This document shows, piece by piece, positions 1-45,332 of a DNA stretch of 45,332 nt. The notes below the pieces were generated by a model. That model was not told the origin of the DNA, did no database searches, and was given only the letters and a program-made list of their open reading frames with translations. The position numbers and the translations under genes are program-made. Source of the DNA: Candidatus Nomurabacteria bacterium CG1_02_43_90 (GTDB lineage Bacteria; Patescibacteriota; Minisyncoccia; Phycocordibacterales; UBA1550); the NCBI GenBank assembly GCA_001871765.1, contig MNVN01000022.1:1-45332 (forward strand), read 5' to 3'. How positions within the stretch are numbered: position 1 is the stretch's first letter; each line of letters opens with the position of its first letter.

Positions 1-2
1 AC

Positions 3-722
3 CTCTCCGGTATGCTCAAGCTCATTATTGCACTCGGGGGGGCACTCTCTATCCTTATGGCTATTGTAGGAGGTACACAGTATGTAGCATCAGGAGTTTC
101 TCCTGATGCTAAGAATGGTGCAAAGGAACGCATTCAGAATGCTCTTACGGGACTTGCACTCATTCTTACTTCATACCTTATTCTCAACTCTATCAATCCT
201 CAGTTGGTGCAGTTTAACTTTATGTTACCGCCGGTGGGGGTGGCGCCAGAACAGATAGTGTCACCAGAAATAGGACCAGCACCCACAGCATCATCAACCG
301 CATCAGCAGGTTCGTGGCCAAGTGATGCGCATGAGCGAGCACAACTTTCTGCAGTAGGAATAGGGGTAAATCATCCTACAGGGTGCACAAATATTGGGCA
401 GTCGAGCTGTACAAGCCTTGCAGGTATGAGCCAAGGAGTAATCAGTAATCTCATTGCACTAAAAAGTTCTTGCCCTAGTTGTGGAATTACAATTACGGGT
501 GGTACTGAGTATTGGTTACACTCCGTAAACACTGCTCATCGACCAGGTGGAAACGTTGTTGATTTATCAATAGGGGATAGTGCTCTTTATAGTTACATAA
601 CGAGCCATGGCACCGTCGTGAACGCAGGGTGTTCAATCGGTACGCGCTATAAAATAGGTTCTGCGGTTTATGTAAATGAGGTGATTAAGCCCAACCCGGC
701 TCATTGGCATGTCTGCTATTAA
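3..722 (+). CDS. VirB2/TrbC-like two-helix protein with C-terminal M15-like peptidase domain (5' end outside window)
   Basis: The frame is open to the left edge, so the true start and probably a signal segment lie outside the window; the first ATG inside is at 12. Counting from that ATG, residues 1-27 and about 43-62 are two hydrophobic helices around a small polar turn, the layout of VirB2/TrbC-type pilin subunits. A Pro/Ser/Thr linker (about 72-102) leads to a domain with four or more cysteines and the residue pattern of M15 D,D-peptidases: H176 and D184 in AHRPGGNVVDLS, then E223 and H231/H233 in the HWH motif at the C terminus. In that family these bind zinc and act on peptidoglycan stem peptides. 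Role inferred: a membrane-anchored cell-wall-cutting subunit, perhaps opening the wall for a pilus. Ten bases separate it from the next gene, so they are probably co-transcribed. Confidence 0.7.
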   Translation, partial: LSGMLKLIIALGGALSILMAIVGGTQYVASGVSPDAKNGAKERIQNALTGLALILTSYLILNSINPQLVQFNFMLPPVGVAPEQIVSPEIGPAPTASSTASAGSWPSDAHERAQLSAVGIGVNHPTGCTNIGQSSCTSLAGMSQGVISNLIALKSSCPSCGITITGGTEYWLHSVNTAHRPGGNVVDLSIGDSALYSYITSHGTVVNAGCSIGTRYKIGSAVYVNEVIKPNPAHWHVCY

Positions 723-731
723 TTTATAACT

Positions 732-2099
732 ATGGAACGCAAAAAAACAATCATTATCGTTAGTATCATCGTCGTCCTCCTTGGTGTTGGCCTGTATTTC
801 TATTTCTCAAAGAAGACAGCTCCTACTCCTTTACCAAACTCAAGTTTTCCTGGAGAAAGTATTCCTTTAACAGGTTTTACAGGGGCGCCAAACAACACTA
901 CCTTACCAGATGGAACAACCTTTATCCCTGGGTCAACTCCTACACTACCTCGTCTCTATGAACTCCACAAAGTTCCTGTTGCGGGTGCTGGGTTCATAGA
1001 AGAAGGGGTTGGTCTTGATCACACGGTACGTGCTCGCTATGTCGAGCGAGGATTAGGGCATATTTATGAAACACCCCTTGCTACCCTTGTAGAATCTCGC
1101 ATTGTGAATGAAACCAGGTCACGTATTTCCGAAACACTATGGGGAAATGGTGGGAAAAGTGTTGTTATCCGTTTTATTGACGACAACGATAGTGGGTCAG
1201 TCATTAAAACAAGCATTCTTAATATTGGCGGAATTTCAACTTCGTTTAATCGAAGTACTTCCACTAATTCAGTTTCTGATTTTATAAAAACAGAAGAAGT
1301 TTTTCTTCCTGACTATATCCCTTTTATGGCAACCAGTGAGGATAACACGGATAAGTTATTCTTTTTAGAAAACAGTGTAGGATCAACGGTTGGTTCGCTC
1401 TCTACGTTTAAAAACGTTGGGCCTACTTCAATCTTTAGCTCCGCTTTTAACGAATGGCTCCCTCAGTTCCCCAGTCAAAAACTTGTTACCCTTACCACAA
1501 AACCCTCAGCTACGATCGCTGGACACCTGTTTTTCCTTGATACTAAAACGAAAGCTGTCACAAAAATTCTCGGCGGAATAAACGGTCTTACGACACTTAC
1601 GAGCCATGATGGAAAATCTGTTCTCTATGAAGGGGTTGTAAACGGGGTACCATCACTTTCTCTTTATAAAATAGATACCAAAACAACCACACCTCTTTCC
1701 CTTCAAACATTTCCTGAGAAATGCGCATGGGGAAACAAAGAGGTAACACGAATATACTGTTCTGTTCCACAATCTCTCCCCCAGGCAACCTATCCTGATC
1801 AGTGGTATCAAGGCCTTGTTTCTTTCTCTGATGACCTTTGGGAAATAGACACTACTACAGGGAACACTCAAAAAATCATGTCCCCAAGTACTTTTGGGGT
1901 AGCGATGCTTGATATTACAAACCCTACACTTTCTTCAAATGATTCTTATTTACTCTTTATGAACAAGATTACGGGAACCCCTTGGGTGTACCGTGTTAGC
2001 GAAGATACGCCTATTAACCCTTCTACTGAACCAAGCTCCTCAACTTCGACAACAACTTCGTTCACCCCCTCTACACAGGGAATGGTTAAGTTAAAATAG
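732..2099 (+). CDS. Membrane-anchored hypothetical protein with beta-propeller-like repeats
   Basis: 455 residues. Residues 5-26 form one hydrophobic helix after a short basic start (MERKK), so most of the protein should sit outside the cytoplasm. A Pro/Thr/Ser-rich linker follows. From about residue 240 there are repeated strands of the kind FFLDTKTKAVTKIL, LYKIDTKTTTPLS and LWEIDTTTGNTQKI, which resemble the blades of TolB/WD40-like propellers. The end is Ser/Thr-rich. No catalytic motif is visible and I do not recognise a named family. It lies directly behind the VirB2-like gene and ends at a hairpin shared with convergent yidC, so a role at the cell surface or in the same pilus/wall machine is inference only. 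Confidence 0.7.
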   Translation: MERKKTIIIVSIIVVLLGVGLYFYFSKKTAPTPLPNSSFPGESIPLTGFTGAPNNTTLPDGTTFIPGSTPTLPRLYELHKVPVAGAGFIEEGVGLDHTVRARYVERGLGHIYETPLATLVESRIVNETRSRISETLWGNGGKSVVIRFIDDNDSGSVIKTSILNIGGISTSFNRSTSTNSVSDFIKTEEVFLPDYIPFMATSEDNTDKLFFLENSVGSTVGSLSTFKNVGPTSIFSSAFNEWLPQFPSQKLVTLTTKPSATIAGHLFFLDTKTKAVTKILGGINGLTTLTSHDGKSVLYEGVVNGVPSLSLYKIDTKTTTPLSLQTFPEKCAWGNKEVTRIYCSVPQSLPQATYPDQWYQGLVSFSDDLWEIDTTTGNTQKIMSPSTFGVAMLDITNPTLSSNDSYLLFMNKITGTPWVYRVSEDTPINPSTEPSSSTSTTTSFTPSTQGMVKLK

Positions 2100-2107
2100 C
2101 GCCCCAA

Positions 2108-2140
2108 AACAAAAGCCTGGAACAAGTCCAGACTTTTGTT
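2108..2140. terminator. Bidirectional intrinsic terminator
   Basis: Arms of 13 bases (2108-2120 and 2128-2140) pair with one mismatch around a 7-base loop. They are A-rich on the left and T-rich on the right, so each strand ends in a T-run. It lies between the convergent 732 gene and yidC and can serve both. Confidence 0.8.
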
Positions 2141-2158
2141 TTGTAAATTAGGGCTACC

Positions 2159-2911
2159 TTATTGTTTTCGAGGATGAAGGGGGTGTAAGATATCTTCTGC
2201 TTTTCGCTTTACAAATAATTCATGTCCAATAGAGAAGAGATTGCTCGTTGTCCAATAGAGCGCTATTGCCGCTGAAATCGAGTAAGAGACCCCAAATACA
2301 ATGAGGGGGAGCATGTATCGCATCTGTACATTAAAACTCTTTGCAAAGTCATCTTTAAAGGTCGGTTTAACTCCTTCAGCAAGAGGTGCGACAGGAGGTA
2401 TAGAGAGTTTAATTTGGAAATACTGTGTTACTGCAGCGATCCCCGCAAGAATAATACTCTTACTTGAAAGAATAATCCCTAAAAACATCATACTAGGGGC
2501 AAAAGAGGGGAGGTGGATAAATGAATAAAGGTGGTCGGCGTTTAAATGAGAGAGTCCTTTAAAAAATACAAAATAGAGGGCGAGAATAATAGGGAATTGA
2601 ACAAGAACAAGGAGACAACCAGAAAAAGGATTTATTCCATATTCTTTATAGAGTTCCATTACTTTGCGAGCCTGTTCTTGTTTGTCGTCTTTGTGTTTTT
2701 CTTTTACTTTTTCAAGATGAGGTGCTAGTGACCTCATCTTTGCTTGTGATACTACTGATTTATGAGAAAGAGGGAGAAGAGCTCCTCTTACAATAAAAGT
2801 AAGTAAAATAATAGCAAGACCCACATTTCCCCCAGGAATAACTGATATTAAAAATACTAATGCATTATAAAGTGGCTGATAAAATATAGTCGAAAAAAGT
2901 CCTGTTTCCAT
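2159..2911 (-). CDS. yidC: Membrane protein insertase YidC/Oxa1
   Basis: 250 residues. It inserts proteins into the cytoplasmic membrane alone or with SecYEG. The core five-helix YidC fold is visible: a first helix after METGLFSTIFYQPLYN, then the conserved Arg in the second helix (TFIVRGALLPLSHKS, about residue 42), a charged coiled-coil loop (KVKEKHKDDKQEQ) and a helix beginning NPFSGCLLVLVQFPI. It lacks the large periplasmic domain of Proteobacteria, as Gram-positive and CPR forms do. It is the last gene of the minus-strand rpmH-rnpA-yidD-yidC block, the usual order beside oriC. Confidence 0.95.
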   Translation of the reverse strand: METGLFSTIFYQPLYNALVFLISVIPGGNVGLAIILLTFIVRGALLPLSHKSVVSQAKMRSLAPHLEKVKEKHKDDKQEQARKVMELYKEYGINPFSGCLLVLVQFPIILALYFVFFKGLSHLNADHLYSFIHLPSFAPSMMFLGIILSSKSIILAGIAAVTQYFQIKLSIPPVAPLAEGVKPTFKDDFAKSFNVQMRYMLPLIVFGVSYSISAAIALYWTTSNLFSIGHELFVKRKAEDILHPLHPRKQ

Positions 2912-2959
2912 TTCGCTAGTTTACCGCGAATGGAGATTTTTTACCAGGATTCTTCTGTA

Positions 2960-2984
2960 AATATGGAGGTCGCACCTCCGTATT
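2960..2984. other. Hairpin between yidD and yidC
   Basis: Arms of 11 bases (2960-2970 and 2974-2984, one G-T pair) around CGC. No T-run follows on the minus strand, so it looks like an mRNA-processing or stability element inside the operon rather than a terminator. Confidence 0.45.
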
Positions 2985-2996
2985 ACTTCTATCTTT

Positions 2997-3227
2997 TTAA
3001 ATAAGCGGGTCTATATGTTCGTTTTGCCAAGGATGACAGTGTAAAATCCTACGAAACCCTAAAAACAAACCTTTAAAAACACCGTACTTTTGGACTGCTT
3101 GCTTTGTATACTCTGAACATGTAGGAAAGAATACACAAGTAGTTCCTTTTTTAAAGGAAAAAATGCCCGTATCAAGAGAAAAAACTTTTTGATATACAAT
3201 AATGAGAAAAATAACTAGTTTGCGCAT
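2997..3227 (-). CDS. yidD: Membrane protein insertion efficiency factor YidD
   Basis: 76 residues, the normal size. The family hallmark is present: an amphipathic N-terminal segment (LVIFLIIVYQKVFS) followed by the cysteine motif FFPTCSEYTKQAV and then a downstream Cys-His-Pro (LHCHPW). YidD assists YidC. The gene ends 85 bases before the yidC start and begins 5 bases after rnpA stops, so the three are an operon. Confidence 0.93.
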   Translation of the reverse strand: MRKLVIFLIIVYQKVFSLDTGIFSFKKGTTCVFFPTCSEYTKQAVQKYGVFKGLFLGFRRILHCHPWQNEHIDPLI

Positions 3228-3232
3228 TTTTA

Positions 3233-3562
3233 TTATAATAATTTAACTTGGCGAAAAGCATTATAAAATTCAGTTTTTAAATCTATGAAATTTGTTGATG
3301 GTAGTTCTTTTTTGGGAAAAACAACGACAACCGTTGTGGATGACCCCTTAAGACAAGGGGATATCGCGTCATAAGACCTTCTTCTTAGAAGATTTCTGAG
3401 AACGGCTGTTTTTGCCATTTTTTTTGAAACAACAACAGCAACCCTGTGTTCTTCTGTACTTTGATAAAAAACAGCCGTAAATGAATGGGAAAAAACACGA
3501 AATCCCCGAATTTGATCTTCGGGGAATCCATGTTTTGAGATACGGTTCTTTTTAGAAATCAT
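3233..3562 (-). CDS. rnpA: Ribonuclease P protein component
   Basis: 109 residues. It is the protein cofactor of the RNase P ribozyme, which cuts the 5' leader from tRNA precursors. The family's RNA-binding helix is visible as KKMAKTAVLRNLLRRRSYDA (about residues 47-66), with the RN and RRR cluster that contacts RNA. The first 25 residues carry the aromatic strand (FRVFSHSFTAVFYQ) expected to hold the pre-tRNA leader. The gene sits between rpmH and yidD. Confidence 0.93.
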   Translation of the reverse strand: MISKKNRISKHGFPEDQIRGFRVFSHSFTAVFYQSTEEHRVAVVVSKKMAKTAVLRNLLRRRSYDAISPCLKGSSTTVVVVFPKKELPSTNFIDLKTEFYNAFRQVKLL

Positions 3563-3630
3563 TGGGGTAATTAGTTTTTAGCTGGTATTTTATAGTTAAA
3601 AACATTAATTAGCCCATAAATACGAGCTGA

Positions 3631-3768
3631 TTATACCGTTATTATACGCTTGCGACCCTTTTGACGGCGTGCTTTCAAAACATTGCGCCCACTTTTGGTT
3701 TCTGAGCGAACAAGAAATCCATGTGTGGTAGCTCGTTTTTTCTTCTTTGGCTGGTATGTTTGAGACAT
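3631..3768 (-). CDS. rpmH: 50S ribosomal protein L34
   Basis: A 45-residue gene. It begins [18 protein letters not shown] and continues [17 protein letters not shown], ending in a basic KGRKRIITV tail. This is the L34 pattern (Y-P-K/R-K-R...THGFL.R..T..GR.VL..RR.KGR), although the usual R.SG..R..R spacing is slightly altered at the end. L34 stabilises the 23S rRNA fold. The position directly upstream of rnpA and divergent from dnaA is the standard one. Confidence 0.93.
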
Positions 3769-4080
3769 GTTGGCAACTATACACAATAAACTCAGATAAA
3801 TCAAGTAGTGTGTTTATAATTGTCGTTTATTTGTTTTTATTAGTAATATTTTTAAATATAAACGAATTATTGTGTGGTGTATTATGGTACTTTAAAAATT
3901 AACAAAAAACAAAAAAATCTTATTAGTATTAGTGTTTATGCTAATTTTAATTCTTTTCATTTATAAGGTATACTTTATTTCCACAGGTTATCCACAACCT
4001 ATTCACCAAACCATCCACCTTTACTCATTTCTTATTTATTTTATCGAGACTATAATAAAAGAACTTAGAGCTTATTAAAA
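3769..4080. other. oriC region, left part (rpmH-dnaA gap) with a DnaA box
   Basis: 312 bases of very AT-rich DNA between divergent rpmH and dnaA. A perfect DnaA box TTATCCACA lies at 3988-3996, flanked by relaxed copies (CATCCACC at about 4012, TTTCCACAG at 3979). A -10 box TATAAT at 4051-4056 would start dnaA transcription near 4063, an 18-base leader without a Shine-Dalgarno sequence. No ORF is apparent. Confidence 0.7.
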
Positions 4081-5436
4081 ATGATCAACAACTCACAACT
4101 TTGGGAACAAACATTATTTGAACTAGAAAAAGAAATTTCACATGCAAATTTCCGGACATGGTTTCAACATACAAGTATCATGAAACAAGATGATGGGATT
4201 GTCGTTGTTGGTGTTCCTAATGAATTTGTAAAAGATTGGTTGCAGAACAAATTTCATAAAACAATTCTTCGTTCATTACGAACTCTTTCTGAACATATCC
4301 GTGGTGTAGAGTACTTTGTTTGTAAAGTAGAAGAAAAAAAACCAGAAAAAGTAGAGGTTAAAAAAGTACCTAATAATATTACCGAACTTCCTCTTGCTGA
4401 CCTTTATGTAAACAAAGAAGATGGCCTTAATCCTCGCTACACCTTTGATAATTTCATTACTGGATCTTTTAACGAGCTTGCCTATGCTGCTTCTCAAGCA
4501 ATTCTCAAAAAAGTTGGAACAAATGTTTATAATCCTCTTTTTATTTACGGGAATACGGGGCTTGGAAAAACACACCTTATTCAAGCAATAGGTAATGAGA
4601 TTAAAATAAAACATACAAATAAGCGCGTATTTTATATCACCTCAGAAAAATTTTCAGTAGACTATGTAAATTCAGTAAGCCAAGGAACAAAAGCTATGAC
4701 GATATTTAAAAATAAATATCGTAATTATGATTTACTTATTATGGATGATATTCAATTTCTCTCGAATAAAGAAAAAACTCAAGAGGAACTGTTCCATATT
4801 TTTAATGAACTTTACCATAATAATAAACAGATTATTTTTTCTTCAGATAAACACCCTCATTATATTCCTGCACTTGAAGATCGTTTAAAATCTCGATTTA
4901 GTGCGGGAATGATTGTTGATGTACAAGAACCAGAATATGAATCCAGGCTTGCAATACTTCACGCAAAAGCTACCACACAAAACTTTTTTCCCTCTGATGG
5001 TATTATTGACTACCTTGCATCCTCAGTACAAGGAAATATACGTGAGCTCGAAGGGCTTTTAAATAGTATTATCTGCCAATCACAGCTTAAGAATAGAGAT
5101 TTAACCTTAAGTGAAATTAAACCGTTTATTAAAAACACGGCGAAACCTAAAAAATTACTATCAGTAAAAGAAGTGGTAAAAATAGTGTGTGACTTCTATA
5201 ATATAGAAGAAAGCCTTGTTTATGAAAAAACACGGCGAAAAGAAATTTTAAAACCACGACAAATTGCAATGTTTATCCTTCGTGAAGATTTTAATATTTC
5301 CTACCCAACAATAGGTCAAAAATTAGGGGGGAGGGACCACACAACCGTAATGCACTCTTGTGAAAAAATAAAGAATGATATTAAAAATGATCTTTCTTTA
5401 ATTCAGGAGATTGATCAGATTCGTGCCGTGTTTTAA
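4081..5436 (+). CDS. dnaA: Chromosomal replication initiator protein DnaA
   Basis: 451 residues, full length. Domain I (1-85) holds the conserved W8 and the FRTWF segment. Domain II is a short Lys/Glu linker (85-100). The AAA+ domain has Walker A GNTGLGKT at 157-164, Walker B LLIMDDIQF at 218-226 and the arginine-finger region around LEDRLKSRFSAG. Domain IV ends with the DNA-binding signature GGRDHTTVMHS near residue 417, which reads DnaA boxes. DnaA melts the origin and loads the helicase. It is flanked on both sides by DnaA-box DNA, so autoregulation is likely. Confidence 0.98.
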   Translation: MINNSQLWEQTLFELEKEISHANFRTWFQHTSIMKQDDGIVVVGVPNEFVKDWLQNKFHKTILRSLRTLSEHIRGVEYFVCKVEEKKPEKVEVKKVPNNITELPLADLYVNKEDGLNPRYTFDNFITGSFNELAYAASQAILKKVGTNVYNPLFIYGNTGLGKTHLIQAIGNEIKIKHTNKRVFYITSEKFSVDYVNSVSQGTKAMTIFKNKYRNYDLLIMDDIQFLSNKEKTQEELFHIFNELYHNNKQIIFSSDKHPHYIPALEDRLKSRFSAGMIVDVQEPEYESRLAILHAKATTQNFFPSDGIIDYLASSVQGNIRELEGLLNSIICQSQLKNRDLTLSEIKPFIKNTAKPKKLLSVKEVVKIVCDFYNIEESLVYEKTRRKEILKPRQIAMFILREDFNISYPTIGQKLGGRDHTTVMHSCEKIKNDIKNDLSLIQEIDQIRAVF

Positions 5437-5667
5437 AGATGTTGAATATGAGTGGATAATCTAAAAAAAATGGTGAATAATTATAGAATAACTTTTATAA
5501 AAAATAGTTATAAAAAATATTCTCAACATTTTTTATAAAGTTATCCACAAAAACTTATTTTATAAGTAGTAAAAATAAGTAGTAAAAATAAGCGTTCTCG
5601 TGAGTTATACACAAATCAACACCCATAGTATTAATAATAAGTATTTATATAATAATAAAGAACACCT
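5437..5667. other. oriC region, right part (dnaA-dnaN gap): DnaA boxes, tandem repeat, AT-rich unwinding candidate
   Basis: 231 bases, almost entirely A/T. A perfect DnaA box TTATCCACA is at 5541-5549, a one-mismatch copy TTATACACA at 5605-5613 and a reverse-strand near copy at 5451-5459. Between the first two lies a tandem 13-base repeat TAAGTAGTAAAAA (5563-5575, 5576-5588), a good candidate for the unwinding element or DnaA-trio region. TATAAT at 5648-5653 places dnaN transcription about 8 bases before its start codon. Confidence 0.7.
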
Positions 5668-6768
5668 ATGAACTTTACTTGCAACAGAGAGTTATTTCAA
5701 AAAAGCATAATAAGTGCAGATAGAGTCACGGGTAAAAACTTATCATTACCTATTCTTGGTTCAGTGTTAATTGTTACAAATAAAAAAACGGTAATAATAC
5801 GATCTACAAATTTAGAAGTAGGTATAGAACTTCAAATACCAGCAAATATAAAAACAGAAGGAAGTATTGCTCTTCCTGGATCCCTTCTCTCGAATATATT
5901 AATGAGTATTCCTGATGAGGAAGAAATAACAATTAATGCTATTGAGGGTATTTGTAAAATAACCACAAAAACAAAAAATATTACTTTAAAAGGTTTTATT
6001 CCTGATGATTTTCCAACCATACCTATGGTTAGTGATGGTGAAACTTTTACCTTACTCACAAATTCTTTTATTCATGGATTAAAATCAGTAATTATAAGTG
6101 CAGCAATATCTGATATAAAACCAGAAATTTCTAGTGTTTATATGTATCAAAATGGAAAATCACTATTTTTTGTTTCAACAGACTCCTTCCGTCTATCAGA
6201 GAAAAAAATAAATTATTCAGGGAATGAACTTTCTCAAGGTATTATTATTCCGGTAAAAAATATTATTGAAATTGTAAAAGTATTTGAATCATCAACAGGA
6301 GACATTATTCTCAAGGTAAATAAAAACCAAATATCATTTACAAATGATTCTATTTATATAACTTCTCGTGTTATTCAAGGTATTTATCCTGATTATGAGC
6401 AAATTCTTCCTAAAACACATACCACTGAAATTGTTCTTTTAAAACAAGACCTCATTAATAGTATTAAACTATCAACACTTTTTTCTGATAAATTTAATAA
6501 AATAAAATTTATTATAAACCCTGAAGAAAAAAAATGTCTTATTGCAACAAAAAATCTTGATATTGGGGAAACAGAATCAAATTTAACGGTTACTATGAAA
6601 GGAGATCCTATTGAGATACTCTTAAACGGAAAACATATTTTTGATTGTTTAAACTCAATAGATAAAGATAGTATTGTAATAGAATTTAATGGGTTTAATA
6701 AACCAGCAGTTATTCGTGGTCTTGGGGATCAGTCTTTTACTTATTTAACTATGCCCCTTACACAATAA
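5668..6768 (+). CDS. dnaN: DNA polymerase III beta subunit (sliding clamp)
   Basis: 366 residues, the normal length for three clamp domains. The start MNFTCNRELFQKSI and the segment LPILGSVLI match the N-terminal clamp domain. FVSTDSFRLSEKKI in the middle is the conserved A-T-D-x-F/Y-R-L signature of domain 2, and the C terminus ends YLTMPLTQ, a form of the Y-x-x-M-P-x-x clamp terminus. The ring tethers polymerase to DNA. It follows dnaA across an origin spacer, the standard arrangement. Codon use is strongly A/T-biased. Confidence 0.97.
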   Translation: MNFTCNRELFQKSIISADRVTGKNLSLPILGSVLIVTNKKTVIIRSTNLEVGIELQIPANIKTEGSIALPGSLLSNILMSIPDEEEITINAIEGICKITTKTKNITLKGFIPDDFPTIPMVSDGETFTLLTNSFIHGLKSVIISAAISDIKPEISSVYMYQNGKSLFFVSTDSFRLSEKKINYSGNELSQGIIIPVKNIIEIVKVFESSTGDIILKVNKNQISFTNDSIYITSRVIQGIYPDYEQILPKTHTTEIVLLKQDLINSIKLSTLFSDKFNKIKFIINPEEKKCLIATKNLDIGETESNLTVTMKGDPIEILLNGKHIFDCLNSIDKDSIVIEFNGFNKPAVIRGLGDQSFTYLTMPLTQ

Positions 6769-6789
6769 AAGGAAGTGGTGTAATTTATT

Positions 6790-7044
6790 ATGATACCTCT
6801 ACAACAGCTTCTTTTACGGTTCAAGAATATAACGAATACTGATAAAATTAAAAAAGAAGTAATTGTCGATATTTTTAAGAAAAATAATATACCTCTTACG
6901 GTACAGCAAATTTCCTTTTTAAAAAATTCTATAATAATAAATGTTTCACCAATAATAAAAACAGAATTTTTATTAAAAAAAGAGAGTATTAATCATCAAA
7001 TAAAAAACACACCAGGATTTGAATATACTTCAGCTATTCAATAA
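6790..7044 (+). CDS. Small DciA/DUF721-like protein
   Basis: 84 residues, behind dnaN by 21 bases with an AAGGAAG ribosome-binding site. A helix (LLLRFKNITNTDKIKKEVIV) is followed by strand-turn-strand: IPLTVQQISFLKNSIIINVSPIIKTEFLLKKESI. The second half matches the DciA/DUF721 KH-like core in outline, where a strand ending in V-S/N-P is followed by a helix with E-L and K residues. DciA is the helicase loader in bacteria without DnaC/DnaI and is often encoded next to dnaA-dnaN-recF-gyrB. The link here rests on a weak pattern plus position, so the call is tentative. No recF lies in between. The stop codon abuts that of the convergent PBP gene with no spacer. Confidence 0.5.
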   Translation: MIPLQQLLLRFKNITNTDKIKKEVIVDIFKKNNIPLTVQQISFLKNSIIINVSPIIKTEFLLKKESINHQIKNTPGFEYTSAIQ

Positions 7045-9570
7045 TTACTCAGTTTGTAATTGTATTGTAAAAACAGTTTTATTAAAAACTGAATCATATC
7101 CAATAAACGTAATAGTGTTTTGAGGGGAAAGAGGAGAAAAATATTCAGGGGTAAAAGAAAACATAAATGGTTCTTTATTATGTTTCTCAACTAACTGACC
7201 GTTAAAGAAAAAATCAACACGGCTTAAGGGGTATTTCCCTGTACTTATAACATTAATATTTAAAGGTTTGTTTGCTGTATGAGGTATATTAAAATCAACA
7301 CCTTGCACAGAAAGAATAGGAGATGATCCAAGGGAGTGATTCGTTTCATATTCAACAGGAATGCCACTAAGATCGCCTTCTTTGATATTTTGTGATGCAA
7401 CCCAGTTACGGACAGGTATTTCCCAAAGATTGAACTGAGGGTCATTTTGGGGGTTAATAGGGTCTGGTCCACGAGGGTTACTCTTATCTACCCAATACAA
7501 AATAGAGTGAACACTAGGAACAACTACCACACTCTTCATTTCTTGAGGTGTTTCTGGTGTTGCGAGTTTTCCTGAAGAGGTATCAATAATGTATTTTTCA
7601 CCTCCTTTCCATATACCCTGAAGAGGAGCAGGGAGTGCGGTTAAATCTTCTTTTTCTGGAGGAATAAATCGTTCCGTAGGGGTTAATTTTAAAGCTTCTT
7701 CCATAAAAGCGTGCCATACAGGGGTAATAATAAATCCAGCTATATTTTTTTGCATAGATTTATTATTATTGTTTCCTGCCCACATACCTACGGCAATATT
7801 AGGAGTATATCCAACTGTCCATACATCACGATAGTCGTTCGTAGTACCTGTTTTTACCGCGACGTCTTTTCCAGGGAAATAAAGAGAGGAATCTGAACCA
7901 AACTCTGGTGTTCGAGCTTTATTATCTGCTAAAATATCCGTTATTTTTCGAGCAACTTCACTCGGAATAACTTCTTCGGGGTTATTATTAAACTGTTCAA
8001 TAATAGCACCATTTTTATCCTCTATTTGTAGAATTGATTGGGCTGGGTTTCTCACTCCATCATTTGCAAAAACACCATATGCACTAGTGAGTTCAAGAAG
8101 TGAAACCTCCCCTCCACCAAGAACTAACGTAAGTCCATATTGGTCTGCATTTGTGAGGCTTGTTATACCCATTTTCCGAGCAGTGGTTATGGAATCATTA
8201 ATTCCAGTAAGATAAAGTGTTTTAATTGCGGGGATATTCAACGATTGAGCAAGCGCATCACGAAGAGAAACAGGGCCACGGTACTTCCCATCATAGTTTT
8301 CTGGGACATAACAATCTTTTTGTTTTACACCTGCATAAAGGGGAATCCCTTGAGCATCACAGGTTGTAGAGAAGTTTGTTTTAAGATCAAAGACCGTGGT
8401 TTCGGGAGTATACCCCTTCATAAAAGCAGTACTATAAACAAAAGGCTTAAAAGTAGAACCAGGCTGGCGGTGTGCAAGAGCAACATTAAAGTTCCCTTCG
8501 TTTTTTACATCAAAGTAATCTCGCGATCCAACCATAGCAAGCACTTGGCCATTTTTTGGGTTAATTGCTACAAGCGCCATATTTTTTGCGTTAAAGTTTT
8601 TTTCAGTGCTTGGTCCAAATTGGTTAATAACCTCTTCTGCTTTTTTTTGAAGAGTATAATCAAGAGTTGTTATTACTTTATAACCATTTTCTTCTATAGC
8701 AAGTTCACCATATTTTTCCGCAAGGTATTCTTTTATCCACTCTACAAAATGAGGAGCCTTTATTCCTGTTGGTTCTTTTGCTAAAAATAAAACCTTTTCT
8801 GAAAGAGCAGAGGCGTACTCTTGGTCGTTTATATAACCTAAATCATGTATACGTTGTAATACGAGATTTTTTCTATTATCGAGTTTGTCTCGATTATTTC
8901 CGTAAGGAGAATAATAAGTTGGTGCATTAGGGATTGCTGCAAGATATGCTGATTCCCCAAGAGTGAGATCTAAAGGGTTTTTTCCAAAGAATGACATACT
9001 TGCTTCTCTTATACCGTAAATATTCCCTCCGTAAGGAATCTCGTTTAAATAAAGTTCAAGAATCTGGTCTTTTGAAAAAACTTGCTCAAGTTTATAGGAA
9101 AGAATAATTTCCTTCAGTTTGCGAGTAATAAGTTTTTCGTCAGTGAGGAGTGTTTTTTTGACAACTTGTTGAGTTATTGTCGAACCACCACCCCGTGTTC
9201 CACCAAAAAGAATAGCACGTGCTGTTCCTGTGAAGCTTATTGCCCCATGTTGATAAAAACCAGAATCTTCAATTGAAATAACAGCTTTTTTAAGTAATGG
9301 AGAGATTTCTTCAAAAGGAGTAATTGTTCTCTTAATATCTTGATGTACGTCATAAAGAAGAATTTTCCCTGTACGATCATATATTTTTGTTGATTCCACA
9401 ACCTTTCTTTCATGAAAGGTATTAAAATCGGGGATCTTCATAAAAGAAGACCAAAGGAGAATGATTCCCGTAATAACAAAAAAGACGCTCACAAAAAATA
9501 AAAAAATATTTTTTCCATGAACTAATAATTTATGCACCCTCCTTTTTTTTGACTGTGCGTGTTGCACCAT
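7045..9570 (-). CDS. Class A penicillin-binding protein (glycosyltransferase/transpeptidase)
   Basis: 841 residues from the ATG at 9570; an in-frame upstream ATG at 9594 would lie over the likely -10 box TACTAT, so the shorter start is preferred. After a basic N terminus and one TM helix comes the GT51 domain (EDSGFYQHGAIS, GGSTITQQ and KEIILSYKLEQVFSKDQILE motifs), which polymerises lipid II. The transpeptidase domain has the catalytic STFK (about residue 373), SLN (about 440) and KTGTT (about 573) motifs and cross-links stem peptides. The last 90 residues look like an Ig/Fn3-like module (FFFNGQLVEKHNKEPFMFSF). It is divergent from tyrS. Confidence 0.95.
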   Translation of the reverse strand: MVQHAQSKKRRVHKLLVHGKNIFLFFVSVFFVITGIILLWSSFMKIPDFNTFHERKVVESTKIYDRTGKILLYDVHQDIKRTITPFEEISPLLKKAVISIEDSGFYQHGAISFTGTARAILFGGTRGGGSTITQQVVKKTLLTDEKLITRKLKEIILSYKLEQVFSKDQILELYLNEIPYGGNIYGIREASMSFFGKNPLDLTLGESAYLAAIPNAPTYYSPYGNNRDKLDNRKNLVLQRIHDLGYINDQEYASALSEKVLFLAKEPTGIKAPHFVEWIKEYLAEKYGELAIEENGYKVITTLDYTLQKKAEEVINQFGPSTEKNFNAKNMALVAINPKNGQVLAMVGSRDYFDVKNEGNFNVALAHRQPGSTFKPFVYSTAFMKGYTPETTVFDLKTNFSTTCDAQGIPLYAGVKQKDCYVPENYDGKYRGPVSLRDALAQSLNIPAIKTLYLTGINDSITTARKMGITSLTNADQYGLTLVLGGGEVSLLELTSAYGVFANDGVRNPAQSILQIEDKNGAIIEQFNNNPEEVIPSEVARKITDILADNKARTPEFGSDSSLYFPGKDVAVKTGTTNDYRDVWTVGYTPNIAVGMWAGNNNNKSMQKNIAGFIITPVWHAFMEEALKLTPTERFIPPEKEDLTALPAPLQGIWKGGEKYIIDTSSGKLATPETPQEMKSVVVVPSVHSILYWVDKSNPRGPDPINPQNDPQFNLWEIPVRNWVASQNIKEGDLSGIPVEYETNHSLGSSPILSVQGVDFNIPHTANKPLNINVISTGKYPLSRVDFFFNGQLVEKHNKEPFMFSFTPEYFSPLSPQNTITFIGYDSVFNKTVFTIQLQTE

Positions 9571-9642
9571 ATGAATATATGAATAGTACCACAAAAAATA
9601 GGAGTGGGCGAATGTTTGTTTTTATGATAAAATATACCAACT

Positions 9643-11022
9643 ATGACTCTTGAGGAAAAAATAAATGATTTACTAACCTCTGATGAGGGTACCTTTATTG
9701 ACCCCCAAGGTTCCTTTAAAGAAAAACTCTTAAAAAAAGCAAAAGGGGAGTATTCAGGAGAAATTATCATTAAGTTTGGTGTTGACCCAACACGCCCAGA
9801 CATTCATCTTGGACACGCCGTTGTTCTTCAAAAATTACGTAAATTTCAAGACTTGGGATGTAAGGTAATTTTTCTTGTAGGTGATTTTACTGCTTCCATA
9901 GGTGACCCCACAGGAAAAAGTAAGGTTCGCCCTGAGTTAGAACAACAAGAAATTGAAAGTAATATGAATACCTATCTTTCGCAGGTTGGGAAAATCCTCT
10001 TATTAGACCCCGCTGTATTTTCTTGGATTAGAAACTCAGATTGGTTCTACGGAGTAAGTGACCTTCTTCCTGATGAGCGATTAAATAATGAGTTAAGGGA
10101 AAAAAATATTGACTCAAACTCATTTTTAGGAAAAGCGTATTTGTATGAAAAAACACGCATGCAAGTTACGGAGCTTAAAAAAAAGGAAGTAGTAGGCATC
10201 ACGTTACGTGGTTTATTTTGGACACTTGGAAGAATAACCCATGCACAACTTATTGAAAGGGATATGTTCCAGAACCGTCTCAAAGAGGGTAGCCCTCTTT
10301 TTGTTCACGAGATGTTGTACCCTATTCTTCAAGGGGTAGATTCTCTTGCCCTCTATAATATTTATGGAGCCTGCGACCTAGAAATTGGAGGAACTGACCA
10401 AACCTTTAATATGCTTATGGGTCGTGAGGTAATGAAGATAAACAAACAACCTGAGCAGGCAGTGATAAGCATGGAAATTCTCGTTGGGTTAGATGGAAAA
10501 GAAAAAATGAGTAAAAGTTTGGGTAACTATGTTGGTATCACCGACGAACCACATGATATGTTTGGAAAAATAATGTCCATCCCCGATTTATCAATGATAA
10601 GTTATTACAAACTCTGTACTTCTGCTGAAAAAGAAAGAATTCAGATGGTAGAAAAAAAACTTAGGGATACAGCAATAAATCCACGAGACGTCAAGCTTGA
10701 CCTTGCTGAGGAAATTACGGCAATATATCACGGTGCCGAAAAAGCAAAACAATCCCGTGAAGCATTCCTCTCTACGTTTCAAAAAAAAGAAATTCCTGAG
10801 GAGATAGAGGAACTTAAAATGAATGAATCTGAATTATTTTCTGACCTTTTTGTGCGCGGGAAAATAGTTTCTTCAAAGAGTGATTGGCGTCGTCTTGTAG
10901 AAGAGGGGGCCGTAAAACATCTTCGGGATAATAATGAAGAAGAAAAAATAACTAATTACCTTGAGAGTGCTGTTCCTGGTGTTTATAAAATAGGGAAAAG
11001 GAGATTCGTAAAAATTATATAA
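9643..11022 (+). CDS. tyrS: Tyrosine--tRNA ligase
   Basis: 459 residues. A class I synthetase charging tRNA-Tyr. The HIGH-type motif is HLGH (about residues 57-60, in DPTRPDIHLGHAV), followed by GDFTASIGDPTGKS, typical of TyrRS. The second motif is KMSKS near residue 289 in KEKMSKSLGNYVG. The C-terminal 80 residues (VSSKSDWRRLVEEGAVKHL) form an S4-like RNA-binding domain. The C-terminal placement and NMLMGREVM segment fit the TyrRS branch common in CPR and some other bacteria. A TAAAAT box at 9628-9633 would give a leader of about 3 bases. Confidence 0.96.
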   Translation: MTLEEKINDLLTSDEGTFIDPQGSFKEKLLKKAKGEYSGEIIIKFGVDPTRPDIHLGHAVVLQKLRKFQDLGCKVIFLVGDFTASIGDPTGKSKVRPELEQQEIESNMNTYLSQVGKILLLDPAVFSWIRNSDWFYGVSDLLPDERLNNELREKNIDSNSFLGKAYLYEKTRMQVTELKKKEVVGITLRGLFWTLGRITHAQLIERDMFQNRLKEGSPLFVHEMLYPILQGVDSLALYNIYGACDLEIGGTDQTFNMLMGREVMKINKQPEQAVISMEILVGLDGKEKMSKSLGNYVGITDEPHDMFGKIMSIPDLSMISYYKLCTSAEKERIQMVEKKLRDTAINPRDVKLDLAEEITAIYHGAEKAKQSREAFLSTFQKKEIPEEIEELKMNESELFSDLFVRGKIVSSKSDWRRLVEEGAVKHLRDNNEEEKITNYLESAVPGVYKIGKRRFVKII

Positions 11023-11072
11023 CCTATAACAAAAAAACGCGTAGCCTGAGCTACACGTTTTTTTGTTATAGG
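11023..11072. terminator. Bidirectional terminator after tyrS
   Basis: Arms of about 23 bases, nearly perfect (11023-11045 and 11050-11072), around CTGA. They include A7 on the left and T7 on the right, so it can end tyrS and the small minus-strand gene at 11078. Confidence 0.85.
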
Positions 11073-11077
11073 TAGAG

Positions 11078-11212
11078 CTATTCAGTATCAGAAGATCTTG
11101 GGAAATCGTCCCCCTCAAGGAGGTCATCGTCTTCTCCTAAGTCTTCTCCGTCAAAATCAACCTCGTCACTCATATCGATTATTTCATCGCCTACTAGTTC
11201 ATCTTCAGACAT
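11078..11212 (-). CDS. Small, highly acidic hypothetical protein
   Basis: 44 residues from ATG to TAG. More than 40% of residues are Asp or Glu (MSEDELVGDEIIDMSDEVDF then a run of E/D and LLEGDDFPRSSDTE). No known motif or TM helix. No ribosome-binding site is visible upstream. The gene shares the bidirectional terminator with tyrS, and its reading frame has clean coding character, which supports it being real. Function unknown. Confidence 0.5.
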   Translation of the reverse strand: MSEDELVGDEIIDMSDEVDFDGEDLGEDDDLLEGDDFPRSSDTE

Positions 11213-11355
11213 AGTTTATATGTAAATTAAGTACCCGAAACAATGTTTAAAATTACGGGACTCAATAGTTGTAGCAGAAAGTTTTTTCCTCCGCAAGCAT
11301 TTTTTCTTAAAATTGTGGATAACGTGTGGAAATCAATAGGGACCTATAAATACCC
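11213..11355. other. Short gap with a perfect DnaA box on the minus strand
   Basis: 143 bases between the acidic ORF and ruvC. TGTGGATAA (reverse complement of TTATCCACA) is at 11314-11322. This is about 5.7 kb from the dnaA-dnaN spacer. It could titrate DnaA or be a chance match. Confidence 0.4.
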
Positions 11356-11844
11356 TTATTTTATAACGTTGTTTATAGGTCGAGAATATGCAAAATGAGT
11401 GAGCCCAATAGCGATTGCATCCATTTCATCATCCTGTTTTATTGATTCTGCTCCAGAAACAAGCTTTTTCACCATCGACATGACTTGTATTTTTGTTGCT
11501 TTCCCATACCCGGTTGTTGCAACCTTGATTTGGAGGGGTGTATATTCATAAATTTCGAGACCAAGGATGCGTGCTTGATAAAGAATCGCTCCCCGCGCCT
11601 CAGCCACACGCATCGCTGTTTTTTGGTTGGTTTCGATGAACAGGTTTTCAATTGCGAGTGCTTGGGGGGAAAATTCTTCAACGACTCGCGCAACCTCTTT
11701 TCCTAAGAGTTCAAGTCGGTCAAAGAAGGGAAGGGAAGCACTCGTTTTGAAACACTCAGAAAAAAGAAGTTCTTCTTTTTTATTCTTCTCAATAATAGCA
11801 ATACCTATTCGTTCATAGCCGGGGTCGATAGAAATGATTCTCAT
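11356..11844 (-). CDS. ruvC: Crossover junction endodeoxyribonuclease RuvC
   Basis: 162 residues from the ATG at 11844. The frame opens further upstream, but a TACACT -10 box ends exactly six bases before this ATG and the family starts here (MRIISIDPGYERIG). RuvC cuts Holliday junctions. Catalytic acids are visible: D7 in IDPG, E in ALAIENLF (about 68), and the C-terminal pair in KQDDEMDAIAIGLTH (about 139-146). It sits downstream of yebC, and ruvB and ruvA occur separately in the window. Confidence 0.95.
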   Translation of the reverse strand: MRIISIDPGYERIGIAIIEKNKKEELLFSECFKTSASLPFFDRLELLGKEVARVVEEFSPQALAIENLFIETNQKTAMRVAEARGAILYQARILGLEIYEYTPLQIKVATTGYGKATKIQVMSMVKKLVSGAESIKQDDEMDAIAIGLTHFAYSRPINNVIK

Positions 11845-11935
11845 AGTTCTAGTGTAACACACTAAAAAGAGGTAAATCTCAATCGTAATATCTTGACATA
11901 CCGTCACCTGCAATTACTTTAAGAGTTTTGTAAAA

Positions 11936-12466
11936 TTACTCCGCATTCGTGTACACCTCTTGCACATCATCATGGTCATCGAGCTCTTCAAGGAGAGAGG
12001 AAAGTGTCTCACCATCTTCGTCAGAAAGGGGAACGGTTGTCTGTGGGTCATACCCCTCATTTGTTTTAAGGAAAGCCCAAAGTGCGGCACCTTGTCCTGC
12101 GAGAGAAAGACCTCGTTTTGAAAGAAGGTGTTTTATTTCTGCAACGGTACGGTTTTTATTATCAGTAAGTCCTTCAATAATAAGTGCGCATCCTCCTGGC
12201 CCGTATGCCTCATAAAGTACTGCTTCCATGTTACCCGCATCACCGCCTGCACCTTTTTTTACGGCGCGGTCAATAATATCTGATGACATGTATTCTTTTT
12301 TTGCACGTTCAATTACTGCTCGAAGTCCTGGAGAGGTAAGGTTTCCACCAGCCTTTTTGGACTCGAGGGCAATAAGGCGCGAGAGCTTTCCAAAAACTTT
12401 GCTTCGTTTTCCGTCGGTTACCGCCTTTTTATTCTTTATCTGTGACCATTTATTATGTCCGGACAT
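11936..12466 (-). CDS. yebC: YebC/PmpR family protein (short form)
   Basis: 176 residues against about 240 in most bacteria. The N-terminal domain is intact: MSGHNKWSQIKNKKAVTDG, then LIALESKKAGGN and AKKEYMSSDIIDRAVKKGAG, and YEAYGPGGCALIIEGLTDN. The C-terminal end LEELDDHDDVQEVYTNAE is also conserved. About 60 residues of the domain between GAALWAFLK and the end are missing, so this is an internally shortened form rather than a truncated gene. YebC proteins act as ribosome-associated factors at proline stretches or as transcription regulators. A TTGCAA-17-TATGAT promoter lies upstream with a leader of about 15 bases. Confidence 0.92.
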   Translation of the reverse strand: MSGHNKWSQIKNKKAVTDGKRSKVFGKLSRLIALESKKAGGNLTSPGLRAVIERAKKEYMSSDIIDRAVKKGAGGDAGNMEAVLYEAYGPGGCALIIEGLTDNKNRTVAEIKHLLSKRGLSLAGQGAALWAFLKTNEGYDPQTTVPLSDEDGETLSSLLEELDDHDDVQEVYTNAE

Positions 12467-12487
12467 TTTGTTTACTGTTATGGGGTA

Positions 12488-12539
12488 ATCATACCTGACA
12501 GAACAACTTTTTGCAAAAATGAGGTATTTTGGGTATTGT
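12488..12539. promoter_or_regulatory. Divergent promoters sharing one palindromic -35 box
   Basis: TTGCAA at 12511-12516 is its own reverse complement. Leftward, a 17-base spacer leads to TATGAT (12488-12493) for yebC. Rightward, a 17-base spacer leads to TATTGT (12534-12539) for the 12562 gene. Only one polymerase could use the hexamer at a time. Confidence 0.55.
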
Positions 12540-12561
12540 TAAAGCAGTAGTCCTTTTAATT

Positions 12562-12909
12562 ATGGGAGTTTTTGTTATGACATACTTTCTTATTGGAGTT
12601 TTTTACGGAATTCTTTCTTTAACTACACTTGTCTACATTCTTTGGCACTGTGTCTTTTTTCTTTCTGAGCACGGTTGTGTGGTGTGGAACGAGGATGTTT
12701 ATCTAACGGCTATGATTTTTGATCTCTCTAAAATCTTTGAATGGAGAATGCTGTTGTATGTCCTCCTTGCTCTTGTGTGGCCATGCCTTATTGTTCTCGT
12801 TATGGTTTTTATTCCTTATTGGCGTGATCCTTATAGAAACCTACCTCGTTTCCGCAAAAAAATATACCGCTATTTTTTCAGCGGGTTTGGAAAAGTTCAA
12901 ATTAATTGA
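12562..12909 (+). CDS. Hypothetical integral membrane protein
   Basis: 115 residues from ATG 12562. A longer TTG-started frame from 12529 would begin before the predicted transcription start (about 12546), so it is not used. A second ATG at 12577 has GGGAG eight bases upstream and may be the true start. Three hydrophobic segments are seen: the N terminus through ILSLTTLVYILWHCVFFL, then MLLYVLLALVWPCLIVLVMVF, followed by a basic tail (FRKKIYRYFF). No family recognised. It lies between yebC and ruvB but on the other strand and has its own terminator. Confidence 0.55.
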   Translation: MGVFVMTYFLIGVFYGILSLTTLVYILWHCVFFLSEHGCVVWNEDVYLTAMIFDLSKIFEWRMLLYVLLALVWPCLIVLVMVFIPYWRDPYRNLPRFRKKIYRYFFSGFGKVQIN

Positions 12910-12921
12910 AATTTGTCATTA

Positions 12922-12953
12922 AAAACAGCACATCGCACACGATATGCTGTTTT
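12922..12953 (+). terminator. Terminator after the 12562 gene
   Basis: Arms 12922-12935 and 12940-12953 (14 bases, one mismatch) around a 4-base loop, followed by TTTCTTTT. Confidence 0.7.
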
Positions 12954-12968
12954 CTTTTGCAACAACCA

Positions 12969-12999
12969 CCCTCCAGGAAGGCCGGGCCTTCCTGGAGGG
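12969..12999. repeat. Perfect GC-rich palindrome downstream of ruvB
   Basis: Two perfect 15-base arms (12969-12983 and 12985-12999) with a single central G. No T-run follows on either strand. It is unusually GC-rich for this region and lies between the stop codons of the convergent 12562 gene and ruvB. It may act as a 3'-end stabiliser of ruvB mRNA or be a mobile palindrome. Confidence 0.6.
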
Positions 13000-13010
13000 G
13001 TAAAAGGCAA

Positions 13011-14042
13011 CTATAAAAGCTTTTTCTGGAGATCTTCAGGAAGTTCAAATCCCAAGTGTTCATATGCTCGTGGAGTAGCGAGGCGCCCTCGAGGAGTACG
13101 TTCAAGAAGACCTAATTGCATTAAATAGGGTTCGTTTACTTCTTCAAGGGTCGCCATTTCTTCAGAAAGAGCAGCAGCAATGGTGGAAAGTCCTACAGGG
13201 CCACCCTTAAATTTATCAATAATAACCTCAAGAATTTTTCGATCGAGTGCAGTAAGTCCTATTTCGTCAATTTCGAGAAGAGCGAGGGCCTCGGCAACAT
13301 ATTTTGGGGAGAGGTCACCACGATGCACTTGTGCAAAATCGCGGGCACGCTTGAGGAGGTAGTTAGCAGTGCGGGGTGTTGCACGGCTTCGTTTTGCGAT
13401 TTCATGTGCAGCACCCTCGGAAAGGGTAATACCAAGAATTTGTGCCGAGCGTTTTACGATTTTTTCAATTTCATCCTCAGCATAGAATTCAAGACGAAAG
13501 GTTCCTCCAGAGAAGCGTGAACGAAGAGGGGAAGAAATGAGTGCGACGCGGGTCGTTGCTGCAATCATCGTGAAAGGAGGGAGATCGAGTTGTATTGTTC
13601 GCGCACTTGGACCCTTGCCAATAATAATATCAAGCACTCCTGATTCCATCGCAGGGTAGAGAACTTCCTCAATCATCTTGTTGAGCCGATGGATTTCATC
13701 GATAAAGAGAACATCACCAGGTGAAAGGTTGGTAAGGATGGACGCAAGGTCCCCTACTTTTTCAATTGCGGGACCAGAAGTGGATTTAACCTGACACCCC
13801 ATTTCGTTTGCAATAAGATGTGCAAGCGTAGTCTTTCCGAGCCCTGGTGGTCCATAAAAAAGAATATGTTCTGGTGGGTGTGCACGTTCTTTTGCCGCTT
13901 GGAGGAGAATTTTTAAGTTCTGTTTTATAGTTTCTTGCCCCACGTACTCTTCAAAGCGACTTGGTCGTAGGGTTTGATCAAGAAAGGAAAAATCCTGAGT
14001 GTTTTCAGGGGTTTCTGGATTTTCTGAATTAGTACTTGACAT
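13011..14042 (-). CDS. ruvB: Holliday junction branch migration helicase RuvB
   Basis: 343 residues, full length. The start region carries [20 protein letters not shown], typical of RuvB. Walker A is GPPGLGKTT (about 64-72), Walker B is [10 protein letters not shown] (about 111-120), sensor 1 is AATTR, and the arginine finger lies in [10 protein letters not shown]. The C-terminal winged helix contains the RuvB signature [17 protein letters not shown]. RuvB drives branch migration with RuvA. Its first codons overlap the -35 box of the ncRNA promoter on the opposite strand. Confidence 0.97.
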
Positions 14043-14064
14043 AAAAATTGTTTTGTGCTAAACT
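14036..14064 (+). promoter_or_regulatory. Strong sigma70-type promoter of the 14071 RNA
   Basis: TTGACA (14036-14041), 17-base spacer, TAAACT (14059-14064). Transcription should begin near 14071. The -35 box overlaps the first codons of ruvB on the other strand. Confidence 0.75.
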
Positions 14065-14070
14065 CGTATT

Positions 14071-14294
14071 ATCGATGACGAAGTGTCGTCGTTTATTCTC
14101 CTCTTAAGAGAAAAATAAAAGATCCTATACATAAGCCTCTTGCAGTTGGGTCCTCCGGGATTCACATGGTTTCGGACGAGGACGTGCTGGTGCTTCGCTT
14201 TATGCGACGATCACTGCCACTATCCTTAGATCGCTTCCTAACTCGGTTCCTTGTGTTCCGAGAACTGCTCGGGGTTTATGCATGAGATTTTTTT
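14071..14294 (+). ncRNA. Structured non-coding RNA of unknown family
   Basis: No convincing ORF. Bases 14130-14147 (CATAAGCCTCTTGCAGTT) pair with 14263-14280: 16 of 18 positions pair (two G-T wobbles) with a 2x2 internal loop. The helix encloses about 115 bases holding three hairpins: GTCCTC/GAGGAC (14150-14155 with 14178-14183), a helix of CGC/GCG and GGTG/CACT steps (14184-14220), and CTCGG/CCGAG (14242-14246 with 14258-14262). T7 follows at 14288-14294. A small hairpin near the 5' end (GACGA/TCGTC) precedes it. I looked for the hallmarks of tmRNA (TYC arm, CCA end, tag frame), SRP RNA (GGAA domain) and RNase P RNA and did not find them. 6S RNA or a leader element remain possible. Confidence 0.6.
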
Positions 14295-14447
14295 GTGCCG
14301 AGAATCATTTCTATAGTAGCGGGTTTACACAAAAAAAACAATCGAGAGGTTTTTGTAGACATACCATTTTGTTTGTGGTAGGGTGGTTATTGGCTGTACT
14401 GGAGCTCGCACCAATTTGCGAGAGTGTTTTTATAAAGGGAAACAGAA

Positions 14448-14774
14448 ATGGGGAAAGCATTAGTGGTGGGGTTTTCTCATCAAACAGGATCAAGGCTCGA
14501 AGGTTCCCTCCGCGGGTATCGTGTTGAAAGGGTGAGAAGTTTCACCGATGCGCTGCACAAGATGGGTGAAAAAGAATTTGACCTTATTGTGGTGAACGCT
14601 GATTGTTTCAGTAACGATCAGATTTCCACTGTTTACAGAATGCAATATGGAAAATGTTCCCAAATCGTTGTAATACACGGGGAAAAAAGTAGAAGAAAAC
14701 CCCTTGTCGCAGAAGGTCTCGCGTTTGTTTCAATGAGTGGCGCGGCCCAGCACTTCGTCTCTCTTGCGGGTTAA
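14448..14774 (+). CDS. Receiver-like (CheY-fold) protein lacking phosphorylation residues
   Basis: 108 residues. The pattern of alternating strands and helices fits a response-regulator receiver domain: strand KALVVGFS, strand RVERVRS, helix FTDALHKMGEKE, strand FDLIVVNADCF, strand SQIVVIHGE, strand GLAFVSMSG. The acidic pair after strand 1 is G-F-S here, the phosphoacceptor Asp at the end of strand 3 is Asn (DLIVVN), and the conserved Lys is absent. So the fold is inferred but phosphorylation is unlikely. The leader carries a CTCGCA/TGCGAG hairpin (14405-14421) and a weak AAGGGA site. It lies just behind the structured RNA and has its own terminator. Confidence 0.6.
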   Translation: MGKALVVGFSHQTGSRLEGSLRGYRVERVRSFTDALHKMGEKEFDLIVVNADCFSNDQISTVYRMQYGKCSQIVVIHGEKSRRKPLVAEGLAFVSMSGAAQHFVSLAG

Positions 14775-14790
14775 TAAAAACCCGCACAAA

Positions 14791-14820
14791 AAAACCGCCA
14801 ACGAAGCTGTTGGTGGTTTT
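14791..14820. terminator. Terminator between the receiver-like gene and pilB
   Basis: Arms 14791-14802 and 14809-14820 (12 bases, one G-T pair) around GAAGCT, with A-rich and T-rich ends, so it works in both directions for the two convergent genes. Confidence 0.8.
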
Positions 14821-14827
14821 TCCCTTT

Positions 14828-16507
14828 CTACCCCTCCTGTTCCAAAACGACAACCCTCTCTACTTCATCAAATGCGGTAATCCCTGCGAGGATTTTTCCA
14901 ATGCCATCTTCTCGCATATTTAAAATTCCTTGTTTTGCCGCTACTGTGCGTATTTCGCGCTCAGAGGGAATGGTATCAAGGAGGCTTTCAACTTCTGCAT
15001 CCATAAGTACTGCTTCAAAAATACCGACACGTCCCTTATATCCTGTGTTGTTACATTTTTCGCATCCTACTGCGCGCCATATTTTTTTTGTCTGCACCTC
15101 GGTCACTGTTTTTTCTTTGATATGAACTGCAACCTCATTAATTATTTTTTGTTCACGTTCGTTTGGGGTGTCTTCCTTTTTACATTCAACACACAATTTT
15201 CGCACAAGGCGTTGCGCAAGGGCTACTGTAAGAGAAGATCCGATAATCTTTGGCGTAACCCCAATGTCAATCAAGCGGGGGATTGCTCCTGCTGCGGTGT
15301 TGGTGTGGAGAGTTGAAAAAACCATATGCCCGGTGAGTGCTGCATTGATGGCAACCTTCGCTGTTTCCCCGTCACGGATTTCACCAACCATGATTACGTC
15401 AGGGTCTTGGCGCATTGCCGCACGAAGTCCTTCGAGAAACGTGTATCCCTTATCTGCTTCAACCTGCGTCTGTGAAACACCCTTCATGTGGTATTCAATA
15501 GGGTCCTCAATCGTCATCATTTTTATTTCTGATGAGTAGATGCGTTTCAAAAATGCATAGAGGGTTGTGGTTTTACCCGAGCCCGTAGGGCCAGTATTCA
15601 AAATCATACCGTGCGGTTTACGGATTTCACGGTCAACAAGTGCGACGAGCCGAGGACTCATGCCGATGTCCTCAAGGGTTACATTGAGCGATTGGGGGTT
15701 CAAAATACGCATTACCACACCTTCTCCATACGCCCCCGGGATAACCGATACACGCATTTCAATCTCGATATCAGCAATCCTTATACTGAAGCGCCCGTCC
15801 TGACTTTCGGTGCCAACATTGAGTTTGAGTCCCGCAAGAAGTTTAAGGCGGGAACTAAAAAGACGATAAATCGTAATAGGAAGAGTTACCACCTCATGAA
15901 GAACCCCATCGATACGATAGCGAACATGTACCGCTTCTTCGCTAGGCTCAATGTGAATGTCTGATGCGCGGATACCAATAGCACCTGCAAGAATGGTACT
16001 AAATATGTTTGAAATATAGCGTGCGCTTTTTTCTGTAACGGTGTCGTTGAGCGCTTTGGAAACATCAGTAAGGGTGGCGAAGCGTTTTACGAGTTCCTCC
16101 ATATTTTCTCTCGAAACATCCACCATCCCCGATTCACTTTTTGCTGATCCTGATATTTCTTGATATCGCCCCCACACCTTTTCGAGGCTCGCATGCGATA
16201 CGAGGTATTGATCAATAAGGTACCCACGCTCGGTGAGAGAAGCCAGCACCTCTTTTGTTTCTTCTTGATTGGGAGCAAAGAGCGCAACTTTTAATTTTTT
16301 TCCTGCAAGATCAAAGGGGGCGATGAGCGCTTTGCGCGCAACCGCTTCTTTTATAAGTCCAATCGCAGTAGTGTCCACCGGAATAGTAGCAAGATCTGCA
16401 TACGGAATACCATATTTTTCGGACATGATTTGTAAAAAATCCTCCTCCTCTTGTTTGTGGAGTTTGGCAAGCTGTTCGTCGTTTTGGGTGTCGTCAAAAT
16501 GAAGCAT
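14828..16507 (-). CDS. pilB: Type IV pilus assembly ATPase PilB (GspE family)
   Basis: 559 residues. The N-terminal GspE-like domain (about 20-120) contains ALIAPFDLAGKKLKVALFAP. The ATPase core has Walker A GPTGSGKTT (about 311-319), the Asp box around MMTIEDPIEYH, Walker B MVGEIRDGETA (about 371) and the His box HTNTAAGAI. A zinc site is formed by CVEC (about 439) and CEKC (about 482). It powers pilus extension from the cytoplasm. It is separated from pilM-N-O at 42303-44468 by about 26 kb. A TAGAAT box upstream leaves a leader of only a few bases. Confidence 0.96.
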   Translation of the reverse strand: MLHFDDTQNDEQLAKLHKQEEEDFLQIMSEKYGIPYADLATIPVDTTAIGLIKEAVARKALIAPFDLAGKKLKVALFAPNQEETKEVLASLTERGYLIDQYLVSHASLEKVWGRYQEISGSAKSESGMVDVSRENMEELVKRFATLTDVSKALNDTVTEKSARYISNIFSTILAGAIGIRASDIHIEPSEEAVHVRYRIDGVLHEVVTLPITIYRLFSSRLKLLAGLKLNVGTESQDGRFSIRIADIEIEMRVSVIPGAYGEGVVMRILNPQSLNVTLEDIGMSPRLVALVDREIRKPHGMILNTGPTGSGKTTTLYAFLKRIYSSEIKMMTIEDPIEYHMKGVSQTQVEADKGYTFLEGLRAAMRQDPDVIMVGEIRDGETAKVAINAALTGHMVFSTLHTNTAAGAIPRLIDIGVTPKIIGSSLTVALAQRLVRKLCVECKKEDTPNEREQKIINEVAVHIKEKTVTEVQTKKIWRAVGCEKCNNTGYKGRVGIFEAVLMDAEVESLLDTIPSEREIRTVAAKQGILNMREDGIGKILAGITAFDEVERVVVLEQEG

Positions 16508-16549
16508 AAATATTCTTCTATTCTAAGGGTTTTTAGACGTTTATGCTAC

Positions 16550-16577
16550 TTGACAAATCCTGTAGATTGTGTATAAT
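16550..16577 (+). promoter_or_regulatory. Consensus promoter of the 16648 lipoprotein gene
   Basis: TTGACA (16550-16555), 16-base spacer, TATAAT (16572-16577), both perfect. The predicted start near 16584 gives a leader of about 64 bases that ends in AAGGAGAATATC before ATG. Confidence 0.85.
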
Positions 16578-16647
16578 TAAAAAAGATAGGAAAGGAGAGT
16601 TCTCGTAGTGTGGGGCTCAAAGACAAAATTGAAAAAAGGAGAATATC

Positions 16648-17502
16648 ATGAGAAACCTCATGGTTGTATTGATCGTAACCGTTATGTTGTCCGGATGTGG
16701 CGGTCTCGCTACTCGTGACTCCAGTGAACAGCTGGGACAACAAGTCTCTGGTGCCGTCGCTGGTGGCGTTGTGGGGGATTGGCTTTATCACAATGTCGGA
16801 CGTAAAGGTGGAACCAACCCATGGCCTGCCAGAATTATTGGTGGGGCAGTGGGGTATGGAGCCGTAAGTACGGCTCAAGCCAAAGCGCGTTGTCAACAGT
16901 ATGGTGAGTGTGGGGGCAGTGGTCAGGGTCAGGGGGCATCGTCCTATGCACGCGTTTCACGTTGCGGTGGTTTGCCGGAGGGTCGCTTGTGGGACCCGTC
17001 ACCAGGGAAGCCTGATTGTTCTGTGGTAAAGCCAAGGGATCTAACAAACAATCCTTGTTATGCTTCAACAGGGCTGATCTCAACGAACAACTGCGCTGTT
17101 GAAGGGAAACAGCGTTCCGAGCGGATCGTGGCGAATTACTATTCGCAACACCCTGAGGAAGCTGCGGTGGACGGGTACCAATTCCCGTCTCAACAGCAAG
17201 GCTATCAACCACAATCGTTGCAAAATAGTCGCAGTGGGCGAGGAGGGAATGTTTTTGACTTGACGGTAGACAGCTACCTCACTTCAGAAGTCGTTCATCC
17301 CCGTTGTCAGACAGGGAACTATGGCCACGATGCAATCTGTTTAGATCAAGAGGCACAAACACTTGACCGTAAACAAACAGACTGTGTCGAAGGTCACGGT
17401 CCTTGCCGTCAAAACTACGGCGCGTTTGCGGGAGCGTATCGAGACCTTGCCTCGGCGTTACAAGCCGAGCAATACCAGCTCGAGCGTGGTGGGCACTACT
17501 AG
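16648..17502 (+). CDS. Cysteine-rich glycine-zipper lipoprotein, hypothetical
   Basis: 284 residues. A lipoprotein signal peptide is clear: MRNLMVVLIVTVMLSGC, with the LSGC lipobox. Next comes a Gly-rich segment (QVSGAVAGGVVGDWL and IIGGAVGYGAVS) like a glycine zipper. The rest has about ten cysteines, is rich in Gln, Gly and Ser, and shows no catalytic motif. It should be lipid-anchored outside the membrane. The gene is monocistronic with a perfect promoter, a strong ribosome-binding site and a strong terminator. Its codon use looks GC-richer than the housekeeping genes. I do not recognise a family. Confidence 0.75.
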   Translation: MRNLMVVLIVTVMLSGCGGLATRDSSEQLGQQVSGAVAGGVVGDWLYHNVGRKGGTNPWPARIIGGAVGYGAVSTAQAKARCQQYGECGGSGQGQGASSYARVSRCGGLPEGRLWDPSPGKPDCSVVKPRDLTNNPCYASTGLISTNNCAVEGKQRSERIVANYYSQHPEEAAVDGYQFPSQQQGYQPQSLQNSRSGRGGNVFDLTVDSYLTSEVVHPRCQTGNYGHDAICLDQEAQTLDRKQTDCVEGHGPCRQNYGAFAGAYRDLASALQAEQYQLERGGHY

Positions 17503-17524
17503 TAAGTTGGCGAATTTTTCGCAC

Positions 17525-17568
17525 AAGGCGTACAGATGCTGTAAAAGCATGAATCTGTACGCCTTTTT
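17525..17568 (+). terminator. Strong terminator after the 16648 gene
   Basis: Perfect 13-base arms (starting AAGGCGTACAGAT at 17525) around an 18-base internal sequence, followed by T7. Confidence 0.9.
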
Positions 17569-17655
17569 TATTAGCGACATAAAGCGAGCAAAATGAGAAA
17601 GTACTCATTCTCATTTTCGAGCCGAGGAGCTAATATAGGTAAATACCAATATTGC

Positions 17656-17684
17656 TTGACTTTTTAAACAAAGCATAGTATAAT
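17656..17684 (+). promoter_or_regulatory. Promoter of the 17694 gene, giving a near-leaderless mRNA
   Basis: TTGACT (17656-17661), 17-base spacer, TATAAT (17679-17684). The start would be near 17691, three bases before ATG 17694, and there is no ribosome-binding site. Confidence 0.8.
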
Positions 17685-17693
17685 ACAAAACAT

Positions 17694-18461
17694 ATGAATA
17701 CCATTATATTTCAAACAATTCGCGCGGGGGTTATTTTAGGGGCAACATCCTTGCTTTTTATAGAAGGTGCTTTTGCAGCACCTGCTCTCATTCCTGTTTC
17801 GGTAAGTAATATCACCGAAAACAGCGCAACGCTTACGGGGTATGTTTCAAATCCTGACGCTGTTTCTCTTGTGTGGCTTGAGTGGGGGGAAGACACCGCA
17901 CTCGCCACCCCAAATACATTGGGGACAAGAACGATATATACCGGCGGATTTTTCGTTGGCCAAATGGCGGGATTAACACCAGGTACTACCTACTACTATC
18001 GTTCGGCTTCGATAGAGGGGACTACGACGGTTTATTCACTTGTTGGATCATTCAAAACTACTTCAGTAAATACGCCACCCGCACTGTCTACCTCCACGGG
18101 TTCTCAATCAAATACATCAGACACCACAACCGCCACTACCACCGCAACAGAAACTCCTGTGGTAAAGAATGCAACGCCAGCTCCTGTGGCAAAAAAAACA
18201 GCGACTGCTCCTTCGGTAAAAGTGAAGAGTACTGTCGTGACGAGTGGAACAGCGGTGCCAATAACTACTAACGGCAATACTGCTATCGTGATTAGTGGAG
18301 GGAATAATGGTATTTTCCCCAGCACTCTTATTGGATGGGTCGCACTCTTCGTCACGCTCCTTGTCATACTTTTGATTGGACGTATGTTTTTTGAAGCGTC
18401 GGAGCGTCGCAAGAACAAACTGTATGCGCATGAAGAGGAGACTGATGAGCCGAAAGAATAG
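17694..18461 (+). CDS. Secreted one-Fn3-domain surface protein with C-terminal membrane anchor
   Basis: 255 residues. A signal peptide ends near FIEGAFA (residue 28). One fibronectin-III-like domain spans about 30-118, with the typical WLEWGEDTALATPN and LTPGTTYYYRSASIEG strands. A Thr/Ala/Pro linker follows (about 125-190), then FPSTLIGW, a TM helix (VALFVTLLVILLIG) and a basic/acidic tail. The domain and the anchor both match those of the 19566 protein, so the two are related surface proteins. Function unknown; adhesion or S-layer association is inference. Confidence 0.8.
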   Translation: MNTIIFQTIRAGVILGATSLLFIEGAFAAPALIPVSVSNITENSATLTGYVSNPDAVSLVWLEWGEDTALATPNTLGTRTIYTGGFFVGQMAGLTPGTTYYYRSASIEGTTTVYSLVGSFKTTSVNTPPALSTSTGSQSNTSDTTTATTTATETPVVKNATPAPVAKKTATAPSVKVKSTVVTSGTAVPITTNGNTAIVISGGNNGIFPSTLIGWVALFVTLLVILLIGRMFFEASERRKNKLYAHEEETDEPKE

Positions 18462-18490
18462 TCTTCTCAGAAGTTCATTTTTGAACCAAA

Positions 18491-18550
18491 AGTCAAGCCC
18501 CTGAAAAGAAATTTTTAAGGGCTTGACTTTTTTGTATATTATGATACAAT
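18491..18550 (+). promoter_or_regulatory. Terminator of the 17694 gene overlapping the promoter of the 18628 gene
   Basis: Hairpin arms AGTCAAGCCC (18491-18500) and GGGCTTGACT (18519-18528) are followed by a T-run to 18533. The right arm contains TTGACT (18523-18528), which with a 16-base spacer and TACAAT (18545-18550) forms the next promoter. Termination and initiation therefore share bases. Confidence 0.8.
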
Positions 18551-18627
18551 GTGAGGAGATTTGAAATAAGTGAGTAGTAGCTTAAGCGCTATTACTTTTT
18601 GAAATTTAAGTTGTGAAGGAGAGTATC

Positions 18628-19419
18628 ATGGGTGAGAAAATTTTCAAGGGGGGAGTCATTATCTTCCTCCTCCTGTTTCTGTTTGTTGTCTACGCAATAG
18701 TAGGCGGCATCAATGATAGGTCAGAGGTACAAGGGGAGCGAATCGCCGTTGTTGAAGGCGATATAAAGGAAATAAAAATTTTCCTGAAGGGGGCAGCAAC
18801 AAAAGACGACCTTTCAAAGGTCGTCGCAGAAGATGCCCGTGACGATGGCGAGAGAATCGCGCTTCATGAACGGGGTCCGCTTCATGCGAAACCGGTTGTG
18901 AAGCACCATAATCCTCCTCCTGCAGTTCGTGCCGTGGCGCCTGCTGTTAGGCAGGTTGCGGTAGCAGAACCGAAACTGGTGTTGCCGAAAGTTGGTGACC
19001 CTTGTCCCTACGGAGTTGTTTCTATCGAGGTTACCCTCGACGGGGTACAACATCTTCGCTGTGGACCAGTTGCTCAACAGGTATCCGTACCACAACAAGT
19101 TGTGGTACGGGAAACAGTCCGCGAACAACCTGCTCCACGTGATGATTTTTATGATCACGTGGAGTATGTTCCAAGGCGTCAAGCACCAATAACACAGCCA
19201 CTAACACCCCAGCCCGTCAAGCCTGAGCAAGAAGCAAGTTCAGGTTCTGTGTGGCCCTGGATTGGAGGGGCAGCGGCTTTGTTGACGGCGTGGTACATTA
19301 ATGCCCATCGTGGAGGGAACACTCTCCCTGTGGGTTTGGGACCAACAGCAGTTACCAATGGTGTTGGTACTAACCCTGTTGGTGTCGTGGGTGGCGCACC
19401 TACGGCCGTAACGCAGTAA
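18628..19419 (+). CDS. Membrane-anchored Pro/Val-rich hypothetical protein
   Basis: 263 residues from the ATG at 18628, chosen because AAGGAG lies five bases upstream; a GTG at 18613 in the same frame lies before the site. After MGEKIFKGG comes a TM helix (residues 10-29), then a short acidic/basic helix region (about 33-80), a Pro/Val/Gln-rich low-complexity stretch with two cysteines in a DPCPYG...LRCGP segment, and a second hydrophobic segment WPWIGGAAALLTAWYI followed by a Gly/Thr/Val tail. No family recognised. It is monocistronic, with a leader of about 71 bases. Confidence 0.7.
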   Translation: MGEKIFKGGVIIFLLLFLFVVYAIVGGINDRSEVQGERIAVVEGDIKEIKIFLKGAATKDDLSKVVAEDARDDGERIALHERGPLHAKPVVKHHNPPPAVRAVAPAVRQVAVAEPKLVLPKVGDPCPYGVVSIEVTLDGVQHLRCGPVAQQVSVPQQVVVRETVREQPAPRDDFYDHVEYVPRRQAPITQPLTPQPVKPEQEASSGSVWPWIGGAAALLTAWYINAHRGGNTLPVGLGPTAVTNGVGTNPVGVVGGAPTAVTQ

Positions 19420-19438
19420 TGAAAGGAAGTTGAATCTT

Positions 19439-19498
19439 TACGGGAGGGGAACCTTCCTCCCGTATTTTTTAAAGAAATGAAAGAGGTTTCATTTTTTT
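19439..19498 (+). terminator. Two tandem terminators after the 18628 gene
   Basis: First hairpin: TACGGGAGG (19439-19447) with CCTCCCGTA (19456-19464) and T6. Second: AAATGAAA (19475-19482) with TTTCATTT (19487-19494) and a further T-run. Confidence 0.8.
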
Positions 19499-19565
19499 AA
19501 AAAGTAGACAGAAGTGTCACTTTAGAGAGATGTTTTGTAGGTTAGTCACATTAATATATATCATT

Positions 19566-21479
19566 ATGAAAACAAAAATTAAATTCTTGAGTACTTGGTT
19601 GATGGTCCTCGTTGGGATTTTTGCTGGTGCCCAAGTTGCATTTGCACAAACCGCGACGATTGCGACTTCGTGTAATACCGCAACGCTTTCGGGTACGATT
19701 ACCAGTACAAGCGGGGTATCGACGAGTGCGTGGTTTGAGTACAGTACAATCATGGCAAACGTAACTGCAGGTGCAGGAACAAGAACGGTGGCGCAAGCCT
19801 TTACGGTACCGCAAACTTTTACGCAACCTGTCTCAGGACTTCTTCCTTTGACTACCTATTACTACCGTGTAGCAGTACAAAACATCTACGGTATTGGATA
19901 TGGGACAGTATTGACACTCACAACCCCTTCTTGTACTGGTGGTGTCGTTGGAAACTCTTTTGTAACGACGAATGCGGCAAGTATTACTTCACAAACCTCA
20001 GCTACCTTGAATGGATACCTTAATCCAAATGGGGTCAATACTAACGCGTGGTTTGAATGGGGCCCAACCGCAATGTATGGATACACAACTCCTTCAATAA
20101 ACTATGGGACGATTGCGGTAAACTTCGCCAGCCCTGTTTCCACACTCTCTCCTGGTACAACCTACTACTACCGCGCGGTTGCACAAACAGCGCAAGGCGG
20201 TATTATCTATGGTACACAAATGACCTTCAATACGAATGGCTCAGGGGTTATGCTTCCTTTGGTAACGACCAATGGCGCAAGCATTTTGTCACAAACATCA
20301 GCATCGCTTAATGGATTCATTACTCCTAATGGCGCAAATACGAACGCGTGGTTTGAGTGGGGTACGACGCCAAATTATGGCTACTCGACACCTTTGGTAA
20401 ATTACGGAACCGTAACAACGAGCTTCAGTAATACGCTCTTCAACCTTCTTCCTAATACGACCTATTATTTCCGAGCCGCTGCACAGAATGCTCAAGGAAC
20501 AGTATACGGAAGTATGCTCTCATTTAGCACAACAGGGCAAGGGAATAATAACGTTAATGCAACAGGGTCAACTCCAACCGCAACAACATTGCTTGCGACA
20601 GAAAATTTTGGAGGGTCAGCTACGTTGAATGGGCTCGTCTTCTCTTCTTCAAGCGCTTATCCAGCAAATGCATGGTTTGAGTGGGGGGAAAATGCTTCTG
20701 TGGGGAACAAAACACAGACCGTGAATGTAGGTTCTTTGCCAAGCGTGAAGCATGCAGATGTAATCACTGGTTTGGCTCAAGGACGGACCTATTACTATCG
20801 TATTGTTACGGAAAATACTTACGGAAAATCGTATGGTTCAACAATGAGCTTTGTTGCAGGGGCAAGTACGCTCATTCAAGACAACACGGTGGTCATTAAT
20901 ACACCAACCCGCACGGTTACAAAACCTACGGTTACGGTAATAAATAATGGTACCGCGACGCAATCACTCGTAGCACTCACTCTTGATGGAGGAACCGAGG
21001 CAATTAATGGTGGAGAAAAACGCTCATACCACGTAACGTGGAAGAATGACAGTACACAAATACTTACGAACGTAGTGTTGCGTGTAATGTTCCCGCAAGC
21101 AATGAAAGTTGAAAGTACAACGAATGGAGTACTTTCTCCAACTGACAATACGGTGGTTGTAGATGTGAAATCACTTGCTGTTGGGGACATGGGAGAAGTG
21201 TTCATTGTTGCAACTCCTGATAGTGGGTTGGCAGTAGGAGACCTCCTTGTAGTGACTGCAAACATGGTGTACACCGATGCAAGTGGAGCACAGAGTGATG
21301 CTGTCGCATATGTAACGCATCGCATTGCAGGGTCAAATGGTCTCGGGGCAAGTATCTTTGGTGCAGGATCATTTATGCCCACAACACTCTTGGGATGGAT
21401 TATTCTTATTGCTCTTATCCTCGCTCTTGTACTTTTGGGAAACCATGTATACGGACGCTTCTCAGAGCCAGTACGCTAG
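19566..21479 (+). CDS. Large surface protein: four Fn3-like repeats, DUF11-like domain, C-terminal anchor
   Basis: 637 residues from the ATG at 19566. An in-frame ATG at 19530 is not used, because 19566 directly begins a signal peptide (MKTKIKFLSTWLMVLVGIFA) ending near AFAQT. Four Fn3-like repeats follow (about 30-120, 130-225, 225-320, 335-430), each with an AWFEWG strand and a TYYYR strand. Repeats 2 and 3 are also similar at the DNA level. A DUF11-like domain (about 460-590: NGGEKRSYHVTWKNDST) precedes FMPTTLLGW, a TM helix and a short basic tail. Likely a cell-surface stalk, adhesin or S-layer component, by architecture only. Confidence 0.82.
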   Translation: MKTKIKFLSTWLMVLVGIFAGAQVAFAQTATIATSCNTATLSGTITSTSGVSTSAWFEYSTIMANVTAGAGTRTVAQAFTVPQTFTQPVSGLLPLTTYYYRVAVQNIYGIGYGTVLTLTTPSCTGGVVGNSFVTTNAASITSQTSATLNGYLNPNGVNTNAWFEWGPTAMYGYTTPSINYGTIAVNFASPVSTLSPGTTYYYRAVAQTAQGGIIYGTQMTFNTNGSGVMLPLVTTNGASILSQTSASLNGFITPNGANTNAWFEWGTTPNYGYSTPLVNYGTVTTSFSNTLFNLLPNTTYYFRAAAQNAQGTVYGSMLSFSTTGQGNNNVNATGSTPTATTLLATENFGGSATLNGLVFSSSSAYPANAWFEWGENASVGNKTQTVNVGSLPSVKHADVITGLAQGRTYYYRIVTENTYGKSYGSTMSFVAGASTLIQDNTVVINTPTRTVTKPTVTVINNGTATQSLVALTLDGGTEAINGGEKRSYHVTWKNDSTQILTNVVLRVMFPQAMKVESTTNGVLSPTDNTVVVDVKSLAVGDMGEVFIVATPDSGLAVGDLLVVTANMVYTDASGAQSDAVAYVTHRIAGSNGLGASIFGAGSFMPTTLLGWIILIALILALVLLGNHVYGRFSEPVR

Positions 21480-21496
21480 TACCTAAGGGTTAAACT

Positions 21497-21541
21497 AAAA
21501 ACAAAGACGGGGTTGCCAAAGGCAACCCCGTCTTTGTTTTT
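21497..21541. terminator. Strong perfect-stem terminator
   Basis: Two perfect 21-base arms (21497-21517 and 21521-21541) around AAA, A-rich at left and T-rich at right. Confidence 0.92.
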
Positions 21542-21580
21542 GTATTCCGCATTCTGCCCCAAGAATGGTACTATGGAGAA

Positions 21581-22051
21581 ATGGAATATGAAGCGAAAAG
21601 CATTGGGGAATTAAATGTGGTTGCGGGGGAATTTCTTCGCTTGCTTGAACAGCGAGAAGAAAAAAACACTGCCACGGTGATAGGCCTTTCGGGGAACCTT
21701 GGCACAGGGAAAACTTCCTTTACGAAATGCGTCGCCGAAATATTGGCGATTACCGAAGTCATAACAAGCCCAACGTTTATTCTTGAAAAAATATACGATA
21801 TTTCCCCCGATTCAATTCTTGGTTCTCGCTTTGCGAAACTTGTTCATATTGATGCTTATCGTTTAGAAGGGGGTGATGAAATGGTCCCCCTCGGATGGGA
21901 GGCGATACTTGGTGAGCCCCACAACCTTGTCTTCCTTGAGTGGCCCGAGCAAGTGGCGAGCGCTCTTCCTCAAGACATCGATACAATTTTATTTGAGTAC
22001 GTAAGCGAATCAGTTCGAAAAATAACAATGAAAGAATATGGCAAAAAATAA
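21581..22051 (+). CDS. tsaE: tRNA threonylcarbamoyladenosine biosynthesis ATPase TsaE
   Basis: 156 residues. TsaE is the ATPase that works with TsaB and TsaD to make t6A37 in ANN-decoding tRNAs. Walker A is GNLGTGKTSFTK (about 37-48), followed by the family's TSPTF (about 66), HIDAYRL (about 90) and EWPE (about 120) motifs. TACTAT at 21569-21574 ends six bases before ATG, so the mRNA is probably leaderless. The last 14 bases overlap polA, which suggests translational coupling. Confidence 0.95.
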   Translation: MEYEAKSIGELNVVAGEFLRLLEQREEKNTATVIGLSGNLGTGKTSFTKCVAEILAITEVITSPTFILEKIYDISPDSILGSRFAKLVHIDAYRLEGGDEMVPLGWEAILGEPHNLVFLEWPEQVASALPQDIDTILFEYVSESVRKITMKEYGKK

Positions 22052-24401
22052 CACCAAAAAAACACTTATTCTTCTTGATGCTCACGCGATTCTTCATCGG
22101 GCGTATCATGCGTTACCAGAATTTTCTTCGAGTAAAGGGGAACCGACCGGCGCACTCTATGGTCTCTCGGCCATGATTATGAAGATTATCAAAGATTTGA
22201 AACCTGATTATATCGTAGGGTGTTTTGACCTACCGCAACCAACCTTTCGCCATGAAGCATACGAAGCTTATAAACAAGGGCGCCCAAAAGCAGAAGGGGA
22301 TCTCATTCATCAAATCAAACGTTCTCGTGATGTATTTGCAGCACTCGCTATTCCCGCATATGAGCTTGCGGGTTTTGAGGCTGACGACCTCCTTGCTACG
22401 ATTGTTGAGCAAACAAAAAAAGAAAAAGATTTACGCGTCATTATTGCTTCGGGAGATATGGATACTCTCCAGCTCGTCGACGATGACCGTGTCTTGGTGT
22501 ATACCCTGAAAAAGGGAATTAACGACACGATTCTCTATAATGAAAAAGGTGTCGTAGAACGTTTTGGATTCAAACCACTTCTCTTGCCTGATTACAAAGG
22601 TCTCCGTGGTGACCCCTCGGACAACATCATCGGCATTAAAGGTATTGGGGAAAAAACAGCAACGACCCTCATTACCTCTTTTGGAACAATTGAAGACATC
22701 TACAAAAAACTTAAAAAAGACCCTGAAGCATTTCGTTCGGCAGGCATTACCCCCCGCATCATAAAACTCCTCGAGGAAGGAGAAGAAGAGGCTCTTTTTT
22801 CAAAGACATTAGCAACAGTACGACGGGACGCACCTGTCACCTTTACTTTTCCTGAGAAAGTTTGGCGGGAAGCTTTTGATCCAATACAAGCGGAAACTCT
22901 TTTTGCTGATCTTGATTTTCGCGGGTTTCGTGACCGTCTCCACGACCTTCTCGGGATTGTACGCTCTACACCTTCTGAGGAAGAGGATGCCCCTCAAGCC
23001 CCTATTGATCCTGCCCTATTTAAACATGCGCAGATTGCGCTATGGCTTTTGAACTCAGAGATAACCGCACCGTCCTTGGAGGATATTTTACACCATACAA
23101 AAAAGAAAAATTTTCAAGAAGCTTTTCTTTTTCTCGAAGAAGAACTTAAAAAGCAGGGGCTTGATGACATTTATCGCACCGTGGAAATACCCCTCATCCC
23201 TTTGATTGAATCAGCACAAACATACGGTATTCTTCTTGATGTAAAATATCTCGAGGGCCTTTCTCAAACGTACCACTTAGAACTTGATAAAATAACCGCG
23301 CGAATTTATGAGTATGCCGGTGGTGAGTTTAATATGAACTCGCCGCAACAATTAGGAGAAATTCTTTTTGACAGACTAGAACTTGCAACAAAAGGACTTA
23401 AGAAAACAGAGGGGGGTGCGCGATCAACGCGTGAGTCTGAGTTGGTAAAATTGCGCGATGCGCACCCTATTATTGCTGACATTCTTTTGTATCGTGAGTT
23501 GCAAAAGCTCCTCTCGACGTATATTGATAACCTACCTCATTTGATTGGCGAAGATGGAAGGCTCCACACCACCCTTAGTCAGACGGGGACTACTACCGGA
23601 AGGATGTCTTCCTCAAATCCGAACCTTCAAAATATTCCGGTGCGCGGTGAAATGGGTACGGCAATTCGTTCTGCATTTGTCGCCCCTGCAGGTTCGACGC
23701 TCCTTGCTTTTGATTATTCACAAATTGAAATGCGTGTACTTGCCGCACTTTCCCACGACGACCACCTCCTTGAGATTTTCCAGGGAGACACCGATGTGCA
23801 CACTTCTGTTGCGGCGCGTGTGTTTAGTGTTCCCGAAAAAGAAGTGACCGCGGAAATGCGTCGACGGGCAAAAGTTATCAATTTCGGCATTGTGTATGGT
23901 ATGGGAGTCAACGCGCTTAAAGACAACCTTGGAGTTCTTCGGGCTGAAGCGCAGGCTTTCCATGATAATTATTTTGTAACCTTTCCAAAAATTGCAGCGT
24001 ATTTTGACGAGGTAAAAACACAAGCAAAAAAAGATGGGTTCACCAAAACTTACTTCGGACGCCGGCGTTTTTTTGCAGGACTGAAATCCCCTGTACAATT
24101 TATTCGCGCGAGTTCTGAACGTATGGCGATGAATGCCCCTCTCCAGGGGACTGCTGCGGATATTATCAAAATTGCAATGCAACGAGCACATGAAGGTATT
24201 ATGCAAGCAGGGTTGGGGGACCGTGCACACCTTTTACTCCAGATTCATGACGAACTGCTTTTTGAGGTCGAAGAAGGGGTGGTGGGTGAGGTGCGGAAAA
24301 TTGTCGAAGAAGCGATGGAACACGCGGTTGAATTCCCTGTTCCCCTTAAGGTTTCTGTCGAACAGGGGTTACGATGGGGAACAATGGAAGACATAAAATA
24401 A
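22038..24401 (+). CDS. polA: DNA polymerase I (no proofreading motifs)
   Basis: 787 residues against about 930 in E. coli. The N-terminal 5'-3' exonuclease domain has the flap-nuclease acids (ILLDAHAILHRAYHA, GFEADDLLA, ASGDMDTLQLV) and the helix-hairpin-helix IIGIKGIGEKTA. The middle part (about 310-400) is short and I see no Exo I-III acids for proofreading. The polymerase domain has motif A LLAFDYSQIEMRVLA (about 556), motif B RRRAKVINFGIVYGMG (about 610) and motif C QIHDELLFEV (about 735). It fills gaps and removes RNA primers. It overlaps tsaE and is followed by holA. Confidence 0.97.
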   Translation: MAKNNTKKTLILLDAHAILHRAYHALPEFSSSKGEPTGALYGLSAMIMKIIKDLKPDYIVGCFDLPQPTFRHEAYEAYKQGRPKAEGDLIHQIKRSRDVFAALAIPAYELAGFEADDLLATIVEQTKKEKDLRVIIASGDMDTLQLVDDDRVLVYTLKKGINDTILYNEKGVVERFGFKPLLLPDYKGLRGDPSDNIIGIKGIGEKTATTLITSFGTIEDIYKKLKKDPEAFRSAGITPRIIKLLEEGEEEALFSKTLATVRRDAPVTFTFPEKVWREAFDPIQAETLFADLDFRGFRDRLHDLLGIVRSTPSEEEDAPQAPIDPALFKHAQIALWLLNSEITAPSLEDILHHTKKKNFQEAFLFLEEELKKQGLDDIYRTVEIPLIPLIESAQTYGILLDVKYLEGLSQTYHLELDKITARIYEYAGGEFNMNSPQQLGEILFDRLELATKGLKKTEGGARSTRESELVKLRDAHPIIADILLYRELQKLLSTYIDNLPHLIGEDGRLHTTLSQTGTTTGRMSSSNPNLQNIPVRGEMGTAIRSAFVAPAGSTLLAFDYSQIEMRVLAALSHDDHLLEIFQGDTDVHTSVAARVFSVPEKEVTAEMRRRAKVINFGIVYGMGVNALKDNLGVLRAEAQAFHDNYFVTFPKIAAYFDEVKTQAKKDGFTKTYFGRRRFFAGLKSPVQFIRASSERMAMNAPLQGTAADIIKIAMQRAHEGIMQAGLGDRAHLLLQIHDELLFEVEEGVVGEVRKIVEEAMEHAVEFPVPLKVSVEQGLRWGTMEDIK

Positions 24402-24424
24402 CTACGAGGATAACAAAAAATTAT

Positions 24425-25135
24425 ATGCTCCACATTATTTACGGCAACGAGAGAGGGAAGTCACGCGCACGGTTTCGGGTGCTCCGTAATGAGGCATTGA
24501 AAAAATGTGGGACAGAGTATGTGGTTCAAGAGGGAAGTATTTCGCATAGTTTTTTTGAAGAAGCCACGGCGTCACAAGGTCTTTTTGGTGAGACAACCCT
24601 CTTTGTTTTTGATAATGTTTTTTTTCTAAAAGAAGACCAAGAGATTTTGAAGGGAAACATTGACGCTCTCGTCGCTTCTCCCAATCATTTCTTAATATTC
24701 GAACTCGAATTTAATAAAGAGACTATCACCGATCTCATAAAAACACCCGCAATCCTTGAGGAATATAGTGCAAAAAAACCTGATACTCGACCTGCCTTCA
24801 ATGTATTCTCTCTTGGTGATGCGCTAGGGAAACGGAATAAAAAAGATTTATGGGTTTTGTACCAAGGGGCGATCACGGCAGGGTTTGAACCAGAAGAAAT
24901 TTGTAATACTCTTTTTTGGGCGGTGAAAAATATGGCACTCATGAAGGATACACCCGTGGGGAAAGACCGAGGGGTGAGTCATTTTGTCGCCTCCAAGGCA
25001 CGCGGGTTTGCAAAAAATTATTCGCAGAAAGAAATTGAAGACCTTTCGCGTACGCTTGTGACCTCGTACCACGAGGCGCATCGGGGAGGGGAGCCGATGG
25101 AGGTGGCGCTTGAGCGGTTTATCCTCACTCTTTAA
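24425..25135 (+). CDS. holA: DNA polymerase III delta subunit-like protein
   Basis: 236 residues from ATG 24425; the frame opens at 24374 within polA, but the family starts with a strand like MLHIIYGNE. The order of elements fits HolA: LHIIYGNERGKSRARF, then FVFDNVFFLKE, LIFELEFNKE, the helical bundle around FNVFSLGDALGKRNKKDLWVLY and FEPEEICNTLFWAVKNMALM, and a C-terminal helix ending ALERFILTL. Delta opens the clamp during loading. The N-terminal ATPase-like part is divergent and shorter than E. coli HolA (343 residues), so identity is good but not certain. Downstream of polA by 23 bases. Confidence 0.75.
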   Translation: MLHIIYGNERGKSRARFRVLRNEALKKCGTEYVVQEGSISHSFFEEATASQGLFGETTLFVFDNVFFLKEDQEILKGNIDALVASPNHFLIFELEFNKETITDLIKTPAILEEYSAKKPDTRPAFNVFSLGDALGKRNKKDLWVLYQGAITAGFEPEEICNTLFWAVKNMALMKDTPVGKDRGVSHFVASKARGFAKNYSQKEIEDLSRTLVTSYHEAHRGGEPMEVALERFILTL

Positions 25136-25141
25136 AAACCC

Positions 25142-25187
25142 AACTGACTAGGTACAGAGTATTCTCGTACGCTATACCTAGTCAGTT
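25142..25187. terminator. Terminator candidate after holA
   Basis: Perfect 13-base arms (AACTGACTAGGTA at 25142, TACCTAGTCAGTT at 25175) around 20 bases, followed by AGAAAAAG rather than a strong T-run. Confidence 0.6.
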
Positions 25188-25211
25188 AGAAAAAGTAGGA
25201 GGAGGAAATTA

Positions 25212-25243
25212 AAAAACCCGCACATCAGAGATGGCGGGTTTTT
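25212..25243 (+). terminator. Second terminator after holA
   Basis: AAAAACCCGC (25212-25221) pairs with GCGGGTTTTT (25234-25243) around 12 bases; the right arm ends in T5. Confidence 0.8.
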
Positions 25244-25543
25244 GAATTTTGGTCTGTCGCTAAGATGGCGCCAAGACGGAATGTGCGAAAAGAACAATCA
25301 GATTAAAGTCGGACGAAAATTATAGAAGTGTCCGATGGCGCGGTATCTTGCGCAAGGTGCAAGTGCTCGTTATTCGAAATAAGGCTCGTAAGTTAGCCAG
25401 AAATTAAAAGATGCGAACAACAGAACATCTCTGCATACAGTATACGCTAAGAGGTACCTTTTAAGCAAGAATTTTTATGGGGGTAACGTTTTTGGCTGTT
25501 TTCTGTTCTCAAAAAACATGGGTGTGAGAATCTTAAAAAGTAC
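25244..25543. other. Gene-free spacer of about 300 bases
   Basis: No ORF with coding character. It holds one hairpin TCGGAC/GTCCGA (about 25319-25345) and a short GCGC-flanked hairpin after it. I do not recognise an RNA family. It could be the long 5' region of the next gene or decayed DNA. Confidence 0.4.
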
Positions 25544-25586
25544 TTGACAAAAATAATGGATATGCTAACTAATCATCATTAGTTAG
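25544..25586 (+). promoter_or_regulatory. Promoter overlapping a perfect inverted repeat
   Basis: TTGACA (25544-25549), 16-base spacer, TAACTA (25566-25571). The inverted repeat CTAACTAAT-catc-ATTAGTTAG (25565-25586) has perfect 9-base arms and covers the -10 box and the start site, where a repressor would bind; in RNA it would form a 5' hairpin. Confidence 0.65.
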
Positions 25587-25664
25587 GTGGAAATGGTCAT
25601 ATAAAAAGATACGTTTCTGCCAACGAGGGTGTAGCACTTTTAAATTAGAAAAGGAGTATTATTT

Positions 25665-26053
25665 ATGAAAAAATCGTTCCTTTGGCAGCAATGACACTGA
25701 CACTGGGGTTTGCGGGTCCCGCGAGCGCATTCGATTTTAACTGGACCCCGTCGACCACACCTCTGAATTCGGGGGTGCAGAAGGTTGTCCAAATGTCTGG
25801 TGGTTATACGCAGCAGGCAGCGCAGGACGAGTGCTTCGACAAGCTCTTCGTCCCCGAGACAAAGACGTATGACCCTCGCGGTGCCTGGGCAGCATGTGTC
25901 CAGGGCCGTATTGGTGAAGCACTGACGGTTTCTCAGACCGGAGGACTCAAGGTCGCAAACGACCCAGCGGCTCCGGTATCCTGCACTGCGAAAGGCGTTG
26001 TTCGGGGAAGCGCGGTTGTGTGGGAGCCAATTCCCGCAACCTGTAATCAATAA
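25665..26053 (+). CDS. Small secreted hypothetical protein, frame broken in an A-run after ATG
   Basis: AAGGAG lies eight bases before ATG 25665, but that frame stops after nine codons. One base more in the A6 run at 25668-25673 would join it to the long frame (open to 26053) and give a textbook signal peptide: MKKIVPLAAMTLTLGFAGPA followed by SAF. The mature part is about 107 residues with four cysteines (ECFDKLF, AACVQGR, VSCTAKG, ATCNQ), suggesting two disulfides. Without the extra base, only a TTG at 25682 could start, without a site at the right distance. The codon use looks GC-rich. Cause may be sequencing error, slippage control or mutation. Confidence 0.7.
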
Positions 26054-26073
26054 CAAACGGCCTGTAGTTTGCC

Positions 26074-26100
26074 AAGCCGCTTCGCAAGAAGCGGCTTTTT
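26074..26100 (+). terminator. Terminator after the 25665 gene
   Basis: AAGCCGCTTC (26074-26083) pairs with GAAGCGGCTT (26088-26097) around GCAA, followed by T3 CTTTT. Confidence 0.88.
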
Positions 26101-26219
26101 CTTTTCAGCCTCTATGGTCAGGAATAATTTTTTCGGCGCCACTCAATGAGCACACTGACCTACTGGGTCGAAAATTTTCACGAAGCCCCCCGACACGATT
26201 TTCTAATCGCCTATTCGCC

Positions 26220-26442
26220 ATTTTTCGTACTCGAAAAATATGGTTGCGCTTGGCACAAACTAAAAACCAGGTGCAGATCTGGTTTTCTTAATGCAATCTT
26301 GTGGTCACAAGTCACTAAGTATTTTGTTTTGATTACTCACAAAATACAAAGTGCTCGCGACCCCGGCGCACCATTTTTCGTGCTCGAAAAATGGTGCTTA
26401 CGCCCCGCACAAAGCGAAAGGAGTGCCACAGGGCACTCCTTT
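26220..26442. repeat. Two related hairpin repeats plus a nested hairpin beside tRNA-Lys
   Basis: ATTTTTCG-tact-CGAAAAAT at 26220-26239 and its longer relative at 26368-26397 (13-base arms GCACCATTTTTCG/CGAAAAATGGTGC) share the core and are each followed by TGGT..GC and later a CACAAA. A third, nested hairpin pairs 26407-26416 with 26450-26459 (outer, reaching into the tRNA-Lys 3' end) and 26417-26427 with 26432-26442 (inner). No gene lies in 26101-26456. Confidence 0.6.
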
Positions 26443-26456
26443 GAAATTCCGCTTTG

Positions 26457-26529
26457 TGCGCCCAGTAGGGATCGAACCTACGACCGTTTGCTTAAAAGGC
26501 AACTGCTCTACCGACTGAGCTATGGGCGC
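26457..26529 (-). tRNA. tRNA-Lys (anticodon TTT)
   Basis: 73 bases on the minus strand, starting GCGCCCATAGCTCAG. The anticodon loop reads CTTTTAA, giving TTT. The T arm GGTTCGATCCC and the acceptor pair GCGCCCA/TGGGCGC are complete, with discriminator A. CCA is not encoded (CAA follows). A promoter TTGCAA-16-TATTAT lies at 26585-26558. Confidence 0.97.
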
Positions 26530-26557
26530 ATTTTTTTGAAACGTTAGAACAAACAAG

Positions 26558-26585
26558 ATAATATCACAAAATGAGGTATTTGCAA
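26558..26585 (-). promoter_or_regulatory. Promoter of tRNA-Lys
   Basis: On the minus strand TTGCAA (26580-26585), 16-base spacer, TATTAT (26558-26563), about 25 bases before the tRNA. Confidence 0.7.
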
Positions 26586-26590
26586 TCATT

Positions 26591-26611
26591 GTTTTTTGTG
26601 GCACAAAAAAC
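26591..26611 (-). terminator. Terminator overlapping the doxX stop codon
   Basis: GTTTTTTGTG (26591-26600) and CACAAAAAAC (26602-26611) form a perfect hairpin with a one-base centre; the last base overlaps the doxX stop. Confidence 0.6.
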
Positions 26612-27024
26612 TAAAGAGGTAGGTCTATGGCAAACGCCCCCGGCCCAAGGAAGAGAAGTGCGAAAGATACCACGGCGAGGAGAATATAAAATTCAAAATT
26701 ATGATGCGTGATTGCTGTTATGCGATAGCGCTTGAGAAGGACGGTAAGGAGCATTACGGTTCCGGTCAGTGCTGCCACGGGTTGCGTGTAGAGTCCTAGG
26801 GTAAGGAGTGTTCCTACGATGAGCTCCGCAATGGTTGTGATGAGAAAGAAAATTCTAGCGGGGTGCAATTTAACGGTTTCAAAAAATTCGATGCGCCCTG
26901 TGCGTTTGCGAAAAATATGCGCGTATGCGGAATATACAAAAAGAAGTCCGAGTGTTGCGCGGATCATGAAGGTACCAAGGACTTGGTAGTCGAGGAGGGT
27001 AGGGAAGAGAGAGACGGTATGCAT
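26611..27024 (-). CDS. DoxX family membrane protein
   Basis: 137 residues with four hydrophobic helices: VLGTFMIRATLGLLFVYSAY, ARIFFLITTIAELIVGTLLT, PVAALTGTVMLLTVLL and FEFYILLAVVSFALLFLGPG. The R-A-x-L-G-L-L-F start of the first helix and the E-L-I-x-G in the second are typical of DoxX/DoxD-like proteins. Members of this family are linked to quinone redox or thiol oxidation, but its role here is unknown. TATAAT at 27031-27036 ends exactly six bases before ATG 27024, so the mRNA should be leaderless. Confidence 0.85.
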   Translation of the reverse strand: MHTVSLFPTLLDYQVLGTFMIRATLGLLFVYSAYAHIFRKRTGRIEFFETVKLHPARIFFLITTIAELIVGTLLTLGLYTQPVAALTGTVMLLTVLLKRYRITAITHHNFEFYILLAVVSFALLFLGPGAFAIDLPL

Positions 27025-27067
27025 AAGTGGATTATAGCAAAAAATATGAGTACGACAAAATCAAAGC

Positions 27068-28354
27068 CTATTTCTTGAAGCCAAGCTTTGTGAGTTCCTC
27101 TCGCGCAACGGTTGCATCATCCCATGGTGTTTTTGCGCAATTTGGCCCCATGATATAGGGATCAGTACCTTTGCCGGTAATAATGACACTATCACCTGTA
27201 CACGCCTTTTTGAGCGCCGTAGCGATAGCTACGCGCCGATCAAGGATTATTTCTGCATCAGCACCCTCAATCCCCGCCAATACCTCCGAGATAATTTTTT
27301 GTGGATCTTCGTCGTAAGGATCTTCATTCGTGAGAATGATCTCATCACAATGTGCGCTGGCGATAGCACCCATGGCAGGGCGTTTCCATGAGTCACGTCC
27401 ACCACCACACCCTCCGAGGACACAAATTTTGCGGGCATCTTGGAATACCTCATATACTTTTTGGAGTGAGTCGACGGTATGGGCATAGTCAACAATCACA
27501 TCAAAATCTTGCCCCATTTCTACACGTTCGACGCGACCCCGAATGCCATGGAATTTCTCAAGTGCTCGACGGATGACCTCCGGACTAACACCGATAGTTT
27601 TTGCAAAAGAAATTCCTGCAAGCATATTGGAGAGGTTGAAGGCTCCCGAAAGGTGCGCGCTCAGTGGTGAACCCATAAAGGAAAATGTCGTCGAATCTTT
27701 TTCGAGAGTATAGGGTTCGGCGTCTTTGAGTGCGAAGGTTGTCTTTGTGTCAGCGTCGACGGCAAGAAACTCTCGAGCATAAGTATCGTCGGCATTTGCC
27801 ACAATAATACGGGGGCGTTTTTTTGAGCTTGCAAGTGCACGTACAATAGAGAGTTTTGCGTCTTTATAATTTTCAAATGAACCATGAGACTCGATGTGCT
27901 CAGGTGATAGGTTGGTAAAAATCAGCGCGTCAAGGCCGATGAAGCGATGGCGGAAATAGCGGGCACCCTCCGAGGTCATTTCGAGAATTACCCAGTCACA
28001 TTTTGCTGTGACGGCTCGGCGTAAAAAGTGTTGCACAAAAAATCGTCCCGGAATAGTCATCTTGTAAAGGTTGCGCTCTTCTTCATCACCAATCTTAAAA
28101 CGAAGGGTTCCCGCAACGGCAGTGTGATACCCTGCTTCTTCGAGAATTGCATTTACTATTTCAGACGTTGAGGTTTTTCCTTTTGTTCCCGTGATCACCA
28201 CAACCTTGATTTGGCGAGAGGGGAAGCGGTATAGGAGCGCGGAAAAAAAGGCAAGGAGAAAATGATACAAAGGCTGTGCACGCCTAAAAATATTTCGGGG
28301 GATGCAACGTTTTATGAGAGGAAGGATTGTTTCAATAAGGGTATTGGGTTTCAT
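27068..28354 (-). CDS. Mur ligase, MurE-like (UDP-MurNAc-peptide amino-acid ligase), no N-terminal domain
   Basis: 428 residues, about 60 shorter than typical MurE because the N-terminal UDP-binding domain is mostly missing. The ATP site is GTKGKTSTSEI (about 57-67), followed by EMTSEGARYFRHR and NLSPEHIESHGSFENY, characteristic of MurE. The C-terminal domain carries VDYAHTVDSLQKVY. At the position of the DNPR motif that selects meso-DAP, the sequence is TNEDPYDEDP: Asn is Asp and Arg is Tyr, so diaminopimelate is not the expected substrate. It adds the third stem residue in the cytoplasm. It starts 5 bases behind ruvA and is likely co-transcribed. Confidence 0.88.
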   Translation of the reverse strand: MKPNTLIETILPLIKRCIPRNIFRRAQPLYHFLLAFFSALLYRFPSRQIKVVVITGTKGKTSTSEIVNAILEEAGYHTAVAGTLRFKIGDEEERNLYKMTIPGRFFVQHFLRRAVTAKCDWVILEMTSEGARYFRHRFIGLDALIFTNLSPEHIESHGSFENYKDAKLSIVRALASSKKRPRIIVANADDTYAREFLAVDADTKTTFALKDAEPYTLEKDSTTFSFMGSPLSAHLSGAFNLSNMLAGISFAKTIGVSPEVIRRALEKFHGIRGRVERVEMGQDFDVIVDYAHTVDSLQKVYEVFQDARKICVLGGCGGGRDSWKRPAMGAIASAHCDEIILTNEDPYDEDPQKIISEVLAGIEGADAEIILDRRVAIATALKKACTGDSVIITGKGTDPYIMGPNCAKTPWDDATVAREELTKLGFKK

Positions 28355-28358
28355 AGTT

Positions 28359-28937
28359 TTATTTTCCTAATCGTTTGAGTGCTTCTTTAATACGAGATGA
28401 GGTTCCCTTTGTTTCCACCGATACCTCCTTGAGCGCTTCGCGGGCTTCACGTTCGGTATAACCCAGAGCCACAAGTCCCTCAATCGCATCGCGTTCTTCA
28501 CCGAGCATCGTCCCCCCTTTTTCGTTGATACTTCCCCCCAGTTTGTCACGAAGTTCAAGAATTATTTTTTGTGCGCTTTTTGATCCGATACCCGAGACTT
28601 TTGTAAGTGCGGTGGCGTCGCCCATAGCGATAGCTTCTTTGAGGTGGTCTACGGGAGCGATGTTTAAAATACCGAGAGCACTTTTCGGTCCAATTCCAGA
28701 AACACCGATGAGCATTTCAAAAAATTCTAATTCAGCTTGATGGTCAAAACCGTAGAGGTCGAGCGCATCTTCCCGTACTGAGGTATGAATCCAGAGGGAC
28801 ACTTCTTTTTTTGTGTTTTCACGAAGGGTTCGGAGGGTATCCAGAGCAACGCGGACCTTGTATCCTACGCCACCGACCTCGACTACGATAAAGCGGTCGC
28901 TTGCAAAAAGAAGGGTTCCCGAAAGGTGTGCAATCAT
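28359..28937 (-). CDS. ruvA: Holliday junction branch migration protein RuvA
   Basis: 192 residues, normal size. Domain I is an OB fold (MIAHLSGTLLFASDRFIVVE, GVGYKVRV). Domain II has both helix-hairpin-helix motifs: GVSGIGPKSALGIL and KVSGIGSKSAQKIIL. Domain III (about 140-192) is the RuvB-binding three-helix bundle with AIEGLVALGYTEREAREAL. It forms the tetramer that holds the four-way junction for RuvB. TAGTAT (28944-28949, minus strand) ends six bases before ATG, so leaderless translation is expected. Divergent from rpsT. Confidence 0.97.
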   Translation of the reverse strand: MIAHLSGTLLFASDRFIVVEVGGVGYKVRVALDTLRTLRENTKKEVSLWIHTSVREDALDLYGFDHQAELEFFEMLIGVSGIGPKSALGILNIAPVDHLKEAIAMGDATALTKVSGIGSKSAQKIILELRDKLGGSINEKGGTMLGEERDAIEGLVALGYTEREAREALKEVSVETKGTSSRIKEALKRLGK

Positions 28938-28965
28938 GTATCTATACTACACGGTTTGCTGGCTC

Positions 28966-28993
28966 TTGCAAAATTCACAAAATGATATACAAT
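28966..28993 (+). promoter_or_regulatory. Promoter of rpsT
   Basis: TTGCAA (28966-28971), 16-base spacer, TACAAT (28988-28993); start near 29000, four bases before ATG 29004. Confidence 0.7.
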
Positions 28994-29003
28994 GTGTCCA
29001 CAT

Positions 29004-29267
29004 ATGGCAATTATCAAATCAGCAAAACGCAATATTCGCAGTTCGGCCCGCAAAGCCGTGTTTAACGCACGCAGAAGTAAGGCAATGAAGGAAACGATCA
29101 AGGACGTAAGAACCCTTGTTGTGACGAAAGACAAAAAGGCAGCAGAAGGCTTGCTTGCCAAGGCTTACAAGGCTATCGACAAGGCAGCAAAGACTAACCT
29201 TATTAAAAAGAACACTGCAGCTCGCAAGAAATCTCGTCTTGCGAAAGCAATCCAGAAAGTAGCATAA
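29004..29267 (+). CDS. rpsT: 30S ribosomal protein S20
   Basis: 87 residues from ATG 29004; an in-frame ATG at 28992 lies within the -10 region and is not used. The protein is helical and very basic, starting MAIIKSAKRNIRSSARKAVF and ending ARKKSRLAKAIQKVA, the S20 pattern. It binds 16S rRNA early in 30S assembly. It is followed by a strong terminator, so it is monocistronic. Confidence 0.96.
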   Translation: MAIIKSAKRNIRSSARKAVFNARRSKAMKETIKDVRTLVVTKDKKAAEGLLAKAYKAIDKAAKTNLIKKNTAARKKSRLAKAIQKVA

Positions 29268-29268
29268 T

Positions 29269-29310
29269 CTAACAAAAAACACTCTGGGAAACCAGAGTGT
29301 TTTTTGTTAG
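29269..29310. terminator. Terminator after rpsT
   Basis: Perfect 19-base arms (29269-29287 and 29292-29310) around GAAA, with A6 at left and T6 at right. Confidence 0.92.
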
Positions 29311-29320
29311 GATACTATCT

Positions 29321-29629
29321 ATGAACAACATTACCCCAAAAGATGCACAAAAATTGATTGAGCAAGGTGCACTCGTCATAGACGTGCGGACCCCTGCTGA
29401 GTTTAATGAGGGACATATTCCCTCGGCACAAAATATAAACATCGGTGATTTTGCGTTTGAAGAAAAGATACAGGCACTTGATAAAAATGCGACGTATGTA
29501 ATAAATTGCCAAAGTGGTGGGAGGTCATCGCGCGCAACTGCATTTATGAGAGAGGCTGGCTTCAAAAATGCCTTTAATCTGGAAGGGGGAATTATGGGAT
29601 GGATGAGGGAGGGGATGGAGGTGGCATGA
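29321..29629 (+). CDS. Single-domain rhodanese-like protein
   Basis: 102 residues from ATG 29321; the frame opens at 29297 inside the terminator, which is not used. The rhodanese fold is clear: LVIDVRTPAEFNEGHIPSAQ near the start and the active-site loop NCQSGGRSSRAT, with the catalytic Cys at about residue 67, and a C-terminal FNLEGGIMGW. It moves sulfane sulfur via a Cys persulfide. The start codon lies ten bases after the rpsT terminator. Confidence 0.94.
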   Translation: MNNITPKDAQKLIEQGALVIDVRTPAEFNEGHIPSAQNINIGDFAFEEKIQALDKNATYVINCQSGGRSSRATAFMREAGFKNAFNLEGGIMGWMREGMEVA

Positions 29630-29631
29630 CT

Positions 29632-29659
29632 TTGATTTTTCTCTATTTTGTGGTAGAGT
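29632..29659 (+). promoter_or_regulatory. Promoter upstream of tRNA-Arg(GCG)
   Basis: TTGATT (29632-29637), 16-base spacer, TAGAGT (29654-29659). The same -10 box TAGAGT is used before tRNA-Arg(TCT) at 44806. Here about 145 transcribed bases precede the tRNA; they hold a CGAAT/ATTCG hairpin but no ORF. Confidence 0.5.
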
Positions 29660-29810
29660 TGGCAAGTTCCCGTTAAGCTTAATTCCCTAAGATAGTTAGC
29701 TCTCATTGTCGAATTAGTAGATTCGTGCCTTGGGCATAAACTATGCTTAGTCTAAATATAACAACAGCTTGAGTCGTTTTGTGCGGAGTAAGTTCAAAAT
29801 TAAATAGTTT

Positions 29811-29885
29811 GCTCTCGTCGTTCAATGGATAGGATATGGGTTTGCGGTACCCACGATGTAGGTTCGATTCCTGCCGAGAGCACCA
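29811..29885 (+). tRNA. tRNA-Arg (anticodon GCG), CCA encoded
   Basis: 75 bases. Acceptor GCTCTCG/CGAGAGC, anticodon stem TGGGT/ACCCA with loop TTGCGGT, so the anticodon is GCG, reading CGC and CGT. T arm GTAGG-TTCGATT-CCTGC. ACCA is encoded. Most bacteria read these codons with ACG (inosine) instead. Confidence 0.95.
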
Positions 29886-30168
29886 GATAGGAAAAGTCAA
29901 AGGGTTTTTGTTCGCCTCGCTTCGCTCGGCGACTAATTTGTATTCAATTTTGAGGGTAAAAACGAATTGGCGGTTTCGCAAAATAGGTTCGAGCAAAGCA
30001 GAGTAATATAGCACAGGCATGTGAGACAGACCGAGGTCTGTAAAATAAGGGTTTTTTGAGGGTAAAAAATGACACCCCGCTGATCCGCTGAACTTATGGT
30101 ATTTAAACTATATTTTTCAAGCACCCCTCATGTGAGACCGAGAGGGTCCGCCATCCGCATCCGGATTT
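29886..30168. other. tRNA-proximal spacer with possible remnant on the minus strand
   Basis: No intact gene. The minus strand has an open frame (29703-30020) whose first half reads LLEPILRNRQFVFTLKIEYK and then, through a GC-rich short palindrome, AERSEA, before crossing the antisense of tRNA-Arg. That resembles the way the recombinase at the right edge ends in tRNA-Arg(TCT). It may be a recombinase relic, but the evidence is weak. Confidence 0.25.
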
Positions 30169-30348
30169 TTACCACTTTCCATCTGTGCCACAAACTACGA
30201 AACATGATATTACACATAAATCATAATTCTGTATTTTATCTGACAACATGGTCATCCCCTTGTCTTGAAAAGCGGTAAGCAGTATCTCTTGAGCAACAAC
30301 ACTGTTATCGTAACCATAATCACTATAAATCTGATTGCGATTTCTCAT
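30169..30348 (-). CDS. Small cysteine-containing hypothetical ORF
   Basis: 59 residues from ATG 30348 to TAA. It begins MRNRNQIYSDYGYDNSVVAQ and ends in a hydrophobic cysteine cluster (NYDLCVISCFVVCGTDGKW). The composition is coding-like and the frame continues several codons upstream. No ribosome-binding site is visible. Could be a fragment of a larger decayed gene. Family unknown. Confidence 0.35.
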   Translation of the reverse strand: MRNRNQIYSDYGYDNSVVAQEILLTAFQDKGMTMLSDKIQNYDLCVISCFVVCGTDGKW

Positions 30349-30455
30349 ACGAGAAAGAATTCGGTGACAGTAATCCGTGAACTACTGTACATTAACCTAG
30401 ACTCAACGAGTAATATACCAAATTATTAAATTTGAGGTCTCCCGACCAAAAAGAA

Positions 30456-30477
30456 AACGGCTCGCAAGCGAGCCGTT
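30456..30477 (-). terminator. Terminator of the 30531 gene
   Basis: AACGGCTCG (30456-30464) and CGAGCCGTT (30469-30477) around CAAG; on the minus strand it is followed by TTCTTTTT. Confidence 0.85.
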
Positions 30478-30530
30478 CAAGGGTTTAAGAATCAAGGGAA
30501 CAAAAGGATCAAGCTCCCAAGATTCAAAGA

Positions 30531-31472
30531 TCAACCCTGCGGAAGGAACCCAGTCACGGACCCAAAGCGGCCGCGGGCATCCGAGACAGGGCACGTGCCG
30601 AAGTAGAGCATGCCACCAAAGAAGTCGAGGCGCGTCGCACACGAGAAGTCGCCAACCGCACCCGGAGCGAATTCATCACCAGGACAGTCGGTATGAAGCT
30701 CTTCCCACTTCACATAGCGTTCAGGGTGAGTGAAAGCCATACAGCAGACAGCGAATGCTCCGAAGCCGTTTTCACTGAAGTACTCACGAGCACGGCGGAC
30801 CGAACGACCACGATGACGCATCCCGTATTGCATGGGTATAATGAGGATGTCGCCTTTTTGTGTTTCAGCGATCAGATTAAGTGCGTGAAGCGTGCGGGCA
30901 TGCTGACGCAGTTGGCGAGTGTTGAACTCACCTTCACGGTAGTTGTGAAAGTTACGCGTCTTACCGAGTTTTTCGAGTATGAGCTCGACTGCACGGTAAT
31001 ACTTCTCCGCTTGGTCTGTGACCTCGGGGAAGAAACGCTTGGCAACCGCATCCACGGAGGGGATTGCAGCCCAATCAGTACCTTCGGGAAGGGACAACGT
31101 CGGCAGGACTTTTTCGATGAACTCGCCGACATAGTCGAGCGAAAGGTTGAATTCTTCCGTCAAGATGTCCACTTGTACACCGATGGGTTTCAGACCACGG
31201 TACACATCTGGATAACCGTAGCTCGAATCAACTTCTTCGTCTTTGTACTGATCCGAAACAGACAACCGCCGGAAAGAGTCGAGGATAGTCTTTAACGTAT
31301 AAGCCTTGAATTTGTCGCCGTTATCGAGAAAGCGTTGAGCATCCTCAGTGTTAATTTCGCCAAACATTGTTTGCAGCTTCGTTTGGAATACCTGAAAGGC
31401 CTCTTTAAGAAAGCGAGAATTCTCTCTCTTTTGACCTTCTGTTGCGGGGGTGTTTCGAGTAATCCCGTTCAT
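30531..31472 (-). CDS. Hypothetical protein of an apparent CPR-specific family
   Basis: 313 residues. AAAGGAG lies upstream of ATG 31472 and a promoter gives a leader of about 65 bases. The first 220 residues look helical and hydrophilic (LKEAFQVFQTKLQTMFGEIN, VGEFIEKVLPTLSLPEGTDW). The C-terminal 100 carry conserved-looking Cys, Trp and Gly (AVCCMAFTHPERYVKWEEL, HTDCPGDEFAPG, FGTCPVSDARGRFG) and resemble a compact domain. No signal peptide or TM helix, so probably cytoplasmic. Codon use is visibly GC-richer than neighbours. I recall similar proteins in Parcubacteria but cannot name a family or function. Confidence 0.75.
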   Translation of the reverse strand: MNGITRNTPATEGQKRENSRFLKEAFQVFQTKLQTMFGEINTEDAQRFLDNGDKFKAYTLKTILDSFRRLSVSDQYKDEEVDSSYGYPDVYRGLKPIGVQVDILTEEFNLSLDYVGEFIEKVLPTLSLPEGTDWAAIPSVDAVAKRFFPEVTDQAEKYYRAVELILEKLGKTRNFHNYREGEFNTRQLRQHARTLHALNLIAETQKGDILIIPMQYGMRHRGRSVRRAREYFSENGFGAFAVCCMAFTHPERYVKWEELHTDCPGDEFAPGAVGDFSCATRLDFFGGMLYFGTCPVSDARGRFGSVTGFLPQG

Positions 31473-31516
31473 AGGTTATCTCTCCTTTGTCAATGTACAA
31501 CTGTTTAAACTGCCTA

Positions 31517-31528
31517 GGCAGGTGTTGA
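31517..31528. promoter_or_regulatory. 12-base palindrome in the leader of the 30531 gene
   Basis: CTGCCTAGGCAG is a perfect palindrome about 50 bases before the start codon. It is a possible operator or dimer binding site. Confidence 0.35.
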
Positions 31529-31543
31529 ACCTTCGACCTAGAT

Positions 31544-31572
31544 AATTTAGCATATTTATACAAAAAAGTCAA
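31544..31572 (-). promoter_or_regulatory. Promoter of the 30531 gene
   Basis: On the minus strand TTGACT (31567-31572), 17-base spacer, TAAATT (31544-31549); predicted start near 31537. Confidence 0.75.
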
Positions 31573-31587
31573 TAGCATCGTAGCACA

Positions 31588-31740
31588 TCAAATAGTGCTC
31601 CATCCACTGAACGATTCGCTCACTTTTTTCTCTACTAAATCCAAGCTAACGTTTGTCATCGGTGTAACACCATCTATTGGCAGATGCATGTCATGTAAAT
31701 ATGTCTCGATATGGTGACGTATGTCATTTTGCGCATGCAC
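31588..31740 (-). CDS. Small hypothetical ORF or gene fragment
   Basis: 50 residues from GTG 31740 to TGA; a stop lies five codons further upstream. It reads VHAQNDIRHHIETYLHDMHL then PIDGVTPMTNVSLDLVEKKV and ends in FSGWSTI, which looks like real protein rather than random translation. No ribosome-binding site. Probably a relic or a very small gene; function unknown. Confidence 0.3.
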   Translation of the reverse strand: MHAQNDIRHHIETYLHDMHLPIDGVTPMTNVSLDLVEKKVSESFSGWSTI

Positions 31741-32073
31741 ATCTTTCTTGAATATTCAAAGTTTTGGCATTTATTGGCATTTGGATAGCACCCTCAATTA
31801 TATTAAAACGGGGAAGAAAGAGTCATTTTAATATCCAGAATGTCATTACTTTATTCCCATATTTAGCTGAGACTGGCTGTCTCCTGTCGAGAATAGAGCT
31901 TGCTTCAAAAGTTAGACCCCTGACCGAGCGGGCTAAGTTTAGTATTCCTGGAATACCCAAAGGACCCTTACGGGGTCTTACACTCACAAGTTCGAGCCCG
32001 AGCAAGGGCACAACGTCAAGAGAAACAGCGTCTACACGCTGTTTCTTAGTTGTGCTGGGAGGAGGGCAAAAAC
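31741..32073. other. Gene-poor spacer with a large hairpin
   Basis: No credible ORF. A long interrupted hairpin spans 32009-32053 (outer GCACAAC/GTTGTGC, inner AGAAACAGCGT/ACGCTGTTTCT around CTAC). It follows the stop of the 32562 minus-strand gene and may end it. A smaller hairpin GGACCC/GGGTCT precedes it, and TTGGCATTTA/TTGGCATTTG is a short direct repeat near 31775. Confidence 0.5.
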
Positions 32074-32562
32074 CTAAAACCCAATCTTTCGCATGAGGCG
32101 GTTAGGGAGGGGTTCTACTTGGTATTCTTCGGGGAGCATGTGGGCGAGCGCTTGCTGTACTTCTTCGAAATGCTCCTCGTCCAAAGGGACCACGATGTGG
32201 GGCATAAGGGGTTTTTTTGAAATGAGAAGAATTTTTGGTGAGAGCGTTTCTTTGTGATCTTCATGTCCGTCGAGAATCCAAAAAGAATCAAGGGAATCCC
32301 AGGGATAAACGGTCTCATTGCTTCTGACCCCTCGTTTTGAAAGTTCACACTCGATTATTTTTGGAGGGTGTTTTGCATAAAAAAGAAGTGAACCAACACC
32401 GAGCAAAAGAACAACGGAGAGGAGCGCATTGCCCACAATAACAAAAGCTACCGCGAGAGATACGGAGATAATGCCGAGTGCCCAAAACCAATCAGCACCG
32501 TGTTCAGTGTGCTCATACTCAGGAGCTGTCCAAGTGATACGATAGTCATAACCTTCAATCAT
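32074..32562 (-). CDS. Two-helix membrane protein with cytoplasmic domain, hypothetical
   Basis: 162 residues from ATG 32562. The frame opens at 32604, but TACAAT at about 32576-32581 overlaps an alternative ATG, so the start MIEGYDYRITWTAPEYEH is preferred, with a leader of a few bases. Two adjacent TM helices (WFWALGIISVSLAVAFVIVG and LLSVVLLLGVGSLLFYA) precede a soluble domain with strands KIIECELSKRGVRS, YPWDSLDSFWIL and MPHIVVPLDEEHFEEVQQAL, which looks PH-like. Similar small proteins are common in CPR. Function unknown. Divergent from ccdA. Confidence 0.72.
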   Translation of the reverse strand: MIEGYDYRITWTAPEYEHTEHGADWFWALGIISVSLAVAFVIVGNALLSVVLLLGVGSLLFYAKHPPKIIECELSKRGVRSNETVYPWDSLDSFWILDGHEDHKETLSPKILLISKKPLMPHIVVPLDEEHFEEVQQALAHMLPEEYQVEPLPNRLMRKIGF

Positions 32563-32633
32563 GATAGATACACACATTGTATCAAGGGAACGCCTCGTGC
32601 GCAATCAGCAAAGATGCGTTACAATGATAGGCA

Positions 32634-33341
32634 ATGAATGACATAACTATTTTTATTGCATTTGGGGCAGGAATTATTTCTTTTTTTGCTCCGTGTGTCG
32701 TGCCGCTTGTTCCGGGGTTCCTTGCATATCTTGGGGGGATTTCTGGGGGCGCACACTTACCCATTAAACAGAGGAGACTTGCGACATTCCATGCAAGCAT
32801 ATTTTTTGTTCTTGGATTCACTACTGTTTTTGCTCTTCTTGGTCTTTTGGTGCATGGTGCACTTGTGGGCGCAGGTCCAGCGCTCCAAGTACCCTTTGCT
32901 CGTGTAGGCGGAGGTATTATGATTTTTTTCGGACTCTATTTGATGGGATTACTAAAAATGTCATTCCTTGATCATCCGCGAAAATTTTCTATTCATACCA
33001 AATTTTCTTCGCGCTCACTTGCAGCATTTGTCTTTGGTGCGGCATTTGCGGCAGGGTGGACGCCTTGCGTTGGTGCTGCCTTGGGTGCAATCTTGGGGCT
33101 TGCGGCGCTCGCGCCGGCAAAATCATTTTTATTACTCGTTGCGTATGCGCTTGGTCTCGGTGTGCCATTTCTTATTATTGGTGCCTTTGCGGGTGAGATT
33201 GAGCGGTATCTGAACCGCGCCTCAGGATGGATGCCGTATGTGAATATTCTTTTTGGAGGCATCCTCATTTTTCTTGGTGCCCTCGCCTTTACACAAAATC
33301 TCGCGGTATGTCGTGAGGTTTTGTGGAGCTTTCCTTTTTAG
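32634..33341 (+). CDS. CcdA/DsbD-type thiol-disulfide transmembrane transporter
   Basis: 235 residues with six predicted TM helices. The two family motifs are FFAPCVVPLVPG (C at about 21) and GWTPCVGAALG (C at about 144), the cysteine pair that passes electrons from cytoplasmic thioredoxin across the membrane. No thioredoxin domain is fused, so this is the CcdA-length form. TACAAT (32620-32625) gives a leader of about two bases. The alternative-oxidase homologue follows 38 bases downstream with its own -10 box. Confidence 0.92.
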   Translation: MNDITIFIAFGAGIISFFAPCVVPLVPGFLAYLGGISGGAHLPIKQRRLATFHASIFFVLGFTTVFALLGLLVHGALVGAGPALQVPFARVGGGIMIFFGLYLMGLLKMSFLDHPRKFSIHTKFSSRSLAAFVFGAAFAAGWTPCVGAALGAILGLAALAPAKSFLLLVAYALGLGVPFLIIGAFAGEIERYLNRASGWMPYVNILFGGILIFLGALAFTQNLAVCREVLWSFPF

Positions 33342-33379
33342 TTTTGAGAGAAAAGTGAGCCTCGTGTTATCATCTAGTC

Positions 33380-34084
33380 ATGGAAACTGAAAAATCAAAC
33401 AAAGAATTTGAATCCCTTATCGAGCAGTTGAACGACGAAGGTCAATTGCAAGAATACAAAAGACCCTTCGATGATTACAAGGTTGGACCCCTCGCGCGTA
33501 TTCTCGGGAATTTTCTTGTGTGGTGTGGAAATACGGTGTATGGAGAAGCCCCTTCGTATTTAAAATTTCGTGCAGTAGAAGTTATTGCACGTGTCCCGTA
33601 TCATTCATGGTCTTCGGCGGCCTTTACGCTCCTGACCATGTTTTATTCTGATGAGAAAAAAGCACTCCAGCTCTCAACTATTACAAAATTTGTACGTCTT
33701 GCAAGTGATAATGAAACAATGCATGTCATTGTTGTCTCGCAACTCGCTGGGGACGAACAAAAGGCAGGGGTGATTCGCTATACCCTCATTCCTATGTTTT
33801 TTGCCTTCTTTTATTTTTGGGCATCATACATTCTCTATCTAGCTAATCCTCGGTGGTCTCTTGAGCTTAATTATCTTTTTGAACAACATGCCTTTGACCA
33901 ATACGCACGTTTCTTGGAGGAAAATAAGGAAGAACTTCTTCAGAAACCAATCAGTAGTGATTTTCTTGCTTGGTATGGAAGGAACCCTAAAAGCCAATAT
34001 GAATTCTTTCGGTCAGTAAGAAACGACGAGCTTGTTCATCGCAATCGGTCCATTCATGAAATTGCGATCAACGAAGGACACTAA
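33380..34084 (+). CDS. Alternative oxidase homologue (diiron membrane quinol oxidase family)
   Basis: 234 residues. The di-iron ligand set of alternative oxidases is in the right order: E67 in VEVIARVP, E112 and H115 in NETMH (AOX has NERMH), E168 in FEQHA (AOX LEEEA), and E217 and H220 in NDELVH (AOX RADEAHH). The hydrophobic stretch TLIPMFFAFFYFWASYILYL matches the membrane-associated helix between the third and fourth ligand groups. AOX oxidises quinol and reduces O2 to water without pumping protons. TATCAT (33368-33373) ends six bases before ATG, so leaderless. No quinone or respiratory genes are visible in the window. Confidence 0.85.
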   Translation: METEKSNKEFESLIEQLNDEGQLQEYKRPFDDYKVGPLARILGNFLVWCGNTVYGEAPSYLKFRAVEVIARVPYHSWSSAAFTLLTMFYSDEKKALQLSTITKFVRLASDNETMHVIVVSQLAGDEQKAGVIRYTLIPMFFAFFYFWASYILYLANPRWSLELNYLFEQHAFDQYARFLEENKEELLQKPISSDFLAWYGRNPKSQYEFFRSVRNDELVHRNRSIHEIAINEGH

Positions 34085-34135
34085 TTTCTCTGCATAGCTA
34101 TTTCATAAAGAGGGCAGGTCTGGTGCTATGAAATT

Positions 34136-34516
34136 TTAAGAATTCATCCTGTAGGTCTTGAGCGTTCGCAAGAGATAAAGACTAGACATCAAAGCAATGA
34201 GATTGAGAAAGGTGATAATAGATGCGGTGACAGGAGTAAAGCCAAGAAGGGTATGGAGGGATGTTGCAATTGAGTCGATATCAAATTCTAGTCCAGAAAT
34301 AATGCTTTGTGCAGTACTGATGAAGTCGAGTTCTGTGGTGCGCACCGAGAGATGCCAGAGTGAAAAGACAAAGCTAATACTGGTAATGATTATTGCTCCC
34401 GTCACTATTTTTTGCATACGATAGAGAAAAATACCCCGCATAATTTTCTCATGAGTTTGCGGGGGAAGTGGTGCGTCGGGGATTTTTTTAAACGATGAGA
34501 AGAGTGTGTTATTCAT
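34136..34516 (-). CDS. Small two-helix membrane protein, putative anti-sigma factor
   Basis: 126 residues. A short cytoplasmic N terminus (PDAPLPPQTHEKIMRGI) precedes a TM helix (VTGAIIITSISFVFSLWHL) and an extracellular segment followed by a second TM helix (TASIITFLNLIALMSSLYLL). The start codon overlaps the real end of the ECF sigma gene by eight bases, a layout typical of sigma/anti-sigma pairs. There is no zinc-binding HxxxCxxC motif, so the function is inferred from position only. Confidence 0.6.
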   Translation of the reverse strand: MNNTLFSSFKKIPDAPLPPQTHEKIMRGIFLYRMQKIVTGAIIITSISFVFSLWHLSVRTTELDFISTAQSIISGLEFDIDSIATSLHTLLGFTPVTASIITFLNLIALMSSLYLLRTLKTYRMNS

Positions 34517-35068
34517 AATTGTGTAAGTGTTTAGATAGAGCTTGTTTTGCTCTGCGGAGGTGTGTTTTAACCGTATTTAACGTGAGACCTAGAATGAGCG
34601 CAGTTTCCTCATAAGAGAACCCCTCTCGGTAATATAAGAGAAGAATTGTTCGATAGTGAAGAGGAACCTGCTCGAGAGCCTTTTCCATATCGTGAGCAAG
34701 TATTTCTTCTTCAATTCTAAATACGCAAGTTCAGGCAGAATTGTTTCACTCCCTTCATTTGCATAAAGAGAAATCTCAATAATATGCCTCTTCTTCCGCA
34801 AAAAGTCATAGGCAGTGTTGGTTGCAATACGATAGACCCAGTTTTTAAAATTATTCTCCGGGGCGATTCTTTTTCTGTTGCGGTAAACCTTGAGAAATGT
34901 TTCTTGGAGAAGGTCTGAAGCATTGTCGTTGTTTCCCGTAATGCGACGTAAATGGTTCCATATTGGCTTTTCGTAGTAATGGAGCATTGTCTCAAATGAA
35001 TCCATATTTCCTGCTATTATTGAAATAAGCAAATCCTTTTCATTCTCGAGGTTTGGTGGTGCTGTCAT
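34509..35068 (-). CDS. ECF-type RNA polymerase sigma factor, interrupted by an apparent one-base deletion
   Basis: The first 120 residues are region 2: FETMLHYYEKPIWNHLRRI, DLLQETFLKVYRNRKR and FKNWVYRIATNTAYDFLRKK. From about 34715 the coding sense moves to another frame: EEILAHDMEKALEQVPLHYR, LLLYYREGFSYEETALILGL and TLNTVKTHLRRAKQALSKHL, which is region 4 with its helix-turn-helix. The span is 560 bases, so one added base gives 561 and an intact 186-residue protein. The loss is near the AATT/AAA at 34713-34720. In the original frame the gene would stop early at 34589 with a nonsense tail. It overlaps the anti-sigma candidate. TATAAT lies at 35077-35082, leader about two bases. Confidence 0.85.
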
Positions 35069-35170
35069 CGTGAAACATTATAGCAATTCTGTACGTATCT
35101 ACTAGTACACTAACGAGTGGCATATCTCGTTGCGTGATTATTATTAACGATTATTGTTTTTATTCAGATT

Positions 35171-35716
35171 ATGAAAAATAAATTTACCATGATGATGACC
35201 GGCGCTATTGTTGTAGCGATTGCCACACCAATTTTTACTTTTGCACAGACGGTATCGTCAAGCACCACAGAGGCGACAACCACAACAGCAACAACTTCAA
35301 AAAAAGCCCATACACGTTTTGTGGTTTCTCCAGAGCGCGCATCGTGTCTCACAACAGCGACAAAGGCACGTGAAGACGCTCAATTGAAGGCTCGAACTAC
35401 TTACACAACAGCATTGAGTTCTGCAAAGACTACACGCGACCAATCTCTTGCAACAGCAAAAACTGCACGAGACAGCGCTCTTGTTTCCGCAAAAGCGAAT
35501 ACTGACAAGACATCTTCTGTTGCGGCAGCAAAAGAAGCTCGTGCTACGTTTAAGGCGGATCAAAAGTCTGCACTTGATGCGTACACCGCAAGTCGTAAGT
35601 TGGCACAGAGTGATTATAGAGTTGCGGTGAAGAGTGTGCTTGAAGCTCGTACCACGGCGCTAAAGACTGCCCAAAGTGAATACAAGGCAGCACGTCTTGC
35701 ATGCCCTGCAAAATAG
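35171..35716 (+). CDS. Secreted Ala-rich coiled-coil protein
   Basis: 181 residues. A signal peptide ends near IATPIFTFAQT (residue 27). A Thr/Ser linker follows, then a long Ala/Lys/Thr helical stretch with repeating units such as ARTTYTTALSSAKTTRDQSL and AKTARDSALVSAKANTD, and one Cys near each end (ASCLTT, ARLACPAK). Likely an extracellular coiled-coil; function unknown. It is divergent from the sigma gene and carries its own strong terminator, so it is a possible target of that sigma factor, which is inference. Confidence 0.75.
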   Translation: MKNKFTMMMTGAIVVAIATPIFTFAQTVSSSTTEATTTTATTSKKAHTRFVVSPERASCLTTATKAREDAQLKARTTYTTALSSAKTTRDQSLATAKTARDSALVSAKANTDKTSSVAAAKEARATFKADQKSALDAYTASRKLAQSDYRVAVKSVLEARTTALKTAQSEYKAARLACPAK

Positions 35717-35732
35717 TTTTTATTATCTAAGT

Positions 35733-35778
35733 CATCCTCACACAAAAAGCCCGCGAGCGGGCTTTTTGTGTGAGGATG
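35733..35778. terminator. Perfect 22-base-arm terminator
   Basis: Arms 35733-35754 and 35757-35778 are exact reverse complements around GA; A5 and T5 flank the GC core, so it works in both directions. Confidence 0.92.
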
Positions 35779-35828
35779 TTGGTTCCTAAAAACATGCAAA
35801 AAAATCACAGGTCTGGTAGTATAAAAAA

Positions 35829-37031
35829 ATGAGAACTACATTAATGAAGATGTTTATATTGGGGTACTTTTTTATAGTACCCTCGAGTGTTTTTGCTGCT
35901 TCGAGCGTGAGCAAGGTAAAACCTCTCGAATTTTCAGGATGGATTCCCTATTGGCGCTCCGCCACAGGAACACAAGAGGTATCAGAGCATCTCTCGCAAC
36001 TCACGAGTGTAATGCCGTTTGGTTATACCATGAAAAATGACGGCACCCTTGCTGACACAGCACGCCTTACCGAAGAGCCGTGGAAAAGTTTTATTGCCGA
36101 AGCAAAGAAGAATAACGTACGAGTAATTCCAAGTATCATGTGGGGGAACGGTGCTAGTATTCATCGAATACTAAGCAATACAAAAACACGCATTGCTTTG
36201 GAAGACGAGATTGCTCGCGTGGTAAAAGAAAATGGCTTTGATGGTATCGATATCGATTTTGAAGATAAGAAACATGAAACAATAGATTATTTTTCAACCT
36301 TTTTAAGGGGGCTTTATCAGCGTATGAGGAATAAGTGGGTATATTGCACGGTTGAAGCGCGCATGCCTCTTTATGACCGATATCTTCCGGGTGCAAAAAT
36401 CCCTGCTGATGCACAGAATTTTGCTAATGACTATGTGCAAATGAATAAGTATTGCGATCGAGTAGAGATCATGGCGTATGATCAGGGGGTGATAGACCTC
36501 CGTCTCAATAAGGCGCGAAGTGCACCCTATGCACCGGTGGCAGACCGCGCGTGGGTAGAAGGACTCGTTACGCTCGCTATGAAAGATATTGATAAAAAGA
36601 AAATTATTATTGGTGTGCCGACCTATGGGTATGAGTATGAGGTTACTCCCACTTCTGCGGGCTACCAATATAAAATGCTTTGGCCTTTCAATTTGAAATA
36701 CGCAACCGATATTGCGACAAAACTCGGCATTATTCCTACACGTACGAGTGCTAATGAAATTGGTTTTTCATATGACCCTCAGAAGCTTGTAGCGATTGCA
36801 CCTACGGGTAATGAATTAACGCAAACACAGCAAAAAATAGCAACTTCTTCGGTTGTGGAAAATGCAGGTTCGCAAGTAAACACAAACAAGCCATTTAACT
36901 TTTTGTCATGGAGCGATGCACAGGCAGTAGCGGACAAAGTTGCTTTGGCGCTTAAGCTTGGTGTACGCGGCGTCGCCGTATTTAAATTTGATGGGGCGGA
37001 GGACCCAAAAATTTGGGAGGTGCTAAAATAG
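35829..37031 (+). CDS. Secreted glycoside hydrolase family 18 protein
   Basis: 400 residues. TAGTAT (35817-35822) ends six bases before ATG, so leaderless. A signal peptide ends near SSVFAASS (about residue 24). The GH18 barrel is clear: the first strand FSGWIPYWRS, then the catalytic DxxDxDxE as D138, D141, D143 and E145 in FDGIDIDFE, and later VEIMAYDQ, IIIGVPTYGYEYE and NFLSWSDAQAVADKV. GH18 enzymes act on chitin or peptidoglycan-related N-acetylglucosamine polymers. The overall plan resembles SleL/YaaH-type wall-lytic members more than large chitinases. No carbohydrate-binding module is seen. Confidence 0.92.
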   Translation: MRTTLMKMFILGYFFIVPSSVFAASSVSKVKPLEFSGWIPYWRSATGTQEVSEHLSQLTSVMPFGYTMKNDGTLADTARLTEEPWKSFIAEAKKNNVRVIPSIMWGNGASIHRILSNTKTRIALEDEIARVVKENGFDGIDIDFEDKKHETIDYFSTFLRGLYQRMRNKWVYCTVEARMPLYDRYLPGAKIPADAQNFANDYVQMNKYCDRVEIMAYDQGVIDLRLNKARSAPYAPVADRAWVEGLVTLAMKDIDKKKIIIGVPTYGYEYEVTPTSAGYQYKMLWPFNLKYATDIATKLGIIPTRTSANEIGFSYDPQKLVAIAPTGNELTQTQQKIATSSVVENAGSQVNTNKPFNFLSWSDAQAVADKVALALKLGVRGVAVFKFDGAEDPKIWEVLK

Positions 37032-37046
37032 GAAAGAGACAGGTGT

Positions 37047-37094
37047 ACCGCATCAAAAGGGCGACGCCGTACGGCGTCGCCCTTTTGATGCGGT
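37047..37094. terminator. Perfect 48-base palindrome after the GH18 gene
   Basis: Arms of 24 bases with no loop, running ACCGCATCAAAAGGGCGACG... and its exact complement. A CCCTTTT tract on the right arm suits termination. The GC-rich core resembles the end of the GH18 gene itself (GGCGTCGCCG at 36968). Confidence 0.85.
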
Positions 37095-37553
37095 GAAATA
37101 GTAGCCTTTGCGCAAACTTTCTTTGAGCGAAAAGACCAATGATGCGCGCCTCGTCCGCTCCCTTCGGTCGCGGGAGCAAAAACAAAAAATGTTCCTTACC
37201 TTTATTCTTTTCCTCGGCGGGGGGGGTGTGGGGGGAGCCGACAAAAAATGGAAAGGAAATTTTTGGTTTTGCTTCGCCACTACAGACTACGAAATGAACA
37301 TTTATATTATAGCATTTGTGGTTCTTTGGAGTTGTTCATTTCTTCGTCCTCACGGCGAGACGAGGCGCTTCCTCTCTGCGTTTAGTGGTAGCTCTAAAGT
37401 CTACGTCTTCGACGGCGGGCAGTGACAACTCATTAAAGTGGATTGTGCTAGGCACAAACAAATCCGTATGTGCTTGCCCCGCCCACCCCGTGCGCGCACA
37501 AATCCCCGCCGTTTTTAGGAGATATTATAAAACGGCGGGGATCGCTCCCTAGA
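37095..37553. other. Gene-free spacer of about 460 bases with two hairpins
   Basis: Open frames here have no coding character. GCTCCC/GGGAGC forms a hairpin near 37155-37176, and a strong 14-base-arm hairpin lies at 37502-37542 (ATCCCCGCCGTTTT/AAAACGGCGGGGAT), just downstream of the minus-strand operon end, which it may terminate. A minus-strand TATAAT at about 37306-37311 has no gene in range. Confidence 0.5.
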
Positions 37554-38012
37554 TCACATCTTTCTCGAGTCATAAGCCCAATGCAATAACGCTTGTCTTT
37601 GTCTTGGTCGGCAAAAAATGTCTCCGGTCCGGCAATTATTTTTAATTTGCATTATGTGTCTCCGCATAGCGAGCCACCTTTTGATTTGTCGCTCGTCATC
37701 GACTGTTCTACGTCCCATATAGTATCTGCAATACCATTCAAACCATCCGCGTGGATCTTGTGGATTGATCCAGCCCTTCGCGAGCCACACTGAAAGCGGA
37801 TGGCTGGCATTCACGCCAAAATAATTCAGTTCTTTGTGCCGTTTTCCATCCGGTGAGAGTTTCGCACTCTTCCACCAACTTTTTGGAAATTCCTTTGGCT
37901 TATCAGAAAAATATAATCCACCAAAAACCCCAAGCGCGAGCATTTCTTTTGGAGTGAGGTCTGGCTTAAATCGCGGGTCAAAAATATTTCTCTTGTTTAC
38001 TTTTTTCAGCAT
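37554..38012 (-). CDS. Conserved hypothetical protein with GWxxP-DPRGWFxWYCRYY signature
   Basis: 152 residues from ATG 38012; the frame opens at 38066 inside the preceding gene, but MLKKVNKRNIFDPRF is the natural start. It contains TPKEMLALGVFGGLYFSD, EFPKSWWKSAKLS, LNYFGVNASHPLSVWLAKGW and DPRGWFEWYCRYYMGRR followed by DDERQIKRWLAMRRH. I recognise this as a protein found across bacteria and also in plants and fungi, without a known function. It is rich in aromatic and basic residues and probably soluble. It is the last gene of the four-gene tspO operon. Confidence 0.8.
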   Translation of the reverse strand: MLKKVNKRNIFDPRFKPDLTPKEMLALGVFGGLYFSDKPKEFPKSWWKSAKLSPDGKRHKELNYFGVNASHPLSVWLAKGWINPQDPRGWFEWYCRYYMGRRTVDDERQIKRWLAMRRHIMQIKNNCRTGDIFCRPRQRQALLHWAYDSRKM

Positions 38013-38017
38013 AAAAA

Positions 38018-38467
38018 TTAACGGTTGGTGATGTACAAAACTAGTAGAAACAATCCTCCCCACCAACCAATATCAGAAATTATTAAACTGACTATAATCT
38101 TGTTTTGCAGTGACATTGGCAAAAGTTCTGCTTGCTTTCCTTCAAGCTCTCGATCAAGTAAAAAAGGACTAACATAAAAAGACAGGAATAGACCATTCAA
38201 AATTAAAATAACAGCAATTAGTGCTTGATAAAAGGGTATTCCGGAAAAAGACTCATTGCGGTATAAAATAAATCCTCCAATAATTAGAAAGAAAATACCT
38301 GTCCAAATGAGTGGTTTGGTAACCTTGTGCGTACGAGTTATAGCTTCCATCCAATAATTTGATTTTCTTCCCAAAAATCCATGAATATCAATTACCGTCA
38401 CTGCACCAAGACCGATGATAAATCCTGCAAGCAATATAAATAATCCAATAAAATCTAGGTTCAACAT
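38018..38467 (-). CDS. Four-helix membrane protein, hypothetical
   Basis: 149 residues with four hydrophobic helices (about 5-25, 52-68, 80-100, 125-146). The segment IDIHGFLGRKSNYWMEAITR after the first helix is conserved-looking, and THKVTKPLIWTGIFFLIIG begins the second. No named family. It starts three bases after the SOUL gene stop and its own stop is five bases before the next start, so it belongs to the tspO operon. Confidence 0.75.
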   Translation of the reverse strand: MLNLDFIGLFILLAGFIIGLGAVTVIDIHGFLGRKSNYWMEAITRTHKVTKPLIWTGIFFLIIGGFILYRNESFSGIPFYQALIAVILILNGLFLSFYVSPFLLDRELEGKQAELLPMSLQNKIIVSLIISDIGWWGGLFLLVLYITNR

Positions 38468-38470
38468 AAT

Positions 38471-39118
38471 TTATTTAATCTCCACCAGTACTTCATTGCG
38501 GTTCATCCATGGTGGCGTCCATGGTGCATTGTATCCAGCGTATGCAGTACTTCCTTGTGTCGCCACTCCATCACGAGCAAGTGCCGAAGCTAATTTTTCT
38601 TGCATCATTTTTACCCGCGCATCCGAGTGATACCACGAGAATTGCAGTACCGCGTATTTCTTGGCTGGAATCATGACGATTTTCACTCTTGGATCATTTG
38701 GTGTCGGCAATGTTTCCAGAGTATAAGAGCGTGGCATGCCAAAAGATATTACTTGCGAATCGCCCTCAGCCGTCGCCACTACAGGAGCGGTCATAGCGAT
38801 ACTTTCTGATATTTTTTCACTTTTGCCACTTTGTGCGACCACTGGTGCGGTCATGGCTATACTTTCTTTTTTTGTATTCCCGCCAAAGATATATCCCGCC
38901 ACAATTCTAAAACCATTACCCATAGATTCTCCATAAGAACCCTTTACGGTAGTCTGCGCCACAATGTGTGCTGGATATTCTCGTATTTCATATCCATTCA
39001 TTTTCTTTACCACGGCATAGTCCGCCTGCTCAACACGAGAGCTGAAAAATCCCCAGAGAGACCAGAGCCCAATAATGACGACAAGAGCGATAAGTATATT
39101 GATCATAATTTTATGCAT
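38471..39118 (-). CDS. SOUL heme-binding family protein with N-terminal membrane anchor
   Basis: 215 residues. A TM helix (residues 5-26) leads to the SOUL domain: YAVVKKMNGYEIREYPAHIV, FRIVAGYIFGGN, IAMTAPVVA, MPRSYTLETLPTPND and AVLQFSWYHSD, all typical. A repeat SESIAMTAPVVA occurs twice about 19 residues apart, an internal duplication of the domain's hallmark segment. SOUL proteins bind heme or other tetrapyrroles. The gene overlaps the tspO end by eight bases and is translated with it; tetrapyrrole handling is suggested for the operon. Confidence 0.9.
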   Translation of the reverse strand: MHKIMINILIALVVIIGLWSLWGFFSSRVEQADYAVVKKMNGYEIREYPAHIVAQTTVKGSYGESMGNGFRIVAGYIFGGNTKKESIAMTAPVVAQSGKSEKISESIAMTAPVVATAEGDSQVISFGMPRSYTLETLPTPNDPRVKIVMIPAKKYAVLQFSWYHSDARVKMMQEKLASALARDGVATQGSTAYAGYNAPWTPPWMNRNEVLVEIK

Positions 39119-39514
39119 TGAGATACGTTATGGTTAATTGTAATACTGTGGCGAATGTTCCCCAGAGGAGGTACGGGATGTTGGCGTAGACGACCCAGCG
39201 GAGTGAAGGTACAGCGTGCCAGACAGCGTAGAGTGCCCAGATGAGCGTTCCGACGACAAATAGGATGTCGAGCGAGGCAAGGAGATTATTTTTGAGACCA
39301 AATTGTATTGGCGTGAAAATGAAATTAAAAAATAGATTGAGGGCAAAAGGCAAAGCACGATCCACGGAATCTGTCTTGTAAATGCTTTGTAAAATACCGT
39401 GCCAAAAGAAACGGCAATAATCGCATACAAAACCGTCCACACCGGCCCAAAGAGCCATGCGGGCGGACTCCAAAATGGTTTTATTAAAGTTGAATACCAG
39501 TTGGATGTGTTCAT
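39111..39514 (-). CDS. tspO: TspO/MBR tryptophan-rich sensory protein, frame broken by an apparent one-base deletion
   Basis: Residues from ATG 39514 read NWYSTLIKPFWSPPAWLFGP and VWTVLYAIIAVSFGTVFYKA, the TspO N terminus. The rest is in another frame: FALNLFFNFIFTPIQFGL, LASLDILFVVGTLIWALYAV and ANIPYLLWGTFATVLQLTIT, including the conserved PYLLWGTFA. The switch is near 39365-39380, around IPWIV/ALPFALN. The span is 404 bases, so one missing base explains it and gives a 134-residue, full-length five-helix TspO. TspO binds porphyrins and related ligands. It is the first gene of the SOUL operon. Confidence 0.85.
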
Positions 39515-39587
39515 AAATTTATTTTAGCATTTATTCGATAAAGATTCCTACCTCTTTTTCCGCAGTATATTTTAGACTATTGTTTTT

Positions 39588-39632
39588 GTGCAACGTCTCA
39601 TCGTCGGACAAGAAATCGAAGGCGACGCATAA
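39588..39632 (+). other. Possible 14-codon leaderless mini-ORF before a terminator
   Basis: GTG at 39588 to TAA at 39630 encodes MQRLIVGQEIEGDA (if GTG is read as Met). TAGACT at 39573-39578 would start transcription about three bases upstream, and the 39631-39664 hairpin follows at once. It may be a relic or chance. Confidence 0.2.
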
Positions 39633-39664
39633 CAAAAAACACGAAGTTAGTCGTGTTTTTTGTT
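39631..39664. terminator. Terminator downstream of tRNA-Ser (minus strand), bidirectional
   Basis: Perfect 14-base arms AACAAAAAACACGA (39631-39644) and TCGTGTTTTTTGTT (39651-39664) around AGTTAG. Confidence 0.85.
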
Positions 39665-39732
39665 TGTTTTATTAACCCAATTCGTGATAGCACGACATGC
39701 TTTTTTAAAACATATCTCGTGCTACCTGTCAA

Positions 39733-39822
39733 TGGCGGATAGGGTGAGATTCGAACTCACGGTCCGGTTGCCCGGACTCCTGTTTTCAAGACAGGTGCAT
39801 TAGACCACTCTGCCACCTATCC
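39733..39822 (-). tRNA. tRNA-Ser (anticodon TGA), CCA encoded
   Basis: 90 bases on the minus strand, starting GGATAGGTGGCAGAG. Anticodon stem CCTGT/ACAGG with loop CTTGAAA gives TGA. A long variable arm (AGTCCGGGCAACCGGACC) marks a class II serine tRNA. T arm TGAGTTCGAATCTCA; discriminator G and CCA are encoded. Confidence 0.97.
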
Positions 39823-39841
39823 GTGTGGTTAACACCTGCCT

Positions 39842-39869
39842 ATCCTACCAAAAAATAGCAAAAACGCAA
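39842..39869 (-). promoter_or_regulatory. Promoter of tRNA-Ser
   Basis: On the minus strand TTGCGT (39864-39869), 16-base spacer, TAGGAT (39842-39847), 20 bases before the tRNA. Confidence 0.65.
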
Positions 39870-39887
39870 TGTTTGGAGTGTGGCATG

Positions 39888-39925
39888 GGGCGTTTTCTCG
39901 AAAAATATTTTTCGAGAAAACGCCC
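39888..39925. repeat. Perfect 38-base palindrome between divergent promoters
   Basis: Two exact 19-base arms meet at an AT centre with no loop; the core is CTCGAAAAATATTTTTCGAG. It lies between the tRNA-Ser promoter (leftward) and the ruvX promoter (rightward). It can form a cruciform or bind a dimer. The ATTTTTCG/CGAAAAAT words also appear in the hairpins at 26220 and 26368. Confidence 0.85.
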
Positions 39926-39948
39926 GACAGGTGTGCTACTATATCTCT

Positions 39949-40368
39949 ATGCGTTATCTTGGTATTGATTATGGAACAAAGCGAGTAGGGGTCTCTGTCT
40001 CTGATGAGGGGGGCACCATGGCTTTTCCCTATGGGATTATTGAAAACAGTAAAGGACTTGTGGGTGAAATAAAAGAAGTTTGCATACGAGAACATATTGA
40101 ACACATCATAATAGGGGAATCCCTGAACTATCAAAATGAGCGAAATATCGTCATGGAGAAAATTGATGAATTTATCGCCGAACTTCGCGAAGTGGTTGCA
40201 GTTCCTATTGTTTTCGAACGCGAGTTTCTTTCGACACAACAAGCTCGTTTTTTTCAAACGGACAGCAAACATGTGGACGACTCCGCTGCGGCTATTATTT
40301 TACAAAGCTATCTGGACAGAAAAAATACCAAGCCATTTTTGGAGACCCTTGCCAAATCAGCTATTTAG
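39949..40368 (+). CDS. ruvX: RuvX/YqgF family ribonuclease (pre-16S rRNA nuclease)
   Basis: 139 residues from ATG 39949; the frame opens at 39880 inside the palindrome, but TACTAT (39937-39942) ends six bases before this ATG and the family starts MRYLGIDYGTKRVG. The RNase H-like acids are D7 in GIDYG, E in IIIGESLN (about 65) and D in HVDDSAAAIILQSYL (about 117). YqgF processes the 5' end of 16S rRNA; it was once called a Holliday junction resolvase. Confidence 0.93.
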   Translation: MRYLGIDYGTKRVGVSVSDEGGTMAFPYGIIENSKGLVGEIKEVCIREHIEHIIIGESLNYQNERNIVMEKIDEFIAELREVVAVPIVFEREFLSTQQARFFQTDSKHVDDSAAAIILQSYLDRKNTKPFLETLAKSAI

Positions 40369-40412
40369 CGTATCTTTTATATATTTCTTTGGAAGGGTAG
40401 TTGCCTTCGATC

Positions 40413-40464
40413 GTGGCCACAGCCAAAAAGTCTTGTAAATAAGAGATTTTTTGGCTGTGACCAC
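40413..40464 (+). terminator. Terminator after ruvX
   Basis: Arms 40413-40429 and 40448-40464 (17 bases, one mismatch) around an 18-base loop; the loop side is T6 and a complementary A5. Confidence 0.65.
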
Positions 40465-40541
40465 ATTGGTCCAGTCTCTCTGTTCTATATAGTGGGTTAA
40501 CCTAAGTAACCCTATATGGGTAAGGAGAAAAAAGGCAAAAG

Positions 40542-41129
40542 ATAACAAGACGGTTGACCGCATCCAAGCGGTGTCGAATATTCTTGGCGGAGAAGAGGGT
40601 GTTGACCGCTCTTGAAACACGAACTCGTGATTCAAGAGGCTAAACCGAATAATATCCTCCGCTTGCTCTCCACAAGCGAAACCATAACGATCGCACCCTG
40701 CAACGGCACCAAAACCTTGGCACAAGCCAAGAAGACGTTCCCGTCCGGAATCGACCTCGACTTGAAAAATTGGGGGCTCGATAAGCAAGGAAAGCCGACG
40801 GAAAAAACCGCGGTGCAGGTATATCAGCTCGTGAAGAATGTCCCTTTCGCACAAATGTTCGGTTCCCTCGGGAGCGATTTGGACAAGCTCTGTCTTACAC
40901 AGCACTAGATCAAAACATTTTCCGAAGAGCATTCGGAATGGCTCCGCACCGACGGCTGCGCAACCTTCTTCCTATTCAAGGAGGATGAGCAATTCTTCGT
41001 TGCTCCTGTGGGTGTGGACTCCGTTGGCTCGTATACGTCTTCGTGAACCGTCTCGGGCACGGCTGCGTCCGGAATGACGGCTACGCTCCTCGCGTAGTGG
41101 TCCCGCAAATTAGCACTCTACCACTTTAA
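40542..41129 (+). pseudogene. Decayed gene of a CPR hypothetical family (lost start, two frameshifts, one in-frame TAG)
   Basis: Sense can be followed through three frames. Part 1 (40546-40610): NKTVDRIQAVSNILGGEEGV-DR. Part 2 (40612-40905): LKHELVIQEAKPNN up to LGSDLDKLCLTQH. A TAG at 40906-40908 follows, and the same frame continues [20 protein letters not shown] to [11 protein letters not shown]. Part 3, in another frame from about 41027: [32 protein letters not shown] to TAA at 41129. Each junction needs one added base; ATG could be restored by a G at 40543/40544. AAGGAG lies at 40522-40527. The opposite-strand open frame here is a shadow. Function unknown. Confidence 0.6.
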
Positions 41130-41200
41130 ATCAGACCCTTTGGCTCTGATCCCCTTAGACACTTTGTCCGACGGGTTTTCTTTTGTATACTAAGTATACC

Positions 41201-41647
41201 ATGACTGAAATAACATTTGATGAATTTAAGAAAGCGGAAATAAAAATCGGGACAATTCTGTCTGCAGAAAAAGTACCCGATGCAGATAAGTTGATTAAAC
41301 TCATGATTGACTTGGGTCCCAAAAAAGTGGCGCTTGTTGATGAAGAAGACACTGTTTCTTTAGAACAAGAAGAAACAATCGAAGGAGAGAAAAAAGAAGA
41401 GCGCGATATACGACAGGTTCTTTCGGGTATTGCGATGTATTATCCCGATCCTTCTCTTTTGGTGGGCAAGCAAGTACCTGTGCTTGCGAACTTACCTACG
41501 CGCACTATCCGCGGTTTTGAAAGCCAAGGAATGGTACTCTACGCGGTCGGACTAGAACCATCTGAAGATGGTTCTCCTGAAGGTGAGGGTTTTTTGACCA
41601 CCGTAGGTCCTTCAATAGAAATCCCTGCGGGGACGCCGGTACAATAA
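41201..41647 (+). CDS. Stand-alone tRNA-binding domain protein (EMAP-II/Trbp111-like)
   Basis: 148 residues from ATG 41201; TATACT (41186-41191) places transcription about three bases upstream, so the in-frame codon at 41183 is not used. The OB fold is that of the C-terminal domain of MetRS and of Trbp111: FKKAEIKIGTILSAEKVPDA, then DKLIKLMIDLG, SGIAMYYPDPSLLVGKQV, PVLANLPTRTIRGFESQGM. Between strands, about 25 acidic residues (VDEEDTVSLEQEETIEGEKK) are inserted. It binds tRNA structure-specifically, probably as a dimer. A DedA gene follows within five bases. Confidence 0.88.
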   Translation: MTEITFDEFKKAEIKIGTILSAEKVPDADKLIKLMIDLGPKKVALVDEEDTVSLEQEETIEGEKKEERDIRQVLSGIAMYYPDPSLLVGKQVPVLANLPTRTIRGFESQGMVLYAVGLEPSEDGSPEGEGFLTTVGPSIEIPAGTPVQ

Positions 41648-41651
41648 AAAC

Positions 41652-42260
41652 ATGTCGTCATTTTTTCATATCGATATTGCGCATCTTGTCCAAACATTTG
41701 GTATGTTGGGGTTGTCCTTTATTGTGTTTGCGGAAACAGGTTTATCCTTCGGCTTCTTTTTTCCAGGAGATAGCTTGCTCTTTACCGCAGGAGTACTCGC
41801 GTCGCAAGGGTTTTTGAATATTTGGATAATGATACCTTCCCTCATTGTTTCGGCAATCCTGGGGGATAGTTTCGGATACTGGTTTGGCGCAAAAATTGGC
41901 CCTAAAATTTTTTCTCGCGAGGACTCGTTCTTTTTTAGAAAACGTCACATTGAACGCACACACGCTTTCTATATGAAATATGGAGCAAAAGCAATTTTCC
42001 TTGCGCGCTTTGTTCCCATTGTGCGCACGTTTGCACCGATTCTTGCTGGAGTAGGGAGTATGCCGTATAAAACGTTCGTCCGATATAACAGTATTGGTGG
42101 CTTTGCGTGGGTGGGCGGAGTCACGCTTCTCGGTTATTTTTTTGGGAAGACAGTACCGCACATCGATCAGTACCTTACCCCTATTATTGTGGTCATTATT
42201 TTTGTTTCGTTTCTACCGATTGTCTACGAAGTTTTAAAAGAGAAGAAGGTAAATAAATAA
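41652..42260 (+). CDS. DedA family membrane protein
   Basis: 202 residues. The DedA/SNARE-associated domain is clear: FAETGLSFGFFFPGDSLLF near the start, GDSFGYWFGAKIGPKIF in the middle, then the signature RFVPIVRTFAPILAGVGSM (about 117-135) and YNSIGGFAWVGGVTLLGYFF. Members are undecaprenyl-phosphate or phosphatidylethanolamine-type lipid flippases or needed for membrane homeostasis. The gene starts five bases after the tRNA-binding gene. Confidence 0.93.
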   Translation: MSSFFHIDIAHLVQTFGMLGLSFIVFAETGLSFGFFFPGDSLLFTAGVLASQGFLNIWIMIPSLIVSAILGDSFGYWFGAKIGPKIFSREDSFFFRKRHIERTHAFYMKYGAKAIFLARFVPIVRTFAPILAGVGSMPYKTFVRYNSIGGFAWVGGVTLLGYFFGKTVPHIDQYLTPIIVVIIFVSFLPIVYEVLKEKKVNK

Positions 42261-42302
42261 CTACCCTACATTTTCTCTGGAGAGTACGCTATACTGTTTG
42301 AT

Positions 42303-43379
42303 ATGGAGCGAAGCAGATTTTACAAGTTTTTCCCCCCCCTACAATTTTTACAAATGCCCACCGTGGGTTTAGATATTTCAGATGCATCAATGCGGTTTGT
42401 TGAGCTTATTGAAAAACAAAAAGGATTTGAAATTGGTCGATTTGGCGAACGCGCTATCCCTCGCGGGATTATTGAATCAGGGGAGGTTAAAAAAGTAGAT
42501 GAGCTTCGCGCTATTTTTGCTGATATAAAAAAAACGTATGGATTAGAGTTTGCGGCTGTCTCTCTTCCTGAAGAACAAGCATACCTCTTTGATTTAAAGC
42601 TCCCTCTCATGAAACATTCTGAGGTTCGTGGAGCGATAGAACTTCTTTTGGAAGAGCAAATTCCTTTGAAAGCGAGCGAGACACTTTTTGATTACGAAAT
42701 AGAAGAGGAAACAGAGAAGGGGATACAGGTGAGCGTTTCAGCGGTCCCCCGCATTTTGGTCGAGGGATACCTTGAAGCTTTCTCTGCGTCGGGAATATCT
42801 CCGGTGGTTTTTGAAATAGAAGCACAGTCTATTGCCCGTGCTGTTGTCCCGGAGGGGTACAAGGAACCTTGTCTCATTGTTGATTTTGGAAAAACAAGAA
42901 GCGGTATTGCCATTATCTCGGATGGGCGAGTTGAGTTTACTTCGACAATCCCCGTTGGGGGAGACTCTCTCACTGACGCTATTGCAAAAAATTTAAAAGT
43001 TTCGCACAGTGAGGCAGAAAAAATAAAGAGGGGAAAAGGTATTGTGGGGATTTCTGACAATGAAGATTTGTCACTCGCACTCATTTCCTCTGTTTCTGTG
43101 TTACGCGACGAGGCCACACGTCATCTTTCTTATTGGAAGAACCATCGAGATGAATTTGAAAAAACACACAAAGAGATACAGAAGATTTATCTTTGTGGCG
43201 GCGACTCAAATTTATCAGGGCTTGCAGAGTATCTTTCTCTAGGGCTTTCTGTACCCGCCGAGCTGGCAAACACGCTCATAAATGTAAATACCCTCGATGG
43301 TTATGTTCCCGAGATTGATTTTAATAATTCTCTTCGTTATGCAACCGCGATAGGGCTTGCCTTACGACGTTTGCAATAA
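42303..43379 (+). CDS. pilM: Type IV pilus assembly protein PilM
   Basis: 358 residues. TATACT (42290-42295) gives a leader of one base. The actin-like fold begins VGLDISDASMRFVELIEKQK and includes LPEEQAYLFDLKLP, ELLLEEQIPLKASETLFDYE and the phosphate loop CLIVDFGKTRSGIAIISDG, then IYLCGGDSNLSGLAEYLS. PilM is a cytoplasmic ATP-binding ring component that binds the N terminus of PilN, whose MINLLP motif is encoded next. Confidence 0.95.
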   Translation: MERSRFYKFFPPLQFLQMPTVGLDISDASMRFVELIEKQKGFEIGRFGERAIPRGIIESGEVKKVDELRAIFADIKKTYGLEFAAVSLPEEQAYLFDLKLPLMKHSEVRGAIELLLEEQIPLKASETLFDYEIEEETEKGIQVSVSAVPRILVEGYLEAFSASGISPVVFEIEAQSIARAVVPEGYKEPCLIVDFGKTRSGIAIISDGRVEFTSTIPVGGDSLTDAIAKNLKVSHSEAEKIKRGKGIVGISDNEDLSLALISSVSVLRDEATRHLSYWKNHRDEFEKTHKEIQKIYLCGGDSNLSGLAEYLSLGLSVPAELANTLINVNTLDGYVPEIDFNNSLRYATAIGLALRRLQ

Positions 43380-43384
43380 TCACT

Positions 43385-43933
43385 ATGATAAACCTCCTTC
43401 CTATTGAAAAAAAGAAACAAGTGCTTTTTGAATATCGTATGCGTTTGGGCGTGGTTGTTATTGTTGCAATTTCGGCGTTAACAACAGCAAGCCTCATTCT
43501 CCTTGTTCCCTCGTACCTCCTGTCTGTTTCAAAGTATAATACTGCGACGAAAGAACTAGCTATCCTAGAGGCTACTCAAGGGGGCGGTCTTCAAGAAAAA
43601 GAAGTGAATGCACAAATTAGCGCGATGAATAAAAAAATAGAATTCTTCTTAAAAGGAGCGGGCGCACAGCCTTTTTCCCCATTGGAGATTATCTCAAAAA
43701 TTTTAAAAATAAAAGCGAGCACGATAAAGATTCAAAGTTTCGTCTATAGTACAAATACACAAGGCAGACAGCTCGTGATTACGGGTAATGCTTCTAGTCG
43801 AGACTCCTTGGCGGAATTCGTTGCCGCACTAAAAGAAGAGCCTTCTTTTAGTCGTGTTGAATTACCTATCTCAAGTTATGTAAAAAGTAGTGATATCGGC
43901 TTCTCTTTGTTGATTGAAAATACAAAAAAATAA
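43385..43933 (+). CDS. pilN: Type IV pilus inner-membrane protein PilN
   Basis: 182 residues. The start MINLLPIEKKKQV is the peptide that docks into PilM. One TM helix follows (VVIVAISALTTASLILLVPS, about 24-43), then a coiled-coil segment (LQEKEVNAQISAMNKKIEFF) and a ferredoxin-like domain (SPLEIISKILKIKASTIKIQ). The gene starts five bases after pilM and stops two bases before pilO, so translation is coupled. Confidence 0.92.
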   Translation: MINLLPIEKKKQVLFEYRMRLGVVVIVAISALTTASLILLVPSYLLSVSKYNTATKELAILEATQGGGLQEKEVNAQISAMNKKIEFFLKGAGAQPFSPLEIISKILKIKASTIKIQSFVYSTNTQGRQLVITGNASSRDSLAEFVAALKEEPSFSRVELPISSYVKSSDIGFSLLIENTKK

Positions 43934-43934
43934 A

Positions 43935-44468
43935 ATGAAATCACCCAAAAAAATAATTATACTCCTCGCCACGACCTTTGTTTCAATGCTTGTCCTCATT
44001 GCGGTGTACGCCTTTATCTTTTTGGCAATGGAGAAAAAAACAGAAGAAACCTCAATACTGGCTGAAAGCTCGAGGAAAATATCAGGAAAAGAATCGCACG
44101 TTGGTTCGGCAGCCCTTTCTTTAAAGACAGAAGCACATAACCTTGAAAAACTGTCTACGTACTTTATCAAAGAACAAGAAATCGTCTCCTTTACAAAAGA
44201 CATAGAAGCCCTTGGTCCACAGTCGGGAACTGTCTTAAAAATAGAATCTCTTGATCCAGGAATGACAGAAAAATCGGTTCCTTTCCTCGATTTCCGAATA
44301 AAGGCAACAGGAGGGTTTGGTGACATTATGCGCCTGATGACTCTCTTGCAGAATTTCCCTGGGAATTTTGAATGGCGAACACTCCAGCTTGTTCGTCTTG
44401 AAGACGGAGCAAGTGTCCTTTGGGAAGCAAATGCATCATTAACAGCACTTAATTTTATTAAAGAATAA
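43935..44468 (+). CDS. pilO: Type IV pilus inner-membrane protein PilO-like
   Basis: 177 residues from ATG 43935, directly after the pilN stop; a TTG in the same frame at 43914 lies inside pilN. One TM helix (IIILLATTFVSMLVLIAVYA) precedes a coiled-coil region (TEETSILAESSRKISGKE) and a C-terminal domain with FLDFRIKATGGFGDIMRLMT and LLQNFPGNFEWRTLQLVRLE, the pattern of PilO. It forms the PilN-PilO alignment complex. Sequence similarity is weak, but order and topology make the call secure. Confidence 0.88.
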   Translation: MKSPKKIIILLATTFVSMLVLIAVYAFIFLAMEKKTEETSILAESSRKISGKESHVGSAALSLKTEAHNLEKLSTYFIKEQEIVSFTKDIEALGPQSGTVLKIESLDPGMTEKSVPFLDFRIKATGGFGDIMRLMTLLQNFPGNFEWRTLQLVRLEDGASVLWEANASLTALNFIKE

Positions 44469-44469
44469 T

Positions 44470-44799
44470 ATGATTAATATAAATGGGTTTAAGGAATTCA
44501 AAAAGAAGATAGTCATAAAGAACACCGATCCTTTTAAAAAAGAGGTAACCCCTTTCCGTGACTGGAAGATTATTGTCATTATTTTTTTTGGAGGGATTGT
44601 TGCTTCAGTTTGCTTTAGTTTATATATGTCAATTGAAATTAATCGCGACAACTTCTTTACTGCAAAAACAGAAGTTGGCGAGATTGCAGAATTAAACACC
44701 CAAGGGCTTGCAAAAGTACTCTCCTTATTCTCTCAAAGAGAAAACCTTTTTAAGGAGGCGCAAACAGAAAAAAAAGATATTGTTGACCCTTCGAGGTAA
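44470..44799 (+). CDS. Small one-helix membrane protein at the end of the pil operon
   Basis: 109 residues, starting one base after pilO. Basic N terminus (GFKEFKKKIVIKNTD), one TM helix (IIVIIFFGGIVASVCFSLYM, about 34-53) and an external helix (LAKVLSLFSQRENLFKEAQT). It may be a PilP-like or accessory part of the pilus base, but I see no family motif. The end of the gene contains the -35 box of the tRNA-Arg promoter. Confidence 0.7.
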   Translation: MININGFKEFKKKIVIKNTDPFKKEVTPFRDWKIIVIIFFGGIVASVCFSLYMSIEINRDNFFTAKTEVGEIAELNTQGLAKVLSLFSQRENLFKEAQTEKKDIVDPSR

Positions 44800-44811
44800 G
44801 CTTGCTAGAGT
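44783..44811 (+). promoter_or_regulatory. Promoter of tRNA-Arg(TCT)
   Basis: TTGACC (44783-44788, inside the last codons of the preceding gene), 17-base spacer, TAGAGT (44806-44811); start near 44818. Confidence 0.75.
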
Positions 44812-44874
44812 GCAGGTAGTTAATGTGGAAGTGACGCGGGTTGTCGCGGGATGAACGCAGAAACTATTAAATTT

Positions 44875-44949
44875 GCCCTCGTAGTTCAATGGATAGAACT
44901 GCGGACTTCTAAGCCGTTAATGTAAGTTCGATTCTTACCGAGGGCACCA
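44875..44949 (+). tRNA. tRNA-Arg (anticodon TCT), CCA encoded
   Basis: 75 bases. Acceptor GCCCTCG/CGAGGGC, anticodon loop CTTCTAA giving TCT (reads AGA/AGG), T arm GTAAG-TTCGATT-CTTAC, discriminator A plus CCA. The anticodon stem GCGGA/GCCGT has one A-G mismatch next to the loop. The 3' half is also the end of the recombinase frame on the other strand. Confidence 0.93.
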
Positions 44950-45332
44950 GGACAGAACTCAACGGCTTTTTCAAAGCCAGAAGGTGGGACGCGCGAAGCG
45001 CGTCCCAAGGATTCTCGCCGAATTCCCCCAATGAATTCAGAATTTTTGGTGCGCTTGCACGCACCTGTTTTTCGCCGAGGAGGAGGTTCGAGTCAAAGAT
45101 TCCTTTGGCACAGACCTTTTTCGCAAAAAGGTCTGAATCAGAAGCAATTTTGTCTATATTCTGTGCGACTTCTAGCCAGTTTTGGAAAGGTTCGAGCCAA
45201 TCATTTTGCTTGTGCGAAAGATTGTAGATTTCTTCTTCGAGCGACTTCTTTTCGGATAACAGTTTTCCTTTTTGCAAACGATAATCTTCCTTGTCAATTA
45301 TTTGGTCGAGATAACCATTAAGAAGTCGCTCC
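44909..45332 (-). CDS. Serine recombinase, C-terminal part (5' end outside window), running into tRNA-Arg
   Basis: The frame is open to the right edge. It reads ERLLNGYLDQIIDKEDYRLQ then KGKLLSEKKSLEEEI, the coiled-coil zinc-ribbon-linker region seen near the end of large serine recombinases. It continues FQNWLEVAQNIDKIASDSD, KKVCAKGIFDSNLLLGEK, and ends VLVPSVRIELTLTA, which is the antisense of the tRNA-Arg 3' half. A 10-base-arm palindrome at 44985-45007 encodes DALRASH in the tail. The catalytic domain is outside the window. The tRNA end is probably the attachment site of an integrative element lying to the right. Confidence 0.7.
   Translation of the reverse strand, partial: ERLLNGYLDQIIDKEDYRLQKGKLLSEKKSLEEEIYNLSHKQNDWLEPFQNWLEVAQNIDKIASDSDLFAKKVCAKGIFDSNLLLGEKQVRASAPKILNSLGEFGENPWDALRASHLLALKKPLSSVLVPSVRIELTLTA
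44985..45007. repeat. REP-like GC-rich palindrome in the recombinase tail
   Basis: TGGGACGCGC (44985-44994) and GCGCGTCCCA (44998-45007) pair perfectly around GAA. It lies 36 bases from the tRNA end and inside the recombinase frame. Confidence 0.7.

Follow-up and report, generated by a model that had tools for sequence, protein, structure and literature searches.

An alternative oxidase gene in a conserved chromosomal slot of a Yonathbacteria-like CPR genome without detected quinone synthesis

The window analysed here, a stretch of 45,332 nt that forms a whole contig (C15) of its genome, encodes at 33380-34084 a protein whose membership of the alternative oxidase (AOX) family is secure. Enzymes of this family are monotopic and contain a di-iron site but no heme; they pass electrons from quinol to O2, with water as the product, and pump no protons. 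The gene is of interest for its age, its setting and its changed pocket, and not for the family itself: it has probably been inherited vertically within its order and lost often, and it stands in a cell that apparently cannot make quinone. The genome (0.68 Mb, 98.77% complete) carries a single AOX and is Yonathbacteria-like, its relatives being Candidatus Yonathbacteria and other CPR genomes, which agrees with the CPR host proposed by an earlier sequence-only reading of this DNA.

Identification of the AOX gene

The gene is located as follows.

33380..34084, plus strand: AOX (PF01786), 234 aa, identified by Pfam, homologues, ligands, fold models and dN/dS

PF01786 was the sole Pfam family found for the protein (E 2.9e-9, with a score of 37.4 bits where the cut-off is 22.7), and the AOX profile matched 16 of 16 homologues. 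Copies that are 78% identical occur in two further members of the genus, and public genomes hold 15 homologues; dN/dS was 0.02-0.09 in pairs with estimable dS, pairs that include the window gene itself being saturated at synonymous sites. The gene is thus under strong purifying selection, and these sequence comparisons together exclude chance or artefact as the origin of the open reading frame.

Among PDB sequences, phmmer and two alignment profiles gave no AOX match, and fold comparison alone found the family. Two AlphaFold models of the protein (pLDDT 88.7 and 87.0) had Trypanosoma brucei AOX as their only confident Foldseek matches in the PDB (3VV9, 3VVA and 9KUN; probability 0.99-1.00, TM about 0.6), at about 15% sequence identity. 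The rmsd to T. brucei AOX was high (7.3-9.2 A), so that the predicted match concerns the fold and not the geometry of the di-iron metal site. The second model also matched a phage plastoquinol oxidase in a viral structure library. The AOX assignment made by the sequence-only reading is therefore upheld by Pfam, ligands, fold and homologues, and no fold of another di-iron family, the finding named beforehand as contrary evidence, fits better. The same reading had placed a membrane helix between the ligands: the models do contain a hydrophobic helix at residues 131-155, between the second and third ligand helices, but because AOX is a monotopic protein this helix need not cross the membrane.

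Di-iron ligands and quinol pocket

The codons of the ligands and of two further positions lie as listed below.

33563..33565, plus strand: codon of K62, which aligns with the quinol-pocket residue Arg118 of T. brucei AOX
33578..33580, plus strand: codon of di-iron ligand E67 (T. brucei AOX E123), invariant
33713..33724, plus strand: codons E112-T-M-H115, first ExxH ligand motif, E112 and H115 invariant
33881..33883, plus strand: codon of di-iron ligand E168, invariant
33902..33904, plus strand: codon of Y175, invariant, the counterpart by alignment of the catalytic Tyr220 in T. brucei AOX
34028..34039, plus strand: codons E217-L-V-H220, second ExxH ligand motif, E217 and H220 invariant

All six ligands had been predicted at exactly these positions (E67, E112, H115, E168, E217 and H220), and in the 16 homologues they are invariant in the order E, ExxH, E, ExxH, together with N111, Y175 and D216. 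Across an alignment of 39 sequences the window ligands align with those of cyanobacterial, proteobacterial, cyanophage and T. brucei AOX, with Chelatococcus as the sole exception; the T. brucei fragment in this alignment ends before the last His ligand. An alignment with marine phage PTOX held 23 invariant positions, among them the six ligands, N111, Y175 and D216.

In T. brucei numbering, Y175, N111 and D216 of the window protein correspond to the catalytic Tyr220 and the second-sphere residues Asn161 (the Asn before the first ExxH) and Asp265 (the Asp before the last Glu), and the two proteins share all three. The quinol pocket differs: Arg118, Leu122 and Thr219, which are typical of characterised AOX without being strictly family-defining, are replaced by K62, V66 and Q174, and H206 is replaced by Leu. 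Nearly all of the CPR clade shows such changes (R118 to K; L122 to V or I; T219 to Q, with S in two; H206 to L, F or Y). The K62 position is Lys in every one of the 22 main-clade CPR sequences, and G116 has Lys there too; the other families have Arg, with one exception. R118, L122 and T219 mark the quinol pocket in characterised AOX (PMC7904559), and Tyr220 of the T. brucei enzyme has a catalytic role (PMC9243770).

Distribution and evolutionary history

AOX is sporadic within the class, being found in three of 16 genus genomes, nine of 384 genomes sampled from the class and four of 380 sampled from the phylum. Two of the four phylum carriers, G443 and G473, have a distant PTOX-like AOX that groups with cyanobacterial and cyanophage proteins. 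These two genes (L075 in G443, L074 in G473) belong to a different CPR family and were probably acquired separately.

In L063 and in G390, the latter from another family of the order, AOX occupies the same chromosomal slot as in the window, with the shared order Mur ligase, ruvA, rpsT, DUF5673 protein, AOX, ruvX, tRNA-binding protein and pilM. At this slot the AOX proteins are 58-65% identical to that of the window, compared with 24-60% for the neighbours. The slot is thus conserved in three lineages, and AOX is better conserved there than nearly all of its neighbours, as vertical inheritance predicts; vertical inheritance with repeated loss is therefore the probable history. The remaining AOX genomes carry the gene at other chromosomal places, which indicates transfer or rearrangement within CPR as well.

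Phylogenetic analysis placed CPR AOX, including G116, in one group (support 100/99) on its own long stem of 3.4 changes per site. This group fell on the same side as the cyanobacterial and phage proteins (90/90), apart from proteobacterial and mitochondrial AOX, although with branches of this length the way they join is uncertain. Cyanobacterial AOX and cyanophage PTOX, which are plastoquinol terminal oxidases, were also the best non-CPR sequence matches (24-28% identity, E down to 7e-10); they differ from the CPR proteins in the pocket, where CPR AOX has Lys for Arg and mostly Leu or Phe for Tyr at the H206 position. A phylogeny with AOX and PTOX had been suggested as a way to find a donor lineage, but the tree and the slot give a recent arrival no support, and the gene looks old and vertically inherited. 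A search for CPR-type AOX in viral contigs found none.

Genomic neighbourhood and promoter

Upstream of AOX, the window contains the following features.

32074..32604, minus strand: DUF5673-like membrane protein, the conserved upstream neighbour of the AOX slot, in the same place in G005, L063 and G390
32634..33341, plus strand: CcdA/DsbD-type thiol electron transporter (PF02683, E 1.7e-15), a possible, unproven AOX partner
33344..33373, plus strand: promoter-like TTGAGA-18-TATCAT, its extended -10 ending 6 nt before the AOX ATG

The extended -10 (TGn-TATCAT) ends 6 nt upstream of the AOX ATG. Twelve of 16 AOX homologues have a -10-like element 4-14 nt before the start; other offsets give 2-6, and none of 2000 shuffles reached as high a count. 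AOX therefore probably has its own leaderless promoter, as judged from these sequence patterns. A -10-like hexamer also lies 4-14 nt upstream at 13 of 20 other plus-strand starts checked in the window (1-45332). This suggests that leaderless transcription is common in the lineage.

The DoxX (26611) and CcdA (32634) genes pointed out by the sequence-only reading do exist (PF07681 and PF02683/DsbD_TM), but the redox link to AOX drawn from them is weak. Given the promoter-like site, the 38-nt gap between CcdA and AOX is not to be read as an operon. Among the three genus genomes with a readable region, CcdA precedes AOX in two, the window genome and G005; its place is taken by an ABC ATPase in G006 and by nothing in L063 and G390. 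We accordingly rejected a functional CcdA-AOX operon, the adjacency being confined to the genus level. DoxX was likewise rejected as a partner, since it lies 6 kb away in the window and only G116 has DoxX in its AOX cluster.

On the other side of the gene, an ECF-type sigma factor and a partner gene adjoin AOX convergently in the window (34136-35068), and in G340 they lie upstream on the same strand (L163:8175-9634). Farther along, a SOUL heme-binding protein stands beside a TspO/MBR protein (38471-39514), both families being tetrapyrrole-linked.

Quinone synthesis and respiratory genes

Profile searches of the AOX genome found no UbiA, COX1 or cytochrome bd, and thus no second O2 reductase from either family searched. 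With E. coli queries in tblastn, MenB-F, UbiC, UbiB, Ndh, SdhABC, GlpD and PyrD were not found, NuoE, F, G and I had no match, and UbiE and UbiG gave weak methyltransferase matches only. As controls, E. coli GyrA matched and an E. coli Mfd fragment did not, so the absences from tblastn are weaker than those from profile searches. Within these searches, the supposition that quinone synthesis is missing holds (no UbiA by profile; no MenB-F or UbiC by tblastn), and the NADH dehydrogenase search that the sequence-only reading had called for ended without a match for Ndh, NuoE, F, G or I.

The further supposition that respiratory complexes are lacking stood in part. The window genome has neither COX1 nor cytochrome bd, but seven of the 16 genus genomes encode a CyoB-sized COX1 (bo3-type quinol oxidase), and the window genome itself has a hydrogenase-4/complex-I-like membrane module in which NuoH-, HyfE-, HyfF- and NuoCD-like genes stand in a row (L016, C12:13474-18067). 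This module, cut by the contig end, is shared only with G390 among 26 genomes tested, and by eye its large subunit apparently lacks the Ni-binding cysteine motifs. "No respiratory chain" is therefore too simple a description of the lineage. In G008 a cyoABCDE operon is present (L167:7878-12618, contig C2), its CyoB and CyoA passing the NCBIfam cut-offs. The only UbiA found in G001, G003 and G008 adjoins the COX1 gene, as CyoE does, so these genomes too appear to lack a quinone prenyltransferase. AOX and bo3 occur together in none of the 16 genus genomes (three with AOX, seven with bo3), an outcome that chance alone would give in about 15% of cases; mutual exclusion is therefore suggestive only.

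Candidate electron donors

Adjacency to AOX points to two candidate donors. In G341 the gene immediately before AOX encodes a GlcD/YdiJ-type FAD oxidase, and a 47% identical copy is found on contig C20 of the AOX genome. G443 has VKOR and AOX in divergent arrangement, and the G116 cluster reads AOX, a 240-aa protein, transporter, ATP-cone, VKOR, DoxX. Co-occurrence was rejected as evidence: VKOR or DsbB is present in 12 of 13 AOX genomes, but VKOR is also present in 11 of 13 genus members without AOX, and the GlcD-type oxidase is widespread in general (30 of 40 genomes). Since both are about as common without AOX, only adjacency counts.

VKOR was not found in the assembly of the AOX genome. 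At 13 VKOR loci within the genus, VKOR has a DsbA-like gene beside it (for example L136:834-1490). The DsbA-like gene of the AOX genome (L008:19-669; 70% identical) stops 18 nt short of the border of contig C4, and a VKOR gene next to it may therefore be hidden in a gap of the assembly. NDH-2 was rejected as a donor, the Pyr_redox_2 matches being a thioredoxin-reductase-sized protein and an HI0933-like flavoprotein, and E. coli Ndh having no match.

Proposed role and rival explanations

The best mechanism, to which we give a probability of about 0.6, is that AOX acts as a non-pumping quinol:O2 sink fed by scavenged quinone. Because the cell apparently lacks quinone synthesis, quinone would be taken up from neighbouring or host cells; electrons would enter it from the GlcD-type FAD oxidase (C20) or from a DsbA-VKOR disulfide pathway; and AOX would oxidise the quinol and reduce O2 to water. 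One gene could in this way drain electrons and remove O2, holding the pool of scavenged quinone in its oxidised state. Several pocket positions that differ from characterised AOX, the modest structural match (TM about 0.6 at high rmsd), the failure to find VKOR in this assembly and the non-specific co-occurrence of the donors count against such a sink. A fuller account is put forward tentatively: AOX would be an O2 reductase already present in the ancestor of this CPR order and passed on vertically, with a remodelled pocket, and would end a minimal chain that runs from a flavin dehydrogenase or DsbA-VKOR through scavenged quinone and AOX to O2, in cells without quinone synthesis.

A different possibility is that the AOX fold and di-iron site were kept while the source of electrons changed, for example to a flavoprotein, to a thiol system of the membrane or to some small hydrophobic compound other than a classical quinol. 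The missing quinone synthesis, the alteration of R118, T219, H206 and L122 in nearly all of the CPR clade with Lys fixed, and the long stem would all fit a changed reductant. Yet the catalytic Y175, N111 and D216 are invariant and the exchange of Arg for Lys is conservative; moreover, siblings without quinone synthesis carry a bo3 ubiquinol oxidase, which makes borrowed quinone plausible. We consider a changed reductant rather unlikely. An energy-conserving chain, in which the hydrogenase-4/complex-I-like module would pump ions and reduce quinone for AOX to reoxidise, draws on the row of NuoH-, HyfE-, HyfF- and NuoCD-like genes; it is improbable, given that only two of 13 AOX genomes have the module (G000, which is the window genome, and G390), that its large subunit appears to lack Ni-binding motifs and that the NuoE, F, G and I queries had no match.

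COQ7 has a similar ligand pattern, and a COQ7-like di-iron monooxygenase might modify scavenged quinones and not reduce O2 to water; the COQ7 profile (PF03232), however, did not match the window protein and matched one of 16 homologues weakly (E 4e-4), compared with 16 of 16 for AOX, the fold matches only AOX, and no COQ7 chain was among the fold matches listed for either model, all of which makes such an activity very unlikely. Contamination or a decaying gene might be suspected from the presence of AOX in only three of 16 genus members, but a slot conserved in three lineages, dN/dS below 0.1 and a conserved promoter-like element leave it almost no weight.

Comparison with known CPR oxygen reductases

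The sink proposed here resembles the cytochrome bo3 of CPR bacteria (PMC6031116, PMC8407418, PMC5220378), also a quinol:O2 oxidoreductase in genomes without quinone synthesis with a proposed function in O2 scavenging, insofar as the window protein has the AOX activity predicted from its sequence. Quinone scavenging has been proposed for a Saccharibacteria genome with bo3 (PMC6031116), the bo3 of Parcubacteria has been interpreted as a scavenger of O2 (PMC5220378), and CPR bacteria that have bo3 but no quinone genes have been described (PMC8407418). Whereas bo3 is multi-subunit, heme-dependent and proton-pumping, AOX is a single heme-free, non-pumping subunit, and a single gene with neither heme nor pumping suits reduced genomes. 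CPR bo3 has been reported as acquired from other phyla, whereas the window AOX appears vertically inherited and older in the lineage than those operons.

Patescibacteria have been described as ancestrally without electron transport or O2 reductases (PMC7507113), the families searched being heme-copper and bd only; the term "alternative oxidase" does not occur in the text of that paper. AOX in the same slot across families of one order is an O2 reductase outside that survey. In the library searched, which takes in few subscription journals and preprints, AOX was not evidently reported from CPR, Patescibacteria or Parcubacteria. Some supposedly non-respiring CPR bacteria may thus keep a simple oxygen-consuming electron sink, and if an ancestral AOX with a minimal chain is borne out, CPR bacteria would have one more class of oxygen reductase in addition to the heme-copper and bd oxidases. 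Whether cells borrow quinone, and whether O2 is its oxidant, becomes a testable question.

Several genus members also encode a second COX1-family protein of about 770 aa (L124:1399-3696; L121-L126), which has no NCBIfam match and resembles quinol nitric oxide reductase.
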